From NCBI RefSeq assembly GCF_034627025.1, contig NZ_CP141050.1:744001-808000 (forward strand): a stretch of 64,000 nucleotides of DNA, in the 5' to 3' direction. Below are positions 1 through 64,000 of this stretch, piece after piece. Position numbers and translations under genes: made by a program. Under the pieces are notes generated by a model. It was not told the origin of the DNA, made no database searches, and was given only the letters and a program-made list of their open reading frames with translations. Each line of letters opens with the position of its first letter. Position 1 is the stretch's first letter. This DNA is from Microvirga lotononidis. Its GTDB lineage: Bacteria > Pseudomonadota > Alphaproteobacteria > Rhizobiales > Beijerinckiaceae.

Positions 1-239
1 ATATCTGCGAACATAGAGCCGTACATCATAGCGGGGAGTCTCGAACATCCGCACTGTTGTGGCGGGACGTTGTACGTCCGGGACTCAGAGCCTGCTCCAT
101 CATCCGCGCCGAGGGCATTGTGGGGCAGGATTGGCTCGTCCTCCACGGCCAAGTCGAATGGCTTGGTTAGCTAACTCTATCCCATCCCATGTTGGACTTG
201 ACGGGGTGAAGGCCTCTTGGTCGCTGCGATCGGTGTGCC

Positions 240-2912
240 TCAACTCTCGGTGCGATGAGGTTCTGTGAGCCCAGCCAGCGGAGCCGTCAGCGTGCAGATC
301 ACACCTGTCGGCGCATAGTCGAGCCGGACGTTGCCCCCCACATCGCCTGCCAGCCCGCGCGTGATCAGACGCGTTCCAAACCCTTTGCGGCTCGGGGCGA
401 CGACCAGTGGACCGCCGTGCTCCGACCAACTCAGCACGAGACAGGGATCCTGATCATTGTCCGTGAGGGCCCAGTTGAGTTCAACATAGCCCTGTGGCGC
501 GGAGAGTGCGCCGTACTTGAGAGCGTTGGTGGCCAACTCGTGCACCAGGAGGGACAGCGAAAGCGCTGCACTGGCGTTGAGACGGACTTTCGGGCCCTGC
601 AGGCGGAAGCGCTCTGAATGAGGATCATCATGAGGTTCGAGCGCTGAGGCCAGCACCGTCAGGATGTCGGCCTCTTCCGCGGTTCCAGCAATCAGCACAT
701 CCTGCGCTCGGCCCATGGTGACCAGACGTGCAGCCAGCTTGTCTTGCGCCGCCTCCATGGACTCAGCGTTGCGTAGCGTCTGCGTGGCGATGGCCTGCGC
801 CATGGTCAACACGTTCTTGAGGCGATGGCCCAGCTCCCGGTGCAGGAGCCGGAGCTGCTGCTCAGCGCGCTTGCGATCGGTGATGTCGAGCATGGCTCCG
901 ATCATTCGGACGGGAGTGCCTGTCGGGCTGCGCACCATGTAGCTCCGGTCAAGCACGTCTGCGTACTGACCACTGGCACGCCGGAAGCGGTACTCGTGTG
1001 ACCACTCGCTGGCGCTGTCGGTGATGACCGCGCGGATGTCCCGCTCGACCCGCTCCCGATCGTCAGGGTGTATATGGTCGATCCACCACTCCCCCGTTGC
1101 TGCGATCTCATCGGGGCTGTAGCCATAGGCCGTACAGAGTGCCTCATTCCAAAGTACATGATTGGCCACGAGGTCCCAATCCCAGATTGCGTCGTTGGTG
1201 GCCTGCGTAACCAGGCGGTGACGTTCGACTGTGCTCCTAAGGACCTCATCCGCCTGCCGCTTCTCAGTGATGTCACGGACGGTCCCGATGAGGCGGATTG
1301 TGTGGCCATGCTCCCGAACAGCCCTACCACGGGCCGCGATCCAGCGCGTGCTCCCGGTGGATGGACCGATGGCTCGGAACTCGATGTCGAACACCCCGGG
1401 TCCTGCGGGATCAACAGCATCCTGAACCGCCCGATCCGCCGCCCCGCGGTCATTGGGATGAAGTCCAGCCAGGAAAGTGCCTTCGTAGCTGGCCTCTGTC
1501 TCCCCGCGCAGGCCGAATAGCTCCTTTGTCCGCGCGTCCCAACGCAGCACCCCGGTCGTCAGATCGTGATCGAAGATTCCGATGTCGGTGGCCTCGACGG
1601 CCAGGCGCAGCCTTGCCTCAGTCTCCCTGAGCTCAATCTCGGCCCCCATCCGCTCCTTGATGACGGCCACATAGGTGCTGATTGTGCGGAAGAACGCGAG
1701 ATCCTCCTCACTGAAGGCGACCCGGTTGCGCGACCCAAACGCTAGCGTACCGAGAAACTGACCATTCGCGATCAGAGGATTGCAGGCGTATGCTTGCACA
1801 CCGAGACCTTGCACTTCGCGCGCGTGGGCCTCCTGGGACACTTGGACGTCCTGCAGATACAAGGGCTGCCGGGTTTGAGCAACCCAAGCGCAGATGGTTT
1901 CGCCTGGGTCGAGCCGCGCCAGCCGAGCGGCTTCGCCCGGCTCGATGCCGACACATGATTGCAGACGCAGGGCCCCTCGTGCATCAGGCGTGAGGTGGAG
2001 GCAAACGTCGAGGCCAAGGTGAGCCGCTGCGCCTTGAAAGAGGGTTTCAAGCACCGTGTCGGGATCATGCCCGCCGATGAGCTGGGAGGCCATATCCGAC
2101 AGGAGCGTGAGACGTGCATTCTGCGCGTGGATGGCAAGCTGCCGGTTGCGATCCTGCGAGATGTCGCGCGAGATGGACAGCAGCTTACCGGATGCACCGT
2201 CGGGAGCGGGAATATGTGTGACCTGCACGTCCCACCACCGAGATGATCCCTTGGCTGTCCTAGCGACCCCCAGGAAGTGACCGACACCGCCCTTATGAGC
2301 CAGCGCCATCGCGGCTTCGGCTGCGGCTCTGCCTTCACCTTGCCAGAAGTCGGGCCAGTAGCTTCCCTGAATGGAGCAGAAGTCATCAACCTCCATCACT
2401 CTTTGGCCACCCGGGCTCATGAACTCCAGGCGTCCGTCAGGGTCGAGCACTTTGATGCAGTCGCCCGAGCTTTCCAGCACGCTGCGCAGGAAGGCCTCGC
2501 TGTCGCGGGTAGCCTCGTCCCGCTCACGTTGCGCGGTGCGGTCGCGCAGGATCTTGAGATAGGCGTCTCCATCCACCAAATGCCTAAGGGACCCGTCGGC
2601 CCAGAAACGGCTGCCGCCCTTCCGGATGTGCCAGCGCTCGCCGGTTACTTTTCCCGTCCGACGAGCCCTTGCCATCTCGCTTCCGGGGATGCCGGCGGCT
2701 CGATCGTCAGTCGTGAAAAGCAGATCGGCGTGACGTCCAAGCACCTCGGCCTCGCCCCAGCCCAGGATTTCCTCGGCACCGCCAGTCCAACCGGTGATAA
2801 GGCCCCCAGAATCGAGGGTAATGATCGCGTAGTCCATGGCACTCTCAAGCATGCTTTCCAGGACGCGCTCGCGGTCCGAAGTAGCAAGCTGGCGAAGAAA
2901 TCTGGTCGGCAT
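240..2912 (-). CDS. Multi-PAS/GAF HWE-family sensor histidine kinase
   Basis: Cytoplasmic sensor kinase of 890 residues with no membrane segment. In order: two PAS/PAC domains (about residues 15-260), a GAF domain (about 270-420), two further PAS/PAC domains (about 430-680), then the kinase. The phospho-acceptor region reads RELGHRLKNVL, typical of HWE kinases, followed by an N-box with HELATNALKYG and the WSE element that names the family. HWE kinases are common in Hyphomicrobiales and often sense light or redox through PAS domains; the signal here cannot be told. The ATG is preceded by AGGG at about 8 nt. No response regulator lies beside it, so its partner is probably encoded elsewhere. 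Family assignment is firm, function is inferred. Confidence 0.93.
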   Translation of the reverse strand: MPTRFLRQLATSDRERVLESMLESAMDYAIITLDSGGLITGWTGGAEEILGWGEAEVLGRHADLLFTTDDRAAGIPGSEMARARRTGKVTGERWHIRKGGSRFWADGSLRHLVDGDAYLKILRDRTAQRERDEATRDSEAFLRSVLESSGDCIKVLDPDGRLEFMSPGGQRVMEVDDFCSIQGSYWPDFWQGEGRAAAEAAMALAHKGGVGHFLGVARTAKGSSRWWDVQVTHIPAPDGASGKLLSISRDISQDRNRQLAIHAQNARLTLLSDMASQLIGGHDPDTVLETLFQGAAAHLGLDVCLHLTPDARGALRLQSCVGIEPGEAARLARLDPGETICAWVAQTRQPLYLQDVQVSQEAHAREVQGLGVQAYACNPLIANGQFLGTLAFGSRNRVAFSEEDLAFFRTISTYVAVIKERMGAEIELRETEARLRLAVEATDIGIFDHDLTTGVLRWDARTKELFGLRGETEASYEGTFLAGLHPNDRGAADRAVQDAVDPAGPGVFDIEFRAIGPSTGSTRWIAARGRAVREHGHTIRLIGTVRDITEKRQADEVLRSTVERHRLVTQATNDAIWDWDLVANHVLWNEALCTAYGYSPDEIAATGEWWIDHIHPDDRERVERDIRAVITDSASEWSHEYRFRRASGQYADVLDRSYMVRSPTGTPVRMIGAMLDITDRKRAEQQLRLLHRELGHRLKNVLTMAQAIATQTLRNAESMEAAQDKLAARLVTMGRAQDVLIAGTAEEADILTVLASALEPHDDPHSERFRLQGPKVRLNASAALSLSLLVHELATNALKYGALSAPQGYVELNWALTDNDQDPCLVLSWSEHGGPLVVAPSRKGFGTRLITRGLAGDVGGNVRLDYAPTGVICTLTAPLAGLTEPHRTES

Positions 2913-3288
2913 TAAAGAACCCTGATCCTAGTCCCCGATCGGTAGAGCATGGACGTTGCCACACTGGCTCGGACAGCACGCGGCAGCGTCCGAACTGTAG
3001 CAGATGACAGGATCCACCCGGTCCTCGGTGCGGCGTCCGCGTGACCTCCGGGTTGGATTGGAATGCTCGCGATATCGTGGTTAGTCATCCGGAACAGAAC
3101 GTCTGCGGCGCTGGAAGTGTGGCTGGTCTTGCAGCTACACTATCCATCCGACGGTGTTAGGACCTGCTGCCCTCGTGAACGGCAATCCGATCATCGCGCT
3201 GATTGCGGCCTAGGCCCGGTGACCAGGCAGGACAACAATCCGGGCGGCGATGTCCTATGCGCTGTGTCTCGTCACATCTCGCCCTGCG
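2913..3288. other. Intergenic stretch without a recognisable gene
   Basis: 376 bases between the start of the HWE kinase and the end of the HD-domain gene. It must carry the kinase promoter, but I see no clear operator, hairpin or plausible coding frame. Confidence 0.5.
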
Positions 3289-3942
3289 TCACTCTTGAAA
3301 CGGCGCATTCGCCACAGAATCGGCAGCTGAAGGAGCTTTGTAGCCCGAGACAAAGCGCTCTCCGAAGTCCCGAACAAAGTTATCGTAGGTCAGTTCGGGC
3401 TTTACTTCCGCAATATGGCAGAAGCATCGCGTCATTCGCTGCTTCATTCCTAGCCTCGGGAACTCCGCGACAATTCTTTCCACCTCTTCGCGCGGAATGC
3501 GGTTATACTGCCAGCCTACGACATCGAGGCAAATGCCGGCGGTACATAGAGCAACCTCGGCCTCCTTGTAGAGCCCGATCGAGGGGGTCGAGTTAAGGGC
3601 GACGCTATCCCAGATCAATCGGGCGCGGCGTTCTTCGAATCCGCTTTCCCTTGCGAAGCGAATGGCAAGATCGGCAGCTTCAACCTCGAAGCGCCGTGGT
3701 CCGGCAAATCGCTCATTGAGTGTGATATCGTGCAATAATGTTCCAACTGCGATAACCTCAGCATCGTGCGGAATATCCTGTAACTGTCCGAGCCGGGTGG
3801 CAAAGAGCCAGGAACGGACAACATGATTGAACAGGTATGGTTCGCATCTCTGCCGAGCGTATTCGAGTGCACGATCAACAATCGGTGTGTCCGGAACCGT
3901 GACACCGGCAAGCGCTCTGCTATCCATCCTAGCTATCATCAT
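3289..3942 (-). CDS. HD-domain protein (cyanamide hydratase-like)
   Basis: 217-residue soluble protein. Near the N-terminus it has the metal-binding pattern of HD phosphohydrolases: a histidine in FNHVVRSW, then LLHDI about 35 residues later. The arrangement, with RFEVEAADLA following, recalls small HD proteins annotated as cyanamide hydratase or phosphohydrolase. The family hydrolyses phosphoesters or hydrates nitriles with bound metal; substrate here is unknown. Two ATG codons at 3942 and 3939 follow a GGGGGG stretch, so the exact start is uncertain. It lies downstream of, and in the same direction as, the alpha/beta hydrolase, 142 bases away. Confidence 0.8.
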   Translation of the reverse strand: MMIARMDSRALAGVTVPDTPIVDRALEYARQRCEPYLFNHVVRSWLFATRLGQLQDIPHDAEVIAVGTLLHDITLNERFAGPRRFEVEAADLAIRFARESGFEERRARLIWDSVALNSTPSIGLYKEAEVALCTAGICLDVVGWQYNRIPREEVERIVAEFPRLGMKQRMTRCFCHIAEVKPELTYDNFVRDFGERFVSGYKAPSAADSVANAPFQE

Positions 3943-4084
3943 ACCCCCCGTGTCAGATTGGCAGTGCGCTCGGCGTCAAAGAGACCCTGCAACAGCAGAG
4001 CCAATTCTTCACAACGTCGCTGCTGCCTATGGTGGGTCGGCCGAATATCCGGCCGACCCGGGCAGTCCCTGCGGACAGTAGTCT

Positions 4085-5059
4085 TCAGGCCTGGATGAAG
4101 GCGAGAAGGTCGGAGTTCACCACATCCGCGTGGGTGGTACACATGCCGTGCGGGAACTTGTCATAGACCTTGAGCGTGCCGTTCTTCAGCAGCTTGATCG
4201 AAAGCAGTGCAGAATCTGCAATCGGCACGATCTGATCGTCGTCGCCGTGCATGACAAGTGTCGGAACAGCAATGGCCTTCAAGTCCTCAGTGAAGTCGGT
4301 CTCGGAGAAGGCCTTAATGCCATCGTAATGGGCCTTCGCACTGCCCGCCATGCCCTGGCGCCACCAGTTCTGGATGATCCCCTGCGATGGTGTCGCCCCC
4401 GGGCGATTATAGCCGTAGAAGGGCCCACTCGCGAAGTCGACATAAAACTGCGAGCGGTTCCCTGCGAGCTGCGCCCGCAAGCCGTCGAGCACCTGCAGCG
4501 GCAACCCGCCGGGGTTCGCCGGGGTCTTGACCATGAGCGGTGGTACGGCGCCGATCAGCACGAGCTTGGCGACGCGGCCATGCACCTGCCCCTGCCGCGC
4601 TACATAATGCGCTGCCTCTCCGCCCCCGGTCGAATGACCGACATGAACAGCGTTCCTGAGATTGAGATGCTCAACGACGGCTGCGACATCGGCTGCATAG
4701 TGATCCATGTCGTGACCATCGCTGACCTGAGTCGAACGACCGTGGCCGCGGCGGTCATGGGCGATGACACGATAGCCTCTGCTCAGGAAGAAGAGCATCT
4801 GGGCATCCCAGTCGTCGGAGCTCAACGGCCACCCATGATGGAAGACGATGGGTTGAGCGTTTTTGGGACCCCAATCCTTGTAGAAAATCTCAACATTGTC
4901 CTTGGTGGTGACTGTACCCATAATGGCCTCCTCTTGGTCTTCCGAACTGACGCGTATTGCTGCCTGAGCGGCCGCGGGCAGGCTGGCGACGAGGGCGGCC
5001 CCAAGGCCGAACCCGATCACATCCCGCCGGACCGGATAGAACAAGTGTTGCTTGACCAT
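4085..5059 (-). CDS. Alpha/beta hydrolase (non-heme chloroperoxidase type), possible Tat signal
   Basis: 324-residue alpha/beta hydrolase. The core has [12 protein letters not shown] (oxyanion region), GHSTGG with the nucleophilic Ser, [10 protein letters not shown] with the acid, and a late His in FPHGM. These match the non-heme chloroperoxidase/esterase group. The N-terminus adds about 46 residues with a twin-arginine-like RRDVIGFG start, a hydrophobic stretch and an AQA cleavage-like end, which would export the enzyme. However, an ATG at 4921 (Met47) is preceded by a strong AGGAGG at 5 nt and gives the usual cytosolic form of the family (MGTVTTKDN). Either or both starts may be used. Confidence 0.9.
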
Positions 5060-5218
5060 ACGCGGCTCCCTTGACGAAGGCTCTGTGTGACAAAGCCGTG
5101 AAAACGTGAGATCCCAAAGCCTGCGGATCAGCTGCTTAGGGCATTAGTATTGGAACAGGATCGCTACTGCGCGCACTCGCCCGAAAGATTGGGCCAGAAC
5201 GAGCTCCAGGCCGAACGT

Positions 5219-5641
5219 TCACTTGATAGGGGTCAGCAGCTCTGTCTCATTGGTATTGACGACGAATACCGCCAGCAATCGAGCAGGTTCCGTCTTGCTG
5301 GCATTGGCGCTGACGCCGTGGCGGTCCCCCGGATACTCTGAAAAATTTTCCCCGGCGCGGTATGTCTTCACTGGGCCGTCATTGACCTGGCTCAGGATGG
5401 CACCCTCCAGAACGGTCGCATAGATGAAGGCCGATGATGGATGTGTGTGGGCTTGGTCGAAACCGCCGGGGCCGTATTCAACCAAGACTCCCTTCATGCT
5501 CTTGCCGGGCACGTTCGGAAGCTCCTGCTCATATACGACCGTAACCTTGGCAGCTTCGTTAGCCGCGCGAGTGTCGTGAGCGCCGGCAGCACCCGGAGTC
5601 ATAGCCAACAGAATAGCCGCACAGCTGAGTTCTCTGATCAT
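5219..5641 (-). CDS. Exported cupin-domain protein
   Basis: 140-residue protein with a signal peptide (MIRELSCAAILLAMTPGAAGA) and one cupin barrel. The metal-binding cupin motif is visible as QAHTHPSSAFIYATVLEG, followed by a GENFSEYPGDRHGV second motif. Small periplasmic cupins of this kind bind a metal and often accompany oxidoreductases. It follows the NmrA-like gene by 51 bases in the same direction and is probably cotranscribed. Function beyond the fold cannot be stated. Confidence 0.87.
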   Translation of the reverse strand: MIRELSCAAILLAMTPGAAGAHDTRAANEAAKVTVVYEQELPNVPGKSMKGVLVEYGPGGFDQAHTHPSSAFIYATVLEGAILSQVNDGPVKTYRAGENFSEYPGDRHGVSANASKTEPARLLAVFVVNTNETELLTPIK

Positions 5642-5692
5642 TGGTAATGCCTTTCTGGAATAATCGTGTCGGGTCGCGAGGATGGCGGCAGC

Positions 5693-6448
5693 TCAGGCCG
5701 CCTTTGCTCTGGATCCGAACCACTGGAGGAAATCGATCTTTCCAAGACGGGGGGTGCCGTTGGAAACAAGGGTGCCCTCTTCGAGCTTCGCGCCGAAGTA
5801 TGGGACCTCGGTCGAGGCTTCGACGATGCGGGAGTCACCCGTCGCGGTCAGATACCGCGCGATCAGGTCCCGCATGCGAAAGCGCTCCGGACCGGCGATT
5901 TCGAGGATGCCGTTGCGTGGTGGTTGGAGCGCCACTTCCGCCATGACCTCGGCAACATCGTCGGAGGCAATCGGCTGAATCAAGGCCGCGGGAACAACAA
6001 CCTTCTCATCAGCTTTGGAAGAGTTTGCGATTGCTCCCAGGAACTCGAAGAACTGCGTTGCATGCACGATTGTGTAGGCGAGACCGGAGTTCCTGATTAA
6101 CTCCTCCTGGACCATTTTCGCCCGGAAATATCCGCTCGCCTGCAGCCGCTCCGTGCCGACGACGGACAGGGCAATATAGTGCTTGGCTCCGCTCGCTTTC
6201 GCGGCCGCAATGAGGTTGACTGTAGAGCGCCTGAAAAAGTCGAGGACAGCAGCGTCCTCGAACGAGGGAGAATTCGACAAATCGACAACGACCTGTGCGC
6301 CCTTGACCGCTTCCGTGACCCCCTCCCCTGTTACGGAATTGACGCCACCTTGCGGCGATGCGGCCACTACATCGTGTCCTGAGTCGCGCAGGCGCGCGAC
6401 CGTCTTCGAACCGATAAGGCCGGTTCCGCCATTGATAACAATCTTCAT
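5693..6448 (-). CDS. NmrA-like / atypical SDR NAD(P)-binding protein
   Basis: 251-residue Rossmann-fold protein starting MKIVINGGTGLIGS, with the GGTGxIG dinucleotide-binding motif of atypical short-chain dehydrogenases. It has SVVGTERL and a [14 protein letters not shown] segment typical of the NAD(P)H-binding NmrA/epimerase group rather than classical YxxxK enzymes. Substrate is unknown. GGAGA stands 6-7 nt before the ATG. It lies between a CMD-family gene and a cupin gene, all in one direction. A clear paralogue is at 15336-16106. Confidence 0.9.
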   Translation of the reverse strand: MKIVINGGTGLIGSKTVARLRDSGHDVVAASPQGGVNSVTGEGVTEAVKGAQVVVDLSNSPSFEDAAVLDFFRRSTVNLIAAAKASGAKHYIALSVVGTERLQASGYFRAKMVQEELIRNSGLAYTIVHATQFFEFLGAIANSSKADEKVVVPAALIQPIASDDVAEVMAEVALQPPRNGILEIAGPERFRMRDLIARYLTATGDSRIVEASTEVPYFGAKLEEGTLVSNGTPRLGKIDFLQWFGSRAKAA

Positions 6449-6522
6449 CGTGAATCTCCGTTTTGCAGAGCGTTTGCGGTCGCGTTCGAGACCCGATAGA
6501 TCTTGGGGTGGCGTCTTGAGCG

Positions 6523-7050
6523 TCAGATTAAGCCGGCCTTGTCCAGGCCGTAGATCTTGTCGGCCGATCCAGGAACCGAGCGGAACGCGATGCCGGCCCG
6601 GTTCCAGGCATTGATGGCCATGACAGCGAAGGTCAGGTCTACGAGTTCCTTGTCGGAGAACTGACCGCGAGCGCGCTCGTAGAGTTCGTTCGATACCCCG
6701 CCCCCCGGTAGCTTCGTGAGCGCTTCCGCCCAGGCCAGGGCTGCGCGCTCGCGCGGTTCGAACAGGGGCGATTCATGCCAGGTCGCAACATGGTAGAGGC
6801 GCAGTTCACGCTCTCCATGGAGCTTTGCCTGCTTCACATGCATGTCGAGACAAAAGCTGCAGCCGTTGAGCTGCGACGTGCGGATCTCCACCAGATCGAT
6901 GACTGTTTCATCGATACTGCTCTTTCGGATAGCCGTAGAGAGATCCGACAGCTTCCTGAAAAGTTCGGACGAGATGGCCGCATAATTCAGCCGTGGAGCC
7001 GAAGTCTTTGCCAGAGCGGCCGTGGCGTATTCTGAGGTCGATGTGTCCAT
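6523..7050 (-). CDS. Carboxymuconolactone decarboxylase-family (AhpD-like) protein
   Basis: 175-residue all-helical protein of the CMD/alkylhydroperoxidase family. The redox motif reads NGCSFCLDMHVKQA, the CxxC-x3-H signature of AhpD-like peroxidases, and the C-terminal AINAWNRAGIAFR region is also typical. Such proteins reduce peroxides through the two cysteines. GGGAGA lies 6 nt before the ATG. It is first in the set CMD, NmrA-like, cupin, hydrolase, suggesting a small stress-response or detoxification operon. A second CMD gene lies at 26258, beside the ECF41 sigma factor. Confidence 0.92.
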   Translation of the reverse strand: MDTSTSEYATAALAKTSAPRLNYAAISSELFRKLSDLSTAIRKSSIDETVIDLVEIRTSQLNGCSFCLDMHVKQAKLHGERELRLYHVATWHESPLFEPRERAALAWAEALTKLPGGGVSNELYERARGQFSDKELVDLTFAVMAINAWNRAGIAFRSVPGSADKIYGLDKAGLI

Positions 7051-7325
7051 GCGCTGTCTCCCTGATGCGAGTGCATTGCCCGTGAAGCATGTCTCTGAAG
7101 GGGAGTTCGCGCTATTATGCCGGCGGCCTGGGCTTCCTCTCGATAAGTGTACGTTACCTAGACCGAAGTTTAGGGGCGGCTACGACGTAATTGGGAGACA
7201 CGGCCGACGATCGGGTGAGCAGCCTTTGTTGAACCTGCACCCAGAGACTATAGTTGCTTCCCCTGCCGGGATCATCCCTCGTCTTTGCTCGTCTGCATTC
7301 ATTGACGGTGAAGCGGAGGTACTTA

Positions 7326-7341
7326 GAGCGTCTAACAAAAC
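7326..7341 (+). repeat. IS left terminal inverted repeat
   Basis: GAGCGTCTAACAAAAC, an exact reverse complement of 8155-8170; preceded by target duplication TTA. Confidence 0.95.
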
Positions 7342-7364
7342 CGAGGTGAGGGCGTTGGTTTGGC

Positions 7365-8164
7365 ATGGCCAAACCTCTTGTTTCCCATGCTCTGTGGGCG
7401 GTGATTGAGCCGCTCCTTTCCCGTGAACCGGTCAAGCCCAAAGGAGGACGGCCGCGGGTCGATGACCGAGCCGCCTTGGCCGGAATCCTCTTTGTCCTGC
7501 GCTCGGGCATTCCCTGGAAGATGTTGCCCTTTGAGATCGGCCGCTCGGGTATGACGTGCTGGCGGCGGTTGCGGGATTGGCAGGCAGCCGGTGTGTGGAC
7601 GCGCCTGCATCGCATCCTGCTCGAGCGCCTGGCCGATGCCGACAAACTCAACTGGAACCGGGCTGCGCTCGACGCCTCATCCATTGCGGCGAAAAAGGGG
7701 GCGCTGCCACCGGCCCGAACCCGACGGATCTCGGCAAACCGGGCACGAAGCGCCATGTTGTGGTCGACCGGACGGGCACACCGCTCGGTCTGAGCCTGAG
7801 CGGGACCAACCGGCATGACAGCCTCATGCTCGCACCCACACTCGATGCCGTGCCGCCGGTGCGGCATGGACCGGGTCGCCCGCGACGCCGCCCTGACAAA
7901 CTGCACGCCGACAAAGCTTATGACCAACGCCGCTGCTGCGCGGAATGCCGGCGGCGCTCCATCGTGCCCAGGATTGCCCGCCGCGGCGTGGATGCCAGCA
8001 AGGGCCCGGGACGCTATCGCTGGGTGGTCGAGCGCACACTGGCGTGGCTCAACCGCTTCCGCCGTCTCACCATTTGCCATGAACGACGCGAGGACATCCA
8101 TCTGGCTTTCACCACGCTTGGAGGCGCCGTCATCTGCTTCAACCAATGCAAACAGTTTTGTTAG
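7365..8164 (+). CDS. IS5-family transposase, made by -1 frameshift
   Basis: Two overlapping frames form one transposase. The first (7365-7793) has the DUF4096-like N-terminal part with GRPRVDDRAALAGILFVLRSGIPW. The second continues from about 7690 to the stop at 8162-8164 with TKRHVVVDRTGTPLG, LHADKAYD (catalytic Asp) and RYRWVVERTLAWLNRFRRL (catalytic Glu). The frames join at A5G5 (7692-7701), where a -1 slip on GAAAAAG moves ribosomes from the first frame into the second, as in related IS427 elements. The stop lies inside the right inverted repeat. Either programmed frameshifting or an inactivating mutation would look alike; the heptamer and the family habit favour the former. Confidence 0.88.
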
Positions 8165-8170
8165 ACGCTC
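8155..8170 (-). repeat. IS right terminal inverted repeat
   Basis: GTTTTGTTAGACGCTC, exact reverse complement of 7326-7341; followed by target duplication TTA at 8171-8173. Confidence 0.95.
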
Positions 8171-8884
8171 TTAATCGAGAATTTCTCTTGGCTGTCGCTC
8201 TTCCCGGACATCCTCAGGCAGGATCTGCCAAACCCGGATGAGTTCGCCGAGTGAGGCTGCCTGCATCTTGCGCATGACGTTACCTCGGTGAAGTTTGACT
8301 GTGATCTCCTTGATGCCGAGATCGTAAGCAATCTGCTTGTTGAGACGCCCTCGCGCCACTTCACGCATGACCTGCCGCTCACGCGAGGTCAGGGTGACGA
8401 ACCGCTCGTAACACTCCTTGGCGCGACGCGCATCAGCCATCTGGGTAACATCTCTTTCAATGGCGACAGCGACAGCGTCCAGAAGCGTCTGGTCGCGAAA
8501 CGGCTTTGTGAGAAAATCGACCGCTCCGGCCTTCATCGCTTGAACCGTCATGGGGATGTCCCCATGCCCAGTCAAAAAGATAATCGGCTTGGGGCTCCCA
8601 TTGCGAATGAGATAATGCTGCAGGTCGAGGCCGCTTGCGCCTGGCATGCGCACGTCGAGGATCAGACACCCGGGATTGTCCAGGACGCGTGTCGCGAGCA
8701 GATCATGCGCCGACGCGAAGCTGACCGACTGGAAGCCTGCCGATTGGATCAATTCAGACAGTGCCTCCCGGACGGACGCATCGTCGTCGACGATGATGAC
8801 GAGGGGCTGCCCGGCATCCCTTGCCATTGGCAGTGACAATGACGCCGGTCCCTGTCGACTCGGCTGATCAACTCTCATGATCAT
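8171..8884 (-). CDS. FixJ-family response regulator (REC-LuxR HTH)
   Basis: 237-residue regulator. The receiver holds the acidic pair in IIVDDDASVR, the phospho-acceptor Asp in CLILDVRMPG and the conserved Lys in FLTKPF. A LuxR/FixJ helix-turn-helix follows (LTSRERQVMREVARGRLNKQIAYDLGIKEITVKLHRGNVMRKM). It overlaps the preceding receiver gene by 4 bases. Its TAA stop is the target-site duplication of the adjacent IS, so the protein is intact although the insertion removes any downstream transcript. Likely output regulator of the seven-PAS kinase upstream. Confidence 0.94.
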   Translation of the reverse strand: MIMRVDQPSRQGPASLSLPMARDAGQPLVIIVDDDASVREALSELIQSAGFQSVSFASAHDLLATRVLDNPGCLILDVRMPGASGLDLQHYLIRNGSPKPIIFLTGHGDIPMTVQAMKAGAVDFLTKPFRDQTLLDAVAVAIERDVTQMADARRAKECYERFVTLTSRERQVMREVARGRLNKQIAYDLGIKEITVKLHRGNVMRKMQAASLGELIRVWQILPEDVREERQPREILD

Positions 8885-9258
8885 CCTCCGTTTCTCTCAT
8901 GTGGCAGGGCATCGCCGATCGCCGCCAGGAGGGCCTGAGAGTCGAAGGGCTTGCGGAAGAATCCGCTGATGCCCTGGGCTCGGCCCTGGTCGGCAATCTC
9001 GTGACGTCCCGTGATCAGGAAAACCGGCAGATCCGGTCGCACATTTCTCACCAGGTCACGCAATTCGAGGCCGTTCATGCCCGACATCCCAATATCCGTG
9101 ATGAGCACGTCGAGACCTGCCAGTCCGTTGATGAGCAGCAACCTTGCCGAGGAGAAGCTGCAGGCCGTGTAGCCCGCCGATTCCAGGAGGTCCTCCAACG
9201 ACTCCAGGATCCTCGGATCATCGTCGACGACAGCAACGACCGGCCTTTGCTTGCTCAC
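8881..9258 (-). CDS. Stand-alone response-regulator receiver protein
   Basis: 125 residues, a single CheY-like receiver: VAVVDDDPRILESL, VLITDIGMSGMNG with the acceptor Asp, and FFRKPFD with the Lys. No output domain. Overlapped by 4 bases at both ends by FixJ-type regulator genes, so translation is probably coupled. Single receivers in such sets usually pass or drain phosphate between the kinase and the DNA-binding regulators; that role is inferred. Confidence 0.93.
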   Translation of the reverse strand: MSKQRPVVAVVDDDPRILESLEDLLESAGYTACSFSSARLLLINGLAGLDVLITDIGMSGMNGLELRDLVRNVRPDLPVFLITGRHEIADQGRAQGISGFFRKPFDSQALLAAIGDALPHERNGG

Positions 9259-9902
9259 ACTCCAGCCCCTCCTGTCCTGCGCGAGTGAGTGATCGGAATG
9301 CCTAGCCGCTCCGCGATCCGCACGAGATCCGCAAGCGATTGCGCCGCCATTTTCTGCATCACGTTCCTTCGATGAATCTGCAGCGTGACCTCGCTGATGC
9401 CCAGTTCAGCCGCCGCCTGCTTGTTGAGGAGACCGCTCACCACGAGCGGCAGTACTTCCCGTTCGCGTGGCGTCAGGTTGATGTAGCGTTGCTTCAATGA
9501 ATTGAGGTCAGCGCGCTCCGATCGAACCTCCCGATCTTCGGCAAGGGCGGCCTCGATAGCCGCCATGAGATCCGCATCGCTGAAAGGTTTGGTCAGGAAA
9601 TCCACGGCGCCGCGCTTGATCGCTCGTACGGACGATGGAATGTCGCCGTGCCCCGTGATGAAGACGACCGCCGGATGATCGCCCTCGGCGATCTGGCGCT
9701 GCAGCTCGAGACCGTTGATATCCGGCAGTTCGACATCGAGGATGAGGCAGGCCGGAACATCCGGCTTGTCCGCGCGGACATACTCGCCGGCCGAGCCGAA
9801 CGCGACAGCACGCATGCCATGCGAGGCCAGAAGCTCCCCGAGCGCCTCGCGGACCCTTTCATCGTCGTCGACGATGAAGATGATATGCTCTTCTGTATTC
9901 AT
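9255..9902 (-). CDS. FixJ-family response regulator (REC-LuxR HTH)
   Basis: 215 residues with receiver (FIVDDDERVREAL, CLILDVELPDING, FLTKPFSD) and a C-terminal FixJ-type helix-turn-helix (LTPREREVLPLVVSGLLNKQAAAELGISEVTLQIHRRNVMQKM). It is the first regulator after the multi-PAS kinase, 218 bases downstream, and overlaps the receiver gene by 4 bases. Paralogous to the regulator at 8171-8884, so one kinase seems to serve two transcription factors. Confidence 0.94.
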   Translation of the reverse strand: MNTEEHIIFIVDDDERVREALGELLASHGMRAVAFGSAGEYVRADKPDVPACLILDVELPDINGLELQRQIAEGDHPAVVFITGHGDIPSSVRAIKRGAVDFLTKPFSDADLMAAIEAALAEDREVRSERADLNSLKQRYINLTPREREVLPLVVSGLLNKQAAAELGISEVTLQIHRRNVMQKMAAQSLADLVRIAERLGIPITHSRRTGGAGV

Positions 9903-10120
9903 GGCGGCGCTTATACTCCAGCCGATGATGCGAAGACGAACGGCGATTCCCGAAGGTCATTCCTCTCCGACCACAATCGTCCACTGTGAGATCGGATATC
10001 TGACCACATGGACATCCGCTTGATCTCATCTTGGCCGCTGAACTCGTGTTCCATGGTATTCTCGACCCACTCCAAGGGCATCCTATGGAAATCCATGCCT
10101 TGTCCAGAGGCATGCAGACC

Positions 10121-13100
10121 TCACACGTCCGGTTTCGGGTCCACGGGCAATGTGAAGATGAGCCTTGCCCCCTGCGGATTGTTCGCCTGTGACCACAATC
10201 GCCCTCCATGCGACTCGACGATCGACCGGCAAATCGCTAGCCCCATCCCCATGCCGTTCTCCTTGGTCGAGAAGAACGGCTCGAAGATCTTCTCAGGGAA
10301 CTCAATACCTTGGCCTCGATCGCTGACCTCAATCTGGACGGCATCGCCCATCTGGCGAACGCGAATGCCGAGGACTTTGTCGCTTTGAACAGCGTCCATG
10401 GCATCCATGCCATTCCGGATAAGATTGACGAGAACTTGCTGGAGTTGGATCCGGTCGATGGCAACGAGCGGAAGATGGCTGTCGACCGCAACGTCCAGGC
10501 GAACGCGGCGGCGCGCGGCCTCCTCCGCCATGAGGCTCTGCGCTTCAGCCATGACGCTGGAAAGTGCCGTTCTGGTCCTTGTCCCCATGGATTGCTTGAA
10601 CAGAGCCCGGATGCGGCTCACGACGTCGGCGGCGGAATTTGCGTCACGCACGATGCGCTCGACCGTTTTTTGTGCACGCTCCAGATTCGGAGGTTTCGCC
10701 ATGAGCCAGCGCTGGCAAGCATTGGAATTGGCGACGATCGCGGCCAATGGCTGGTTCACCTCATGGGCGATGGACGCCGAAAGCTCCGCAAGACTTGCTT
10801 CCTGGCTTGCACGCGCCAACCTCTCTCGCGCCAGGCGCAGTTCTTCCTGGGCGCGCACCTCACCATCGATGTCGAGGCAAGCGACATTCCACTGCACGAT
10901 CTCCCCCTCGGCATTGCGCATGGGAGCAGCGCGCGTGTCGACCCAGCGGTACTCTCCGTCGAAACGCCGCAACCGGTGCTTGCGCGCATAGGGTTCTCCG
11001 GTCGCCAACGAATGGGCATAGTCTTCTTTAACGCCGGCCAGATCGTCAGGATGAACGCCAGCGTCCAGGGTGCCGTCCAAGCGACCCTTCCCAGTCCCAT
11101 CCAATGCGTCAAGTTCATAACCGAGGAAATCGCGGAGTTGTTTGCTGCGATATAACGGCTCTCCGTCTGGCCCGGCACAATCGATCATGATCGGCAGCGT
11201 CTCGACCAACTGCCAGAGCGAGCGCTCCCTCTCGCGCAAGGCTTCCTGCGCGGTCTCGAAATCATGGATGTCAACATTCGCCCCGTACCAACGGATGATG
11301 CGGCCGTTCTCATCGCGCAGGGGATCCGCGCGGCCTTCCTGCCACCGGTAGGAGCCATCCCACCGAAGATTGCGGAACTTCAGCTCGAACGACTCACCCG
11401 TGCGGAAGGAATGCGACAGGGCTTGCTGCAGGGCAGCCCTGTCGTCCGGATGAACAATGGTGCTGATCGCGCTGGGCAGCCCGCCTTGAGCGTCGAAATC
11501 CTCTAGCCCTAGCCCGATGTAATCCATCATAGCCTTGTTGATGTAGGCCGGCTCGCCAACGGGCGTGACACACCAGATCTGAACCGGCACGGTATCGATC
11601 AGCTGCTGCAGCTGCCGTTCGCTCTGTCTCAGCGCCTCCTCTACCCGCAGCTGATCGTCGATGTCGTGCGTGAGTCCGTACCACTGGATAATGCGCCCGC
11701 TCTCGTCTCGCAGCGGCTCGGCGCTACCTTCCACCCAGCGATAGACGCCGTCGACGCGCCGCAGACGGTACCGCCTTGAGAAACGTTCGCCGGTGGCGAA
11801 GGAATGATTGAACGCTTCCTTGAGGCCGGCCGCATCATCGGGATGGACGGCAGCTGCTATTAAGGCTTCCAACCTGCTCGTGTCCGGCCTGTCCGCTCCG
11901 GCGATGTCCAAGCCTAGGAAGTCGATGAGACGCTGGTTGAAGAAGCCCGGCGTCCCGTCCGGGCTCAACCGCCAGAGGTAGCTCGGGACCATGTTGACAA
12001 GCTGGGACAACTCCCGCTCCCGGTCGCGCAAGGCTTCCTGCGCGCGCATCTCGTCATCGATATCAATGGAAATCGCATACCATTGCACGATGGTCCCGTG
12101 CTGATCCCGCAGCGGCTCGGCGCGGCCGTCGACCCAACGATACACGCCGTCGGCTCGACGCATACGGTACTTCATGGCATAGGGCTTGCCCGTGGTGACA
12201 GAGTGGCGCACAGCGGCCAGCAGGCCCTCTGCATCGTCAGGATGGACCAGAGAGTTTATGTTTGTCACCAGCCGGCTCGCGCCCGGTTGTTCCAGGTCGC
12301 CCAAGTCCAACCCGAAGAAGTCGATCAACCGCTTGTTAAAGAAGGTCGGCTCACCGTCCGGAGACAACCGTCGGATATGGACAGGGACCATGTCCACAAG
12401 CTGCGAGAGCTCGCGCTCGCGGTTGTGCAGCGCCTCCTGGGCGGTGACCCGGTCATCGATGTCGACGCAAACGCCGTACCATTGGACGATGGAACCGGTC
12501 TCGTCCCGCAGCGGCTCCCCGCGCCCTTCGACCCATCGATACGAACCGTCGGCGCGGCGCTGCCGAAAGGCCATGGCAAACGTTTCGCCTGTCTCGACCG
12601 ACCGGGCGAGCGAGTGCTCGACACGATTCCTGTCGTCCGGGTGGACATCAGCCAGGGACCGCGATCCGTCCGACGCGGTCAGGTCCGCGAGGGTGACGCC
12701 GAGCGTGTCTATGAAACGCTTGTTGATGTAGGACGGCTTTCCCTCGCGGGTCATGCACCAGATATGCGCGGGCACAACATCGATCATCTGTTGCAGCCGG
12801 TGCTCGCTTCTCCGCACGGCCTCCTCGGCATGCACCTGATCGTCAATGTCGTGGCAGAGACCATACCACTGGACGATGCGCCCCTCCTCGTCTCGCAAGG
12901 GTTCCGCGCGGCTCGACATCCAGCGAAAGACACCATCGGCACGGCGCAGCCGGTATCGCAAGACGAAGCTATCTCCGGTCGCCAAGGAGCGCATCAGTGT
13001 GTCTCGAAACGTTGCTGCATCGTCCGGGTGGACAGTTTCTATAAGAGCGTCCAGCCGGCTCATTCCCAGCCTGTCCGTATCAGTCACATCGAGCCCGAGA

Positions 13101-13639
13101 TAATCCACCATGCGTTTGTTGAAGAAGGTCGGCTCACCTCCGGGCGTCAGGCGCCAGACATGGCTCGGAACCATGGTGACCAGCTGGGAGAGCTCTCGCT
13201 CCCGATCGTGCAACGCTGCCTCGGCCCGCTTTTGATCCTCGATATCCAGCGTTGTTCCATACCATTGGGCGATACGCCCCTGACCATCGCGCGAAGGGCG
13301 TCCCGAGTTTCGAAACCATCGATAGACGCCATCGGACCGCCTCAGGCGGTGCTCCGTGTCGTAATGTTCGCCGGTTTTGAGACAATGCCGCCATCGGGCT
13401 GCAACACGATCGTAGTCGTCCGGATGCACGACCCGGCGCCAGCCAAACTCGTCCTCGCCTTCGGACATGTTAAGGTCTTCGGGCACTTGGCCGAGAAACG
13501 TCAGTGTGCTCGGGCTGACATAGGTGAAATGCCCGGACGGGTCCGCCGACCACGCGAAGCCGGGCATGCTTTCAAGAATCTGCAGCGCACGCGTCTCATC
13601 AGAGACGGGTTCGCGAGGTAGGTCAGGCGCTGCCGTCAT
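10121..13639 (-). CDS. Seven-PAS sensor histidine kinase (FixL/NtrB type)
   Basis: 1172 residues, soluble. Seven PAS/PAC units follow each other at about 130-residue spacing, each ending in a DPLRDExGxIxQWYGxxxDIDD-like block, then a HisKA domain (ASIAHEVNQPLAAIVANSNA, phospho-His in AHEVNQ) and an HATPase with LVNLIRNGMDAM (N box), DRGQGI (G1) and MGMGLAICRSIVE (G2). The units resemble each other closely, pointing to internal tandem duplication. No heme-binding FixL signature was recognised. The ATG at 13639 has GGGAGA about 8 nt upstream and is preferred to a TTG at 13654. Three regulator genes follow. Confidence 0.93.
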   Translation of the reverse strand: MTAAPDLPREPVSDETRALQILESMPGFAWSADPSGHFTYVSPSTLTFLGQVPEDLNMSEGEDEFGWRRVVHPDDYDRVAARWRHCLKTGEHYDTEHRLRRSDGVYRWFRNSGRPSRDGQGRIAQWYGTTLDIEDQKRAEAALHDRERELSQLVTMVPSHVWRLTPGGEPTFFNKRMVDYLGLDVTDTDRLGMSRLDALIETVHPDDAATFRDTLMRSLATGDSFVLRYRLRRADGVFRWMSSRAEPLRDEEGRIVQWYGLCHDIDDQVHAEEAVRRSEHRLQQMIDVVPAHIWCMTREGKPSYINKRFIDTLGVTLADLTASDGSRSLADVHPDDRNRVEHSLARSVETGETFAMAFRQRRADGSYRWVEGRGEPLRDETGSIVQWYGVCVDIDDRVTAQEALHNRERELSQLVDMVPVHIRRLSPDGEPTFFNKRLIDFFGLDLGDLEQPGASRLVTNINSLVHPDDAEGLLAAVRHSVTTGKPYAMKYRMRRADGVYRWVDGRAEPLRDQHGTIVQWYAISIDIDDEMRAQEALRDRERELSQLVNMVPSYLWRLSPDGTPGFFNQRLIDFLGLDIAGADRPDTSRLEALIAAAVHPDDAAGLKEAFNHSFATGERFSRRYRLRRVDGVYRWVEGSAEPLRDESGRIIQWYGLTHDIDDQLRVEEALRQSERQLQQLIDTVPVQIWCVTPVGEPAYINKAMMDYIGLGLEDFDAQGGLPSAISTIVHPDDRAALQQALSHSFRTGESFELKFRNLRWDGSYRWQEGRADPLRDENGRIIRWYGANVDIHDFETAQEALRERERSLWQLVETLPIMIDCAGPDGEPLYRSKQLRDFLGYELDALDGTGKGRLDGTLDAGVHPDDLAGVKEDYAHSLATGEPYARKHRLRRFDGEYRWVDTRAAPMRNAEGEIVQWNVACLDIDGEVRAQEELRLARERLARASQEASLAELSASIAHEVNQPLAAIVANSNACQRWLMAKPPNLERAQKTVERIVRDANSAADVVSRIRALFKQSMGTRTRTALSSVMAEAQSLMAEEAARRRVRLDVAVDSHLPLVAIDRIQLQQVLVNLIRNGMDAMDAVQSDKVLGIRVRQMGDAVQIEVSDRGQGIEFPEKIFEPFFSTKENGMGMGLAICRSIVESHGGRLWSQANNPQGARLIFTLPVDPKPDV

Positions 13640-13889
13640 TGGCTTCTCCCACAAACAAGCAAAGCCTGGGGACTGTCAGCGCCTGTATAGCACCGGTTCT
13701 CATGAATGCAGTTAGCGAACTCACGATCCGATCTTAGTCGGACTGGGAGCTAATCGCACCTCATGGAAATCCATGAGCCAGGATAGCGTGAGTGTATCAG
13801 ACTGCTTACAGTTGTTACGAAATAACGATCTATAAATCTGATGTAGAGAATGCTCGCTTCATATCAAGGAATAGCTTGGCCCCGCACGG

Positions 13890-13907
13890 TCGTGGCATCT
13901 GCCACGA
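13890..13907. repeat. Perfect 8-bp palindrome
   Basis: TCGTGGCA-TC-TGCCACGA lies between the divergence point of the kinase operon and the end of the cytochrome b gene. Without a following T-run on either strand it is a poor terminator; it could be an operator or a transcript-end hairpin. Confidence 0.3.
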
Positions 13908-13927
13908 ACAGCGCTCCTACCCGGTGG

Positions 13928-15220
13928 TTACGACACCTTACGGTTGATCGTCTCTCCTACAGAATCGTCCAGTGGCAACGAAGGACGGCCGTTGACTAGC
14001 CGCCTCGCGAGCACAGGTTCGGTGATGGCTAAGGGCAGTGGCAATGGCCGCTCCAGCAGACCGATCACCGGCAGCGCAACGAAGTACCCGAAGTAGAGTG
14101 CCGTGAAGATCCGCGCGGCGATCACGTATCCCCCCTCGGCCGGCATGCTGCCGAGATAGCCCAGGCCTATGAAGGTGGCAGCAAACATCCAAAGCAACGG
14201 CCGCGCGACTGGACGATAGCGCATCGAGCGCACCTTCGAGGTGTCGAGCCAGGGCAGGAACGCCACAAGGAGGATCGCCATGCCCATAGCAATGACGCCG
14301 CCGAGCTTGTCAGGGATGGCGCGCAGGATCGCGTAGAACGGCAGGAAGTACCATTCCGGGACGATATGCGCGGGCGTCACGGCCGGGTTCGCCGGGATGT
14401 AGTTGTCCGCATGGCCGAGATAGTTCGGCATGTAGAACACCCAGTAGCTGAAAAAGGCCATGAAGGAGACAATGGCGAAGGTGTCCTTGATCGTCGCATA
14501 GGGGGTGAAGGGCACCGTATCCTTCTTGAAATCGGTAATCTCGATGCCTGTCGGGTTGTTCTGCCCGACATGGTGCAGCGCCCAGATGTGCAATGTGACG
14601 GTGCCGACCAGCATGAAGGGCAGCAAGTAGTGCTGGGAGAAGAAGCGGTTTAGGGTCGGGTTGCCCACCGAATAGCCGCCCCAGAGGTAGCTCACGATCG
14701 TGTCGCCGACGACCGGGATCGCCGAGAAGAGGTTCGTGATCACGGTGGCGCCCCAGAAGCTCATCTGGCCCCAGGGAAGCACATAGCCCAGGAACGCAGC
14801 GGCCATCATGATCAAGAGGTTCGTGATGCCCAGAACCCAGATGATCTCTCGGGGTGCTTTGTAGGATCCATAGTACAGGCCGCGGAAAATATGGATGTAC
14901 ACGGCCATGAAGAACATCGACGCGCCATTGGCGTGCAGATAGCGGATCAGCCAGCCATAATTGACGTCGCGCATGATGCGTTCGACCGAATCGAACGCCA
15001 GGGCGGCATGCGGCACATAGTGCATTGCAAGAAAGACGCCGGTCATGATCTGCGAGGCCAGCATCAACGTGAGAATTCCTCCGAACGTCCAGAAGTAGTT
15101 TAGATTTCGTGGGACCGGATAGGACACGGCCGTATCGTGGGCGAAGCGGATGACGGGCAGCCTCCCATCGATCCAGCGCTCGAACCGGCCCCCAGGTCTG
15201 TAGGTGCTAAAATCCCTCAT
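13928..15220 (-). CDS. Cytochrome b (full-length, orphan)
   Basis: 430-residue membrane protein of the bc1 cytochrome b family. Visible are the heme-ligand helices ([21 protein letters not shown] and a second pair in [16 protein letters not shown]), [17 protein letters not shown] at the Qo site, and the PEWYF motif ([22 protein letters not shown]). In the bc1 complex it oxidises quinol in the inner membrane. The start at 15220 ([11 protein letters not shown]) is the family's usual N-terminus. No Rieske or cytochrome c1 gene accompanies it, which is unusual; a second complete operon may exist elsewhere. It follows the NmrA-like gene by 115 bases. Confidence 0.93.
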
Positions 15221-15335
15221 GTCATGATCCGATCGTGCTATGCTGAAGGCGACTGATGGCCATGCCTGCCGTTGAAAGGCCGTCAGGGCGTTGTGGCGGC
15301 GACCGTTCCGCGCGGCCGACGCTCGTTTTGGATAT

Positions 15336-16106
15336 TCAGAAGGCGGGGGCCAGTTCCTGGGCAATGTACAGCCTGATCCAGTCCTCGAACCGCGTCGGCG
15401 CAAACCGCGGATGGTCGCCCGGGACCAGGGTATCGTCCCGCAGAACGGCTCCGAAGTACAAAGCCTTCTCGTCTGCGATCACCGTCCGAGGATCCTCGTT
15501 CGCCGTGAGAATTTGCTCCGCGAGTTCGTTGAGGCGGAACCTGTCAGGGCCGACAATTTCGAGTTCGCAGTTCTGCGGGCGGCTCAGCGCTATATCCCGC
15601 AAGGCCATCACCACATCGTCGGCCGCAATGGGTTGGATCGAAGCCGGGGAGAGACGAAGCACATCCCCATCGGCCGCATCCTCAACAATCCCGGTGATGT
15701 ACTCGAAGAACGGGGTCGCTCTCAGGATCGTATAGGGGACATGTGACCCGCGGATCAGATTCTCCTGCGCCATCTTCGCCCTGAAATAGCCGCTCTCGGG
15801 CAAGCGATCCGTCCCGACAACGGACAGCGCGATATGATGCTTGATACCCGCAGCTTCCTCGGCGGCCAAGAGATGCTTCCCTGACATATTGAAGAACCGA
15901 AGTGCGACATCATCCTGCGGCGACGGCGAGTTCGAGACATCCACCACGACCTGGGCATCGTTCAGCGCGTCGGACAGCCCTTCGCCGGTGATTGTGTCGA
16001 CCCCCGCCGATGGCGAGGCAACAACCACATCCAGGCTGCGGTCTCGCAGCATCGTCACGAGCCTCGACCCGATAAAGCCGGTTCCACCAACCACAACAAC
16101 CTTCAT
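15336..16106 (-). CDS. NmrA-like / atypical SDR NAD(P)-binding protein
   Basis: 256 residues. N-terminal [15 protein letters not shown] is the dinucleotide-binding motif; [24 protein letters not shown] and the [10 protein letters not shown] segment align with the paralogue at 5693-6448. The protein probably binds NAD(P)H and acts as reductase, epimerase or redox sensor; substrate unknown. AGGAG lies 8 nt before the ATG at 16106, which rules out the GTG three codons upstream. Cytochrome b is encoded directly downstream. Confidence 0.9.
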
Positions 16107-16647
16107 TGGATCCACTCCTGTGCTGAATAGGGCGAGGTTTCGGCCTTCTGACGCTCACGCCGCTTTGACCGATTTGGCTCCCCGGTAGAAGCGGCCGCAG
16201 GCTTGATCGGAGAGGCGGTCAGATTGCGGACCGCCACGGCAATCCTCGCCGGTTTCAGCGGCAGGCCATTCCAGCTGAGCAATGCTGATGTTCTACGCGC
16301 CGGCAGCCTTGCTGGCGACACGACTCGAGGTTCAGTTGCGGCTATACCAAGGTTTAGGTCCGCAATCCCTATAGTCCTGACAGGCGGGCAGATGAGAAGT
16401 CTGGGCGCGTCCTGTAGGCTCAAATCGCTCGCTCTGTGCAGCAGAGCATAGTCGGCCTGATCCTCACGATTAGACTCACTCGGCCCGCAGACAATTAGCC
16501 CGATTCAGGTTCTAGACCTCGGTATAGCTGATGCGAGCAGGCATGGCGGTGATAATGCGCCGGCCGGGCAAGCCGCATCCGTGAGCTGATCCTTCGGGCC
16601 CCGCGATTTTCGGATTTCGTAATCCACCTTTGAATTCGAGTGAACCG
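16107..16647. other. Divergent intergenic region, no gene seen
   Basis: About 540 bases between the minus-strand NmrA-like gene and the plus-strand channel gene. It must contain both promoters. No convincing coding frame, repeat or operator pair was found. Confidence 0.5.
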
Positions 16648-18129
16648 ATGTCCTTTCCCGCAATGCTTGCCGATCCGGCCATGCCGCTCTTCTCCCTCGG
16701 CGTCATCGGCATCATCGTATGGCACCTGATTCCGCAGGCGCGTGCGAATGAGCGGATGCTTGTTGAGCTCGTCTTTTTCGGAGCCATGACCCTCGCTCTC
16801 ATCCACGCTCATCTGGCGCCCTTGAGCTATGCCGACGGCGGCGCGCGAGACGTGAATGCCCTGCTGCTGACATCCGCGAAGATCCTGTGGTGGGTGCATC
16901 TTGCCTGGGCCATCATCGGCATCGTCCGCCTTTACCTCATTCTCAATGGCAAGCCGCGGGAGGCCCGCCTTGTCCAGGACTTGATCGTCGGCGTCGTCTA
17001 TTTGGGCATGGGTCTTTCCGTCCTCGCCTTCGTCTTTGGCGTCCCGATCGGAACCCTCGTGGCTACATCCGGGGTCGTGGCGATCATTCTCGGCCTCGCA
17101 CTCCAGAATACGCTGAGCGACGTGTTCTCCGGCATCGCCCTGACCCTTGGACGCCCCTATGCGCTCGGGGATTGGATCGACCTCAGTGATGGCACGGAAG
17201 GACGTGTCGTCGAAAGCACGTGGCGGTCGACCCATATTCTAACTGCCGAAAGCAACATCGCCGTTCTGCCCAACAGCGTTCTGGCGAAGCTCGTGCTCAA
17301 AAACGTAAACCGGCCGTCCGAAACGCACAGAATGAGCGTCATCGTCAGGATCGCGCCGACACGCATGCCGTCTGTCGTGTGCGACGTGATGAAGGTAGTT
17401 CTCTCGAACTCCAGAACAGCCCTCAAGGAGCCCGCTCCTCTCGTGTCCCTCAAGACATTGGACGCTGTCGCACTCGAGGTTGAACTGCAATTCTGGGTAT
17501 CAAGCATTTCTCAACGCATGGCGGCAAAGAACGAGATCCTCGATCTCGTCTACCGCCATTGTAAATCGTACGGCCTGCTCCTTGCGACGCCATCCGATGC
17601 TCTCGTGGCAATACGTGATCTCCCAACCGAGGAGAGCGCCGAGCCGCCGCCTGTAACACCTCTCCAGCTCATCAAGGCCGTCCCGATCTTCCAATCTCTT
17701 GATCTCGATGAAAAGAAGGCTCTAGCAGAGGCTGTGATCGTCCGTGAGTTCAGTTCTGGAGAGGTGATCGGTCGGCGAGATAAGCCGGCCACAAACCTGG
17801 CGATTGTGCGCTCCGGCGTCATTTCAGCCCGCATGGATCACGAGGAAATCGCCCGCCTTGCACCTGGCGACTATTACGGGGGAGCCGGTTTGTTCGTGGA
17901 TACCGAGGAGGCTTGCACCTTGGAGGCGCTGGAGAACGTCGTCGTTTATGAAATCAAACAGCAAGCATTGGCTGCGTTGCTTGCAGAGCGACCCGCTCTG
18001 ACGCGAACCTTGACGAGCGCGCTGTCCCTGCGGGGGCAGCAATCTCCTAAGAGTGAATCTCAGACGACGTCGGACGCCCGCGGGGGGCGGGTTCTACTTA
18101 GCGCGATCCAATCAATCTTTCGTGGCTAA
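16648..18129 (+). CDS. MscS-type channel with C-terminal cyclic-nucleotide-binding domain
   Basis: 493 residues. Four hydrophobic segments occupy about the first 170 residues; the last is the MscS pore helix region with GVVAIILGLALQNTLSDVFSGIAL, followed by the beta domain (GDWIDL, STWRSTHI, VLPNSVLA). From about residue 350 comes a Crp-like cyclic-nucleotide-binding fold (IFQSLDLDEKKALAEAVIVREFSSGEVI, then LAPGDYYGGAGLF). Such fusions are ion channels of the inner membrane that may be gated by cAMP or cGMP instead of tension. The ATG is preferred over an in-frame TTG at 16630 because neither has a strong ribosome site. Confidence 0.9.
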   Translation: MSFPAMLADPAMPLFSLGVIGIIVWHLIPQARANERMLVELVFFGAMTLALIHAHLAPLSYADGGARDVNALLLTSAKILWWVHLAWAIIGIVRLYLILNGKPREARLVQDLIVGVVYLGMGLSVLAFVFGVPIGTLVATSGVVAIILGLALQNTLSDVFSGIALTLGRPYALGDWIDLSDGTEGRVVESTWRSTHILTAESNIAVLPNSVLAKLVLKNVNRPSETHRMSVIVRIAPTRMPSVVCDVMKVVLSNSRTALKEPAPLVSLKTLDAVALEVELQFWVSSISQRMAAKNEILDLVYRHCKSYGLLLATPSDALVAIRDLPTEESAEPPPVTPLQLIKAVPIFQSLDLDEKKALAEAVIVREFSSGEVIGRRDKPATNLAIVRSGVISARMDHEEIARLAPGDYYGGAGLFVDTEEACTLEALENVVVYEIKQQALAALLAERPALTRTLTSALSLRGQQSPKSESQTTSDARGGRVLLSAIQSIFRG

Positions 18130-18274
18130 ACCATCGGACGCAAAGTGGCGCTGACGTCCGAAGGTCTCAACTGATAGTTCCATTCATCGTTACGATGAAC
18201 CCAAGTCCTGCTTCTACGGTCGATGCTTTAGGAACTCGTCGCTGCGATGCTGACGGCCGCTTAATTGACAGGTG

Positions 18275-19858
18275 CTACTCCGGCAGACCTGATCTCCGCA
18301 ACCCTTCGGTCAGAGCGTCGAGATCCGCCGGCCGGCGGAGCTGCAGCCAGTCACTGATATTCGAGATTCGCAGGGAGGGATTCAGTTGCCGCAACTCGCG
18401 AAGGGTGCGCGCTGCCTCACGCGTCCGACCGGCAAGTGCATCACTGGCGGCAAGAACTCCGGCTGCGAGTGCGAAGGTCGGCAACTCTCTGAGCGCTTTG
18501 CTGGCCCATAATGACGCGTGATCATAGTTTCCGGCCAGCATATGGGCCAGTGCCGTTCCGGTCTGCATACGAGGCATCTCAGGGTCCAGGGGGCTCAGTC
18601 GCATTCCCTTCGCGAAGCGCTCGATGGCATCGTCTGGCTCTCCTCGGGCGATCCTCTGGAACCCGCTGAGATACCACGCCGCCAAGAGGTTGGGATTGAG
18701 CACCAGCGCTCGGTCAAGCAAAGCTATGCAACCGTCGAGGTCGCCTCCAAAATGGCCAAGGGCGTGACCGCCGCGCGTCAGGGCGATTGGGTCATGCCTG
18801 CCAAGTTCAATGGCCCGGTGGGCCAATCTGGCGCCCTCGGCGGCATCCTGCGCGGGATCGGCCAACCAGCCGTTGACCTTGCGCCAAACGTGGCACCACG
18901 CTGCCATGCCGTAACCGGCTGCGTAGTCTGGGTCGAGCTCGATCACCTTGTAAAACAGCGGCAGGGCCTGGTTGACGGCCTCCCTGGTTCCCTGGTGGAA
19001 TCTCGCCATGCCGCGCAGATAGTAATCATAGGCGTCGAGGCAGTCATTCGCCTTGCGGTGGGCTCGCTCGATCTCAGCTCGTTCCAGTTGAGGAACGATT
19101 GCGCCGACAACACTGGCCACTACTTCGTCTTGCACTTGGAAGATGTCAGTAAGCGAGGCTTCAAAGCGTTCAGCCCAAACGGTGATCCCAGTGGCCGCCT
19201 CAATCAGTTGACCTGTGATACGCACACGATCCTCGGCCCTGCGTAGGCTGCCCTCAAGCAGATACCGGACCCCCAGGTCGCGGCCGACCTGAGTCACGTC
19301 GACCGTACGGCCCTTGTATGTGAAGCTCGAGTTGCGGGCGGTGACGAAGAGCCAGCCAAGGCGCGACAACGCTGCGATTATATCCTCCACCACCCCGTCG
19401 GCAAAGTACTCCTGCGTGGGGTCCGCGCTCAGGTTCAGGAACGGCATGACGGCGATGGACGGCCGTCTGTCAACCCTCGGTACGGATGATGGCAACGGAG
19501 TCGCTGCGGTGAAATCCTGGCCGGGCAGACCAGTTTGGTTTGGACGGTCGATCACCCGGACATCGGCAACAAACCGGAACCCCTTTCGGGCGACAGTACG
19601 TACCAGGCGCTGTTCCGACCCGCTGTCGCCAATAGCGTTGCGCACAGCGTTGACGTGGCTCGTCATCGTCGACTCAGAGACGATCCGCCCACCCCAGATC
19701 ACGTGCAGCAATTCCTGTTTGCTGACGACGCGCGCGCTGTGCTGAACTAGATAGAGCAGCAGATCGAACGCCCTTGGCCCCAGCGCGATCGTATCAGGTC
19801 CTCTGGTGAGCTCGCGCCGATCCGGATCGAGCCTGTAGCTGCCGAAAGTAAATTGCAC
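18275..19858 (-). CDS. Winged-helix regulator with TolB-like and TPR domains
   Basis: 527 residues. Residues 1-100 form an OmpR/CadC-type winged helix (ALGPRAFDLLLYLVQHSARVVSKQEL, then VRTVARKGFRFV). Next comes a TolB-N/FlgO-like domain starting RRPSIAVMPFLNLSADPTQEYFADGV, as in CyaA-type regulators, then TPR-like helices to the end. No transmembrane segment lies between the parts, unlike CadC, so it is probably soluble. The start is GTG, supported by AGGAG 7 nt upstream. Effector and target genes are unknown. It converges with the channel gene. Confidence 0.9.
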   Translation of the reverse strand: MQFTFGSYRLDPDRRELTRGPDTIALGPRAFDLLLYLVQHSARVVSKQELLHVIWGGRIVSESTMTSHVNAVRNAIGDSGSEQRLVRTVARKGFRFVADVRVIDRPNQTGLPGQDFTAATPLPSSVPRVDRRPSIAVMPFLNLSADPTQEYFADGVVEDIIAALSRLGWLFVTARNSSFTYKGRTVDVTQVGRDLGVRYLLEGSLRRAEDRVRITGQLIEAATGITVWAERFEASLTDIFQVQDEVVASVVGAIVPQLERAEIERAHRKANDCLDAYDYYLRGMARFHQGTREAVNQALPLFYKVIELDPDYAAGYGMAAWCHVWRKVNGWLADPAQDAAEGARLAHRAIELGRHDPIALTRGGHALGHFGGDLDGCIALLDRALVLNPNLLAAWYLSGFQRIARGEPDDAIERFAKGMRLSPLDPEMPRMQTGTALAHMLAGNYDHASLWASKALRELPTFALAAGVLAASDALAGRTREAARTLRELRQLNPSLRISNISDWLQLRRPADLDALTEGLRRSGLPE

Positions 19859-20040
19859 CAGGTTGCTCCTGATGAGACTGATCCGGTTGCTCGGTTTATT
19901 GGCCCTTGCAGTCCGGAAAACTCTGTTAATGCGGCCTCTGAGGAGACCATGATCTCCGGTGATTGCTGGCGGGTTCTGTCGATGTCGGTTTCAAAGGAGC
20001 AGTCATCCTTACGATCCAACGGCGGCATGACGGAAACTCG

Positions 20041-20250
20041 TCAATCCGGTTTTGCCGTGGAAGGCAGCTCATTCACTCTTCTTGCTATGCAAGGGGGCTG
20101 ACCCGGTGTCAATGCGAAGTGGGTCTGGAGACGACGGACAGCGTCGCCGATCTGGTAACCGTAAAGCTTTGCTCTGCCAGATACATAGAGCCGTCCCTCA
20201 TCGGTTCGAAGGAGTTTGCGTGTCTGCTGAGGGTCGACAGCGGAGTGCAT
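20041..20250 (-). CDS. Small unknown ORF in frame after a stop
   Basis: 69 codons in the same reading frame as the 158-residue gene just upstream, separated only by a TAG (20257-20259) and two codons. It has no ribosome-binding site of its own. It may be the C-terminal part of a longer ancestral protein now cut by an amber stop. No family recognised. Confidence 0.3.
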   Translation of the reverse strand: MHSAVDPQQTRKLLRTDEGRLYVSGRAKLYGYQIGDAVRRLQTHFALTPGQPPCIARRVNELPSTAKPD

Positions 20251-20256
20251 GCTGAA

Positions 20257-20733
20257 CTACGATGGGAAGGCAGGACGGACGTCGGCTTCATCATCGTCAA
20301 AACGGGGCTTTGGCTCGAACGGGAACCCTTCCGACGTCCCTTGGATGATCGGCCAAGGACGATTGTCCGTCACAAAGCCGCCTTTGAATGGATTCACCGA
20401 CAGCCCCACACGGACGTCCGCACCCTGCCTCACACCTAGAATTTGAAGGAATACTCTTGGCATGAAGATGTAGGTACACACCATGGACATCGCTTTGATC
20501 GCCCCGATCACAGTGATACCAGAATCATCGTCCAAGATCTCGCCTGGAACCGAGATCATCCATCGGAACGCCCCGTCACCCGGCTTGGCGCCCGCGACAT
20601 GAATGTTGAATGGCCTGCCGCCAGCCACACCTCGAAGGGAGATGAGGCGGGAGCTGTCCGGCGCTAAAGTTGCGGTACCTCCCTCCGCTTCGATAAAGCC
20701 AGCCAGAATGAGTGACGCTGCACGAGCCTGCAT
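20257..20733 (-). CDS. Conserved-looking protein of unknown function downstream of flgE
   Basis: 158 residues, no signal peptide or membrane segment apparent. GAGG precedes the ATG by about 8 nt and the gene starts 26 bases after the hook gene, so it is probably cotranscribed. The C-terminus is acidic (RFDDDEADV). I do not recognise the family; a surface or virion-like beta-rich protein is possible but unsupported. The frame continues past the TAG stop into 20250-20041. Confidence 0.6.
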   Translation of the reverse strand: MQARAASLILAGFIEAEGGTATLAPDSSRLISLRGVAGGRPFNIHVAGAKPGDGAFRWMISVPGEILDDDSGITVIGAIKAMSMVCTYIFMPRVFLQILGVRQGADVRVGLSVNPFKGGFVTDNRPWPIIQGTSEGFPFEPKPRFDDDEADVRPAFPS

Positions 20734-20759
20734 GATATGCCTCAGACGGTTCTGACGCT

Positions 20760-22040
20760 TCAGCGCTTAAGGTTGATGAGGACGTCTAGGAGTTCCGACC
20801 CGGTCTGGAAGACCTTCGAGTTCGCCGTGTAGGCGCTCTGGGACTGAATCATCTCCGCGAGCTCGGTGCCGAGGTCGACGTTCGATGCTTCGAGAGTTCC
20901 CGAGTTCACGCTTCCATAGCCGGCACTTCCCGCCGTGCCGAATTTAACGCCCCCTGATTGCTGCGTTTCCCGGTAGACGTTGCCTGGCTCGGTGCTCAGC
21001 CGGTCAGGGCTCTGAAAGCTGGCGAGCTGAATCTGGTACGACGGATTGCGCGTTCCATCCGCGTAAACCTCATACAGGGTTCCATCCGTTGAAATTTCGA
21101 AGCCTTCCAGCGAGCTCGCAGCGTTTCCGTCCGCTTCGGCCTTGTAGACCGTATAAGGAGCATCGACCTGCTGCATGCCCGTCAGATCGAGGGTGAATGG
21201 AAAGGTCGCTCCGGTTTCCGTCGCATGGGGGATGTCGAATGACAGCGATCCGCCGGAACCTTTCCCGGTCATCGGATCGAAGGCGAGCGTGCTCGTTCCG
21301 CGAAGGCTGGCCGGGCGGGATTCGCTGCCGCGATCGTAGACGGCCACCTGCCACTCGTTGGCGCCCGTCTTGGCAAGGTAGACATCGAGAGTGACCTTCG
21401 TTCCCAAGGGATCATAGGTCACGATGCTTGTCTTGATATCGTAGGTCCCTTCTGCAGGGAGGGTGCCAGCTGGGGGTGTCCATGGCGAGCGGACGCTCGT
21501 GCTGGCCGGCAGGTTCGCCTTGAATACACCGCTTCTGGAGACATTCGGTTTCAGCTCTCCCGATGGCAATTCGATCGGCACGAGAGCCCCCGCCCCGCTG
21601 GAGGTTCCATCCGCATTGAGTTTCTGCCCCAGCAACTCAAATCCGGCCGGGTTGATCAGACGGGTAACGGCCTGCTTCGTGCCGTCCTCTGTCTCAACGA
21701 GCCGAACAATGGGCACAAAAGAGCCTGCGCGTGTGTAGGCCACGGCTCCTCCTGCATCCACCACAGGGAAAAATCCATTCCCGTCAATCATAAGATCGAA
21801 GGCCGAGGTCGTATACTGCTTGGCCCCTTGTTGGCTGATGCTGTATCTGACGCTGCTCGTGACGGAGCCAGAATCATAGGAGCCATGGCCGCTCGTAGCC
21901 ACAAACGTAGCAAATTCGGTTGAGGCGCGCTTGTAGCCCGTGGTGTTTTGGTTGGCGATATTATCGGAGATGGTCGACAGCCTGGAGGACTGAGCGTTCA
22001 TGCCTGAAAGGCTTGTCCGCATTGCACCGTATATTCCCAT
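20760..22040 (-). CDS. flgE: Flagellar hook protein FlgE
   Basis: 426 residues. The N-terminus MGIYGAMRTSLSGMNAQSSRLSTISDNIANQNTTGYKR carries the flagellar rod/hook motif, and the C-terminus ends in the matching coiled-coil (LGTELAEMIQSQSAYTANSKVFQTGSELLDVLINLKR). FlgE polymerises into the hook outside the outer membrane. The start at 22040 gives the family N-terminus with GGGGG upstream; an in-frame ATG at 22052 adds four residues. No other flagellar genes are nearby, so this may be an extra or transferred hook copy. Confidence 0.93.
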   Translation of the reverse strand: MGIYGAMRTSLSGMNAQSSRLSTISDNIANQNTTGYKRASTEFATFVATSGHGSYDSGSVTSSVRYSISQQGAKQYTTSAFDLMIDGNGFFPVVDAGGAVAYTRAGSFVPIVRLVETEDGTKQAVTRLINPAGFELLGQKLNADGTSSGAGALVPIELPSGELKPNVSRSGVFKANLPASTSVRSPWTPPAGTLPAEGTYDIKTSIVTYDPLGTKVTLDVYLAKTGANEWQVAVYDRGSESRPASLRGTSTLAFDPMTGKGSGGSLSFDIPHATETGATFPFTLDLTGMQQVDAPYTVYKAEADGNAASSLEGFEISTDGTLYEVYADGTRNPSYQIQLASFQSPDRLSTEPGNVYRETQQSGGVKFGTAGSAGYGSVNSGTLEASNVDLGTELAEMIQSQSAYTANSKVFQTGSELLDVLINLKR

Positions 22041-22293
22041 GCTTGCCCCCATCTCTAATGATGCGTTTCATGCCGTCGCGTCGATTGGCAGACGCGGCAC
22101 CTTATGTTTCGGACACAGGATGGCGATGGGCCGGCGGAAAGTCCTTGCGGCGACCTTGGAAATTTCATGAGTTTATCTTGGAAATTTGTCCAAGACGGCA
22201 TTTGCCAGTTCTGGGGAACCGATCCGGAGAATCCGTCGAAGCTGTCCGAGGCGCGCACGAGTCACCTGTGCCGGATCTGAGGTTAAAGGATGG

Positions 22294-24453
22294 CTATTCT
22301 GCCGCAGGCCGTTTGGAGCTGGTGCGCTCAATCACGTGTCGTGCTGCGGCCGGGCCGGTCGCCTCCCGCTCCGATACCAGAACCGTCGGCGTGGCGAAAC
22401 GGATGCCACTCTCGTCGAAAGCCTGCTTGATCCGGGCAAGAGCCCTGCGCCTGATCGTGAACTGCTCGCCCGGTCTGGTCGTCATCTTGCAGCGGATCTC
22501 GATGGCATAGTCCCCGAACTGCTCAACTCCCTGCATCTTCAGCGGATCGATGATGTGTTGAGAGAATTCAGATTCCTCCGCTAGCTCTTGGCCAATCGTT
22601 TTGATGAGCTTGCGTACCCTCTCCAGGTCGGTGTCGTAGGTGACGTTGATCTGAAACTTGTCAATGACCCAGTCGCGGCTCATGTTCTGTACTGCCCCGA
22701 GCTGTCCGAACGGAACTGTGTAGACCGGCCCGCGATGATGCCGTAGTTTCACCGAGCGCAGGGAAAAGGCCTCGACCGTCCCCTTGTAGGAGCCGCTTTG
22801 GATATACTCGCCGATCCGAAATGCATCATCCAGCAGATAGAAGATCCCGCTGATGACGTCCTTGACCATTGTCTGGGCGCCAAACCCGACAGCCACGCCA
22901 AACACGCCGGCGCCTGCAATCAGCGGCCCAATCTCAAACCCGAGCGCCGACAAGGCAGTGAGCGCCGCCAATGTGGTGATGACCACAAATAGTATGTTGC
23001 GGAAGATTGGCAGCAAAGTGCGAAGCCGTGCCTGATGAATGGCATCCTTCGTGTTGGGGGATGCCGCTGCACCCGCTTCCGCCAGTCTAGCATCCACCGC
23101 GGCCTTGCTCACATGCCAGAGAAAGTCGGCCAGCAGCAGGACCATGATGCTCGTCAGAGCTCCACGGACCATTCTCGTCGCGAGGGTGTCACGCGCGGTG
23201 ATGGCGACGAGGTCAATGCCCCAGACATCCGCCAGGAACAATGCCGCAGTCAGCATGAGAACCATCCGCAATCCCCGCTTGATGGCGACCTCCAGAACAC
23301 CCCGCTTCGGAACTTCATCCTCGGCCGTGGGGCGCAGAAGGTGCGCGACCGCCAATTGCCCAACCGCGATGGCTTTGGGCAGCAGCATCGCGACCACGAT
23401 CAGCCAGAACAGGTGGTCGAGGCCTGCGACCCACAACAACCAGAGCAGGACACCATAAGCCGTGAGGAGGATGCTGAGGCAGGCAGGGCCCCAGCTGGTA
23501 TGCGGAGGCGCCACTTTGGGGCACGGTCGACGCCAGATCGCCTCCAGCGCGATCCCGAGCAGTCCCATGCCGAGGAAATAGCCAGCCGCCTCGTGCAGAT
23601 CCGGGCTGAAGCCGAACACAATCAAGAGATCCAGAGTGGCGCGCCCGAACGCCCAGTATCCTATGAACAGTCCCAACCGACGCTGCCAGAAGCGGGCGTG
23701 CTCGGCTGGCATCGGTACGACCCGGAACCGCGCTAAATCATCCAGCTCCACAGTGCCGTTCGGCACCAGCACCACACGGCCGAGAACGAGCGTCAGACGA
23801 AAGAGCACCGCGGCCGCCAGATACGCGATCACGACCTGCCGCAGGAGCGGCGGCCATTCGAACAAGAGGAATGCCCCGACACTGCCGAGTCCGAATATCG
23901 CCACAACCAATGATCCGAAGCCAAGGCGCATGGCGATCATGCGCAAGCGGTCCGCGACGGTGGTCATGGGATGGTGTCGGATCCAGCGGCGGCTTCGCTT
24001 TGTGGCGCGCCAGAACAGGCACTCGGAGCCATAGCCCAGAGCAGCGAACCCACCGATGAGCGCCACCACAGTGGAGAGCCCGCGGTTTCGGAGCTCCTGC
24101 AACAGACGATTGGACGCTCGGCGCAACTCGAACAGAAAATGTGGGATGGCCAGTACGACCTTTGCAAAATGCTCGTGGATCCCAGACAACCGCGACGCCA
24201 TCTGGATGCGGTCGGCTATAGGTTCGGAGGATGAAGGCGCCTCCTGCGCGCTCCGGGCCCGCTCCAGCCAAACGCGCACAGCCGGATCTTCGAGCAGCTT
24301 AACGAATTCTTGCACGGACGGTGGTGTCTGGGCTTCCTGGGCAGGAGCGACGGCACCAAGCGGCGCGGCAAGGAAGACCAGTGCGAGCAGGATGAGCATC
24401 GCCCATCGCCCCGGTTTCGCCGGTGCCAACATAATCACTCGCTCGACGACCAT
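22294..24453 (-). CDS. Large MscS-family mechanosensitive channel
   Basis: 719 residues. A signal peptide-like N-terminus is followed by a periplasmic helical region, then some eight to ten membrane segments, and the MscS core near residue 520: ALGFEIGPLIAGAGVFGVAVGFGAQTMVKDVISGIFYLLDDAFRIGEYI. The cytoplasmic domain includes GTVEAFSLRSVKLRHHRGPVYTVPFGQLGAVQNMSRDW. Such channels release solutes on hypo-osmotic shock. The ATG at 24453 has AGGTGA just upstream and is preferred to the GTG two codons earlier. Confidence 0.92.
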   Translation of the reverse strand: MVVERVIMLAPAKPGRWAMLILLALVFLAAPLGAVAPAQEAQTPPSVQEFVKLLEDPAVRVWLERARSAQEAPSSSEPIADRIQMASRLSGIHEHFAKVVLAIPHFLFELRRASNRLLQELRNRGLSTVVALIGGFAALGYGSECLFWRATKRSRRWIRHHPMTTVADRLRMIAMRLGFGSLVVAIFGLGSVGAFLLFEWPPLLRQVVIAYLAAAVLFRLTLVLGRVVLVPNGTVELDDLARFRVVPMPAEHARFWQRRLGLFIGYWAFGRATLDLLIVFGFSPDLHEAAGYFLGMGLLGIALEAIWRRPCPKVAPPHTSWGPACLSILLTAYGVLLWLLWVAGLDHLFWLIVVAMLLPKAIAVGQLAVAHLLRPTAEDEVPKRGVLEVAIKRGLRMVLMLTAALFLADVWGIDLVAITARDTLATRMVRGALTSIMVLLLADFLWHVSKAAVDARLAEAGAAASPNTKDAIHQARLRTLLPIFRNILFVVITTLAALTALSALGFEIGPLIAGAGVFGVAVGFGAQTMVKDVISGIFYLLDDAFRIGEYIQSGSYKGTVEAFSLRSVKLRHHRGPVYTVPFGQLGAVQNMSRDWVIDKFQINVTYDTDLERVRKLIKTIGQELAEESEFSQHIIDPLKMQGVEQFGDYAIEIRCKMTTRPGEQFTIRRRALARIKQAFDESGIRFATPTVLVSEREATGPAAARHVIERTSSKRPAAE

Positions 24454-25149
24454 GGTCACCTACCCCCAATCCAGGGACCATCTCATCTCGATTTCGGGCC
24501 AGGCGATATCAGGGATTTCTTTGAGGCGGCGAGCTTGTGTTGCCCGCCGAAACCGTCAGTCGTTCGACTCGCCCGAGCCAAATCGAACGCCGTCCAATAA
24601 CACGTCCAAGACGGAGGCGACGGCCACTTGCGCTCCTTCGACCGACGGCGGCAGGGTTAGAATTGGATGCTGATCGAGGGTCATACTTGGAAGCCGATTG
24701 ACAACCGGACGCTGTCCCATGCCGCGGTCGTCCTTCGAGCGCCACATGGCAACGGGCTCGGGCCTGCCGGGACAATCGGTGAGCGGGAGCTACCCTGCCC
24801 TGCGCTCCAGGAAAGTCCGGTAGCGTCCATCCGCCTTCAGTTCCGGCATTCGGTAGCAACGACCACCAAGAGTCAGCTAAGTGCCTAGACGGGCAAAGAA
24901 CTTTCGCGCTATCGATCATAGAACGTTCGGGATCCTCGGCGAGGGAGCGGTTCCGGCCATATCAATCGTGGGAGCGGCCACTTCAGCAAGTCCGATGCCT
25001 CAAAGGCCTCATCCCGACCTGAAAACGGCACTTCCTTTGTTCGGCTCTACTTCTCAGTTCGCCCCCAAGGGGACGTTCGACCGTGAACGAGCAACGTGTG
25101 CCGCCTATCGAACGGTTATCCGCCTTACTGCAGTCACGCAGACGGCTTA
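24454..25149. other. Intergenic stretch, no convincing gene
   Basis: About 700 bases upstream of the MscS gene and downstream of the sigma factor. Small frames exist (for example 63 codons at 24556-24747 on the minus strand) but none has a ribosome site or recognisable sequence. Confidence 0.45.
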
Positions 25150-26058
25150 TCAGGCTGGTGGTATCGGCGAGATGCGTTTTGGAAAGTCCACGTCTGCCGC
25201 CAAGTGAGACAGCTTATCCGGGTTTTTGACGATGTAGATCGCGGTGATCCCGTCTTCGCGGATGTCGAGCGCGGTTGTCTGAAGAACGCCGCCTCCATCA
25301 AGGCTGACGTAGCCTGGTAGGCCGTCGATGGTGACGACACGAAGCAGCGTCGGCGGCAGGGCATCCTTGCGCCGCTGCCCGGTAAAAAGGCGCAGGGCCC
25401 GCTCGACACCCTGGATGACATTGCGGAAGGCAAGGACCTTGCCGCCGCCATCGGTATGAATCTCGACATTCCTTGCCAGAAGCACTGATAGCGCCGCCAC
25501 GTCCCCGTCGCGCGCCGCGGCGAAGAAGGCACGAGTGATCCGGTCCGCATCCGCGGGTTCGACGTTGAAGCGGGGACGGGCGGCCTGCACGTTCTTGCGG
25601 GCGCGCGCCGCGAGCTGACGAACCGCGGCCGGCTTACGGTCGAGGGTCGTGGCCACTTCGGCCAGCGGCACGTCGAAGACGTCATGAAGAAGGAAGGCGG
25701 CCCGCTCCAGAGGCGACAGACGCTCGAGGGCCAGCATCAACGTGACCGTGACGTCGTCGACGACCGTCTCGTCCGGCTCCACGGAACCCACGAGAGGATC
25801 TGGCAGCCAGGGTCCGACGTAGGTTTCCCGCCGCGCCCGCGCGGAGCGGCGTCGGTCGAGGCACAGGCGTGTGACGATGCGGGTGAGATAGGCGGGAGGC
25901 GAATCGATGCCACCCTCCACCCCAACCCACCGCAGCCATGCGTCCTGCACGACGTCCTCCGCCTCGGTGAGCGAGCCCGTCATCCGGTAGGCCAGACGTG
26001 TCAGGCGCCTGCGCTCCGCCTCGAACTCGGTGGTCCGCCGATCGTCCATCGCCTCCAT
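25150..26058 (-). CDS. ECF41-type (SigJ-like) RNA polymerase sigma factor
   Basis: 302 residues from the chosen start. Sigma region 2 reads RRRLTRLAYRMTGSLTEAEDVVQDAWLRW; region 4 reads LERAAFLLHDVFDVPLAEVATTLDRKPAAVRQLAARAR. The C-terminal SnoaL-like extension has the three ECF41 marks: WLPDP in the linker, DGGGK and NPDKL. In this group the extension modulates sigma activity in place of a separate anti-sigma factor. In-frame starts at 26082, 26058 and 26049 are possible; the more upstream one at 26184 is excluded because a self-type promoter lies at 26125-26151. Divergent to a CMD gene, the standard ECF41 neighbour. Confidence 0.93.
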   Translation of the reverse strand: MEAMDDRRTTEFEAERRRLTRLAYRMTGSLTEAEDVVQDAWLRWVGVEGGIDSPPAYLTRIVTRLCLDRRRSARARRETYVGPWLPDPLVGSVEPDETVVDDVTVTLMLALERLSPLERAAFLLHDVFDVPLAEVATTLDRKPAAVRQLAARARKNVQAARPRFNVEPADADRITRAFFAAARDGDVAALSVLLARNVEIHTDGGGKVLAFRNVIQGVERALRLFTGQRRKDALPPTLLRVVTIDGLPGYVSLDGGGVLQTTALDIREDGITAIYIVKNPDKLSHLAADVDFPKRISPIPPA

Positions 26059-26124
26059 CCGCCCCGTTTTCTCGCCGACCATATCCGCTTTCCCGTCGCA
26101 CGCGCATCCCGGACCCGAGGATAA

Positions 26125-26151
26125 GACGATCGGACGGGCCCGGATGTGACA
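26125..26151 (-). promoter_or_regulatory. Putative ECF41 promoter for the sigma gene
   Basis: On the minus strand TGTCACA (26151-26145) is followed after 16 nt by CGTC (26128-26125). These are the published -35 and -10 types for ECF41 promoters. It points at the sigma gene, suggesting autoregulation. Confidence 0.75.
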
Positions 26152-26183
26152 TCGGCCGCTGCGAGCGGAAATGCGGAGTGGCA

Positions 26184-26210
26184 TGTCACATCCTGATCGC
26201 TTGGCCCGTC
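26184..26210 (+). promoter_or_regulatory. Putative ECF41 promoter for the CMD gene
   Basis: TGTCACA (26184-26190), 16-nt spacer, CGTC (26207-26210), 47 bases before the CMD ATG. Same motif and same spacer as the opposite-facing copy at 26125-26151. Confidence 0.78.
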
Positions 26211-26257
26211 ATGGCTTCGAACGTCGATTTCGGGCGTTCCGAACAGAGAGATGTGTC

Positions 26258-26713
26258 ATGAGCGAGAACAAACGGCTGGTCTGGAACGAGGTGGCGCCGC
26301 AAGGTGCAAAGGCCCTTTTCGGCATCCACCACTACATCACCACGGCCACCGACCTACCCCCCGAACTGATCCACCTTGTCTTCCTGCGGGTTTCGCAGAT
26401 CAACGGCTGCGCGCACTGCATCGACCTGCACACCCGGGACCTCCTGGACACGATGCCGTTCGAGAAGGTCGCCCTCGTTCCGGTCTGGGCCGAGGTGCCC
26501 CACCTGTTCCCCGACAAGTACCGCGCCGCGCTCGCGTGGGCGGAGGAAGTCACGCTCGTCAGCGAGACGCACGCCTCCGACGAAGCCTATGCGGCCGCAA
26601 GCGCGGCTTTCGCGCCCAAGGATCTCGTGGACCTCACGATCACAATCGCGGCAATGAACGCGTTCAACCGGCTGGGCGCGCCCTTTCGGCTTCCGGTCAA
26701 GGCCAGGGCCTAA
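26258..26713 (+). CDS. Carboxymuconolactone decarboxylase-family (AhpD-like) protein
   Basis: 151 residues with the CMD fold and redox motif INGCAHCIDLHTRDL (CxxC-x3-H), plus MNAFNRLGAPFR near the C-terminus. Predicted peroxidase or thiol oxidoreductase. AGAGAG precedes the ATG at 26258. Its promoter carries the ECF41 motif and the divergent neighbour is the ECF41 sigma factor, so it is the likely main target of that sigma. Known ECF41 targets are CMD proteins, oxidoreductases or epimerases, and the paralogous set at 5.2-7.0 kb contains similar families. Confidence 0.92.
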   Translation: MSENKRLVWNEVAPQGAKALFGIHHYITTATDLPPELIHLVFLRVSQINGCAHCIDLHTRDLLDTMPFEKVALVPVWAEVPHLFPDKYRAALAWAEEVTLVSETHASDEAYAAASAAFAPKDLVDLTITIAAMNAFNRLGAPFRLPVKARA

Positions 26714-27180
26714 TCCGCTTCTTTGTATCGTCACGGAACGGCCCCGGCGCCGTTCCGCTTCCACCATTCAGGATCCAACCCATGGCTGCGAGACACTGGA
26801 CCAGAAATTCCACCCGGAGGCCGGGAATGTCGCATATTGCACTTCTCTGAAGTAAACCGATGGTCTGCTCTCGCGGGGAGCAGCGGACGTTCCTAGAGCA
26901 TAGGGGATCGTCAGTGCGTGACCCTGGCTGTCGTCTAATCGCGCGGTGGAATGCAAGCCCTTTTTGGTGTCGAGGCTGTGGTTTGCCGGGAGCAGTGTCG
27001 TCTTCGCGGTCGACAGCAGTCGCCGCATGATGGGGCTTCGCAGGGGGAACCTTCCAAGGTGTCAAACGCACGCTGCGGGCTTGGGGCGCGTAGGTGCAAC
27101 AGGCTCGGCGGAATGGTTCGTCCACGTCCCGGCAGGGACGCCTCAGCACGCCCCGGGGCAGGCGCATCGAACTCTCCGGG
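26714..27180. other. Intergenic stretch, no gene seen
   Basis: About 470 bases between the CMD gene and the IS110 transposase. It probably holds one end of the IS110-type element, which lacks obvious terminal repeats; no coding frame is convincing. Confidence 0.45.
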
Positions 27181-28206
27181 TCAGGCGGTGGCGCTGTCCG
27201 TCCGGTTGAACGGCTCGCCGGATTTCAGCATCGCGTGCATGATGACAGCCAACTTGCGGGCTACAGCCACGGCTGCCCGCTTGAAGCCGATCCGCTCGCG
27301 CAGCATCAGCCCCCATTGACGCAGGTCGCTCTCGGCATGACTGCGCGTCAGGATCACGGTCGCGGCCTCATAGAGCAGCCCTCTCAGATGAGCGTCGCCG
27401 CGCCGGGAGATGTGGCCGTCATAATCGACCTCGCCTGATTGGTACCGTCGGGTCGTCAGACCCAGCCAGGCTCCGACCGAGCGCGACGTCTTGAAGTTCT
27501 CCGGATCCTCAATCGCAGCCGTGAACGAGGTGGCGGTGATCGCCCCCACGCCGGGGATCGCCATCAGCCGCTGGCAGGCCGCGCTTTGCCGGGCACTGGC
27601 AAGAAGCTGGCGCCCCAGGGCAGATGCCCGGCTGCGCACGCTGCGCCAGGCCTCCAGCATCGGCAGGATGATGCGGGCGAGTTCATCCTGCCCGACCAGG
27701 AGGCGCTGAACCTCGGCTTCGAATGTGGCGCCTTTGCCGCGGGGTATAACCAGCCCGAACGTCTTCATGAGCCCCCGGATCTGGTTGGACAGCTCGGTTG
27801 TGATCTGGACCAACCGGGACCGTGCGGCCACCCGCGTGCGGGCCAACATGCTGTCATAGCCCTTTACCCGCACCGCGCGGTAGAAGCCGACCTCGGCCAG
27901 ATGGGCCAGGCCATCGGCATCGTTGGCGTCAGTTTTGTTGGGCGCCATGTCGAGGGCGGCCTTGGCATGGCGAGCGTCAATGCAGATTGCCGGCAGCCCC
28001 TCGGCCTGGAGCGCATGATAGAACCACACCGACAAAGGCCCGGTCTCGAACACCACCCGCTTGGGCTCAGGCGCACGCTTGCGAAGGACCTCGGCGATCA
28101 GGGTTGGATCCGACGGGCATTTGCCGCGCCAGATCCGCTTGCCGTCCCGCCGCACCGAGATCGCCGTCTCTTTCAGCGACACGTCAAGACCGATATCCTC
28201 ACCCAT
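27181..28206 (-). CDS. IS110-family transposase (DEDD recombinase)
   Basis: 341 residues from MGEDIGLDVS. The N-terminal DEDD domain shows acidic residues in GLDVSLKETAI, FETGPLSVW and NKTDANDADGLA. The C-terminal Transposase_20 domain has IPGVGAITATSFTAAIEDPENF and SVGAWLGLTTRRYQSGEVDYDGHISRRGDAHLR, including the serine-bearing part of the family. IS110 elements move through a circular intermediate guided, in recently studied members, by a bridge RNA encoded in the non-coding end. The frame is intact. Element ends were not defined. Confidence 0.93.
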   Translation of the reverse strand: MGEDIGLDVSLKETAISVRRDGKRIWRGKCPSDPTLIAEVLRKRAPEPKRVVFETGPLSVWFYHALQAEGLPAICIDARHAKAALDMAPNKTDANDADGLAHLAEVGFYRAVRVKGYDSMLARTRVAARSRLVQITTELSNQIRGLMKTFGLVIPRGKGATFEAEVQRLLVGQDELARIILPMLEAWRSVRSRASALGRQLLASARQSAACQRLMAIPGVGAITATSFTAAIEDPENFKTSRSVGAWLGLTTRRYQSGEVDYDGHISRRGDAHLRGLLYEAATVILTRSHAESDLRQWGLMLRERIGFKRAAVAVARKLAVIMHAMLKSGEPFNRTDSATA

Positions 28207-28371
28207 GGTTGTTCTCCGTTCGATGCTTGGGCCCGGCGTCCAGTCGAGAGCCCGTATCTTCATCTTATCGGGGAACAACCACCCGCTCTTCCATGCAATG
28301 ACTATCTGGCTCCAGGGTGACTCGCTCCGCGATTACCCACGCAAGGCACAGAATTCATCGGGATCACCGGG

Positions 28372-28713
28372 CTACCGGCTGCCTGCGGCGCAAATGATCA
28401 TCTCGACAGCGGCAGCCAGTTCGGCGCCGTCAAGCTCGTTGAAACCAATGCTGTCGATGGAACCCTGGCTCGCCCCATCGAAGATTTCGATCCAGAATGG
28501 CGGCAGGCCGGCAGTGGCGTATTCTGGAGGGGTCTCGCTCAGCTGGACATTAAGTGGTCCGAGCCGCATCATGACGGGTCGCGAGTTGTTTGTCTTCTCA
28601 TCCTGAAACCCGAGTTGGACCAGAGCCCGAACGATAGCCTGTTCGACGTCATCGGCACAGAGATCGGACAAGATGGAGTTGTCGACACATCGTTGCTTCG
28701 CGTTCATAGACAT
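28372..28713 (-). CDS. Small protein of unknown function, paralogue of 30723-31070
   Basis: 113 residues, acidic, no signal or membrane segment. The C-terminal half contains LPPFWIEIFDGASQGSIDS, then GAELAAAVEMIICA, which align closely with the protein at 30723-31070. AAGGA lies about 7 nt before the ATG at 28713. The family is not one I recognise. It stands next to a degenerate receiver gene in a region with much gene decay. Confidence 0.72.
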   Translation of the reverse strand: MSMNAKQRCVDNSILSDLCADDVEQAIVRALVQLGFQDEKTNNSRPVMMRLGPLNVQLSETPPEYATAGLPPFWIEIFDGASQGSIDSIGFNELDGAELAAAVEMIICAAGSR

Positions 28714-28903
28714 TGCCAATCCTTTTGGATGCAGGGATTCAGACTGCCGATAGGGATAAAGCGAAGTTCAGCGTAGTGTTGAGTACACGCGAGATCCTTT
28801 AGCCTCCCGGCTTAGTCCGTATGCTCGATCAGTGCACGACCGATGGAGTGGAATCCGGATTGAACTCGCGTCAATCTCCGGCCATTGCCTGATATCGTAA
28901 TCC

Positions 28904-29320
28904 TTACGCAACCAGTGGAATCTCGTCGGGTTTGGTCTGACTCGGTGTCTCCGACACGAGGTGCTTGGCCGTGATACCCCTTAGTGTGTCGAGCACGACG
29001 GCCGGTGACGGATCCTCGAGGACAACATGCCCTTGAGCTGAGGCCTTCGCGTGCGGGGTGGCAATCACGGCAGCCCGCGTGGGATGGCTGTCGCGGTATT
29101 CATCAGCCAGGATCCAGCCATCGATCAGGCCCGGCATCGTTGCACGGCTGAAGAGCCAGTCGACAGGATGGGTCCAGTCCCTCAGCACGTGGAAGGCCTG
29201 TGCGCCGGACTCGGTCGCCACGACATCGAAGTTCCTGGCCCGAAGTTCCTGTGCGAGCCTCTCCAGAAACAGCGGGTTGGTATCGACGATGAGGATGCGT
29301 TCCTGATAGGTTGTATTCAA
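28904..29320 (-). CDS. Receiver-like protein lacking the phospho-acceptor Asp
   Basis: 138 residues, a CheY-like fold: ERILIVDTNPLFLERLAQEL, then VDWLFSRATMPGLIDGW. At the acceptor position the usual TD before xxMPG is SR, so phosphorylation is impossible, and the acidic pocket keeps only one Asp. It resembles the single receivers paired with HWE kinases. AGGAGG stands 5 nt before a TTG at 29320, which I prefer over the ATG at 29344 that lacks a ribosome site. It could be a pseudo-receiver with a binding role or a decaying gene. Confidence 0.72.
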   Translation of the reverse strand: MNTTYQERILIVDTNPLFLERLAQELRARNFDVVATESGAQAFHVLRDWTHPVDWLFSRATMPGLIDGWILADEYRDSHPTRAAVIATPHAKASAQGHVVLEDPSPAVVLDTLRGITAKHLVSETPSQTKPDEIPLVA

Positions 29321-29599
29321 AGCAACCTCCTGATACCAATTCATCGCTTTGGAAAGTCCAGAGGTAATTCCATAGAGACTTTCAATATTAGTAGTATATC
29401 AATTACCGCTGCCCGATTCCCACTATGCCGGCATCTATGTCGGCAATCGCAAGGTTCATGAGGGCGATACTTTGGTTTAGCCTTTCTGGCATTACCGTAG
29501 CTCGACAGGCCCTCGGCGCTGCCGCCGAACTCGAACCCGTCGGCGGAGATGGTCTCGCAGCCCGTCTTCAACTCGTCGAACCGATCGCCCGTTCTGGAT

Positions 29600-30100
29600 A
29601 AGGTGCGGCAGTTGCTCGCCCAGATCGTCAAGAGCAGCACGCGGGGGAGGTCATCCACCAGATCCGTGACCTCATCCAGAAGGCGCCGCCGCGGCTTGAT
29701 CTGCTGGAGATCAACGGCGCCATTCGCGAGGTGATTGAACTCACCCGCGCCGTAGCGATGAAGAACACCGTCTGCGTCACGGCCGTCTTGGCGGACGGCT
29801 TGCCGCCCATTCGCGGCGATCGCGTGCAACTGCAGCAAGTCATGCTGAATCTGATCCTCAATGCCATTGAAGCCCAAAGCGGCGTCAGCGACCGTGAGCG
29901 GAGCATCCTGATCAGCATCGGCACAGCTGGCGCAGGGGACGTGCTTGTTACCGTGCGAGATTCAAGCCTGGCTGAGGATGGCCATGACGGCGCACGTGTT
30001 CGACACCGTCTATACGACCAAGGCGACGGGCCTGGGCATGCGGCTGTCGATCTGCCGTTCGATTGTCGACGCACACGGCGAACACATGTGGGGAGGGTGA
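29600..30100 (+). pseudogene. Remnant of a FixL/NtrB-type histidine kinase
   Basis: Broken kinase C-terminus. One frame gives RDLIQKAPPRLDLLEINGAIREVIELTRA and GDRVQLQQVMLNLILNAIEA (N box). Near 29970 the frame breaks, losing the G1 box, and another frame resumes with FDTVYTTKATGLGMRLSICRSIVDAHGEHMW (G2 box) up to a TGA at 30098. The N-terminal part is also out of frame. Not functional. Confidence 0.8.
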
Positions 30101-30204
30101 ATGAAGCGCGCGGAGCCGTGTTTTAGTTCGTGCTCCATGTATTGGGCGGTGCTGCTTCCCTCGTGCAGCCTACTCACCTGCAGCAAGGGCGGCAGTGTGG
30201 CCCG

Positions 30205-30245
30205 AAAAAATGACAACGGCCGGCCCCGAGGAAAAGGCCGGCCGT
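30205..30245 (-). terminator. Rho-independent terminator
   Basis: Perfect 10-bp stem (30236-30245 with 30216-30225) and a 10-nt loop; on the minus strand it is followed five bases later by six T residues (30210-30205). It would end transcripts coming from the remnant at 30519-30617. Confidence 0.75.
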
Positions 30246-30518
30246 CGCTGCGGACCCAGGCGCTTGGGAGGTATCTGTCGGTCTGCATAACCTCGCGTCG
30301 GCCAGTCTGCCCCAGCTGGTACCGGTGAGGAATTCGTCTTTCAGAGCCTTATTAGACCCGTTGGGGTACCGTGCCGTCCAGCCTCCGTCGCCGGAAATCG
30401 CCGCGCCCGTGATCTGGTCTGCCGCAGGCAAACACTGGAAGGCCACCGTGCCGCCGAGTTGGGCCGAAGAGACAATTTGCAACGACGGTTGCTTTTCGGC
30501 CATAAGGTCCTTCGTCGC

Positions 30519-30617
30519 TTACTCTTGGCTGATGTGTTCCTTGAGGTCGCGCAGGCGGGCAGCGGAGAGTGCCGCGTAAATGCTGGCAAAGCCGGAATCT
30601 ATGATGACAAGTCGCAT
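30519..30617 (-). pseudogene. N-terminal fragment of an FAD/NAD(P)-dependent oxidoreductase
   Basis: A 32-codon frame, MRLVIIDSGFASIYAALSAARLRDLKEH, reads like the FAD-binding start of NADH dehydrogenase-like oxidoreductases, where GSGFAG is expected in place of DSGFAS. It stops at TAA 30519-30521 and nothing of the enzyme follows. Remnant of a deleted gene. Confidence 0.5.
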
Positions 30618-30722
30618 GTGATTGACTCCGGTTGATTAATCGTTCAGGCGTCCGTGTGGTACAGCCTCCACTCCTTGTTCACGGCGATGTCTGTCTTCGA
30701 TCGGCTTAGGGCTGTCCTGCTA

Positions 30723-31070
30723 TTAATGGCGAAGATCGTGCGCCCGTAGATCTGCGCTCAGGATCATCTGTGCTGCCGTGGCCAGGTCATCCTCGTCGAA
30801 TCCCGAGCATCCATAGCTGTCGATGACGGATTGGCTCGCGTTCGAATACACGTCGAGCCAGAATGGCGGCATGCCCAGAAACTCGGATGAAACTTCGGTC
30901 AACCGCACATCCAGCCAACTCAGGCGGGCTACAATCAGACTGCGGAAGCCTCCTCTCTCCCAAGGGCTGTAGGCAAGCTGCACATAGGCCCGGATAATCC
31001 GTCGTTCGATCTCGTCGGCATCCAGTCTCGCCCAAGTCACACCTGTGGACGCGGTTTCCAAGTATTGCAT
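30723..31070 (-). CDS. Small protein of unknown function, paralogue of 28372-28713
   Basis: 115 residues from MQYLETASTG. MPPFWLDVYSNASQSVIDS and DDLATAAQMILSAD match the C-terminal half of the protein at 28372-28713, and the middle (RAYVQLAY, then LSWLDVRLTE) also aligns. GGGAG lies about 9 nt before the ATG. A longer frame exists upstream but that part shows no similarity to the paralogue. Function unknown; soluble and acidic. Confidence 0.75.
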   Translation of the reverse strand: MQYLETASTGVTWARLDADEIERRIIRAYVQLAYSPWERGGFRSLIVARLSWLDVRLTEVSSEFLGMPPFWLDVYSNASQSVIDSYGCSGFDEDDLATAAQMILSADLRAHDLRH

Positions 31071-31506
31071 GGTCAATTTCTCCCTCGTACTATGCCTTTC
31101 TCCTGTCACCAAGCTCCTGGTCTGGAATCTATCGGACCGGGTCCTCCGCCACGCCAGAGCCATTGACGGGCTTGCAGAGCAAATGCTGTTTCCGACAGGC
31201 GATCGCCAAACAGGAAAGGTCTGCACCCATACAAAGCGGCTCTGGCTTAAGCACTCGAACGATCTCCACATTGGCAGGACGCCGTTGAACATTCGGTCAT
31301 CCGCTTTGACGCGATTCGGGCGCGGCTGAGAGACCGCTGCCGCTGATAGGTTTGCGATGATGATGACGCAGGCGCCTGCGTATCGATAGCGTGCAGCGAG
31401 TCTAGTCCGGATGGCTTGAGCGGATAGGTCGACCTGTCCTTTGGTGTGGTATGGATGGGAGACGTCTTGTGCCAGAGTAGATCGCCAAGGATCTAGGATC
31501 GCCGCT
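31071..31506. other. Intergenic stretch, no gene seen
   Basis: About 430 bases between two divergent genes. Promoters for both should lie here; I see no clear operator or coding frame. Confidence 0.45.
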
Positions 31507-32757
31507 ATGGTGCCATTTCACAGAACCGCAGCCTCAGACGCCTGGAGACGCCAGAGGGAAGAACTCGCGGCATGGTTGATCGGCCCGGCTCGCCTGTCCG
31601 GCGACGCGGTTGCGGTCACCTCCGGACTTGCACAGAGGTTGACCGCGATGGGCGTTCCGTTGCACCGACTGCGGATTGGTATGCGCGTCGACAACCCGCT
31701 GCTGACTGCCTGGGGCATCATCTGGACGCCGGAAACGGCAGCCGAGATTTTTACCATCCCCCACGCCGTGCTCGATACCTCTGCTTATATCGGCAGCCCA
31801 TATCAACATGTCATGGAGACCCAAACCTGGTTCCGGCAGCGGCTCGATCAGCTTGAGCCCGAGGGTCATACCGTTCTCCAGGAGTTGGCGAATGCCGGCT
31901 TTACCGACTATCTCGGAGTGCCGGTGACGTTCGGCAACGGGATCATCCAGGCAGCGATGTTTGCCACGCGGCACGCCAGCGGGTTTGCCGAGAACCATAT
32001 CACTCTGATCGAGGACCTCGCCGTTCCCCTTTCGGCTGCGCTGGAAGCCATTGCCATGCGCCGCTCCACGGCAAGCCTGCTGGCCACCTTCCTTGGCGAG
32101 GGCCCGGCGGCGGGCGTGCAAGCGGGTGCAATCCGCCGCGGCAACATCATTGAGACGGAAGCGGCCATCCTACTCACGGATATGCGCGGGTTCACGCCCC
32201 TCTCGCTCACGGCATCGCCGTCGGACCTTCTGGCCACGCTGGGACGCTATTTCGAAGCCGTGGTCGATGCCGTGCGGGCGGAGGGCGGCGACGTTCTCAA
32301 GTTTGTCGGAGATGGGGTTTTGTCGATCTTTCGGGTCAGCGATGATGGCTGCTCCTCCGCCTGTGCGGCTGCAGTGCGGGCCGCGTCGCGGGTCTTGGCG
32401 GCCCGGGCGGAAGATCTGCCGCCCTTCGTCGCGGCGTTGCACGCCGGATCCGTGATGTACGGCAATATCGGCAGCCGCGATCGCCTGGACTTTACCGCGG
32501 TCGGACCGGCAGTGAATATGGTCAGCCGGCTGGAGGGGATCGCCAAGGCGACAGGCGAAACGGTGGTGTGCTCTGGAACCTTCGCCTCTGCCCTGCCAGG
32601 TACGTCCACCCGAACGATCGGCCGGTTCGAGCTCAAAGGGTTGGTCGGAGAGCACGAGGTTTTCGCCGTGGTTGCCGATCAGGTCGACCGTCCGTGCAGT
32701 CATGGCGTCGGCTGCTGCAACATAGACGCCCGGCTTTCGCCTACTTGTCCTGGCTAG
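31507..32757 (+). CDS. Class III adenylate cyclase
   Basis: 416 residues. The N-terminal half is an unassigned sensory-type domain found with such cyclases (GVPLHRLRIGMRVDNPLLTAWG). The catalytic domain begins near residue 215: ILLTDMRGFTPLS (metal Asp), GGDVLKFVGDGVLSIF (second Asp and substrate Lys) and LDFTAVGPAVNMVSRLEG (Asp for adenine, Asn and Arg for catalysis). This set predicts ATP to cAMP. AGGA stands 8 nt before the ATG at 31507. The 3' end overlaps the convergent tetR gene by 17 bases. A cyclic-nucleotide-binding channel is encoded at 16648-18129. Confidence 0.92.
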   Translation: MVPFHRTAASDAWRRQREELAAWLIGPARLSGDAVAVTSGLAQRLTAMGVPLHRLRIGMRVDNPLLTAWGIIWTPETAAEIFTIPHAVLDTSAYIGSPYQHVMETQTWFRQRLDQLEPEGHTVLQELANAGFTDYLGVPVTFGNGIIQAAMFATRHASGFAENHITLIEDLAVPLSAALEAIAMRRSTASLLATFLGEGPAAGVQAGAIRRGNIIETEAAILLTDMRGFTPLSLTASPSDLLATLGRYFEAVVDAVRAEGGDVLKFVGDGVLSIFRVSDDGCSSACAAAVRAASRVLAARAEDLPPFVAALHAGSVMYGNIGSRDRLDFTAVGPAVNMVSRLEGIAKATGETVVCSGTFASALPGTSTRTIGRFELKGLVGEHEVFAVVADQVDRPCSHGVGCCNIDARLSPTCPG

Positions 32758-33376
32758 ATCGAACCCCGTTCAAAAAGACCTCGACGGCCGAATTGACCGC
32801 GGCCTGCATTTCTTTATTCGATGGCGGCGGGCGCAGCCCAAGAACCACCTGCAGGTGAAGGTTGTCTCGGATCATGCTGACGAAGTGTCCGGCAATGCGC
32901 AAGCAATCGTCCGTGCGGATGTCCCCTCGCCTCCTGGCGCCGTCGAGGACCTCGGCGAGCCGGGAGGTGGCCCGGCCCGGTCCTTGTTCGTAGAAGGATT
33001 TCACAAGCTTAGGAAAGCGATTGGCCTCGGTGACAGCCACGCGATAAATGCCGATCAAGGCGGGTGACATGTAAATGGTCATAAGCTGCTGACCGAAAGC
33101 GGTGAGCGTTTTTCGCAAATCCTGTCCATCAATCTCCTCAATCGCCAAGGGCGATAACGCCTCCTCCACATTTGCGGCAACGATGGCCAGGAAGAGCCCC
33201 TCTTTGTTACCGAATTCATTGTAGATGGTGCGCTTCGATCCACCGGCGCGTTCGATGATCGCGTCGATGCTCGTCGCCGCGTAGCCTTGTTCGAAAAAGA
33301 CCTCGGCTGCCGCTTGCAGGAGGGCTTCCCGACGGCCGCTAGGCCGAGCTGTCTTTGCTGCCGGCACAGATGCCAA
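32741..33376 (-). CDS. TetR/AcrR-family repressor of the efflux operon
   Basis: 211 residues. The N-terminal helix-turn-helix is clear: LLQAAAEVFFEQGYAATSIDAIIERAGGSKRTIYNEFGNKEGLF. The rest is a TetR C-terminal ligand domain. It is divergent from an EmrAB-type efflux operon, with three GGTAA-N6-TTACC palindromes between, one 29 bases before its own start. It probably represses both the pump and itself until an inducer binds. Start is TTG with GGAGAG close by, or GTG at 33367. Confidence 0.92.
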   Translation of the reverse strand: MASVPAAKTARPSGRREALLQAAAEVFFEQGYAATSIDAIIERAGGSKRTIYNEFGNKEGLFLAIVAANVEEALSPLAIEEIDGQDLRKTLTAFGQQLMTIYMSPALIGIYRVAVTEANRFPKLVKSFYEQGPGRATSRLAEVLDGARRRGDIRTDDCLRIAGHFVSMIRDNLHLQVVLGLRPPPSNKEMQAAVNSAVEVFLNGVRSSQDK

Positions 33377-33404
33377 CCTCTCTCCGCACCACTTTCGCCG
33401 CGAA

Positions 33405-33420
33405 GGTAATGTTCGTTACC
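33405..33420. promoter_or_regulatory. TetR-type operator 1
   Basis: GGTAATGTTCGTTACC: perfect 5-bp arms GGTAA/TTACC around 6 bases, just upstream of the tetR gene. Confidence 0.82.
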
Positions 33421-33594
33421 AATCCTGTCAACGGAGGCTCCAGCCTAACCTTCGGTCTAGCCGTCCTGAATTTATCGCGAGGCCCTCCTGGCTATCCGGA
33501 TACTGGCCGGATCGTCGAGGGAACGGCATCTTTAAGGGAAATGCGCCGGCAGCAATCAGGGGCGGTCGTCCCCGTCGGTAAGCTTCCCTTGACC

Positions 33595-33610
33595 GGTAAC
33601 GATCATTACC
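33595..33610. promoter_or_regulatory. TetR-type operator 2
   Basis: GGTAACGATCATTACC, same arms and spacing as operators 1 and 3; 28 bp (centre to centre) from operator 3. Confidence 0.85.
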
Positions 33611-33622
33611 GTACACGTCTTT

Positions 33623-33638
33623 GGTAACGTATATTACC
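33623..33638. promoter_or_regulatory. TetR-type operator 3
   Basis: GGTAACGTATATTACC, directly before the ribosome site GGAGG of the membrane fusion gene. Binding here would block the promoter or transcript start. Confidence 0.85.
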
Positions 33639-33648
33639 GGAGGGCGCC

Positions 33649-34683
33649 ATGGCGCGTCTCAGCGAAAAGAAACGAATTGGCCTGCTGCTATGCCTCGGTG
33701 CCATAGCCATCCCCGCGGCAGGGTGGAGTTGGGCCAACTCGAGCGATGCAACATCGACCGACAACGCGTATGTCCGGGGCGACGTGACCTCGCTTGCCCC
33801 GAAAGTCGCGGGGTATGTCACGGCCGTCGACGTTGAGGACAACCAGACCGTCCAAGCGGGTGATGTGTTGTTCCGGATCGACGACCGCGATTACCGCGCG
33901 CGTGTCGCTCAGGCCGTTGCCAGTCTCGAGGCGGCTCAAGCTCGCCTGACCAATGTCGATGCGGAAGGCGAACTTCAGCATGCCCTCATCCGGCAGGCCG
34001 AGGCCCAGAAGCAATCGGCGGAGGCCGAGTTGAGCCGCGCGACCAAAGCCTCGGATCGCCACCGCCAGCTCATCCGCAGCAATGCTGTCAGCCAAGCGCA
34101 GATCGACGAGAGCGATGCAGCCCGATCTCGCGCCGAGGCGGGCGTATCGGCGGCGGCCGCGACAGTGGAGGCCCAGCAGCGCCGCATCGCCGTCCTTGCC
34201 ACGCAACGCGAAGCTGCCGTGGCGGCCGTTGCGCAGGCACAGGCCGCACGCGATCTCGCCCAGATCGATCTGGACAACACCGTCGTCCGTGCGCCGGTCG
34301 GCGGGGTGATTGGCAACCGCCAGGTACGCATCGGACGGCTGGTCGCGCCGGGCACGGCCTTGCTCGACATCGTCCCGGTGGCGGATGTCTGGATCGTGGC
34401 GAACTTCAAGGAAACCCAGCTCGAACATATCCGAGCCGGTCAACACGCCCGGATCACGGTGGACGGCTATCCGAGTGAGGCGCTCGAGGGGGTCGTGGAC
34501 AGCTTCGCGCCAGGAAGCGGGTCCGCCTTCAGCCTGCTCCCAGCAGACAATGCGACAGGCAACTTCGTACGCGTCGTCCAGCGCGTCCCTGTCAAGATCC
34601 GGTTTTCCAGCAACCCGTTGCCTGGCCGCCTCGTGCCCGGCCTGTCCGCGCGGGTCGAGATCACGGAAGGAAGCGGCTCATGA
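33649..34683 (+). CDS. HlyD/EmrA-type membrane fusion protein
   Basis: 344 residues. One N-terminal membrane anchor, then a biotinyl-lipoyl-like half (STDNAYVRGDVTSLAPKVAGYVTAVDVEDNQTVQAGDVLFRID), a long alpha-helical hairpin rich in Ala, Gln and Arg, the second half-motif (VRAPVGGVIGNRQVRIGRLVAPGTALL) and a beta-barrel part. It links the inner-membrane transporter to an outer-membrane channel for drug export. GGAGG lies 6 nt before the ATG. Its stop overlaps the next gene by 4 bases. Confidence 0.94.
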   Translation: MARLSEKKRIGLLLCLGAIAIPAAGWSWANSSDATSTDNAYVRGDVTSLAPKVAGYVTAVDVEDNQTVQAGDVLFRIDDRDYRARVAQAVASLEAAQARLTNVDAEGELQHALIRQAEAQKQSAEAELSRATKASDRHRQLIRSNAVSQAQIDESDAARSRAEAGVSAAAATVEAQQRRIAVLATQREAAVAAVAQAQAARDLAQIDLDNTVVRAPVGGVIGNRQVRIGRLVAPGTALLDIVPVADVWIVANFKETQLEHIRAGQHARITVDGYPSEALEGVVDSFAPGSGSAFSLLPADNATGNFVRVVQRVPVKIRFSSNPLPGRLVPGLSARVEITEGSGS

Positions 34684-36344
34684 CCTCGGCGGTCGTCGCC
34701 CTGCGGAGCCGCGCTGAGCCTGCGGCAGGCCTCCTTCTCATCATAGGCATTGTGCTAGCCGCGCTGACCGAAGCGATCGCTGGCACCATCCTGTCGCTCG
34801 GGCGGGGTGACATCATCGGTGACACCTATGCAACGCCGGACGAGTTCGCCTGGCTGGATGTCGGCTACACGGCTTTTAAGCTGATCGGCTTCATCGCCGC
34901 TCCCTGGCTGATGACCCGGATCAACCCGCGCAGCCTGATCACCGGAGCGACCCTCCTCATGGGTGCAGCCTGCGGCTGGGCGGCCCTCACGGCACGGTTG
35001 GACCTGCTGGTCGCGCTTCGCGTTCTGCAAGGCCTGTCCGGCGGCATCCTCCTTGTTACAGGCCAGGCCCTCCTGTTCCTCGCCTATCCGCGGTCCCTCC
35101 AGCCGATCCTGCAAGCCCTGTTTGCGATAGGATCCGTCGTCGCCCCCGGGACGATCGCCCCTGCCCTTCAAGGTTGGCTGCTCGACACGCATTCCTGGAC
35201 GTGGATCTTCTTCACTGTCGTACCGGTTGCACTGGCGGCCGCCGGGCTGCTGCTGATGGTTGATGCGGCACCTCCCGCAAAGGTCGCGCTCCGTCCGTTC
35301 GACTGGATAGGCTTCTCGCTGATGTCCATCGCTCTCTTCTGCTTCACCTATGTGCTCAGTCAGGGCAACCGATGGGACTGGTTTGCGGAGCCGCGCATTC
35401 TGTGGCTGACCGTGAGCGGCGCAACCTCGTTGCTGGCCTTTCTCGGCCATCAAGCCATGGCCAACGGCCCGGGCCTGCTCGATGGGACGGCGTTCCGATC
35501 CGAGGATTTTACGTTCGCTTTCATCGTCAGTTTCGTCGCAGGAGCCGCGCTGTTCGGAAGCGCGTTCCTGATACCCTCCTTTGCCGTCTCCGTCCTCGCC
35601 TTTACACCGACCGATGCGGGCCTGCTCCTGTTGCCGAGCAGCGCCCTCTTCGTCGCCACCCTCTTTCTCGCAGCCTTCCTCATGCAGGCGCGTCGTGTTC
35701 CTCCGTTCGCGACCGTGCCCTTTGGAATTCTGATGATCATGGCCGCCATGTGGATGCTGTCCGGCTCGACAAGCGAAAGCGGTGCGGACGACATGATGAA
35801 CGCCATTCTTCTGCGCGGCTTTGGCCTCGGCTTCCTGTTTCTGTCGATCACTCTGATTGCCTTCGGCAATCTCACCGGCAACAATCTTGCTTTCGCCATC
35901 GGTCTCTTCAACTCAGGTCGCCAGCTCGGTGGTCTCCTGGGAGTCGCCGGGCTCCAGACGCTGATCGATCACAACGTCACAGCCAACGCAGCGGTGCTTG
36001 GCTCCCACGTCACGCCAGGCTCTCCGGCGAGCGCTGAAAGATTAGCGAACACGACAGCCATGCTGCTGGCAAGAGGCATGGATGCCGGCGCGGCGAGCCG
36101 CGCCGCCCTGAGCCTGCTGGGCCGGGCCGTCGCGGGCCAGTCCACGGTTATTGCCTTCGATACGGCGTTCAACGCCGTCGCCCTGCTCTTCGTCGTCGCC
36201 GCGCCTGTGCTGGTGGCCATCAAAATTGGCCTGGGCCGATATGCGAAATCGCAGACTGCGAAGTTAACGCGAACGGTCGAGCTACAACCCCGGGCACGAG
36301 TCGAGCAAGGAGCGGAGAAGACACCCCTTCGGATGCTCGGTTGA
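34680..36344 (+). CDS. DHA2-family (EmrB/QacA-like) MFS efflux transporter
   Basis: 554 residues with about 14 hydrophobic segments, as expected for DHA2 drug:H+ antiporters. The region LVALRVLQGLSGGILLVTGQALLFL fits the conserved loop and helix between segments 4 and 5. It is translationally coupled (ATGA) to the membrane fusion gene, so the two form an EmrAB-like pump. No outer-membrane partner is encoded here. Substrate unknown. Confidence 0.94.
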   Translation: MTSAVVALRSRAEPAAGLLLIIGIVLAALTEAIAGTILSLGRGDIIGDTYATPDEFAWLDVGYTAFKLIGFIAAPWLMTRINPRSLITGATLLMGAACGWAALTARLDLLVALRVLQGLSGGILLVTGQALLFLAYPRSLQPILQALFAIGSVVAPGTIAPALQGWLLDTHSWTWIFFTVVPVALAAAGLLLMVDAAPPAKVALRPFDWIGFSLMSIALFCFTYVLSQGNRWDWFAEPRILWLTVSGATSLLAFLGHQAMANGPGLLDGTAFRSEDFTFAFIVSFVAGAALFGSAFLIPSFAVSVLAFTPTDAGLLLLPSSALFVATLFLAAFLMQARRVPPFATVPFGILMIMAAMWMLSGSTSESGADDMMNAILLRGFGLGFLFLSITLIAFGNLTGNNLAFAIGLFNSGRQLGGLLGVAGLQTLIDHNVTANAAVLGSHVTPGSPASAERLANTTAMLLARGMDAGAASRAALSLLGRAVAGQSTVIAFDTAFNAVALLFVVAAPVLVAIKIGLGRYAKSQTAKLTRTVELQPRARVEQGAEKTPLRMLG

Positions 36345-36500
36345 GGGTCCCGAAGCCGTCCAACTGCGGTCGCCGAATGCGGGACGCCTAGATCGCGAAC
36401 CTGTGCACCCTCCACACAGGCTCCATCAGCATCCCGTCGAGCCCTGGCCGCCGCAGCCAGGGCTCATTCGCATCAACGTCACAGATCTCTAGGATGAGAC

Positions 36501-37154
36501 ATGCTCAGTAACATTCCTTCTTTGAATAAAGGATCAAGCTCTAATCCTCGGATCGTCTGCAAGAAGCGCCAGATCCTCGACGGTGCGCGACAGATCTTCC
36601 TCCAAAACGGCTATGCAGATGCCAGCATGGAGGAGATCGCCGTCCAGGCCGGGGTCTCGAAGGGCACGCTCTACAACCACTTCCGTAACAAAGATGACCT
36701 GTTCAAATCGCTGATCGACGTGGAAGCATCACGCGTCGCAGGAAAGCTGCCCTCCCCCAACCTGGAGGAGCCCAACTCAGTCTCTGCTCTTATGCCGATC
36801 GGAATTGCCATTCTTCAGGTCATGGACGACTCGACCACGGTGATGACCCTGCGCCTGATCATTGGAGCCGTCGGCCGGTTCCCCAATTTCGGTGAGGAGT
36901 TCCTGACGCGAAGCCTTGGTCCCACGGTCGAAAGGATTGCGGAGTATCTCGATACTCATGGGGCTGCTGGTGGCATCCAGATCCAGGACAGTCTTGCCAC
37001 AGCCGAACAGTTCACAAGGTGGTGTCTGGCGCATGCGGCGGAGCGCGTTCTCATGCCCGACCGTCCCCGGAATACGGGGGCGGATTGCTCCGCTTGGGTC
37101 AGGCAGGCGCTTCGTGCATCAGGAATTTCAGCCGGCGCGCATCATCATGCATGA
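36501..37154 (+). CDS. TetR/AcrR-family transcriptional regulator
   Basis: 217 residues. Helix-turn-helix: ILDGARQIFLQNGYADASMEEIAVQAGVSKGTLYNHFRNKDDLF; the C-terminal part resembles TetR_C AefR-like domains (LGPTVERIAEYLDTH). AGGA stands 6 nt before the ATG. It follows the efflux operon by 156 bases in the same direction and may be a second regulator of it or of unrelated genes. The stop overlaps two short downstream start codons. Confidence 0.92.
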   Translation: MLSNIPSLNKGSSSNPRIVCKKRQILDGARQIFLQNGYADASMEEIAVQAGVSKGTLYNHFRNKDDLFKSLIDVEASRVAGKLPSPNLEEPNSVSALMPIGIAILQVMDDSTTVMTLRLIIGAVGRFPNFGEEFLTRSLGPTVERIAEYLDTHGAAGGIQIQDSLATAEQFTRWCLAHAAERVLMPDRPRNTGADCSAWVRQALRASGISAGAHHHA

Positions 37155-37626
37155 CATCCCATTTGCTCTTACCCGTCGTCACCCTAGTGTTCTTCTGCGG
37201 CACCCTTCACGTCGCTCTCCTCTATTGGTCAGACGGCGGGACATCAGAAATTCCGCTCGCACTCGATTAAGTGGATGGCAGGGCCTACTCGCTTTTGGAG
37301 GTCTGATCGCGGCCTTGACTGGCGGTCTCGCAGTCCAAGCTGACGAATTCAACCCTCTGATCGTCTATGAGGAGGCGAGAGTTTTGAACGATCAATGGCA
37401 GGCCTGTGCCGCGACCTTCATCAACGGGAGACTCCAGGCGAACCAGACGGAGGAGCGGCTTGCGGAGCAAGCACTTGATCGATGCCGTGCAAGGCAGGAC
37501 GGTCTGAACCGTTTTCTGATCAAGCGGATCGGCAGGACCAGCTCCAGTAATGTAGTTGCGCTTCTGCGCGAGAAGTATCGATCCGGGTTGATTGCCGCCA
37601 TCGCCGAACTGAGATCACGCGAGTAG
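37147..37626 (+). CDS. Probable exported small protein, unknown function, start uncertain
   Basis: The C-terminal 110 residues look real: a hydrophobic LLAFGGLIAALTGGLAVQA segment like a signal peptide, then a helical mature part DEFNPLIVYEEARVLNDQWQACAATFINGRLQANQT with two Cys. ATG at 37147 is the first start in frame after the tetR helix-turn-helix gene and overlaps its end; a GTG further on is also possible. A competing 39-codon frame, MTSHLLLPVVTLVFFCGTLHV (37151-37270), looks like a tiny membrane protein. Only one of the two need be real. Confidence 0.55.
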   Translation: MHDIPFALTRRHPSVLLRHPSRRSPLLVRRRDIRNSARTRLSGWQGLLAFGGLIAALTGGLAVQADEFNPLIVYEEARVLNDQWQACAATFINGRLQANQTEERLAEQALDRCRARQDGLNRFLIKRIGRTSSSNVVALLREKYRSGLIAAIAELRSRE

Positions 37627-37705
37627 TCCTGGCAGGCCGACAGCTTGAAGATATCAAGGTGTTCGAATCCGTTTGACGGCAGCTCGGTCAGCACGCCCCT
37701 TGCCA

Positions 37706-38260
37706 CTAGTTGATCGCCACTCCGGGATAGATCAACATAATGATGTTGAGAATGAGGTTACCTCCGATCCAGTATCTGACGATCAGTTCCATGAGAAGGG
37801 CCCGCATCACCGTCAGCCAAGCCGGACAAGGGCGGGCAACCCTAAAGCCGGCCACCATCGAACCAATGTCCATGACCGAGTTGATGACACTGTTGCCATA
37901 ATATTCGAGAGCGATATTTGTCGCCCGATAGCGGTCAATGACCGTGTCTGTATTTTGGGCAACCTCCCACGCGCACTCGGGTCCGAGGACGACCAAGCGC
38001 GCCACGTCGCGCGGGGGCGACCTCTTTCGCACCTAACCGGTAAGCGACGTTGCACCATAGAGCAGGAAGCCGTGGATGATGGGGGGCGGAGTGTACCAGT
38101 CCGTCAGGTGCTGAGAATTGCCTGAGTGGTTGATCGTCCCATGCCACAGCTCAATCGTACCGCGCCTGCCGATCGGGGTCGGACCCATAACTAGCAGGAC
38201 GTCCGCCGTGAGCACGATCAGGCACAGGGCAAGACCCGCAAAAAGCGCGACGGCGTCATC
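37706..38260 (-). pseudogene. DUF2585 (UPF0314) membrane protein interrupted by in-frame TAG
   Basis: The frame reads ELWHGTINHSGNSQHLTDWYTPPPIIHGFLLYG, then a TAG at 38033-38035, then in the same frame CAWEVAQNTDTVIDRYRATNIALEYYGNSVINSVMDIGSMVAGF and a membrane C-terminus. Both halves match the order in the DUF2585/UPF0314 family known from Hyphomicrobiales. No start codon with a good N-terminus was found. It follows the DUF900 hydrolase by about 40 bases. Probably a decayed copy. Confidence 0.8.
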
Positions 38261-38302
38261 TTGACATGACCCACCTTTTACAAGTCTGATCAGATTAGCT
38301 GC

Positions 38303-39433
38303 TCAGCGGTCGACAGGCTCCAACGTCGACGTTGCGGTTCTGAACACGAACACGCCGGGCCCAGCATAGTGCCTCTTCAGCGGGTCTTCGATTTGACTAT
38401 GAAATTTTGAGTAGAGTGCTACCATCGCGGCGAAGCGCGCGTGCCCGAGGCCGTCAGCCGTCGTCAATTCCGAGATATCCACAACCCGAGCGCCAAATCG
38501 CCTGGCCGCAGCCTGAACCCATGGATCATGCACATCATCTGCGCCGACACGCCGGCCGCCGCTGATAATGCGAGAGAGCAGCAAAGCGGTGTCATCACGC
38601 GACACCAGCAGCGTGAGTGGGCGAGGAAGCTGACCGATGATCTCAAGCTGACGGACCATCTCGGCGACGTCGATATCCGGAGCAGCCAATATGACGTTCG
38701 AAAATTGCTGGAACTTAGCTTGACGATGCTCTCGGCTCATTTTCGCCAGCGTCTCCATTGTAAGCCATCCTCCCATGCTGTGTGCCACCAATACAATCTG
38801 CGTGCGTGGTCGCTCAGCCAAAATCTCAATTGTCCTTGCGAGGCCCTCCGTTGACGCCGCTGCCGCTGCTCGGTCCGCGTTGTAGCTAAGCGGAGTCGCC
38901 TTGGACGGCCAGGCAAAAACTACCGCGACCCGTTGATCGTGAGCATCCGCGGTGATCTGCGCGAGCCGGTAAACTGCTTCTTGAAAGCTGTTGTTATATC
39001 CATGAACGAAAAGCCGGATGGATCGTCGATTGCCGCCCGCCCACTTGATGCTGGTGCGAAACTCAGCCTCCGAGAGGTGCGCTGCCTCAATTGTGACGAA
39101 ATCGGTGGCGGGGTTAGGTGGGTCACTCGGCCACTCGATGGCATCGGTTCGGTGCGCTGGTGGGATGGAGATCACGTACCGGGCAAAGCGAAGCGTCTGC
39201 GATTGCCCGGTATCGAAAGCCGTCGCTAATCGCAGGTCTGGCGTTCGAAGTGTCGCAACAAAGATCGTGACCATCCTGCCACTACCCATGGCATCTGCAG
39301 GCCTCAGGACTTCGGGTCCGGGCCGTGTGACACATGCGGCGAGTGCTACCATGAGCGCAGCGATCATAACCCCGCGAAAGAGGTCCGGCCAACCTCCACC
39401 GATAGGGCTCGTCCTTCCTTCGTAAAGAGCCAC
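38303..39433 (-). CDS. DUF900-type alpha/beta hydrolase lipoprotein
   Basis: 376 residues. N-terminal signal with lipobox (ALMVALAACVT), so probably a lipoprotein. The hydrolase part has LFVHGYNNSFQEAVYRLAQI, VFAWPSKATPLSYNADR and the nucleophile elbow VAHSMGGWL, as in DUF900 proteins; D in AAPDIDVAEM and a later His complete the picture. Substrate unknown. Start is GTG supported by GGAGGAG 8 nt upstream. Confidence 0.9.
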   Translation of the reverse strand: MALYEGRTSPIGGGWPDLFRGVMIAALMVALAACVTRPGPEVLRPADAMGSGRMVTIFVATLRTPDLRLATAFDTGQSQTLRFARYVISIPPAHRTDAIEWPSDPPNPATDFVTIEAAHLSEAEFRTSIKWAGGNRRSIRLFVHGYNNSFQEAVYRLAQITADAHDQRVAVVFAWPSKATPLSYNADRAAAAASTEGLARTIEILAERPRTQIVLVAHSMGGWLTMETLAKMSREHRQAKFQQFSNVILAAPDIDVAEMVRQLEIIGQLPRPLTLLVSRDDTALLLSRIISGGRRVGADDVHDPWVQAAARRFGARVVDISELTTADGLGHARFAAMVALYSKFHSQIEDPLKRHYAGPGVFVFRTATSTLEPVDR

Positions 39434-39841
39434 CTGCCACTCCTCCCGCCATCATTTTGGATGGCGTCCCTCAAGCCAATCTCAGCCTCATTCCTGGCAA
39501 TCTTGGAACGCGGAAGGCCTCCGCTCGTGGGACGTACTTTCCTTTGCAGGAGGTTGTCCGAGCTCCTTTTAAGGACCAACGAACGTTGTCGCACCTGCGC
39601 TTCCTTGTGCCGACAATCACCATTCAATATCGGAAGGCGATCGGCTATCAACTGAAAGTCGACACTCTCCTATGCGAGAGCATAGGCAGACCTTGCGCCC
39701 TACTTCCTTTCATAACCCGCCATCTAGTCGTCTTACTCTTTAGCACGTCCCAAACGTTACCTGTAGAAGACACGAGGGTATGATCTTGATCCGGCTTAGG
39801 TCACCTTGAAATCGAGGTCCACTCGATCCAGTTCGGCGGGA
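39434..39841. other. Intergenic stretch, no gene seen
   Basis: About 410 bases ahead of the hydrolase lipoprotein gene and beside an IS630 remnant. No convincing frame or repeat. Confidence 0.45.
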
Positions 39842-40546
39842 TGAAACATGTCGATATGCGCAAGTTGCCAGCAGCCGCTCAAGAGGAGCGTCGCCGGCAG
39901 GTCGTCGGCCTCGTTAAAGCGGCCGGACTTATAAGGCCATGGTTGCACAGGTGGGCCTGACCCGCACCGGCGTGTTCGATATCTGCCGCGGCTTCGCCGA
40001 GCAGGGCCTGACCGGATTGGTCCGTGGACCGCGGGGCCCGGCATCCGGTACGAGTCGGTTTCTCGAGGTCGAGCAGGAGGCGCAGATCCGCGCTCTGATC
40101 CGCCGGCACACGCCCGAGCAACTCGGCCTGCCCTTCGCCCTGTGGAGCCGGGCTGCGGTGCAGATGCTGATCGAGCGGCACTGTAGCGTCGGGCTGGCGG
40201 TGCGCACCATCAGCACCTATTTGGCACGCGGGGGCTTCACGGCCCAGAACGGCAAGGTGTTCCTCATCTGGGACAACCTGCCGGTCCCTCGTGCCCGGGC
40301 GCGGCAGGATTGGTTGGCTGAGCACACGGAGCAGATCGAGGCCTTCTACCTGCCTCCCTTCAGCCGCGAGCCCGACCCAGACGAGGGTCTGAACGCCGAC
40401 CTGAAGCAAGCCGCGACCGCAAGCCGCCCGCTCGCAGCAAGCCCGAACTCAAATGCACTGTCATCAGCTAGATGCGTCGGCTCGCCAAGTTGCCCGACCG
40501 GATCCGCAGCTACTTTGGGCATTCATCCTTCCGTTATGCCGCGTAG
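39842..40546 (+). pseudogene. IS630-family transposase remnant
   Basis: The helix-turn-helix part is split: MKHVDMRKLPAAAQEERRRQVVGLVKAAG in one frame, then MVAQVGLTRTGVFDICRGFAEQGL in another from about 39935. The central catalytic part between YLARGGFT and KVFLIWDNLPV is deleted. After DEGLNADLKQA the frame shifts again to RKPPARSKPELK, meets a TAG, and ends SKLPDRIRSYFGHSSFRYAA-like at 40546. Non-functional. Confidence 0.88.
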
Positions 40547-41163
40547 TTCAAGATCGCCCGAGCCTGATCAATAATACGTAGACTGACGTCTGATCGAGCC
40601 GTCGCTGAGCGTGTGTCGATCTATACGACGGACAAATCCCTATAGACCACCGGATAGCTATGTTTGGGGGGTAATTTCTCTAAGCTCTAGATAAATGCTT
40701 GGGTTACATGGAAATGGGTTCCAGGCACTTCTACCCGTGGGGGCAACTACGGGCCGGCGGGCTGCGCTACTGCAAATACAAAGTAGCGCGGTCCTGATCT
40801 CCGGCGCCTCGCTGTGGGTCAGCGGCTGGTAATGCCAGGGACTCGGGTCATCTACTCGGGGATGGCCCACCATATGAGACAGGCGTCCTGCAGATCAGTC
40901 CCGTCACAACTAAGAACCGACAGGGCCAGCTTTCGGTTCCAAGACTTATCTCTCATGCGCAAGATGGATGCTGACGAGATTCAAGGAGAACCGAATTAGG
41001 GAGAATCTAGGTACGACGCGGAAACACCACGCTGCAGTCCCAAAGCCTCGTAAGTTCTCGGTGTAGCCTCGGTGCGAGGTAAAGGTCCGTCTGCGATCAA
41101 TGGTCCCAGATTCGGTCGCCAGCGCTGAGGCCAAGAAAAATCGGCCAGAAAGAGAAACCGGAA
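40547..41163. other. Intergenic stretch, no gene seen
   Basis: About 620 bases between the IS630 remnant and a hydrolase gene. Lower-GC and without a plausible coding frame; nothing recognisable. Confidence 0.45.
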
Positions 41164-41964
41164 GTGCCAAGCCAACGATTCGATTTCCAGAGTTCGAAGG
41201 AGAATAAGCTATCAGGACTTGTCGAGCATCCCGAGACTACGCCCCTGGGCTGGGCGATTCTTGCGCATTGCTTCACTTGCGGCAAGGATAGTCTCGCCGC
41301 CACACGCTTGGCTCGGGGCCTTGCGTATGCCGGGATTGGTGTCCTTAGATTCGATTTCGCCGGAATCGGCAAAAGCGGCGGTGATTTCGCAGAGACAACT
41401 TTTTCGGCTGACGTTGATGATCTAGCGGCTGCCGCTGAAGCAATGACAGCTGCTGGCATGCCTCCGTCGGTGCTTATCGGGCATAGCTTGGGCGGAGCAG
41501 CAGTACTGGCAGCCGCAGACAAAATTCGAACTGCGCGAGCAGTCGCGACAATAGCGGCTCCAGCTCGTGTTGCCGATATCCTGCGTCAATTCGATAAAGG
41601 GGCCCTTGAGAGGATTAGGTCCGATGGCGAAGCCGAGGTGTATCTAGCTGGTCGTCCGTACATCGTCCGTCAGTCTTTCGTTGATGATGTCCAGAATTAT
41701 GACTTGAAGCAGCATGTCGAACGTCTTCACCTGCCGTTGTTGATTATGCATGCACCGAATGACGATACAGTTGAGCTGTCAAACGCTTCGAGTATCTTTG
41801 CATCCGCCAAACATCCGAGGAGCTTTGTCTCACTTGGTGACGCGGATCATTTGCTCGCCCAGCCCGCCGAAGCCCAGCTTGCTGCTAGAGTGATCGCAGC
41901 GTGGGCTGACCGCTATTTGGCGGGCTTTTCGGCTCGACTGTTCAACGTCGAACGATCCGGTTGA
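41164..41964 (+). CDS. Alpha/beta hydrolase (serine aminopeptidase-like)
   Basis: 266 residues. ILAHCFTCGKDSLAATRLARGLAYAGIGVLRFDFAGIGKSGG is typical of the hydrolase half found in alpha/beta hydrolase-OsmC fusions; the nucleophile sits in LIGHSLGGAAVL, the acid in HAPNDDTV and the His in DADHLL. No OsmC domain follows, so it is the free-standing type. The start is GTG without a strong ribosome site. Base use looks less GC-rich than most neighbours, hinting at separate origin. Confidence 0.88.
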   Translation: MPSQRFDFQSSKENKLSGLVEHPETTPLGWAILAHCFTCGKDSLAATRLARGLAYAGIGVLRFDFAGIGKSGGDFAETTFSADVDDLAAAAEAMTAAGMPPSVLIGHSLGGAAVLAAADKIRTARAVATIAAPARVADILRQFDKGALERIRSDGEAEVYLAGRPYIVRQSFVDDVQNYDLKQHVERLHLPLLIMHAPNDDTVELSNASSIFASAKHPRSFVSLGDADHLLAQPAEAQLAARVIAAWADRYLAGFSARLFNVERSG

Positions 41965-42601
41965 GACGTCTCTTAGGCAACCAACGAGGGAGTTTCCCAA
42001 CTTGCGACGCGCAGTAGCAAGCATCGCTTCATTTCCGATGAGCCAGTCAGCGTCGGCGGCGTTAGGGGCGCTCTCTTCCCTTTTATGAAGCTGCCTCGGC
42101 TGGCCTCGTAACCTGCGCCACGATAACAATGCGGTTGTACGCGCAGCGACAGGGATTACCGCTTTCCGCTCCACTCGCCTCACAACCAAACACAGGAGTT
42201 TCCTTGTACGTCAATAGTAGAGATCAAGCTAGTCAGTGCACAGCGGTGCCTTAACCGCCTTGCTTTCCAGCGTCTGGTGAAAGTCGTGAGGTGCACTGTG
42301 CGTTACGTTGGCAGTTCGCCACTCGCCAAACCACGATAAAATCTGTTGGCGTGTTTTTGTGACGTTCCATCGCGTGCAGCAGTACCCCGCAGTCAACGGC
42401 ATCGTTCGGCGCGCGAGAGCCTCTGCTCCTTTACCAGCCTCTTCACAACGATTCGTCGCTGCGGTCCGCTGAGAGCACAGTAGCATTAGGTCGAGTACCG
42501 AGTATGCCCAAGGATAGCTCGACCGCGAACACGCTTCAACATAGCGTCAATGACGTGGCTCATGATCGACAAGCCTCGATCACGCAAAGCAGGAGCGCAT
42601 G
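41965..42601. other. Intergenic stretch, no gene seen
   Basis: About 640 bases with no coding frame that has both a ribosome site and recognisable sequence. It holds the promoter of the following metallo-hydrolase gene. Confidence 0.45.
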
Positions 42602-43564
42602 ATGCCTGAAACAAAACCCCGTGCGATTAGTCAGCAGGAGACAAACATGAACTTGGACAACACCTCGCCCACCGTTAGACGTGGGCCCGAAGAGTTGGTT
42701 CCGTCGCGCTATGCGGTACGAGTGGGTGAGATTGACGTGCTGGTGGTCAGCGATGGGGTGCTGCCGCTTCCGACCGAGATGTTGGGATACAACGCTGACG
42801 CGGCTACGCGAGCGGCCTGGCTGAACGACATGTTCTTGCCATCGGACGCTTTCGATTGGGCGCTGAACGTGGTCATGGTCCGTAGCGGCAATCAGACCAT
42901 ACTCATCGACGCTGGGCTGGGATTAGACCCGAACTTGAACTTGCCGCGGGCCGGGCAATTGATCAAGCGACTGGAATCGGCCGGCATGGACCTTGCCTCG
43001 GTGACCGACGTAGTACTTACCCACATGCACATGGACCACATCGGCGGGCTCCTCGTCGAAGGAGTGAAGGACCGGCTACGTCCGGACCTGCGGATTCATG
43101 TGGCCGCTGCCGAGGTCAAGTTTTGGGAGTCGCCCGACTTCACCCATGTCCACATGCCGCCAGGGTTCCCAGACGCGCTTAGAGCCACCGCCAAGCGGTT
43201 CGTGGAAGAGTACCGCAGCCAACTGGTGCAGTTCGATGAGGAGCACGAGGTGGCGCCGGGCGTGGTTGTCCGTCGCACCGGCGGCCACACTCCCGGGCAC
43301 AGCGTAGTCCGCCTAGCATCCGGCGGCGACCGCCTGACGTTTGCCGGCGACGCTGTTTTCGCGGTCGGGTTCGACCATCCCGACTGGCACAACGGCTTCG
43401 AGCACGACCCCGAGGAGGCGGCCCGCGTCCGCGTCCGCCTTTTGAAGGAACTGGCGGCGACGGGCGAACAGTTGGTGGCTACTCACCTGCCGTTCCCTTC
43501 CGTCGGCCGGGTGGCGGTCGACGGCGACGCTTTCCGTTGGGTGCCGGTCTACTGGGATTACTGA
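42602..43564 (+). CDS. MBL-fold metallo-hydrolase
   Basis: 320 residues with the metallo-beta-lactamase fold: LTHMHMDHIGG (HxHxDH zinc ligands), GGHTPGHSV, and FAGDAVF with the bridging Asp; a late His is in ATHLPFPSVGR. Such enzymes hydrolyse lactones, thioesters or similar; the general layout resembles quorum-quenching-type lactonases but the substrate cannot be told. AGGAG stands 6 nt before the ATG at 42602; a second AGGAG supports an in-frame ATG at 42647 (MNLDNTSP), so two starts compete. Confidence 0.9.
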   Translation: MPETKPRAISQQETNMNLDNTSPTVRRGPEELVPSRYAVRVGEIDVLVVSDGVLPLPTEMLGYNADAATRAAWLNDMFLPSDAFDWALNVVMVRSGNQTILIDAGLGLDPNLNLPRAGQLIKRLESAGMDLASVTDVVLTHMHMDHIGGLLVEGVKDRLRPDLRIHVAAAEVKFWESPDFTHVHMPPGFPDALRATAKRFVEEYRSQLVQFDEEHEVAPGVVVRRTGGHTPGHSVVRLASGGDRLTFAGDAVFAVGFDHPDWHNGFEHDPEEAARVRVRLLKELAATGEQLVATHLPFPSVGRVAVDGDAFRWVPVYWDY

Positions 43565-43881
43565 CCATTTGTTGGGTTAGGTCGGAACCAGACGACTGCA
43601 TGTGATCGGACAGCGGGTCGATTGCTGCCCTGTGTGACACCGCCGGTATCTTAGCCAGCCTAGAATCCGGCTCCTCTACCGCGAGCAGGTTAACCTGCTC
43701 GCGCCTGTGCCGCACCGGCTTTTGCTCCAGCGTCATGCTGGTACAAGGGCTAAACTCAGGACAGATTCGACATGTCAAGTGGCGCGTTATGGGAGGTCTG
43801 TAGAGTGTCCCCACGCCGTTCTGCTTTTCGGCCACAACCCTCTGTTCGACCGATGCCCGGCATCATCTGATAGTTCGCTAC
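43565..43881. other. Intergenic stretch with decayed IS30 5' end
   Basis: About 320 bases before the readable part of the IS30 transposase. No intact frame; the missing helix-turn-helix part of the transposase would belong here. Confidence 0.4.
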
Positions 43882-44802
43882 ATATACCGGGAGATCAAAC
43901 GGAACTGGGTTCACGATGAAGAGCCGTTGTATCGCGGCTATTTCCATGTGGCCGCCGACATGCAAGCCCGCGCCCGGCGTCAGCGTCTGGGCAAACTCTC
44001 CCGCAAACCGGTGCTCGCGGTCTATGTCATGGATCGCCTCAAAGCTGGATGGTCGCCAGAGCAGATTGCTGGCCGTCTGCGGGCATCCGGTGCTCCTGAA
44101 CGGTTGTCGCACGAGACGATCTACCGGTTCGTCTACAGCTCCCAAGGACAAAAGCTCGGGTTGTACCAGGATCTGCCCATGGCACGGCGCCGGCGGCGTG
44201 TGCGCTACCAGCGCAAACCTCGCGGCCTTTTCATTCCGGCGAGTAACACCATCGAGCAGCGTCCACCGGAGATCGCAGCCCGCACCAGCTTTGGTCACTG
44301 GGAAGGCGATCTGATGATGTTTCGCAAGGAGCTGGGCAAGCACAACCTTACGTCACTTACGGAGCGCCAGAGCCGTTACACGATCCTGACCCGCAACCGA
44401 GATCGCAACTCGACAGGGGTCATGACCGGCATGATCGAGAAGCTGAAAGTCCTGCCGGAGACGGCGCGTCTGTCGATCACGTTCGACCGCGGGACGGAGT
44501 TTGCCTATTACCCGTTGCTCAAGCAGAGGCTCGGCATGGACAGCTATTTCTGCAAGCCACAGGCCCCCTGGCAGAAAGGCACGGTCGAGAACACCAATGG
44601 CCGGGTTCGGCGCTTTCTGGCACGGGACGCGGACATTGCCACTTTGCCCGAGGAGGCTCTGCTTGAGATCTGTGATCGGCTCAACGGGACACCGCGCAAG
44701 TGCCTGGGCTATCGCACACCCAAAGAGGTCCTGATGAGTTCTCTGGATCCGGGACTGCCGGAGCTGTGCAACCCTGATCAGCTCCGCCCCGGCAGTCCCT
44801 GA
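43882..44802 (+). pseudogene. IS30-family transposase, N-terminus decayed
   Basis: From 43882 the frame reads YREIKRNWVHDEEPLYRGYFHVAADMQ, the end of the IS30 DNA-binding part, then MDRLKAGWSPEQIAGRL and the catalytic core: FGHWEGDLM, ITFDRGTEFAYY and KGTVENTNGRVRRFL carry the D, D and E residues. The usual 40-60 N-terminal residues and a start codon are missing or scrambled, though a TTG at 43927 could start a shortened protein. The core is otherwise intact, so decay is recent. Confidence 0.85.
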
Positions 44803-44856
44803 CCGACCGGGAACCGATGCCCGCCAACCGTCGCACTTCGGCTTGATTCCACAGCG

Positions 44857-45459
44857 TCATCTCCCCTCAAGGAAGGATCGCAGCGGAGCGTCTGACCAGA
44901 CCTGGATTTCGATGTATTTTTCGAAGGGGCGCTGAGAGTAACCGTCATATCCGTGCTCATCCACATCACTAGGCAGGCCGTACTCTTGGACAAGGGCTGG
45001 CAACTCTTCGAGCCTGAAGGCTTTCTCGTGATAGGGCTTTGGTTCGTATGGAAGGCTGAATTGAGGGCCATAGGCCATGGCCGTAAAGCTGTCAGGGTAA
45101 GTTGCGCTCGTTACATGCGTCGGGAGTTGGGACAGGGGAATGCGAAGCTCCCGGGTATCTGGACTGAGCCCCTTGAACCACTCAGATTGCCCCAGGATCA
45201 GATAGTGAGGTGCATGACGCTCCGGCTGGCCTCCCACCTCAATGAAGAGCCGTCGCAACTTTGTCTCTGTTAGCCGCCTCAACTCCATGTAGCGCCGTCC
45301 GAAGATCCGTTTGGACGAGCCGGAAGCCCCTTGCCGGTTAAGTTCGCTCAGGACCCGGACCAGCTCGGCTTCCGACAGGTCTGAGAGGTTCAGGAAGGGA
45401 CAACGGGAGCCAAGGTAATAGTGGGTGGCAAAGGAAGGCATATTGGTTGATGCAGTCAT
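44857..45459 (-). CDS. Protein of unknown function
   Basis: 200 residues, soluble, no signal peptide. Notable parts are THYYLGSRCPFLNLSDLSEAE near the start and an aromatic, proline-rich C-terminal half (YGPQFSLPYEPKPYHEKAF). Sequence character is that of a genuine protein: ordered, with mixed charges. Only a GGTGA lies before the ATG. It sits between the IS30 remnant and the secretion locus and is transcribed in the direction of the virB operon, 226 bases after its end, so it may be passenger cargo. Confidence 0.75.
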   Translation of the reverse strand: MTASTNMPSFATHYYLGSRCPFLNLSDLSEAELVRVLSELNRQGASGSSKRIFGRRYMELRRLTETKLRRLFIEVGGQPERHAPHYLILGQSEWFKGLSPDTRELRIPLSQLPTHVTSATYPDSFTAMAYGPQFSLPYEPKPYHEKAFRLEELPALVQEYGLPSDVDEHGYDGYSQRPFEKYIEIQVWSDAPLRSFLEGR

Positions 45460-45685
45460 GGGTCACCAGAGTCGGAAGGGTGCCCAGGCGAGCGGCATCA
45501 TCGATCTGCGCTCCCCGGTGGTATCCACCTCGGTCGCCAGTCACGCAGACAGTCCATTGTGAAGGGCAGCGAGGACGATAGCAAGTCTGATCCAAGTCCC
45601 TCCGCCCTGCCCTTCGACTGACCTGTCTATTTGGCAGGAAGCGGGACATTTCTATCTTGCATTGGCACGGTTTTTAGGGCGCGGC

Positions 45686-47776
45686 TCAGGCGCGAATGAA
45701 GGCGCTTATGTCCGTTCCCGGCTCCAAAAATCCGGTTCTCGCCTCCTCTGCAACCACGTTCCGAAGCCGTGCGACGACAGGATGGGTTTTCGCTACCGCT
45801 TCCGACTCGCTCAGCAGCTTCCTTAGGCTACCGAAGGCAGGCAGATCGAGGCTGATTACCTCCTCTTCATCCTCGACAGCAGTTGCGGCCACCACGCCCT
45901 CAGAGGCAGTCCGCTCTAGCACTTCGACGGCATACGGCTCAGAGATTGGGGTCGCAATCGCCGCTACAGGTTCCGGCGCGGCAATCGCCGGTTTCACAGA
46001 CTCTGGCTCGGGTGCAGCCGTCACGGCCTCGGGAGCCGGTTCAAACAGCGGCCCCTCTTTGAGCGGTTCGAGGACCGGCACATTCAGCGCCTCGCCGAAG
46101 CCCGCCACTTTCTTGCGCGCCTCGATATAGTCCCGATCCAAGAAGAAATGCAGCTTGTCGAGGACCGCGCCGTTGTGACCGCGCACGAGGAGCAGAGACT
46201 TGCGGTTGTCGAAGCGGCGAACCGCGTCCGAGCTAATGAGAGGTTCCGCCTCAAACCGGCCGGATCGGGAGTTGGAGCGAAGCCCCATGCCCCCCTTCCC
46301 CGGTGACGAACTCCATCCTTCCCGCAGTATGTAGTGGCGGCCGAGCTCTTCCGAGACGTAATCCGCCGTGGCCTTGTCACCGACCGCAATGTTGAGTTTC
46401 ACATCCATGTTGCCGAGGAGCATTTCACGGATGGGCTTGCCGTAGCGCGCATCCAATTGCGGGATGTTTTGGGCGATAATGGCAATCTTGAAGCCGTAGC
46501 CGGCGACGAGCGGCGTCTTGTCGACAATCTCCGGCAGGCGTCCGAACTGGTAGAACTCATCGAGCATCATGAGGAGCTTGTGAGGTTCATCTTTCCCCGG
46601 CAGCTCGCGCATGAGGACATCGTGAACCTGCTGGATGAACAGGCGAATGAGGGCTTCCGCCGACCCGAGATCGCCGGCAGGCGTTCCAATGAACACCGTG
46701 AAGGGTTTCCGGCGCAGTTGCGCAATATCGAAGTCGCTCCGGCTTGTGGCGGCCGCCATGAGTGCGCCGTTCCAGGCGTTGAGCGCGGTCATGATATGGG
46801 CCTCGAACGAGGGCCGTTGCTCGGGATCGCGGCTTATGTGTTGCCGAAACTTGTCCGCCACATAAGGGTGCAGGTCCGGTTCCTCATTCAAGATCGTCTT
46901 CATGACGGAGGCCAGGTCCTTGCCGGTGCTAAAGAGCCGGACCACGGAGCGGATTGTCCGCCGCCGTTCCATCCGCTTGCTGTCGAGGACGTACCCTAAG
47001 AGCCCCGCGAACACGCTTCGCGCGGTCGCGGTCCAGAAGGCGTCTCCCTTCTCCGGTGACGGCATCAGGGTATTGGCGATATTCTCAATTTCCGTGGAGC
47101 GGCGCGGCCAGTCCGACACGCTATCGAGCGGGTTCCAGCAATGGGACTCGGCCGAGCCAGGGCTGAACAGAAAGACCTCCTGGCCCATGGCGAGGCGCGC
47201 AGGCCCGACCTCCTGCCACATCTCCTTTTTGACATCGAGGGCAATCAGCGAGCCGCGCCATTCGAGACCATTGGTCAGGACGAAGCCGACGCCCTTACCG
47301 GAGCGGGTAGGGCCGTTCACATAGATATGGCTATCGCCGCTGTAGCGGATCTTCTTGCCCTTGTAGGAGCCGAGGACGATAGACTTGCCCGGCACCCCAT
47401 CGAGAAGACCGGCTTTCTTCAAGTCGGCTTCGGTCGCAATGCGTGCCGCGCCCTTGGGCGCCTTCACCTTCCAGGGCTGGAAGTAGATCAACGCGCCGAT
47501 CGCCACCAGGGCGAGGATTTCACAGAAGAGGGCGACCGTTGAGACCGTGACAAGCTTCATGACCATGGGATGCCCCCAATAGGCAACCACCTGGTCAAGA
47601 GCCGCGCGCCAAGAGCCATCAACGACGACAGCCTTCCACATGGCCGTTTGGCGGCTCAGGAGGTACGTGGCGGCCGCATAGTTGAACGACCAGACGACGA
47701 ACGCCCCGCTCAGGACTGCGATTGCGCACACGACGAGAGCGCCGGCTTTCACATACCGGCCGAGTTTCCTGTTCAC
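45686..47776 (-). CDS. virD4: VirD4/TraG-type coupling ATPase
   Basis: 696 residues. Two N-terminal membrane segments, Walker A GPTRSGKGVGFVLTN near residue 150, Walker B LMMLDEFYQFGRLPEI and the HExN-like IAIIAQNIPQLD. An Ala/Pro/Glu-rich linker and a C-terminal tail after residue 570 are less conserved. The hexameric protein docks substrates at the secretion channel on the inner membrane. It is the last gene of the minus-strand operon and overlaps virB11 by 4 bases. Without a relaxase in view, substrates may be proteins or DNA. Confidence 0.94.
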   Translation of the reverse strand: MNRKLGRYVKAGALVVCAIAVLSGAFVVWSFNYAAATYLLSRQTAMWKAVVVDGSWRAALDQVVAYWGHPMVMKLVTVSTVALFCEILALVAIGALIYFQPWKVKAPKGAARIATEADLKKAGLLDGVPGKSIVLGSYKGKKIRYSGDSHIYVNGPTRSGKGVGFVLTNGLEWRGSLIALDVKKEMWQEVGPARLAMGQEVFLFSPGSAESHCWNPLDSVSDWPRRSTEIENIANTLMPSPEKGDAFWTATARSVFAGLLGYVLDSKRMERRRTIRSVVRLFSTGKDLASVMKTILNEEPDLHPYVADKFRQHISRDPEQRPSFEAHIMTALNAWNGALMAAATSRSDFDIAQLRRKPFTVFIGTPAGDLGSAEALIRLFIQQVHDVLMRELPGKDEPHKLLMMLDEFYQFGRLPEIVDKTPLVAGYGFKIAIIAQNIPQLDARYGKPIREMLLGNMDVKLNIAVGDKATADYVSEELGRHYILREGWSSSPGKGGMGLRSNSRSGRFEAEPLISSDAVRRFDNRKSLLLVRGHNGAVLDKLHFFLDRDYIEARKKVAGFGEALNVPVLEPLKEGPLFEPAPEAVTAAPEPESVKPAIAAPEPVAAIATPISEPYAVEVLERTASEGVVAATAVEDEEEVISLDLPAFGSLRKLLSESEAVAKTHPVVARLRNVVAEEARTGFLEPGTDISAFIRA

Positions 47777-48843
47777 CGCCCTGCCCTCTTGAACTTGCTG
47801 AAATAGATGTCCGCCACGCCGCGCGTCGGCTCTTTGCGGAGTTGGACAATGACCGGGACCGTGGCGCGAATGATGTCCATCAGTTCGGCTTTGGTCAGGC
47901 CGAGACCGGCTTGCAAACAGGCCATCGCGACCCGGATGACCGCCGTCTGAGGCGAGTTGGCGTGAACCGTACTCAGGGAGCCGGGGTGCCCGGTATTGAC
48001 CGCCTGGAGAAAGGTGAAGGCGTCCGCCCCGCGGATTTCCCCGAGGAGGAGCCGGTCCGGCCGAAAGCGCAAGGCGGCTTCCATCAGATCCAGGACCGTC
48101 ACCTTGGCGAGCCCCTGATCGCCCTTCGAGGCCAGGAGGGAGAGCCAGTTGGGTTGCGGCGGCTTGAGCTCTAGCGTGTCTTCGAGCGTGACAATGCGCT
48201 CGCGTAGCGGAACTTCCTTGAGCAGCGCATTGAGGAAGGTTGTCTTGCCCGAGGACGTGCCGCCCGAGACGAGGATCGTATATTTGTTCTCGGCGGCGAA
48301 CTTGAGCGCCCTCATGCGCCCTTGCGGGCTTGGATCGCCCAGGAGTTCAAGAAAGACCTCATCGGTTGCGTCGATGTCGTCAGGGTCGACCTCATGCGGT
48401 CCTGACGCCTTGACGGCATCGAACGCCCCCCTCGCAAGGTAATCCTCCAACGAGTAATCGCGGATCACCTGCTTGCGGATCGAGAAGGCCCCACCGCTTG
48501 GGGTCGCAGGCGCAAGCACGCCCTGAAACCGTTCCCCGAATGGCATGGCGGCCGAGAGAAGCGGCGTGACCTCATTCACAGACTGGTTGGTGTAGCTCGC
48601 AACCTGTTGCGCGATGCGCTGGATCTGGAGGCTCGACAGGGCCAGGACCTCATGGCGCTGCATATCGGCATGGCGGGTGGATTCAATCCAGACCTCCCCA
48701 GGCCGATTGCACATGATCTCGATCACTTGGGGATCTTCGAGCCAGGGCCTAATCGGCTCGCAGGCTTGCCGCAGGAAAACCGGGAGCGTGTGCCACACGC
48801 TCACCGGCTCACTTGTAGACGGCTTTTGAACGACGTAGTTCAT
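47773..48843 (-). CDS. virB11: VirB11 secretion ATPase
   Basis: 356 residues, soluble. Walker A reads VSGGTSSGKTTFLNALL, followed by LEDTLELK and the GEIRGADAFTFLQAVNTGHPGSLSTVHANS block (Walker B and His box) of the VirB11/PilT class. It powers switching between pilus assembly and substrate transfer at the cytoplasmic face. AGAGG stands 6 nt before the ATG. The N-terminus overlaps the end of virB10 by 35 bases. Confidence 0.95.
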   Translation of the reverse strand: MNYVVQKPSTSEPVSVWHTLPVFLRQACEPIRPWLEDPQVIEIMCNRPGEVWIESTRHADMQRHEVLALSSLQIQRIAQQVASYTNQSVNEVTPLLSAAMPFGERFQGVLAPATPSGGAFSIRKQVIRDYSLEDYLARGAFDAVKASGPHEVDPDDIDATDEVFLELLGDPSPQGRMRALKFAAENKYTILVSGGTSSGKTTFLNALLKEVPLRERIVTLEDTLELKPPQPNWLSLLASKGDQGLAKVTVLDLMEAALRFRPDRLLLGEIRGADAFTFLQAVNTGHPGSLSTVHANSPQTAVIRVAMACLQAGLGLTKAELMDIIRATVPVIVQLRKEPTRGVADIYFSKFKRAGR

Positions 48844-50056
48844 TCAATGCCTCTTTGACCGGATCTTGATACAGACCGGAGAAATCAAGGTCTCTGCGCA
48901 CGAAGACCATGATCCGCGTTCCTTGATCGACGTGGATGGTCGGCGGGATGTTGATCGAGTCCTTGAGCGCCTGGTTGGCAAGGTCGGACATCGTTTGAGC
49001 GATGGTCTGTTGCGCTTGGGTTTGCGCCTGCTGCTGGATGTAGGAGCCGCCCCCGGCAACAGCCGATTGGCCGTCGCTGTTCAGGCCAGCAATGAAGGAG
49101 CTCACACCGCCGACGACGCTGAGCAGGATCGCGGAGCCGAACCGCTCGGGGTAATGGTTGTCCACGTCACCCGCGAGGCCGGAACGTCCAAGCCCATCCG
49201 TCCCGTAGGAGCCGGGGGACACGGACACGCCGTCGGCGCGCAACATGCGGGTCCAGGCCACCAGAACCCGCGTCTGGCCGCGCGAGAGGCCGGACTTGTA
49301 CTCGCCGGTCAGCATCGTGCCCTTGGGGATCAGCACCCGCCGCCCGTCGAAGGAATAGACATCCTCGGAGGTTATCGCCCGCACCATGCCGGGCAGGTCC
49401 GATTGAATGGCGGTCTCAAGCGTGCCCCGGATCATGGTTCCTTGCGGGATCAGGGCATCAATGCGGTTGTTCTTGGTCGCGCGCGCCGTCTCGACATCCT
49501 GCGACGACGCCCGAGCCATGAAGGCGCGGTTCGAGTCCGTCTCAGGCCCATCCACACGCAAGGCCCCTCCCCGCTCGGAGCCGCCAGCAAGGGAGCCCTC
49601 GCCTTGGCTGCCGCCGTCGAAGATCAGCATACCGGAGCGGAGCGCCGCCAGCCGGCGCGCCTCTTCCTCGCGCCGCCGCTTCTCCTCTTCGGCCAGCCGC
49701 CGCGCCTCGCTATCGTCAAGGACCGGCGCAGGCTGGAGCACGGCCACCGCTGCCGGAGCCGGAGGCGGCGGAGGAGCCGCGACGACCGGAGGCGGTTCGA
49801 TCACCATCCGGTTGTCCTTTTTCGGCGGCGGCTCATGGAAGTCCCAGTTCACATTCCGGGCTTGCGCCGTGTTGAAGGTTTCCGGCTTTTCCTCTTTCAC
49901 AGGGTTGGCGCTTTTCTGGCTGGAACTCCAAATCCAGGCCAGAACGCCGAGGGTCGCGGCCACGAGGACGAACAGGGCAAAGCCGTTCGCCCGGCCGGTA
50001 TGCTTCACCGGCAGACCGGACCCGGCCTCTTCGGTTTCAAAGTCAATGCGTGACAT
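48809..50056 (-). CDS. virB10: VirB10/TrbI channel protein
   Basis: 415 residues. A single membrane segment (FALFVLVAATLGVLAWIW) follows a short cytoplasmic start; a proline-rich periplasmic stretch (EPPPVVAAPPPPPAP) leads into the conserved TrbI domain: IPQGTMIRGTLETAIQSDLPG, LIPKGTMLTGEYKSGL and VDQGTRIMVFV. It bridges both membranes and senses ATP use by VirD4 and VirB11. It starts 6 bases after virB9. Confidence 0.95.
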   Translation of the reverse strand: MSRIDFETEEAGSGLPVKHTGRANGFALFVLVAATLGVLAWIWSSSQKSANPVKEEKPETFNTAQARNVNWDFHEPPPKKDNRMVIEPPPVVAAPPPPPAPAAVAVLQPAPVLDDSEARRLAEEEKRRREEEARRLAALRSGMLIFDGGSQGEGSLAGGSERGGALRVDGPETDSNRAFMARASSQDVETARATKNNRIDALIPQGTMIRGTLETAIQSDLPGMVRAITSEDVYSFDGRRVLIPKGTMLTGEYKSGLSRGQTRVLVAWTRMLRADGVSVSPGSYGTDGLGRSGLAGDVDNHYPERFGSAILLSVVGGVSSFIAGLNSDGQSAVAGGGSYIQQQAQTQAQQTIAQTMSDLANQALKDSINIPPTIHVDQGTRIMVFVRRDLDFSGLYQDPVKEALNELRRSKAVYK

Positions 50057-50062
50057 CGAGGA

Positions 50063-50899
50063 TCAGCCCTTTGCCTTGATTACGGGAGCCGGAGCCGGGA
50101 CCGGTTCGCCCACCATCTGAATTTCGGGCTGGATCGGGGTCATGATCGACTTCGGAGACTCAGCCGGTTGAGCGCGGAGATTGAAAACGCAGGTCGCTTC
50201 ATTGTTGCCGCGCAAGGTCCATTGCGCCGCCACCTTATCGACCACGATCACCTCACCCTCGCGTCTGTGATTGATGAGGCTTTCGGTTCCGTCCGGATTG
50301 ACGAGGAAGATCCCCGGCACGTCGCCGGCAAACTTGAAGTAGGTCTTCACGCCATCATCAAAGATGTTCTGTGGCGCGTTCAGGCTGGAGCCCTTGAACC
50401 CATAATCCAGATTGGCATTCGCCGCGTTCTGCTTGAGTTGCTGGAAATTCGGCATCGCGGCCATGCGCTTGGCCTGTTCGAGCATCCGGGCATCCACGAT
50501 TTCATCCGGGTAATCGAACCGCAGCTTGAACGTCATATCCTTGTTGTTGGGCGAGCCAGCTTTGAGCAGGAAGTTGTAGATCCGCTTGTTGGTGACAATG
50601 TTCATGTTCGTCACCGCATCGCGTTCCAGCGGCTTGATGAACAGGAATGCCTTGCTCTTGTCGGGCACCGCCTGCCAGGAGACGCTATCGCCCATGGCGA
50701 CCGTCGCAATCTGTTCATCCTTGCCAAAGACAATCATGGTCGAGACGCCGAGGGTTCCGGCGAGCGACACAACGTTGTCCTTGTGATAGGTCACGGTCCG
50801 AATGCGCTGATCGGCCTTGACCGCCGCAGGCACGAGTTCGGCCGAGGCGCCAGAGGACAGGGCCACCAGGGCGGCCAGGGTCAAAAGAAGCTGTTTCAC
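50063..50899 (-). CDS. virB9: VirB9 outer-membrane core protein
   Basis: 278 residues. Signal peptide MKQLLLTLAALVALSSGASA, then the CagX/VirB9 domain: IRTVTYHKDNVVSLAGTLGVSTMIVFGKDEQIATVAMGDS, LFIKPLERDAVTNMNIVTNKRIYNFLL, and the C-terminal GNNEATCVFN part. With VirB10 and a VirB7 lipoprotein it forms the outer-membrane core complex. Overlaps virB8 by 4 bases. Confidence 0.95.
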   Translation of the reverse strand: MKQLLLTLAALVALSSGASAELVPAAVKADQRIRTVTYHKDNVVSLAGTLGVSTMIVFGKDEQIATVAMGDSVSWQAVPDKSKAFLFIKPLERDAVTNMNIVTNKRIYNFLLKAGSPNNKDMTFKLRFDYPDEIVDARMLEQAKRMAAMPNFQQLKQNAANANLDYGFKGSSLNAPQNIFDDGVKTYFKFAGDVPGIFLVNPDGTESLINHRREGEVIVVDKVAAQWTLRGNNEATCVFNLRAQPAESPKSIMTPIQPEIQMVGEPVPAPAPVIKAKG

Positions 50900-51615
50900 T
50901 TTCCGGCCTCCGCCGTAACGTCCACGGTCTCTTGATCCTTGCGGTACTCGGTCACTTGGAAGCCGAGTGGGTTGTCAAAGCGGTAGTCGTTCCGCATGGG
51001 TTCCGAGGTGTACCGGAAGCGGACATTCGCCACCCAATGCTCCGTGACACTCTCCCGGTCGTTGCGCCGGGTCGTCTGGAAGCGCACCGCCGCCGTGCGC
51101 TCATTGAGGAAGATCACAGACTTGACCATGACCGAAATCGTCGTGTCCGCTCCATAGCGGCGCATCGGGTTCTTGAGGTTCGAGTTGTCAAACTCGTTCT
51201 GGAGATCCCGGCTGGCCGTCCCGGTCGAGTACAGCAGCGCCATCTCGTAATTGTCGCGCAGGCCCTTCGGATCGTAGGTCTCGCGAGCGCGGATGAAGCG
51301 CACGATATTGCCGCGCGTCACGGCCTCTTGCTCCGAGACCGTTCCGCCCTGTTCGAGCGGCCGCGCCACTTCGACAAAGCCGGTCGTCTTATCGACCGTG
51401 AGCGTGACCACCTCGAAGGTCTTGAGCGGCAGAAGGAGCAGCAGGCTTCCCAGGGCCGCCAGGAGGCAGAGGCCGAGGATCAGGGCGACGCCCCGCCACA
51501 CGCGAAGCGAGTTCAGCGTCCGCTGATACACGGACTGCTCCCACCGCACGCCTTCATCATAGTAGCTCGGGTCAACGAGGGCCGGAGAGGCGCTATTGCT
51601 AGCCAGATCGGACAT
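50896..51615 (-). CDS. virB8: VirB8 inner-membrane assembly factor
   Basis: 239 residues: short cytoplasmic start, one membrane segment (VALILGLCLLAALGSLLLLL), and a periplasmic NTF2-like VirB8 domain (VRFIRARETYD, RYGADTTISVMVKSVIFLNERTAAVRFQTT). It is a hub for channel assembly. A 4-base overlap couples it to virB9. Confidence 0.94.
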   Translation of the reverse strand: MSDLASNSASPALVDPSYYDEGVRWEQSVYQRTLNSLRVWRGVALILGLCLLAALGSLLLLLPLKTFEVVTLTVDKTTGFVEVARPLEQGGTVSEQEAVTRGNIVRFIRARETYDPKGLRDNYEMALLYSTGTASRDLQNEFDNSNLKNPMRRYGADTTISVMVKSVIFLNERTAAVRFQTTRRNDRESVTEHWVANVRFRYTSEPMRNDYRFDNPLGFQVTEYRKDQETVDVTAEAGK

Positions 51616-51627
51616 GGGGGTTCTCGC

Positions 51628-52671
51628 TTACGAACGATTGTTTTTGAGGTGAGTGATGAGAAGCTGTTGCTTCTGTTCTGCAGGGCTGGGAGCGATTGAG
51701 GCTTGCTGACCATCCGGGGCGCTGGATGTGACCGCGTTCGAGCCACCACCGCCAGATCTGCCCCTCAGTTTCCGGTAGCTCCACATGGCAATCTTGCGCG
51801 GCGCGTTCACAAGCTTGCGGTCGCGCCCCTCAGTGGTCAGGCGCGAGCCGCCAGCAATGCCCTGAGCGATGGCAAGGCTCTGATAGGTCAGGAAGTAGCC
51901 CACCGCGCACATGAGGAGAAATGGACCAACGACGGTCAGGGCCGTCGAGAGGTCTTTGATCGAGTTGGACATATCATCGAGCGTCGTCTTGAGCAGGACA
52001 ATGTAGAAGCCGAGGATGCCATAGACGATTAAGGGAATGACCGCATATTGCATGCACGAGCGCATCCAGCCGTCGAACATCGGGAGGGAGATCTGAAACA
52101 GGGCGAACGCAATAAAGATCGGAGCCAGCCCGAGCAGGACGAACAATGCGATCTTGCCGAGAATGACGAGGAAGACCGCCGCCGCGACGAACACACCGGC
52201 CACGATCAGGACGATATAGGCGAGGATCTGCATACCGAAGCCTGCGATACCACTGGCCGCGCTGATCTTCTGTTGCGCCTCACTGGCCGCCGTCCACACC
52301 TCGCTCAAACTGTTGGAGATCCCGCTGACGCCTGCCGTGCAATCGGCCCCTCCTCCCACCGCCTGACAGACGATTTGCCCGAAACCTTCAGGAGCTTTGG
52401 TCAGGACTTCGACAATCAGGACCTGGAAATCGCCCCAGGAGAAGGCGAGCGTGTAAATCAGCATCATGCGACCGACGCGCCACAGAAACACAGGGGCCGA
52501 GACGCCCACCCGGCCGATCAGCAACTCATAGCCCCAAAACGCCAAATAGATTGCCATGGCCGCCAGAAAGACCGGCTGGAGCTGACCCGCAAGCTGCGTG
52601 TAGATCGCCTGGATGGCTGAGGCTCCCAGGGAATCGACCTTATTGAAGAGGGTGCCGATAATGTCGTTCAC
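51628..52671 (-). CDS. virB6: VirB6/TrbL polytopic membrane protein
   Basis: 347 residues with about six hydrophobic segments, including the long VFVAAAVFLVILGKIALFVLLGLAPIFIAFALF region that matches the VirB6/TrbL core. A polar C-terminal tail (RKLRGRSGGGGSNAVTSSAPDGQQ) is cytoplasmic or periplasmic. It forms part of the inner-membrane translocation pore. Located between the lysozyme-like gene and virB8, the usual slot. Confidence 0.93.
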   Translation of the reverse strand: MNDIIGTLFNKVDSLGASAIQAIYTQLAGQLQPVFLAAMAIYLAFWGYELLIGRVGVSAPVFLWRVGRMMLIYTLAFSWGDFQVLIVEVLTKAPEGFGQIVCQAVGGGADCTAGVSGISNSLSEVWTAASEAQQKISAASGIAGFGMQILAYIVLIVAGVFVAAAVFLVILGKIALFVLLGLAPIFIAFALFQISLPMFDGWMRSCMQYAVIPLIVYGILGFYIVLLKTTLDDMSNSIKDLSTALTVVGPFLLMCAVGYFLTYQSLAIAQGIAGGSRLTTEGRDRKLVNAPRKIAMWSYRKLRGRSGGGGSNAVTSSAPDGQQASIAPSPAEQKQQLLITHLKNNRS

Positions 52672-52684
52672 AGATCACCTCTGA

Positions 52685-53293
52685 TCAGCAATCGTAGCCA
52701 TCATTGTTGTTGGTGATGCAGGCGACGTTGTAGCCGGAGCCTGAGACCAGATACTTGCAGACGCTTGTTCCCGCGCCGTCCTTCGTCCCGGCTGTATTGC
52801 AGTCAAAGCCAGACTTCACAAAGTTTGCGAGCTTGCCTTCCGAGCCGCAACCAAACTGGCAGGCTTTGAGGATCGAGGATTGTGTCAGGGTTGCGCACTC
52901 CCCCTTGTAGCAAACCCGCTGTCCCACCGCGGATGTCAGGCCGTTGCTTTGCGCTTTCGCCCATTCGTCCTTTTGGTATCGCATCCAAGCGGAGACCTGC
53001 GCTTGTGGATCGCTGAGAAACTGCTCCGGCGTACCTTTGTAGTACTGGCTGACGGTTCCCCCTGTGCGGCTGTTCTTGGCCGAACAGAACTGAAACGCGC
53101 CATAGCATGCATAGCCGTTCACGACCGGAGACGTTGAGCCGAAACTACCTTCGCTCGCGCTCACGTTCGCAGCGTAATCGGCACAATCGGCAGACATCCC
53201 CGCGTTCATCAGGCTTACGGCGTTCTCGCCCGCGAGGGCGACGGTCGCAAAAAGGCAGGCCACGGCGGCTAGGATCGGACGCGAACGGTACAT
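52685..53293 (-). CDS. Exported lysozyme-like protein of the secretion operon
   Basis: 202 residues with signal peptide (MYRSRPILAAVACLFATVALA) and about ten cysteines in the mature part. VSASEGSFGSTSPVVNGYACYGAFQFCS places a Glu about 20 residues before a G-x-FQF element, as in lysozyme-like and soluble transglycosylase folds; PQAQVSAWMRYQKDEW follows. The assignment rests on this pattern alone and is tentative. VirB1, the usual wall-cutting enzyme, is also present, so this would be a second one. Lies between the VirB5-like and virB6 genes. Confidence 0.62.
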   Translation of the reverse strand: MYRSRPILAAVACLFATVALAGENAVSLMNAGMSADCADYAANVSASEGSFGSTSPVVNGYACYGAFQFCSAKNSRTGGTVSQYYKGTPEQFLSDPQAQVSAWMRYQKDEWAKAQSNGLTSAVGQRVCYKGECATLTQSSILKACQFGCGSEGKLANFVKSGFDCNTAGTKDGAGTSVCKYLVSGSGYNVACITNNNDGYDC

Positions 53294-53302
53294 CGGGGGG
53301 CG

Positions 53303-53944
53303 CTACTGACCTGTGGAGGGGGAGTCTTCGACCAGACGCGCCTTGGCGCGGTCATAGGTCAGCATCTTTTGGCGGCTGCTGGCCTCTTCGATCTGCCGCA
53401 GCAGCTTGTCGTTCTCATACTGGAGGCGGATCGAACCGGCCTGGATCGCCTGCCCCCACACGCCAACTGTGCCGATCCGAGCTTGCGAGTTCTGGTCCCA
53501 AGCGCCCTGGAGCGACTGCACGCCGCCGATCTGCGCCTTGCCTTGGTTAAGGCCCTGCATATTGGCCTGGATCACGGCGGCCAGGGCGCCGATCGACTGC
53601 GCCATGGCGGCGTAGTTCTTGCCCTGGACAGCATTGATCACGCCAAGCGTGCCACCGACCAGCGCCGCGACATCGATCCCGTTCACGACGCTCGAGGCTT
53701 GACCCGGCCCAATGACGTAGGAGGTTCCGGCGTTCATCGAGCCGCCACCGGATTTCGGGGCAGCGACACTTTCTTTGACCCCCTCAGTCGGCTTGACCGT
53801 GTTCGCCTTGTAGGTGCGCGACCGCAACATGCAGCGCGCCGTCTTGTCCTCTTCCTTGAGGCGAGCCGCATCATTGGTCGGCACTTGCGCGAGAGCGCCC
53901 GTCGTGACGAGCGCGCCCAGTAGGACGAGAGCAATCCTGTTCAT
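53303..53944 (-). CDS. VirB5-like minor pilin / exported protein
   Basis: 213 residues with signal peptide (MNRIALVLLGALVTTGALA). Mature part: an Ala/Gln-rich region and a C-terminal helix ending KMLTYDRAKARLVEDS. This end matches the plus-strand paralogue at 59031 (KVLTYDRSKARLVAP). Position after virB4 and the overall form fit VirB5/TraC, the pilus-tip adhesin, although similarity is low. ATG overlaps the virB4 stop by 4 bases. Confidence 0.75.
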   Translation of the reverse strand: MNRIALVLLGALVTTGALAQVPTNDAARLKEEDKTARCMLRSRTYKANTVKPTEGVKESVAAPKSGGGSMNAGTSYVIGPGQASSVVNGIDVAALVGGTLGVINAVQGKNYAAMAQSIGALAAVIQANMQGLNQGKAQIGGVQSLQGAWDQNSQARIGTVGVWGQAIQAGSIRLQYENDKLLRQIEEASSRQKMLTYDRAKARLVEDSPSTGQ

Positions 53945-56367
53945 GGGCTGACCTTCCATCCGCAGAAGTGGGGAAGCCACGCGGCCGGATCGTCGCCATA
54001 CTGCCTCCGCAGGGCCGCGCACTCCTCAACCGTGTCCCTGTTGCCGGAGAGGACTTCCACAAGATCGCGCATGTCCGACAAATCGAGGCGCGCAATCACC
54101 GAGTCCAAATCATGCTTGATGAGGAACTGACGCGCCTCCGGCTCCGTCGTTCGGACCCACTCAAATTCGCGCCGTGACAGCTTGAAGCCGCCCAGGTAGC
54201 TTGCTTCATCGGCCTTTGGGTTCGGAAAGAACAGGTTGGTTGGGGTCTGCTCAAGCAGGGTATGGGCGATTTCCGCCGATACGATGTCCTTGGCCGATTG
54301 CGTCCCGAAGCCGACGCAGCCGTTGAGCTTACGGATCGTCTTGAGCTTATCGTTGAGGAAGCCCGAGAACTTTTGATCGCGCAGGATCTTCCAGCCTTCG
54401 TCAATGAACAGCATCAAGGGCGTGCCATCCATAAGCCCTTCGATGCGGTGGAAGATGTAGCCGAGAGCCGCCGTGCGCAGATCGTCGTCATCGAGGATCT
54501 TGGTCATGTCGAAGCCGAAGATCCCGTTCCCGGCCGACCATGAATCCACCGGGTTGTTGAACAGCCAGCCCCGCGCGTTCAGCCAGACCTCGAAGCGCGA
54601 GGCCAGGTCGTCGTGCCCTGCCCTCTCCCGGCCCCGCAGAAGCATGGTCACATCTGATAACCGCCGATCCGCAGCCGGCACTTCAAAAATCTGATCGACG
54701 GCTCCCTCGATGATCTTCTCTTGTTCAGCCGAGAGCTCGCGGTTGTCGGCGGGACGGACCATGAAGCGCAGGAGGTTTTTCACAAACTCCCGGTTCCGAG
54801 GCGTGTCGGCTTGCTGAAGCGGGTTGAAGCCGGTCGGAGTGCCGGGTTCCAGGGTCTCATAGCTGCCGCCCACGGCGCGAATGAAGACTTCCGCGCCCTG
54901 GTCCTTGTCGAAATAGGCGCAACGGGGTTGCGGCTGCACCCGCATGGCTTGGGCCATGAGGAAGGAGAGCGCCACGGTCTTGCCGGAGCCGGTTGGACCC
55001 ACGACGGTAAAGTTGCCGACCTGGCGACGGTGGAAATTGAAATAATAGGGCGTGCTGCTGGTCGTTTGCAGCAGGGAGATGGCCGGACCCCAATGGTTGC
55101 CGTCACGGCGACCCGGGGCGAAGTTATGAAGCGAGCTAAAGGCCGTAAAGTTGCGCGAGGTGATGAGAGCCCGGCGCGCGATATAGGGGAAGTTGCCCGG
55201 CATCTGAGCCCAAAAGCAGGGCTCCGCGTTCATGTCCTCCCGAACGACCGTCATCCCGAGCTGTTGCAGCTCGTTTGTCGTGTCCTGAACACACCGCTCC
55301 ATATCGGCCAGCGTGTTGCCGAGGCACATGACCGTCAGGTGATGTTCCCCGAAGACGGCGCGGCCCGTCGTCAGTTCATCCCGAGCGACAGAGATAATCG
55401 CCTCGACTTCCGTTCCGCCTTCGTCCGAGGCCGCAATCTGGCGCTGAACCTTGCCGATCTGTGCCAGGACCGGAGCGCGGTCTTGAATGGCGAACGATTG
55501 TGAAACAATGAACTCGCCCTTGATCTTGAGGAGCCCGTCAAGCATCCCCGGCCCGGTATAGGCGGGATATTCACGGATCGAGACCATGCCGCCATAGCGG
55601 TTATCACCGGTCACAGGACCGCGCAGTTCGAGGGCACGCTTGCCGAAGGTGATCCGACGCGTGGGGAGATAGGTGTCCAGGCCCATGCGCGGCAGAAGCA
55701 TGGGGATCTCGACGCCGCCGTTCAGGAGTTGGCCCAGGAACTCGCAGGGCTCCGAATAGACCGAGCCGTTGCGCGCCACCAGGGACAGGACCCGAGCGCC
55801 ATAGCCGGCGAATTGTTGGGTCAGGTTGTTGACGGCCTCGGCCAGTTCCTTGCGTGCTTCCTTGTCCAGTTCGGACGCCGAGACACCTGCCGCCTTGCGG
55901 AAACCCTTCATGACCCTATCGGCCATGCCGACCTTGCCGGTGAAGCCCTTGCGGATCACGGTCAGGTAGAGGTCATTCACAAACATGCGCTGATCGCGGA
56001 TGCTTGCGGAGTACCGCTCATTCAGAAGGTCACAGAAGGGGTTCGCGAATTTGCCATCGAGCGTCGGCCGAATTTCGCGCCGGATGATATGGGAATAGAC
56101 CGCAAAGCGGCTGTCGTTCAGGGCACGAACAAACGTGTTCCGGCCTTCCAGCTTCAAGTTGATGTCGGCCTGGTCCGCCGTCTGAAAGCAGAAGCCGTCG
56201 AACTTCACAAAGGACATGAGCATGCCGTCCTTCGTGCGAATGGTCTGGTCATCCACATGCCGCAGGTACGGCAGCATATCGGCGATTTTCTTCTCGCGAG
56301 AAGCAACCGCTCCGAAGGACAGGAGAGGACGAACGGCCTTGTTCACTTGGCTCATGCCGGGTCTCAT
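53941..56367 (-). CDS. virB4: VirB4 secretion ATPase
   Basis: About 808 residues. CagE/TrbE N-terminal domain, then Walker A VVGPTGSGKTVALSFLMAQ near residue 450, Walker B TPLMLFIDEGWKIL and GFGTQSAKDIV. The energising ATPase of the channel, needed for pilin extraction and transfer. Starts at 56367 (one base after the virB3 stop) or at 56355 (MSQVNKAV); neither has a strong ribosome site, consistent with coupled translation. Confidence 0.95.
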   Translation of the reverse strand: MRPGMSQVNKAVRPLLSFGAVASREKKIADMLPYLRHVDDQTIRTKDGMLMSFVKFDGFCFQTADQADINLKLEGRNTFVRALNDSRFAVYSHIIRREIRPTLDGKFANPFCDLLNERYSASIRDQRMFVNDLYLTVIRKGFTGKVGMADRVMKGFRKAAGVSASELDKEARKELAEAVNNLTQQFAGYGARVLSLVARNGSVYSEPCEFLGQLLNGGVEIPMLLPRMGLDTYLPTRRITFGKRALELRGPVTGDNRYGGMVSIREYPAYTGPGMLDGLLKIKGEFIVSQSFAIQDRAPVLAQIGKVQRQIAASDEGGTEVEAIISVARDELTTGRAVFGEHHLTVMCLGNTLADMERCVQDTTNELQQLGMTVVREDMNAEPCFWAQMPGNFPYIARRALITSRNFTAFSSLHNFAPGRRDGNHWGPAISLLQTTSSTPYYFNFHRRQVGNFTVVGPTGSGKTVALSFLMAQAMRVQPQPRCAYFDKDQGAEVFIRAVGGSYETLEPGTPTGFNPLQQADTPRNREFVKNLLRFMVRPADNRELSAEQEKIIEGAVDQIFEVPAADRRLSDVTMLLRGRERAGHDDLASRFEVWLNARGWLFNNPVDSWSAGNGIFGFDMTKILDDDDLRTAALGYIFHRIEGLMDGTPLMLFIDEGWKILRDQKFSGFLNDKLKTIRKLNGCVGFGTQSAKDIVSAEIAHTLLEQTPTNLFFPNPKADEASYLGGFKLSRREFEWVRTTEPEARQFLIKHDLDSVIARLDLSDMRDLVEVLSGNRDTVEECAALRRQYGDDPAAWLPHFCGWKVSP

Positions 56368-56368
56368 T

Positions 56369-56659
56369 TTAAGGCGAGTAGGAGTCACCGCCCCAAAAGC
56401 GGCGGTTGCGGGTGAAGGGGCAGCGCCCGAAGCGCACGAGAACAATGTCCATGAAGCGCGCATCCCGAACGGTCAGGATGTAGGCGATTGCGTGCACCGG
56501 GATCACCAGCAAGAACATGAGGAGGTTCTTGGAGTTGATGAAGATCAGGACGACAAGGCAGAACTCCAAAACGAACAAAACGTATGGAATGCCAAGCATC
56601 ATGGGCGGCCTCGTGAGGCCGCCAACCAGAGGATCAATGTGAGGCGCTTCCTCGGACAC
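56369..56659 (-). CDS. virB3: VirB3 inner-membrane protein
   Basis: 96 residues, starting at a GTG whose G is shared with the virB2 TAG stop. PLVGGLTRPPMMLGIPYVLFVLEFCLVVLIFINSKNLLMF and the RDARFMDIV segment match VirB3, with two membrane segments. Works with VirB4, sometimes fused to it. Longer upstream frames overlap virB2 and are not needed: the family is about 100 residues. Confidence 0.92.
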   Translation of the reverse strand: MSEEAPHIDPLVGGLTRPPMMLGIPYVLFVLEFCLVVLIFINSKNLLMFLLVIPVHAIAYILTVRDARFMDIVLVRFGRCPFTRNRRFWGGDSYSP

Positions 56660-57000
56660 TAGAGACCACCGCCGCCCGAGAGAGTTTGGACGATCTGCGC
56701 CCCACCGAAGATAAAGGCGACCCCAACGACGATGGAGAAGCACATCATCCACGGAATGCGGGAGGTCAGGGCGAGGTAGCCGCACACGCTGACGGCAATC
56801 GTGGCGGCTGTGGTGGCGAAGGTTCCGGTCAGGAAGGCCAGGACCTTCGAGAATGCGTTCTCGATAGGCTGGAAGGCCCCGCTCCCGCCGCCCAATTGGG
56901 CGTAAGCGGGATCCGCGCTCACGACAGCGGCAATGAGAGCAATCCCGGCGATCAGCGCCAGGGTGGTAGGATTAGACAGGTAGGCTCGAAGATTGTTCAT
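56659..57000 (-). CDS. virB2: VirB2 major pilin precursor
   Basis: 113 residues from MNNLRAY. A long signal sequence ends at AYAQ, leaving a mature pilin of about 70 residues with two hydrophobic helices (VLAFLTGTFATTAATIAVSVCGYLAL and CFSIVVGVAFIFGGAQIV) typical of VirB2/TrbC. It polymerises into the pilus. AGGA lies about 10 nt before the ATG. Confidence 0.93.
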   Translation of the reverse strand: MNNLRAYLSNPTTLALIAGIALIAAVVSADPAYAQLGGGSGAFQPIENAFSKVLAFLTGTFATTAATIAVSVCGYLALTSRIPWMMCFSIVVGVAFIFGGAQIVQTLSGGGGL

Positions 57001-57013
57001 AAGGGTATCGTCC

Positions 57014-57628
57014 TCAGTCCACATAAAGAACCGAGCCGCCGATCCACTTTTGGCCGGAGGCGTCAGTGCGTGATGCGTCAGGCTCTTGTGCAGCCGTCGC
57101 TTTTTTCCGACTGGCTCCCGAGCGGCTACCGCCCTTCAAGGAGTTGTCGAAACCGTAGTAGGAGTTGGCGACCGTCGCGACGTAGCGCACAGTCTCGGAA
57201 ATTGGGGGGACGCCTTTGGCGTCGTACACGCGCCCAGGGCCGGCGTTGTAGGCCGACAGGATCAGGAAGATGTTGCCGCCGAACTCAGCGGCGAGATCCT
57301 TGAGGAAGGCTACGCCGCCGCGAATGTTCTCGGCCGGGTCGCAGATGTCCTTGACCTTATACATGGCCGCCGTGCCGGGGATCAGTTGCATCGGACCGCG
57401 CGCGTTCTTGTCCGAGTTGACCCGCGCGCCATTGGCGGATTCCTGATCGACAATGGCGAGAGCGAGCTTTGCATCGACGCCCTGCTTTGTGGCCTCTTCT
57501 TCGACCAACTTGCGCACAAGGCCAGCCTCGACGGGCTCGCAGAGCGGAGCCACGTCGGGCGTTCCGGTCGTGGTCGCGTGAGCCGATCCGGCAGCCAGCA
57601 AAAGAGTGAGTACAAGAGCCGGGCGCAT
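57014..57628 (-). CDS. virB1: VirB1 lytic transglycosylase
   Basis: 204 residues. AAGGAGA lies 5 nt before the ATG at 57628 and the product has a signal peptide (MRPALVLTLLLAAGSAHA). SLT domain: AIVDQESANGARVNSDKNARGPMQLIPGTA with the catalytic Glu, then GGNIFLILSAYNAGPG. It opens peptidoglycan for assembly of the system. First gene of the minus-strand operon; only 42 bases separate it from the divergent plus-strand operon. Confidence 0.95.
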   Translation of the reverse strand: MRPALVLTLLLAAGSAHATTTGTPDVAPLCEPVEAGLVRKLVEEEATKQGVDAKLALAIVDQESANGARVNSDKNARGPMQLIPGTAAMYKVKDICDPAENIRGGVAFLKDLAAEFGGNIFLILSAYNAGPGRVYDAKGVPPISETVRYVATVANSYYGFDNSLKGGSRSGASRKKATAAQEPDASRTDASGQKWIGGSVLYVD

Positions 57629-57670
57629 GTGTATCTCCTTGTCTGTCACTAAATATTGCGGTATCACCAA

Positions 57671-58198
57671 ATGAGCAAGCAGAATGTACGAGCAAAAATG
57701 CGAAGTTCAGCACAAATGACAGTGGCGCTTTTGGCGCTCGCAGCCACGCCCGCAGCGGCTCAGGATGCGTCGTTCGGATGCAAGGTTTTGCTTTGCGCGG
57801 CGGCCTCTACGCCGTCATGGACCGGCATTCCCTACTGCGTTCCGGTCATGCAGCAGTTGTTCAAGCAGCTTGCCATGGGAAAGCCGTGGCCGGTCTGTTC
57901 AGAGGGGAATGCGAGCGCGCCCGGCTATGAGCCTTATGAACCTTGTGCGCCTGGAAAGGTCAGCGTTCGCCAGAACGACGAAGGCCACTTCATAACCGAT
58001 GAGCAAGGGGGACAATGCACAGCCCTTGTTGCCGACAACGATCCCCGCTTTAAGGAACTCAACTGTGAAGCCGGTCATGCCTGCATTGATCCCAATGCGC
58101 TTGAGCGGCGGATCGGCAGAGAGAAGCCCTACTATGTCGATCTGGCATATGGCGGGCAGACGAAACGGTTTTGGTTCAGCCTGAACGGCGCAGACTAG
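57671..58198 (+). CDS. Exported protein of the divergent secretion operon, unknown
   Basis: 175 residues, or 166 if the ATG at 57698 is used. Signal peptide MTVALLALAATPAAAQ-like. The mature protein starts DASFGCKVLLCAAAS and has seven or more cysteines, with YCVPVMQQLFKQLAMGKPWPVC and a C-terminal YVDLAYGGQTKRFWFSL. Similar small exported proteins accompany conjugation-type systems, but I cannot name the family. First gene of the plus-strand operon. Confidence 0.78.
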   Translation: MSKQNVRAKMRSSAQMTVALLALAATPAAAQDASFGCKVLLCAAASTPSWTGIPYCVPVMQQLFKQLAMGKPWPVCSEGNASAPGYEPYEPCAPGKVSVRQNDEGHFITDEQGGQCTALVADNDPRFKELNCEAGHACIDPNALERRIGREKPYYVDLAYGGQTKRFWFSLNGAD

Positions 58199-58238
58199 GG
58201 GCGCTCGGGCGTAAACCCGCATCATGAGGAACCCGGTC

Positions 58239-58589
58239 ATGTCCAAGTATAATCCCTACTCGATCTATGATCCGAACTCACCCTACTATGACGACCCGCC
58301 TGTCTACCCGAAGGTATCGGGCGGAACGGGATGGCCGATCCTTTGGGTCGGAGGCTTCGCAGCGTTGTTCTTCTGGTCCTATGTTGCGCCGGTCTTTTAT
58401 ACGCTCGCGTACATTGGCGATTTTCTCTTGCAGTTAGGCAATCCGCGTGGGGTTGTGGAATGGCAAGGGGATAGCTCGACCTACACTATCGTTGTGGCCG
58501 GTCTCACATGCGTTGCGCTCCTTGGGGGCGTCTATTGGCTTCTCCGCCGCGTTTGGCGGTTCGTTCGATCCATCAGGCAGGGGTACTAG
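58239..58589 (+). CDS. Small membrane protein, unknown
   Basis: 116 residues. The N-terminal 30 are rich in Tyr and Pro (KYNPYSIYDPNSPYYDDPPVYP), followed by two membrane segments (WPILWVGGFAALFFWSYVAPVFYTL and YTIVVAGLTCVALLGGVYWLL) and a basic tail (RRVWRFVRSIRQ). AGGA stands 9 nt before the ATG. Probably an inner-membrane part of the secretion locus; family not recognised. Confidence 0.75.
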   Translation: MSKYNPYSIYDPNSPYYDDPPVYPKVSGGTGWPILWVGGFAALFFWSYVAPVFYTLAYIGDFLLQLGNPRGVVEWQGDSSTYTIVVAGLTCVALLGGVYWLLRRVWRFVRSIRQGY

Positions 58590-58590
58590 A

Positions 58591-59034
58591 ATGCGTCTGA
58601 AACAGATCACCATGATTGTGGCGCTTGCCGTTGCCTGGACCTCTCCGGTTCTGGCACAGCAGCAGAAGCTTCCCCCCGGCTACACGCTCAATCCGACGCT
58701 GATGTATAAGAACGTTGCGCAAGACCCGGATGGAATCTGGTCTGCGAACGACCTTGTTCCCGTTGGAAGCCCTGCGCAGCACCCCGACATCGCAATTGCC
58801 CGTGTCTCAACTCCCGCAGGCGAGTGGATCCTTTCACAGATCCTCGGCGGGTGCAGCATGCAGAGCGATTGCCCGTTCCGGCTCATTCTCAAGCGGTCGA
58901 ATGGAAAAGCGGCAAAGGTCGCGGGAGGCGTCTTGGCCGAGGGCGGAACGGCAGTCCTGTCCGCCGACTACTCGAAGATTTTCACAGAGACCTATTCCGG
59001 CGTTGAAACCAACCCCGTTGAGGTGCCGAAATGA
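58591..59034 (+). CDS. Exported protein, unknown (IalB-like features uncertain)
   Basis: 147 residues with signal peptide (MRLKQITMIVALAVAWTSPVLA). Mature part has GEWILSQILGGCSMQSDCPFRLILKRSNGKAA, with a Cys pair. The layout is loosely like small periplasmic proteins encoded beside pilus genes. AGGGG is 8 nt before the ATG; the stop overlaps the next gene by 4 bases. Function not known. Confidence 0.75.
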   Translation: MRLKQITMIVALAVAWTSPVLAQQQKLPPGYTLNPTLMYKNVAQDPDGIWSANDLVPVGSPAQHPDIAIARVSTPAGEWILSQILGGCSMQSDCPFRLILKRSNGKAAKVAGGVLAEGGTAVLSADYSKIFTETYSGVETNPVEVPK

Positions 59035-59762
59035 CCCGCCGTTTCGCGGTCGCCCTGACCCTATCCTACGGCCTTCTGGCCCTGGCCGTACCTGTCAGTG
59101 CGCAGGTGCCGGTGATCGACTCCGCCACGCTCTCGCAGGCGACGCAAACTGCCTCGAACACGGCGGCGATCATGCAGAGCAACCGACAGATCATGCAGAC
59201 CGTGCAGGAGACGTTGAAGGCCGTCACCGGCAACCGGCAGACCGGCTCCATCGCCAGCGCAGCCCTTGGGTCCGGCTTCAATATGTCGGGTGCCCCTTCC
59301 CTCTCCTCAATCCTTGGCGGCGGCCAGATGGCTTGGGGCAATCTCGGAGAGTTCGGGCAGGTTGCGGCCGGCATCATCAACGGCCTCAAGCTGGTGAATA
59401 CCCTGACAGGGATCAGCGGCTCGAATGTCTCCGGCACCGATAAAGCCTATCAGGGAGCCGTGAACACCGCGACGGCCTTGCAAGGGATGGTTGCCGGAAC
59501 GCAGTCCGCCGCCTCCACCCGCACCAGTGCATTCCAGGCGGCAGGCGGTCAGATCGGGACCGCGCGGGACATCAAAGGGTCCATCGACCAGAACAGCCAG
59601 TTGCAGGTGCAAACCGGCCTGACGGTCAACGAACTTATCGGCGTCATGAATGCCGCCAATGGCGCCCTGAACGCACAGCAGATGCAGGAGCTTGCCGGGC
59701 AGGCTCACGCCGCGAAAGTGCTTACCTATGACCGCTCGAAAGCCCGGTTGGTTGCCCCCTGA
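59031..59762 (+). CDS. Second VirB5-like exported protein
   Basis: 243 residues. Signal peptide MTRRFAVALTLSYGLLALAVPVSA, then a helical Gln/Ala/Asn-rich region (QTASNTAAIMQSNRQIMQTVQETL), a glycine-rich middle and a C-terminal helix (NAQQMQELAGQAHAAKVLTYDRSKARLVAP). Its last 14 residues match the VirB5-like protein at 53303, and the overall pattern fits VirB5/TraC-type minor pilins. So each operon encodes one. Confidence 0.8.
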   Translation: MTRRFAVALTLSYGLLALAVPVSAQVPVIDSATLSQATQTASNTAAIMQSNRQIMQTVQETLKAVTGNRQTGSIASAALGSGFNMSGAPSLSSILGGGQMAWGNLGEFGQVAAGIINGLKLVNTLTGISGSNVSGTDKAYQGAVNTATALQGMVAGTQSAASTRTSAFQAAGGQIGTARDIKGSIDQNSQLQVQTGLTVNELIGVMNAANGALNAQQMQELAGQAHAAKVLTYDRSKARLVAP

Positions 59763-59763
59763 C

Positions 59764-59946
59764 ATGACACGATTTCTCTCCCGTTTGGTCACCGCCGCCG
59801 CACTCGGCGTCGCCGTTCTCGGCCTGTCGGCCTGTGCCGGGCACAAGGAACTCAAGGCCCCCTGCTCTCTCTCAGGCCCATATTTCAGCGCATCCGCCTT
59901 CGCCATGGACAGCGATTGCGGCCCCTTGAGGATGCTCAATGAGTGA
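59764..59946 (+). CDS. VirB7-like small lipoprotein
   Basis: 60 residues. Signal peptide with lipobox VLGLSACAGH; mature part of about 37 residues with two more Cys and DCGPLRMLN at the end. VirB7 proteins are lipoproteins of this size that anchor VirB9. None is encoded in the minus-strand operon, so this is the best candidate, though sequence alone cannot prove it. It starts 1 base after the preceding stop and its end overlaps the next gene by 8 bases. Confidence 0.7.
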   Translation: MTRFLSRLVTAAALGVAVLGLSACAGHKELKAPCSLSGPYFSASAFAMDSDCGPLRMLNE

Positions 59947-60535
59947 GGCATTCGCCCCTGTGCGTGGCGCGAGCCGGACGGCCTGCCGAGCCTTGGGTTT
60001 CGCAGGAGCCCTCTTGGCCGCCACCTTGAGCCCGGCCGCCGCGCAAGCTTCGGCCCAGGCGCAACCGGCCTTCGGCATTCCCAAGGACGGCGTGACCTTC
60101 GAGACCGGCGACACCTGGCAGCAGAACGGCCAGAGGATGCGGCTCTATGGGGTCCAAGCCTGCATCCGAGGGACAACATTCACAAACCCGGCTGGAGGAA
60201 CGGTCGATTGCGGCGAGGCGTCCTTGTCCTACCTTGCCGCTGTGATCCGTGACACCTCCCCCTCCTGTGTCCCGGTCGCGCAGATCGCCGGGGCGCCGGC
60301 GACAATCATTGTCGTTTGCACGGCCCAGGTCGGAGGGCAGACCCTCGACCTCGGGACCATCCTGGTTTCCCAGGGTTTCGCGTTTGCCTCATTCTCAAAC
60401 GACGCGAAGCCTGTTTACATGCCCTATCTCGTGGCAGAGTTAACGGCTAAGCAGGCGAAGCGCGGCCTTTGGGCCGCGTCCGACCTGCCCCACCCCAACG
60501 CCCTCTTGTTCAAGACTGTCGGCAATCAGCGATGA
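59939..60535 (+). CDS. Thermonuclease-fold exported protein without catalytic residues
   Basis: 198 residues. Signal region (GFAGALLAATLSPAAAQA), then a staphylococcal nuclease-like fold: QRMRLYGVQACIRGTTF aligns with the RLxGIDAPE active-site strand, and YLVAELTAKQAKRGLWA with the family's C-terminal helix. The Asp and Glu of the active strand are replaced (VQAC in place of IDAPE), so nuclease activity is unlikely. Similar degenerate forms occur in conjugation loci. Overlaps the neighbouring genes at both ends. Confidence 0.78.
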   Translation: MSEAFAPVRGASRTACRALGFAGALLAATLSPAAAQASAQAQPAFGIPKDGVTFETGDTWQQNGQRMRLYGVQACIRGTTFTNPAGGTVDCGEASLSYLAAVIRDTSPSCVPVAQIAGAPATIIVVCTAQVGGQTLDLGTILVSQGFAFASFSNDAKPVYMPYLVAELTAKQAKRGLWAASDLPHPNALLFKTVGNQR

Positions 60536-61146
60536 GTTCACGTAGCAAATACATCAGCGAATGGAAAAAGGCTCAGAAGGCGCTCTTGCCCGATATGAGG
60601 GAGACCAAGGCGTTCGTGAGCTCTGAGACCTATGACCAGCTCGTTGAGCTAGCGCAGAGCCGCAACGAACGCCTGCCGCTGACAATCGGGCGGGTTCTGG
60701 ATTTCGCCCTCAGCGTCATTCACCAGAAGGAGCCCGAGGAGCTAAAGCCCGAGCCGATTGTTTCGGCCACTCTCGAGGTCCCGGCCGAGGCGCTGTTGAA
60801 GGCCATCCTCGCCAGCCGGTTCCCGACTGACACCGGAGCGGCGCGGCTGCGCCAGTTCGCTTTCGTGCAGATCCTGGCCGAGCACAACGCCCGAGGCGAG
60901 GGGCTGTCCTCGACCGAGCTTGCGAACCTGACAGGCGGATTCCGGTCGCAGATGGATCTTATGGCAAAGTTGCTCATGGGGCGCGGGATCATCACCCGTA
61001 AGCACGCGACCGGCCATAAGGGCGCGAAGAACGTCAAGCTCTTGATGATCGCGAAAGACGCGCTCAAGAACCTGAACGACGCCCACATTGCCGAGACCGG
61101 CGAGCCGATCGAGGGGATCAAGGAACTCAAGAAGATGGGCCGGTAA
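60532..61146 (+). CDS. Probable winged-helix DNA-binding protein of the operon
   Basis: 204 residues, soluble. The C-terminal part, GLSSTELANLTGGFRSQMDLMAKLLMGRGIITRKHATGHKGAKN, has the form of a winged helix with recognition helix and basic wing; the N-terminus is Lys-rich (SKYISEWKKAQKA). No known family matched with confidence. It could regulate the two divergent operons or process DNA. Last gene before the terminator; its ATG overlaps the previous stop. Confidence 0.7.
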   Translation: MSSRSKYISEWKKAQKALLPDMRETKAFVSSETYDQLVELAQSRNERLPLTIGRVLDFALSVIHQKEPEELKPEPIVSATLEVPAEALLKAILASRFPTDTGAARLRQFAFVQILAEHNARGEGLSSTELANLTGGFRSQMDLMAKLLMGRGIITRKHATGHKGAKNVKLLMIAKDALKNLNDAHIAETGEPIEGIKELKKMGR

Positions 61147-61189
61147 GGTCTCCCCTAGCGGCCCCGCAGCCGACACAGCCTAAAACGAG

Positions 61190-61221
61190 AAAGGCCGGTC
61201 CGTATCACAGACCGGCCTTTT
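61190..61221. terminator. Bidirectional rho-independent terminator
   Basis: An 11-bp perfect stem (AAAGGCCGGTC at 61190-61200 with GACCGGCCTTT at 61210-61220), a 9-nt loop, and T-runs on both strands. It lies between the convergent plus-strand operon and the serralysin gene. Confidence 0.9.
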
Positions 61222-61226
61222 CCCTG

Positions 61227-62567
61227 TCAGATCACCAGAAAGTCTTTGTGCGTGAGTGCCAGGCCCTTCTTGAGTTGCGCGAAGGCGAAGGCTTCGCCCG
61301 GTCCCGAGCCGTCAGGATCATACGACACCAAGCCGGTCTTCTTGTCGTAGATGATGAAATCGTTGCCGTCCGCGGCCGCCGATCCCACCTTGAAGAAGCT
61401 CTTTGCCAGATCGCCCTTTTTCGTCAGGGCCGTGAAGACGGTCCGGCTCAGCCAGATCGTGTCATCCTTCACGTTGAAATCCGTGATCCGGTCGATGTCG
61501 CCGTTCGTGGGGTCCGTGTCGAACACGAACGCATCCTTGCCAGCGCCGCCCGTCAGAACGTCCGAGCCCCACCCGCCATAGAGCTTATCGTCCCCGGCCC
61601 CGCCGTTGAGGGTATCGTCGCCAAGGCCGCCGTAGAGGGTGTTCTTGGCGCTGTTGCCGATCAACACATCATTGCCGTCGCCGCCAATGGCTTTCTCGAT
61701 CACGGTCTTAGGACCGATTGAGACCGTGGCCGTGAGATATTGGCCCATGGCCCACTCAATCGGGGCGCTCAAGCTGCTGAACTTGCCTTCGCGCAGGTCA
61801 ATGGTGACACCCACGGTCCCGACGTATTTGATCGTATCGTTGCCGCCGGCGTCATCAATTGTCTGCCAATACTTCTGCCCCTCCTCGAAGACATACGTGG
61901 TGTTGCCCGCATTATGTTTCGCGTTGCGTCCGTAGAGCGCCTGGATCGCCAGAAGGTCATTATACATGGGGGTGGTCGGGTAGAAGTCTGGTCGGTTGGA
62001 TTCCCCCGTTCCAACAGCATTGTATGCCATCACCGTGTAGAGCAGGCTGTCGTGTTGCAGACCGCTCTTCCCACCGCCGCCTTTGTCGGTAGGATGTTTG
62101 AGGCCGAGAGCATGACCGATTTCGTGCATGATGAGCTTGGCGCCGTGAATGCCCGCCGCTGCGCTCACGTCTGAGGTTGACGATATCCAGACATCCCCGC
62201 CGCTTGGGTTGGATGAAGGATAGTAGCCATAGCCGCCTGAGATGTCCGGGCTTTTCACAAACCGGAGCTCGCCGACCTTACTGCTGGTTTCGGTGACTTG
62301 GGAGAACTTGAGCCCCGAGACGTCAGACCACTGCTTGAGGGCATTCTTGATCCCGGCGACTTCCGTTTCGTTGTAGGTCTCGACTGCACGCTTCGTGTAA
62401 ACGTACTTGGACACCTCTGGACGTGCCACGCTCCACGTCAATGTCACGCCCTTGCCGACATCGCCGCCCCACTTAACGCCATTGAGAAGTGTTTTGGCTT
62501 TGCCAATCGCAGGAAACGCATCGCCATAAAAGGTCGCCGGAACGGTGTTGCGCTTAGGTGTTGCCAC
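61227..62567 (-). CDS. Serralysin-like RTX zinc metalloprotease
   Basis: 446 residues. Zinc motif HEIGHALGLKH at residues 148-158 and a Met-turn VMAY about 30 further on identify peptidase family M10. From about residue 275 come Ca-binding nonapeptides (GGDGNDVLIGN, GGLGDDTLNGGAGDDKLYGGWGSD). The C-terminal end suits a type I secretion signal; there is no N-terminal signal peptide. No ABC exporter is nearby. Start is GTG with AGGGG 8 nt upstream. Probable secreted protease acting on host or environmental proteins. Confidence 0.94.
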   Translation of the reverse strand: MATPKRNTVPATFYGDAFPAIGKAKTLLNGVKWGGDVGKGVTLTWSVARPEVSKYVYTKRAVETYNETEVAGIKNALKQWSDVSGLKFSQVTETSSKVGELRFVKSPDISGGYGYYPSSNPSGGDVWISSTSDVSAAAGIHGAKLIMHEIGHALGLKHPTDKGGGGKSGLQHDSLLYTVMAYNAVGTGESNRPDFYPTTPMYNDLLAIQALYGRNAKHNAGNTTYVFEEGQKYWQTIDDAGGNDTIKYVGTVGVTIDLREGKFSSLSAPIEWAMGQYLTATVSIGPKTVIEKAIGGDGNDVLIGNSAKNTLYGGLGDDTLNGGAGDDKLYGGWGSDVLTGGAGKDAFVFDTDPTNGDIDRITDFNVKDDTIWLSRTVFTALTKKGDLAKSFFKVGSAAADGNDFIIYDKKTGLVSYDPDGSGPGEAFAFAQLKKGLALTHKDFLVI

Positions 62568-62601
62568 GATCTTGCCCCTTACATTCAGCCTAGTATAGCA
62601 G

Positions 62602-62621
62602 GCGTTCTATTGCTAGAACGC
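62602..62621. repeat. Stem-loop between the IalB-like and serralysin genes
   Basis: GCGTTCTA-TTGC-TAGAACGC, a perfect 8-bp stem with 4-nt loop, without a clear T-run. Possible attenuator, weak terminator or operator. Confidence 0.4.
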
Positions 62622-62628
62622 TTGCCGG

Positions 62629-63474
62629 TCAGTTGACCCCATAGATCTTTTTCAGAGCGTCCGGCATGGGATCGTTCGTGCGCCGGATGGTCTCGAATTG
62701 ACGGCTTGCCACCCTTTTCCGCTCCGGCTTGTTCGGCTTTGCAGCCGCCGCATGTGTCGAAGCCGTTTGGACGGCGGAAGGCTCATCCACCAGCGTATCG
62801 AGAGCCGTCATGAAGCCTTTCATCGAGGCTGCAAGCTCAATCGTCTCAGAGCCGAGTGCATAGCGGAAGCGGATGTTGCTCGCACCCAGGATCAACTGTT
62901 GCGCGGTCGTGTCGGCCGGAATGTAGAATTCACAGGTCGAACCGGAGCAGGCCCATTCCTCCTTGCCGAACTCACGGATGAAGCCACCGATCGCCAGTTG
63001 GACCTTGTTGGCCGGATTGGCCGCAGCCGGGAACGAGACGAGAAAGAACGGCTTCTTCTGTGAGGACTCGACCAGCTTCCACGTCAGCGCCCACTTGCCG
63101 CCAAGCCCTAGCTCTTGCTCAAGACGGCAGACGCGGCGGTTGCGGGACTCGATTTCGTCACAGGCCAGCCGCCAATCGCCATAGAAGCGTGACGACGACA
63201 CATAATCACCATCACTCACCGGCTCACCGGGAACAATGGCGCTCGCCAGCGCCAGCCGCGCCAGTGCAGGCGCGGCGGCTTGAGGAGCGGGAGCCGGAGA
63301 CGCCGGTTGCGCAGGCGCGGCCGGAGCCGGGGCTTGCGCCTGGGGCGCTTCCGCCTTCGCATCTGAGGGAACGAGCGGCTGTTGTGCCAGGGCCGCCGAT
63401 CCGATCAGGGTTATGGCGCTCACCGCCGTCAGCGCCAGGAGCCCGGCAAACTGGATCTTCGAGTAATCTTTCAT
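62629..63474 (-). CDS. IalB-family (invasion-associated locus B) exported protein
   Basis: 281 residues. Signal peptide, then an Ala/Pro/Gln-rich spacer (residues about 40-75). The IalB-like domain follows: FYGDWRLACDEIESRNRRVCRLEQEL (GDW-x-C...CR-x-Q), and a late ACSGSTCEFYIPADT Cys pair. In Bartonella IalB supports invasion of red cells; elsewhere it is a conserved periplasmic protein of unknown role. AGGGG precedes the ATG. It follows the adhesin gene by 10 bases and is probably cotranscribed. Confidence 0.88.
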   Translation of the reverse strand: MKDYSKIQFAGLLALTAVSAITLIGSAALAQQPLVPSDAKAEAPQAQAPAPAAPAQPASPAPAPQAAAPALARLALASAIVPGEPVSDGDYVSSSRFYGDWRLACDEIESRNRRVCRLEQELGLGGKWALTWKLVESSQKKPFFLVSFPAAANPANKVQLAIGGFIREFGKEEWACSGSTCEFYIPADTTAQQLILGASNIRFRYALGSETIELAASMKGFMTALDTLVDEPSAVQTASTHAAAAKPNKPERKRVASRQFETIRRTNDPMPDALKKIYGVN

Positions 63475-63484
63475 CGTCAGCCCC

Positions 63485-64000
63485 TTAGTTCAGCGTGAAG
63501 GACATTCCGCCCGCCACGCCCCATTCCCCGTCAGTCGTGCTTGCGGAAATGTTGTAGCGTGCAACGCCGTCGTCGCTGTTCCAGCCGACGCCGATCGCCA
63601 TGGCCGACGAGCCGCGCCAGTGACCGGCACCAGCCGCGACGCTGGCCTTGCCGGGACGCGGATCGTATCGGAGAGACCCCGTAGCAAGGCCGACCGCCGC
63701 CGCCGCCCTTGCCTCTTTGCGGACCTCCGCGACTTCGCCGGAGAGCGCACTGAAACGACGATCCACATACTCCTGCATCACGCTCATGCGGTTGTCGGTA
63801 TAGGTCTTCCCGCCCCCGGCCGCCGCCCGAAGCTGACGCAGGTTCACCGCGTCAAAGTCCTGTTGACCGTCCGCCACATTGCTGATCTGGACCGGCTTGC
63901 TCTTGTCGCCGCCGCGCAGAGTGACCCGGTTTCCTTTCGAGCCGTCCTCATTGCGGTCATACTTGATCGTGGCGTCATCGAGGGCGGCAATCGCGCCGCC
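63485..64000 (-). CDS. YadA-type trimeric autotransporter adhesin (C-terminal part)
   Basis: The right end of the window cuts this gene; 172 C-terminal codons are visible and the frame is open to base 64000. ISNVADGQQDFDAVNLRQL is a neck motif of trimeric autotransporters; a coiled-coil with YTDNRMSVMQEYVDRRFSALSGEVAEVRKEA follows and the last 75 residues form the membrane anchor ending GEWGVAGGMSFTLN (terminal beta strand). These anchors form a 12-strand pore as a trimer and display the stalk and head outside. Signal peptide and head lie outside the window. Confidence 0.88.
   Translation of the reverse strand, partial: GGAIAALDDATIKYDRNEDGSKGNRVTLRGGDKSKPVQISNVADGQQDFDAVNLRQLRAAAGGGKTYTDNRMSVMQEYVDRRFSALSGEVAEVRKEARAAAAVGLATGSLRYDPRPGKASVAAGAGHWRGSSAMAIGVGWNSDDGVARYNISASTTDGEWGVAGGMSFTLN

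Follow-up and report, generated by a model that had tools for sequence, protein, structure and literature searches.

The promoter motif of the ECF41 sigma factors was defined by Wecke et al. 2012 (PMC3426412) with a spacer of 16 ± 1 nucleotides, and Table 4 of that study compiles 55 loci in which an ECF41 gene and a COE gene are divergently oriented. The motif precedes the sigma factor gene in 36 and the COE gene in 41 of these divergent loci. The same study describes a C-terminal extension of the ECF41 proteins, most of which inhibits the sigma factor while its first part is required, a control that was demonstrated for Bacillus licheniformis as well as Rhodobacter sphaeroides (PMC3426412). 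In Sinorhizobium meliloti the overexpression of the ECF41 factor RpoE9 revealed the neighbouring CMD gene as its single target, and the promoter CCATGTCACACC...CTCGTCATGG, for which the transcript start was mapped, precedes SMb20029-rpoE9 (PMC6180224). RpoE10 of Azospirillum, also an ECF41 factor, was reported to control the lateral flagella (Dubey et al. 2020, cited in PMC8999054 and PMC12826043), suggesting that some ECF41 factors reach past the neighbouring COE gene.

The locus described here lies in a 64-kb stretch of Microvirga lotononidis DNA which was analysed as a whole and is referred to as the window. It can be assigned to the divergent <ECF< >COE> class of Wecke et al. (PMC3426412) as it combines the extension, the adjacent CMD gene and TGTCACA-n16-CGTC before both genes. 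As far as the published ECF41 description covers these features nothing essential differs, the linker being WLPDP instead of WLPEP. The locus resembles RpoE9/SMb20029 of S. meliloti in being an ECF41 factor with a CMD target and the same form of promoter, whereas CMD-rpoE9 in S. meliloti are likely to form one operon with one promoter and the window holds a divergent pair (PMC6180224). The window sigma factor belongs to the same ECF group as Azospirillum RpoE10 (PMC8999054, PMC12826043). The initial annotation of the sequence had interpreted the locus in terms of the ECF41 model, with self-control and a single main target. This interpretation holds for the most part without being novel, the divergent promoter pair exemplifying well a configuration that was described in 2012. 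What is added here is a phylogenetic footprinting of the 2012 prediction. Family, motif, spacing, neighbour and the self-facing promoter fit the model, whereas the "single main target" calls for caution.

The gene encoding the ECF41 (SigJ-like) sigma factor is located on the reverse strand at 25150..26082, or up to the ATG at 26049, and was identified by Pfam, NCBIfam and PDB 5xe7 matches. The protein contains the Pfam domains Sigma70_r2 (PF04542) and r4_2 (PF08281), both above the gathering cut-offs and corresponding to the ECF-type regions 2 and 4. It passes the NCBIfam model for SigJ (NF007214) with 351.3 bits at a cut-off of 271 and stays below the cut-off of TIGR02957 (SigX4; 282.9 versus 323.25). 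The sequence match to SigJ of Mycobacterium tuberculosis (5xe7), with E 1.4e-48, covers the residues 15-292 and thereby also the extension, yet the two proteins are distant.

A Pfam search of the sigma protein did not reveal a SnoaL domain at E 0.001; the C-terminal extension of approximately 100 amino acids, which is typical of ECF41 factors, was recognised via the SigJ match and its conserved motifs. All three ECF41 marks named in the initial annotation (WLPDP, DGGGK and NPDKL) are present, the latter two of which we take to be the published ECF41 extension motifs. The alignment of the sigma proteins comprised 30 sequences, two of them being nine-residue rows from early-stopped frames, so that 28 full-length sequences were counted. 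A protein tree that contained the two short rows placed sequences doubtfully and was disregarded. The WLPEP-type linker between sigma2 and sigma4 occurs among them as WLPDP in 19, including the window protein with this commonest form, and as WLPEP in nine, to which the chromosomal paralogue belongs. DGGGK and NPDKL were each found in 27 of the 28 full-length sequences.

The start of the sigma factor gene is uncertain. The ATG at 26082 opens the longest conserved match of the frame. Since the start annotated for the homologue in Microvirga terrae lies 33 nt later, corresponding to the ATG at 26049, and since the frame from the upstream start position stops after nine codons in two Methylobacterium homologues, the ATG at 26049 appears to be more likely than that at 26082. 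If transcription starts 7-9 nt past CGTC, an offset estimated from the S. meliloti promoter listing (PMC6180224), the leaders would measure about 65-70 nt for the sigma factor gene (from the ATG at 26049) and about 40 nt for the CMD gene.

The adjacent COE gene is of the CMD type with a CxxC motif. It is located on the forward strand at 26258..26713 and encodes a CMD/AhpD-like protein of 151 amino acids with CAHC at residues 51-54 (PF02627, 45.9 bits versus a cut-off of 23; TIGR00778 ahpD_dom, 34.9 versus 27.8), for which a redox role may be inferred. Downstream of the gene on the forward strand lies a GC-rich hairpin, GGAACGG-N8-CCGTTCC (26735..26756), which lacks a clear T run and represents a possible terminator; the hairpin is similar in eight aligned Microvirga copies and deleted in Azospirillum. 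Besides the CMD gene, a Pfam family could be assigned to two neighbours, a gene for an MscS-type channel (22294-24459) and an IS110-family transposase gene (27181-28278), while six further open reading frames between or beside them had no Pfam family match. The Pfam search of the neighbours revealed no recognisable anti-sigma gene adjoining the sigma factor gene, as is usual for ECF41, although one of the six frames without a family might encode an unrecognised anti-sigma factor.

As claimed in the initial annotation, exact copies of TGTCACA-N16-CGTC occur on both strands between the two genes, each aimed at its own gene and agreeing with the TGTCACA-N16(±1)-CGTC expected before an ECF41 target. 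The putative sigma-facing promoter TGTCACATCCGGGCCCGTCCGATCGTC occupies 26151..26125 on the reverse strand, with the -35 box TGTCACA at 26151..26145, a 16-nt spacer and the -10 box CGTC at 26128..26125. Its CMD-facing counterpart TGTCACATCCTGATCGCTTGGCCCGTC occupies 26184..26210 on the forward strand, with TGTCACA at 26184-26190, a 16-nt spacer and CGTC at 26207-26210. The two -35 boxes are arranged back to back over a gap of 32 bp (26152..26183) with a short A-rich core, GGAAATG as read toward the CMD gene. The span of 26058..26258 originally assigned to the pair does contain the sites, which fill 26125-26210 only, and the identity of the two 16-nt spacers is correct but unremarkable in itself, since 16 ± 1 is already the published consensus. 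Allowing two mismatches at a spacer of 16, the window held 20 matches with 17.6 expected, which is chance level, so that only the exact motif is informative.

In order to assess the conservation of both sites, 28 divergent loci were compared, comprising the window locus and 27 others from Microvirga, Bradyrhizobium, Azospirillum, Methylobacterium, Pseudoroseomonas, sphingomonads, Rhizobiaceae and their kin, and Hyphomonas. They were obtained by a search restricted to close relatives, supplemented with additional copies found in one genome of the genus, and do not form a full sample; one locus whose contig ends before the CMD gene (L027) and second copies of included loci (L034-L038) were left out. 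With up to one mismatch the CMD-facing promoter was detected in 28 of 28 loci and the sigma-facing promoter in 26 of 28, counts which overstate the independence of the loci since several Bradyrhizobium copies among them are 95-99% identical. The spacer measures 16 in every retained promoter, and in the 26 loci with both promoters the -35 boxes lie 31-36 bp apart. Neorhizobium alkalisoli (L028) and Hyphomonas polymorpha (L030) have lost the sigma-facing promoter and kept the CMD-facing one, which suggests that the feedback is dispensable and makes both loci natural comparisons for what self-activation adds.

A subset of 15 close copies, one of them that of the window, was compared in more detail, L012, L014, L017 and L021 from this group being omitted. 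In these copies both -35 boxes as well as the -10 box of the sigma-facing promoter are invariant, and the CMD-facing -10 box differs in one copy. The mean identity amounts to 0.86-0.87 in the spacers, 0.84-0.85 in the leaders, 0.81 in the gap and 0.81-0.83 at third codon positions, so that spacers, leaders and gap drift to about the same extent as the third codon positions. The script used for this comparison sought exact -35 boxes, and a search of the same loci allowing three mismatches agrees with its result. In the 14 copies with a 32-bp gap one of 22 columns is variable within the boxes versus 37 of 64 elsewhere (Fisher p 9e-6, to be taken as a guide only, the compared sequences being related). 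Selection thus seems to maintain both divergent promoters, with an almost constant distance between them, and their conservation in the relatives supports the assumption that both sites are functional.

A/T runs located upstream of the CMD-facing -35 box comprise 8-12 bases in nine of the 28 rows and 2-4 bases in the other 19. The long tracts belong to the Rhizobiaceae and their kin, the sphingomonads and Hyphomonas, and include both L028 and L030. The tract, which is represented by GGAAATG in the window, may act as an UP-like element of the CMD promoter. A palindrome in the gap, CCGCT-N3-AGCGG, was found in some Microvirga copies only and was dropped.

The motif search proposed in the initial annotation was carried out for the entire genome (7.3 Mb) and yielded five exact matches and none for the reversed pattern. 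Three of the five lie at ECF41 loci, namely the window pair and one match before a CMD gene that precedes a second ECF41 gene, and two lie elsewhere. In 48 genomes of the genus 97 exact matches were detected versus 59 for the reversed control, 47 of them at most 1.1 kb from an ECF41 gene and 50 elsewhere, and 38 of the 41 ECF41 loci identified in these genomes (E 1e-60) carry at least one exact match. The concern that the motif might be equally common at random positions applies away from these loci, where no excess was found, and the excess is confined to the ECF41 loci. Since the off-locus matches (50) do not exceed the reversed control (59), a more extensive conserved regulon is not indicated.

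For each of the two matches elsewhere in the genome a set of 30 homologous loci was compared, the own locus included; these were the 30 best among 47 and 48 listed matches, respectively. At C1:2218112, next to a gene for a small protein without a Pfam family, the motif is exact in one of 30 loci, its own, and has two to four mismatches in the others. At C1:4138509, next to a gene for a Mem_trans-family transporter, it is exact in one of 30, with one mismatch in two near relatives and at least two mismatches in 27. Judging from these comparisons, both matches are read as chance, the latter with less certainty. In operon-type ECF41 loci the motif (up to one mismatch) precedes the CMD gene in 32 of 32 cases, with N16 in 30 and N17 in two, and was found within 60 bp upstream of the sigma factor gene in none of the 32, indicating that the promoters occur at the beginnings of transcription units. 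At one operon-type locus (L070) an exact match overlaps the start of the sigma factor gene, which may be due to chance.

We consider it highly probable that the locus comprises an ECF41 sigma factor and a divergent CMD/AhpD-like target, each behind its own ECF41-type promoter, and that the sigma factor is self-activating. This reading builds on the proteins, the sites, their spacing and conservation and the rarity of the motif elsewhere, and from these we infer promoter activity, feedback and the control by the extension. RNA polymerase with this sigma factor would read TGTCACA-N16-CGTC on both strands and transcribe outward from the shared centre of approximately 32 bp. Transcription from the CMD-facing promoter would provide the CMD enzyme as the output, while the sigma-facing promoter would drive the sigma factor gene itself and thereby the positive feedback of the predicted self-control. 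Since no recognisable anti-sigma gene is adjacent, the restraint is expected to come from the sigma factor's own C-terminal SnoaL-like extension, which presumably limits the activity until a signal relieves it. After this release the feedback would lift the sigma factor level and the output together.

In a simpler variant only the CMD-facing promoter would matter, the sigma-facing site being weak or idle and the sigma factor gene being transcribed from another promoter. Such a variant would account for the two of 28 divergent loci that have lost the sigma-facing site and kept the CMD-facing one, and for the 36 sigma-facing versus 41 COE-facing motifs among the 55 loci of Wecke et al. (PMC3426412). 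It seems unlikely, however, as the 15 close copies vary in the spacer and leader of the sigma-facing site but not in its boxes, and as the site is kept in 26 of 28 divergent loci. The inverted pair TGTGACA-N32-TGTCACA could also be regarded as the operator of a dimeric repressor or activator instead of a promoter pair, the -35 boxes of the window forming an inverted repeat that is exact over 10 bp (GGATGTGACA...TGTCACATCC). This symmetry is broken in most of the close relatives, in which the CMD side reads TGTCACACCC; moreover the boxes are accompanied by the -10 box CGTC at 16 nt (with one base different in L008), and operon-type loci carry one such site, before the first gene. On these three grounds the operator was rejected and appears very improbable. 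An origin by chance might be considered for a motif of 7+4 bases in a GC-rich genome, where off-locus exact matches in the genus occur at the control rate (50 versus 59). With spacers of 14-18 the exact motif was found twice in the window, both matches being the promoter pair, and two of 100 shuffles of the window also held two matches. The shuffles contained on average 0.12 matches per 64 kb, though, compared with two that fall inside 86 bp and are flanked by the expected pair of genes, and given the conservation of both sites chance was rejected and its probability is practically negligible.

A further alternative concerns the range of the circuit rather than the nature of the promoters. The genome contains a second ECF41 gene (C1:2023026-2023868), which follows a CMD gene on the same strand with the motif upstream. 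The promoter of this chromosomal CMD-ECF41 operon, TGTCACATCCGG...CTCGTC, has a -35 region nearly as in the window. Both ECF41 factors share 57% overall identity and differ little in a stretch of domain 4 (KPAAVRQLAARARKNV and DPAACRQLAARARKNV), which we take to be the likely DNA helix reading the -35 box. The presence of a second ECF41 factor with the same promoter motif makes cross-activation possible, and the notion of a single main target needs to be treated with care. Both factors might fire all three promoters and thus constitute one cross-wired circuit instead of a single-target switch. The nearly identical -35 region of the chromosomal promoter and the small difference in the putative DNA-reading helix speak in favour of this, whereas the overall identity of only 57% and the differing promoter spacers speak against it, and we regard it as a real possibility to which we give somewhat less than even chances. 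Shared targets are compatible with the preferred explanation of a self-activating ECF41 factor with a divergent CMD target.

The sigma factor gene, both promoters and the CMD gene furthermore appear to constitute a transferable unit of approximately 1.8 kb (25063..26792), as delimited by the homology ends of 14 other copies. On the sigma side these ends correspond to window positions 25059-25071 in 12 copies, 25149 in Azospirillum and 25197 in Methylobacterium; on the CMD side they lie at 26788-26792 in eight copies and within 26715-26843 in six. Many pairs of the other Microvirga copies share DNA for a further 80-125 bp or so on the CMD side, and L008 and L071 have the CMD-side flank in common to the end of the compared stretch. 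Flanks are also common to L011, L012 and L014 and to L020 and L021, so that not every copy is located at a different site. The unit of Azospirillum rugosum is 94.8% identical over 1573 bp, compared with 78-80% for its recA versus both recA copies of M. lotononidis, and that of Bradyrhizobium CCBAU 43298 is 88.6% identical over 1692 bp, compared with 79-83% for recA. Since the identity of the unit exceeds that of recA in both organisms, the unit has, as judged from these values, crossed bacterial orders by horizontal transfer. The identities within Microvirga (unit 93-95%, main recA 91-96%) and in Methylobacterium (unit 83.6%, recA 83-86%) are not clearly above those of recA and prove nothing there on transfer. 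M. sesbaniae harbours two copies of the unit, and so does M. terrae, one of them on a plasmid of 238,488 bp. The combination of a transferred ECF41 factor with a resident one using the same promoter motif offers a direct test of how a horizontally acquired sigma factor integrates into, or disturbs, an existing circuit.

The edges of the unit gave rise to an open lead. A possible degenerate copy of a directional repeat of approximately 60 bp was found at the sigma-side edge (25008..25068, forward strand), with four mismatches in 19 positions to TGACCCGAAGCGGACGTTC. Among 19 copies of this edge ten have up to three mismatches to TGACCCGAAGCGGACGTTC, five including the window have four, and four have eight or nine; part of this match reflects shared descent, since the last bases of TGACCCGAAGCGGACGTTC lie inside the unit. 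Similar TGACCC...GCGGAC sequences are common in Rhizobiales. The relaxed core of the repeat occurs 28 times in the 48 genus genomes versus six times for the reversed control, with three of the 28 at ECF41 units. An alignment of 20 of these 28 matches, none of the three at ECF41 units being among them, displays a weakly conserved box (about 0.6-1.0 bits per column) some 30-35 nt upstream of the core, which is clear in many repeats and weak in L184, L186 and L190, and little conservation past the core. An integron attC-like nature was rejected since six of the 20 repeats, folded as single-stranded DNA, gave z values of -2.4 to +0.6 without a shared structure, and eight repeat-bearing loci matched no Rfam family at the gathering score. 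An insertion of the IS110 element into the repeat was likewise dropped; the genome holds no close second copy of the element (the best other is 74% identical over part of it), so that its ends could not be fixed.

A profile built from 19 of the 20 aligned repeats (one contained an N) and seven sigma-side edges of ECF41 units gave nothing above 9 bits on one Markov-shuffled set. On the sigma side it detected only the trained copies and their twins, and no site at the window, L009, L015-L017, L019-L022 or L063. On the CMD side it detected a repeat in the same direction at L015, L019, L063, the window, L011 and the near-twin L012 (E 0.002-0.06), none of these CMD-side sites having been used in training; the window copy lies beyond the edge at 26881..26925 on the forward strand (E 0.032, 14.4 bits). 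These repeats start between about 4 bp (L063) and 210 bp (L011) past the last shared DNA, the distance in the window being 35-85 bp. Further repeats are located about 1 kb further out at L010 and about 2 kb beyond the sigma side at L013.

In Microvirga and related Rhizobiales the ECF41-CMD unit might be carried by an as yet undescribed, cassette-like system of exchange in which modules bounded by same-direction repeats of approximately 60 bp are swapped whole, a tentative reading that we hold to be rather unlikely at present, also because the edges show limited uniformity. The modules would measure about 1.8-5.5 kb and would be exchanged between replicons and species, in the case of this unit without a recombinase of its own, and the bounding repeats would end in TGACCC..AGCGGAC.TT. 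A regulator that activates both itself and its output would suit a mobile life as it needs nothing from a new site, and the reading, if true, would point to a hitherto overlooked mechanism by which gene modules are moved in soil Rhizobiales. A literature search, as far as its matches were listed, yielded neither a repeat-bounded module system in Microvirga nor a mobile ECF41-CMD unit, which is weak evidence for their absence. At the far edge of another module (5.2-5.5 kb, three genomes) no repeat match was detected. In two other pairs of modules the shared DNA begins at or just before the end of a repeat and stops near +1766 or +3690, and another repeat in the same direction follows after about 30-50 bp, in one of the two copies for the one pair and in both copies for the other (E 1e-5 to 0.06).

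Together with both promoters, the sigma gene and the CMD gene make up a compact unit ~1.7-1.85 kb long, which occupies positions 25063-26792 of the window and was also detected at the compared loci L008-L022, L032, L063 and L071. The copies, which were found in Microvirga, Bradyrhizobium, Azospirillum, Pseudoroseomonas and Methylobacterium, are 83-95% identical to that of the window. Judged against recA, the sequence comparison clearly points to horizontal transfer of the unit for the Azospirillum and Bradyrhizobium copies, and for these two only.

In Microvirga a directional repeat of ~60 bp, ending in TGACCC..AGCGGAC.TT, is located at or near the edges of several copies of the unit (window 26881-26925; L010 4005-4062; L019 2143-2188; L063 4263-4308). 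The same repeat occurs at or near the edges of other Microvirga gene modules (further loci L177-L196 and L210-L216). Wherever it was found on both edges, the two copies share one direction. In its folding the repeat is not attC-like. About 250 bp past the CMD-side copy in the window lies a gene encoding an IS110-family transposase (27181-28278).

Among the 28 divergent loci the sigma-facing promoter alone has been lost at L028 (Neorhizobium alkalisoli) and L030 (Hyphomonas polymorpha), which provide natural comparisons for what the predicted feedback through this promoter does. At nine of the divergent loci (L023-L026, L028-L031 and L033) an A/T tract of 8-12 bases lies upstream of the CMD-facing -35 box, at a near-constant position in the gap between the two -35 boxes, and it possibly represents an UP-like element.

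A second ECF41, 57% identical to that of the window, is encoded on the chromosome of M. lotononidis, where a single TGTCACA-N16-CGTC promoter precedes a CMD-ECF41 operon (C1:2023026-2024409, L001). Operons of this type were detected at 32 loci in the genus. Two tandem CMD genes ahead of ECF41 were observed in the family genomes at L079, L080, L084, L085 and L086, each with one promoter motif (0-1 mismatch) before the first CMD gene.

The M. lotononidis genome also carries two full recA genes (C1:3656401 and C3:361234; 82.8% identical at the DNA level), one of them on the replicon of the window; the relatives G041 and G237 show three each. Furthermore, an ECF41 gene was detected on a 47-kb IMG/VR contig classed as viral (L176), together with two divergent TGTCAC-type promoter matches at 2827 (-) and 2856 (+); this contig is perhaps a bacterial one that was wrongly classed.
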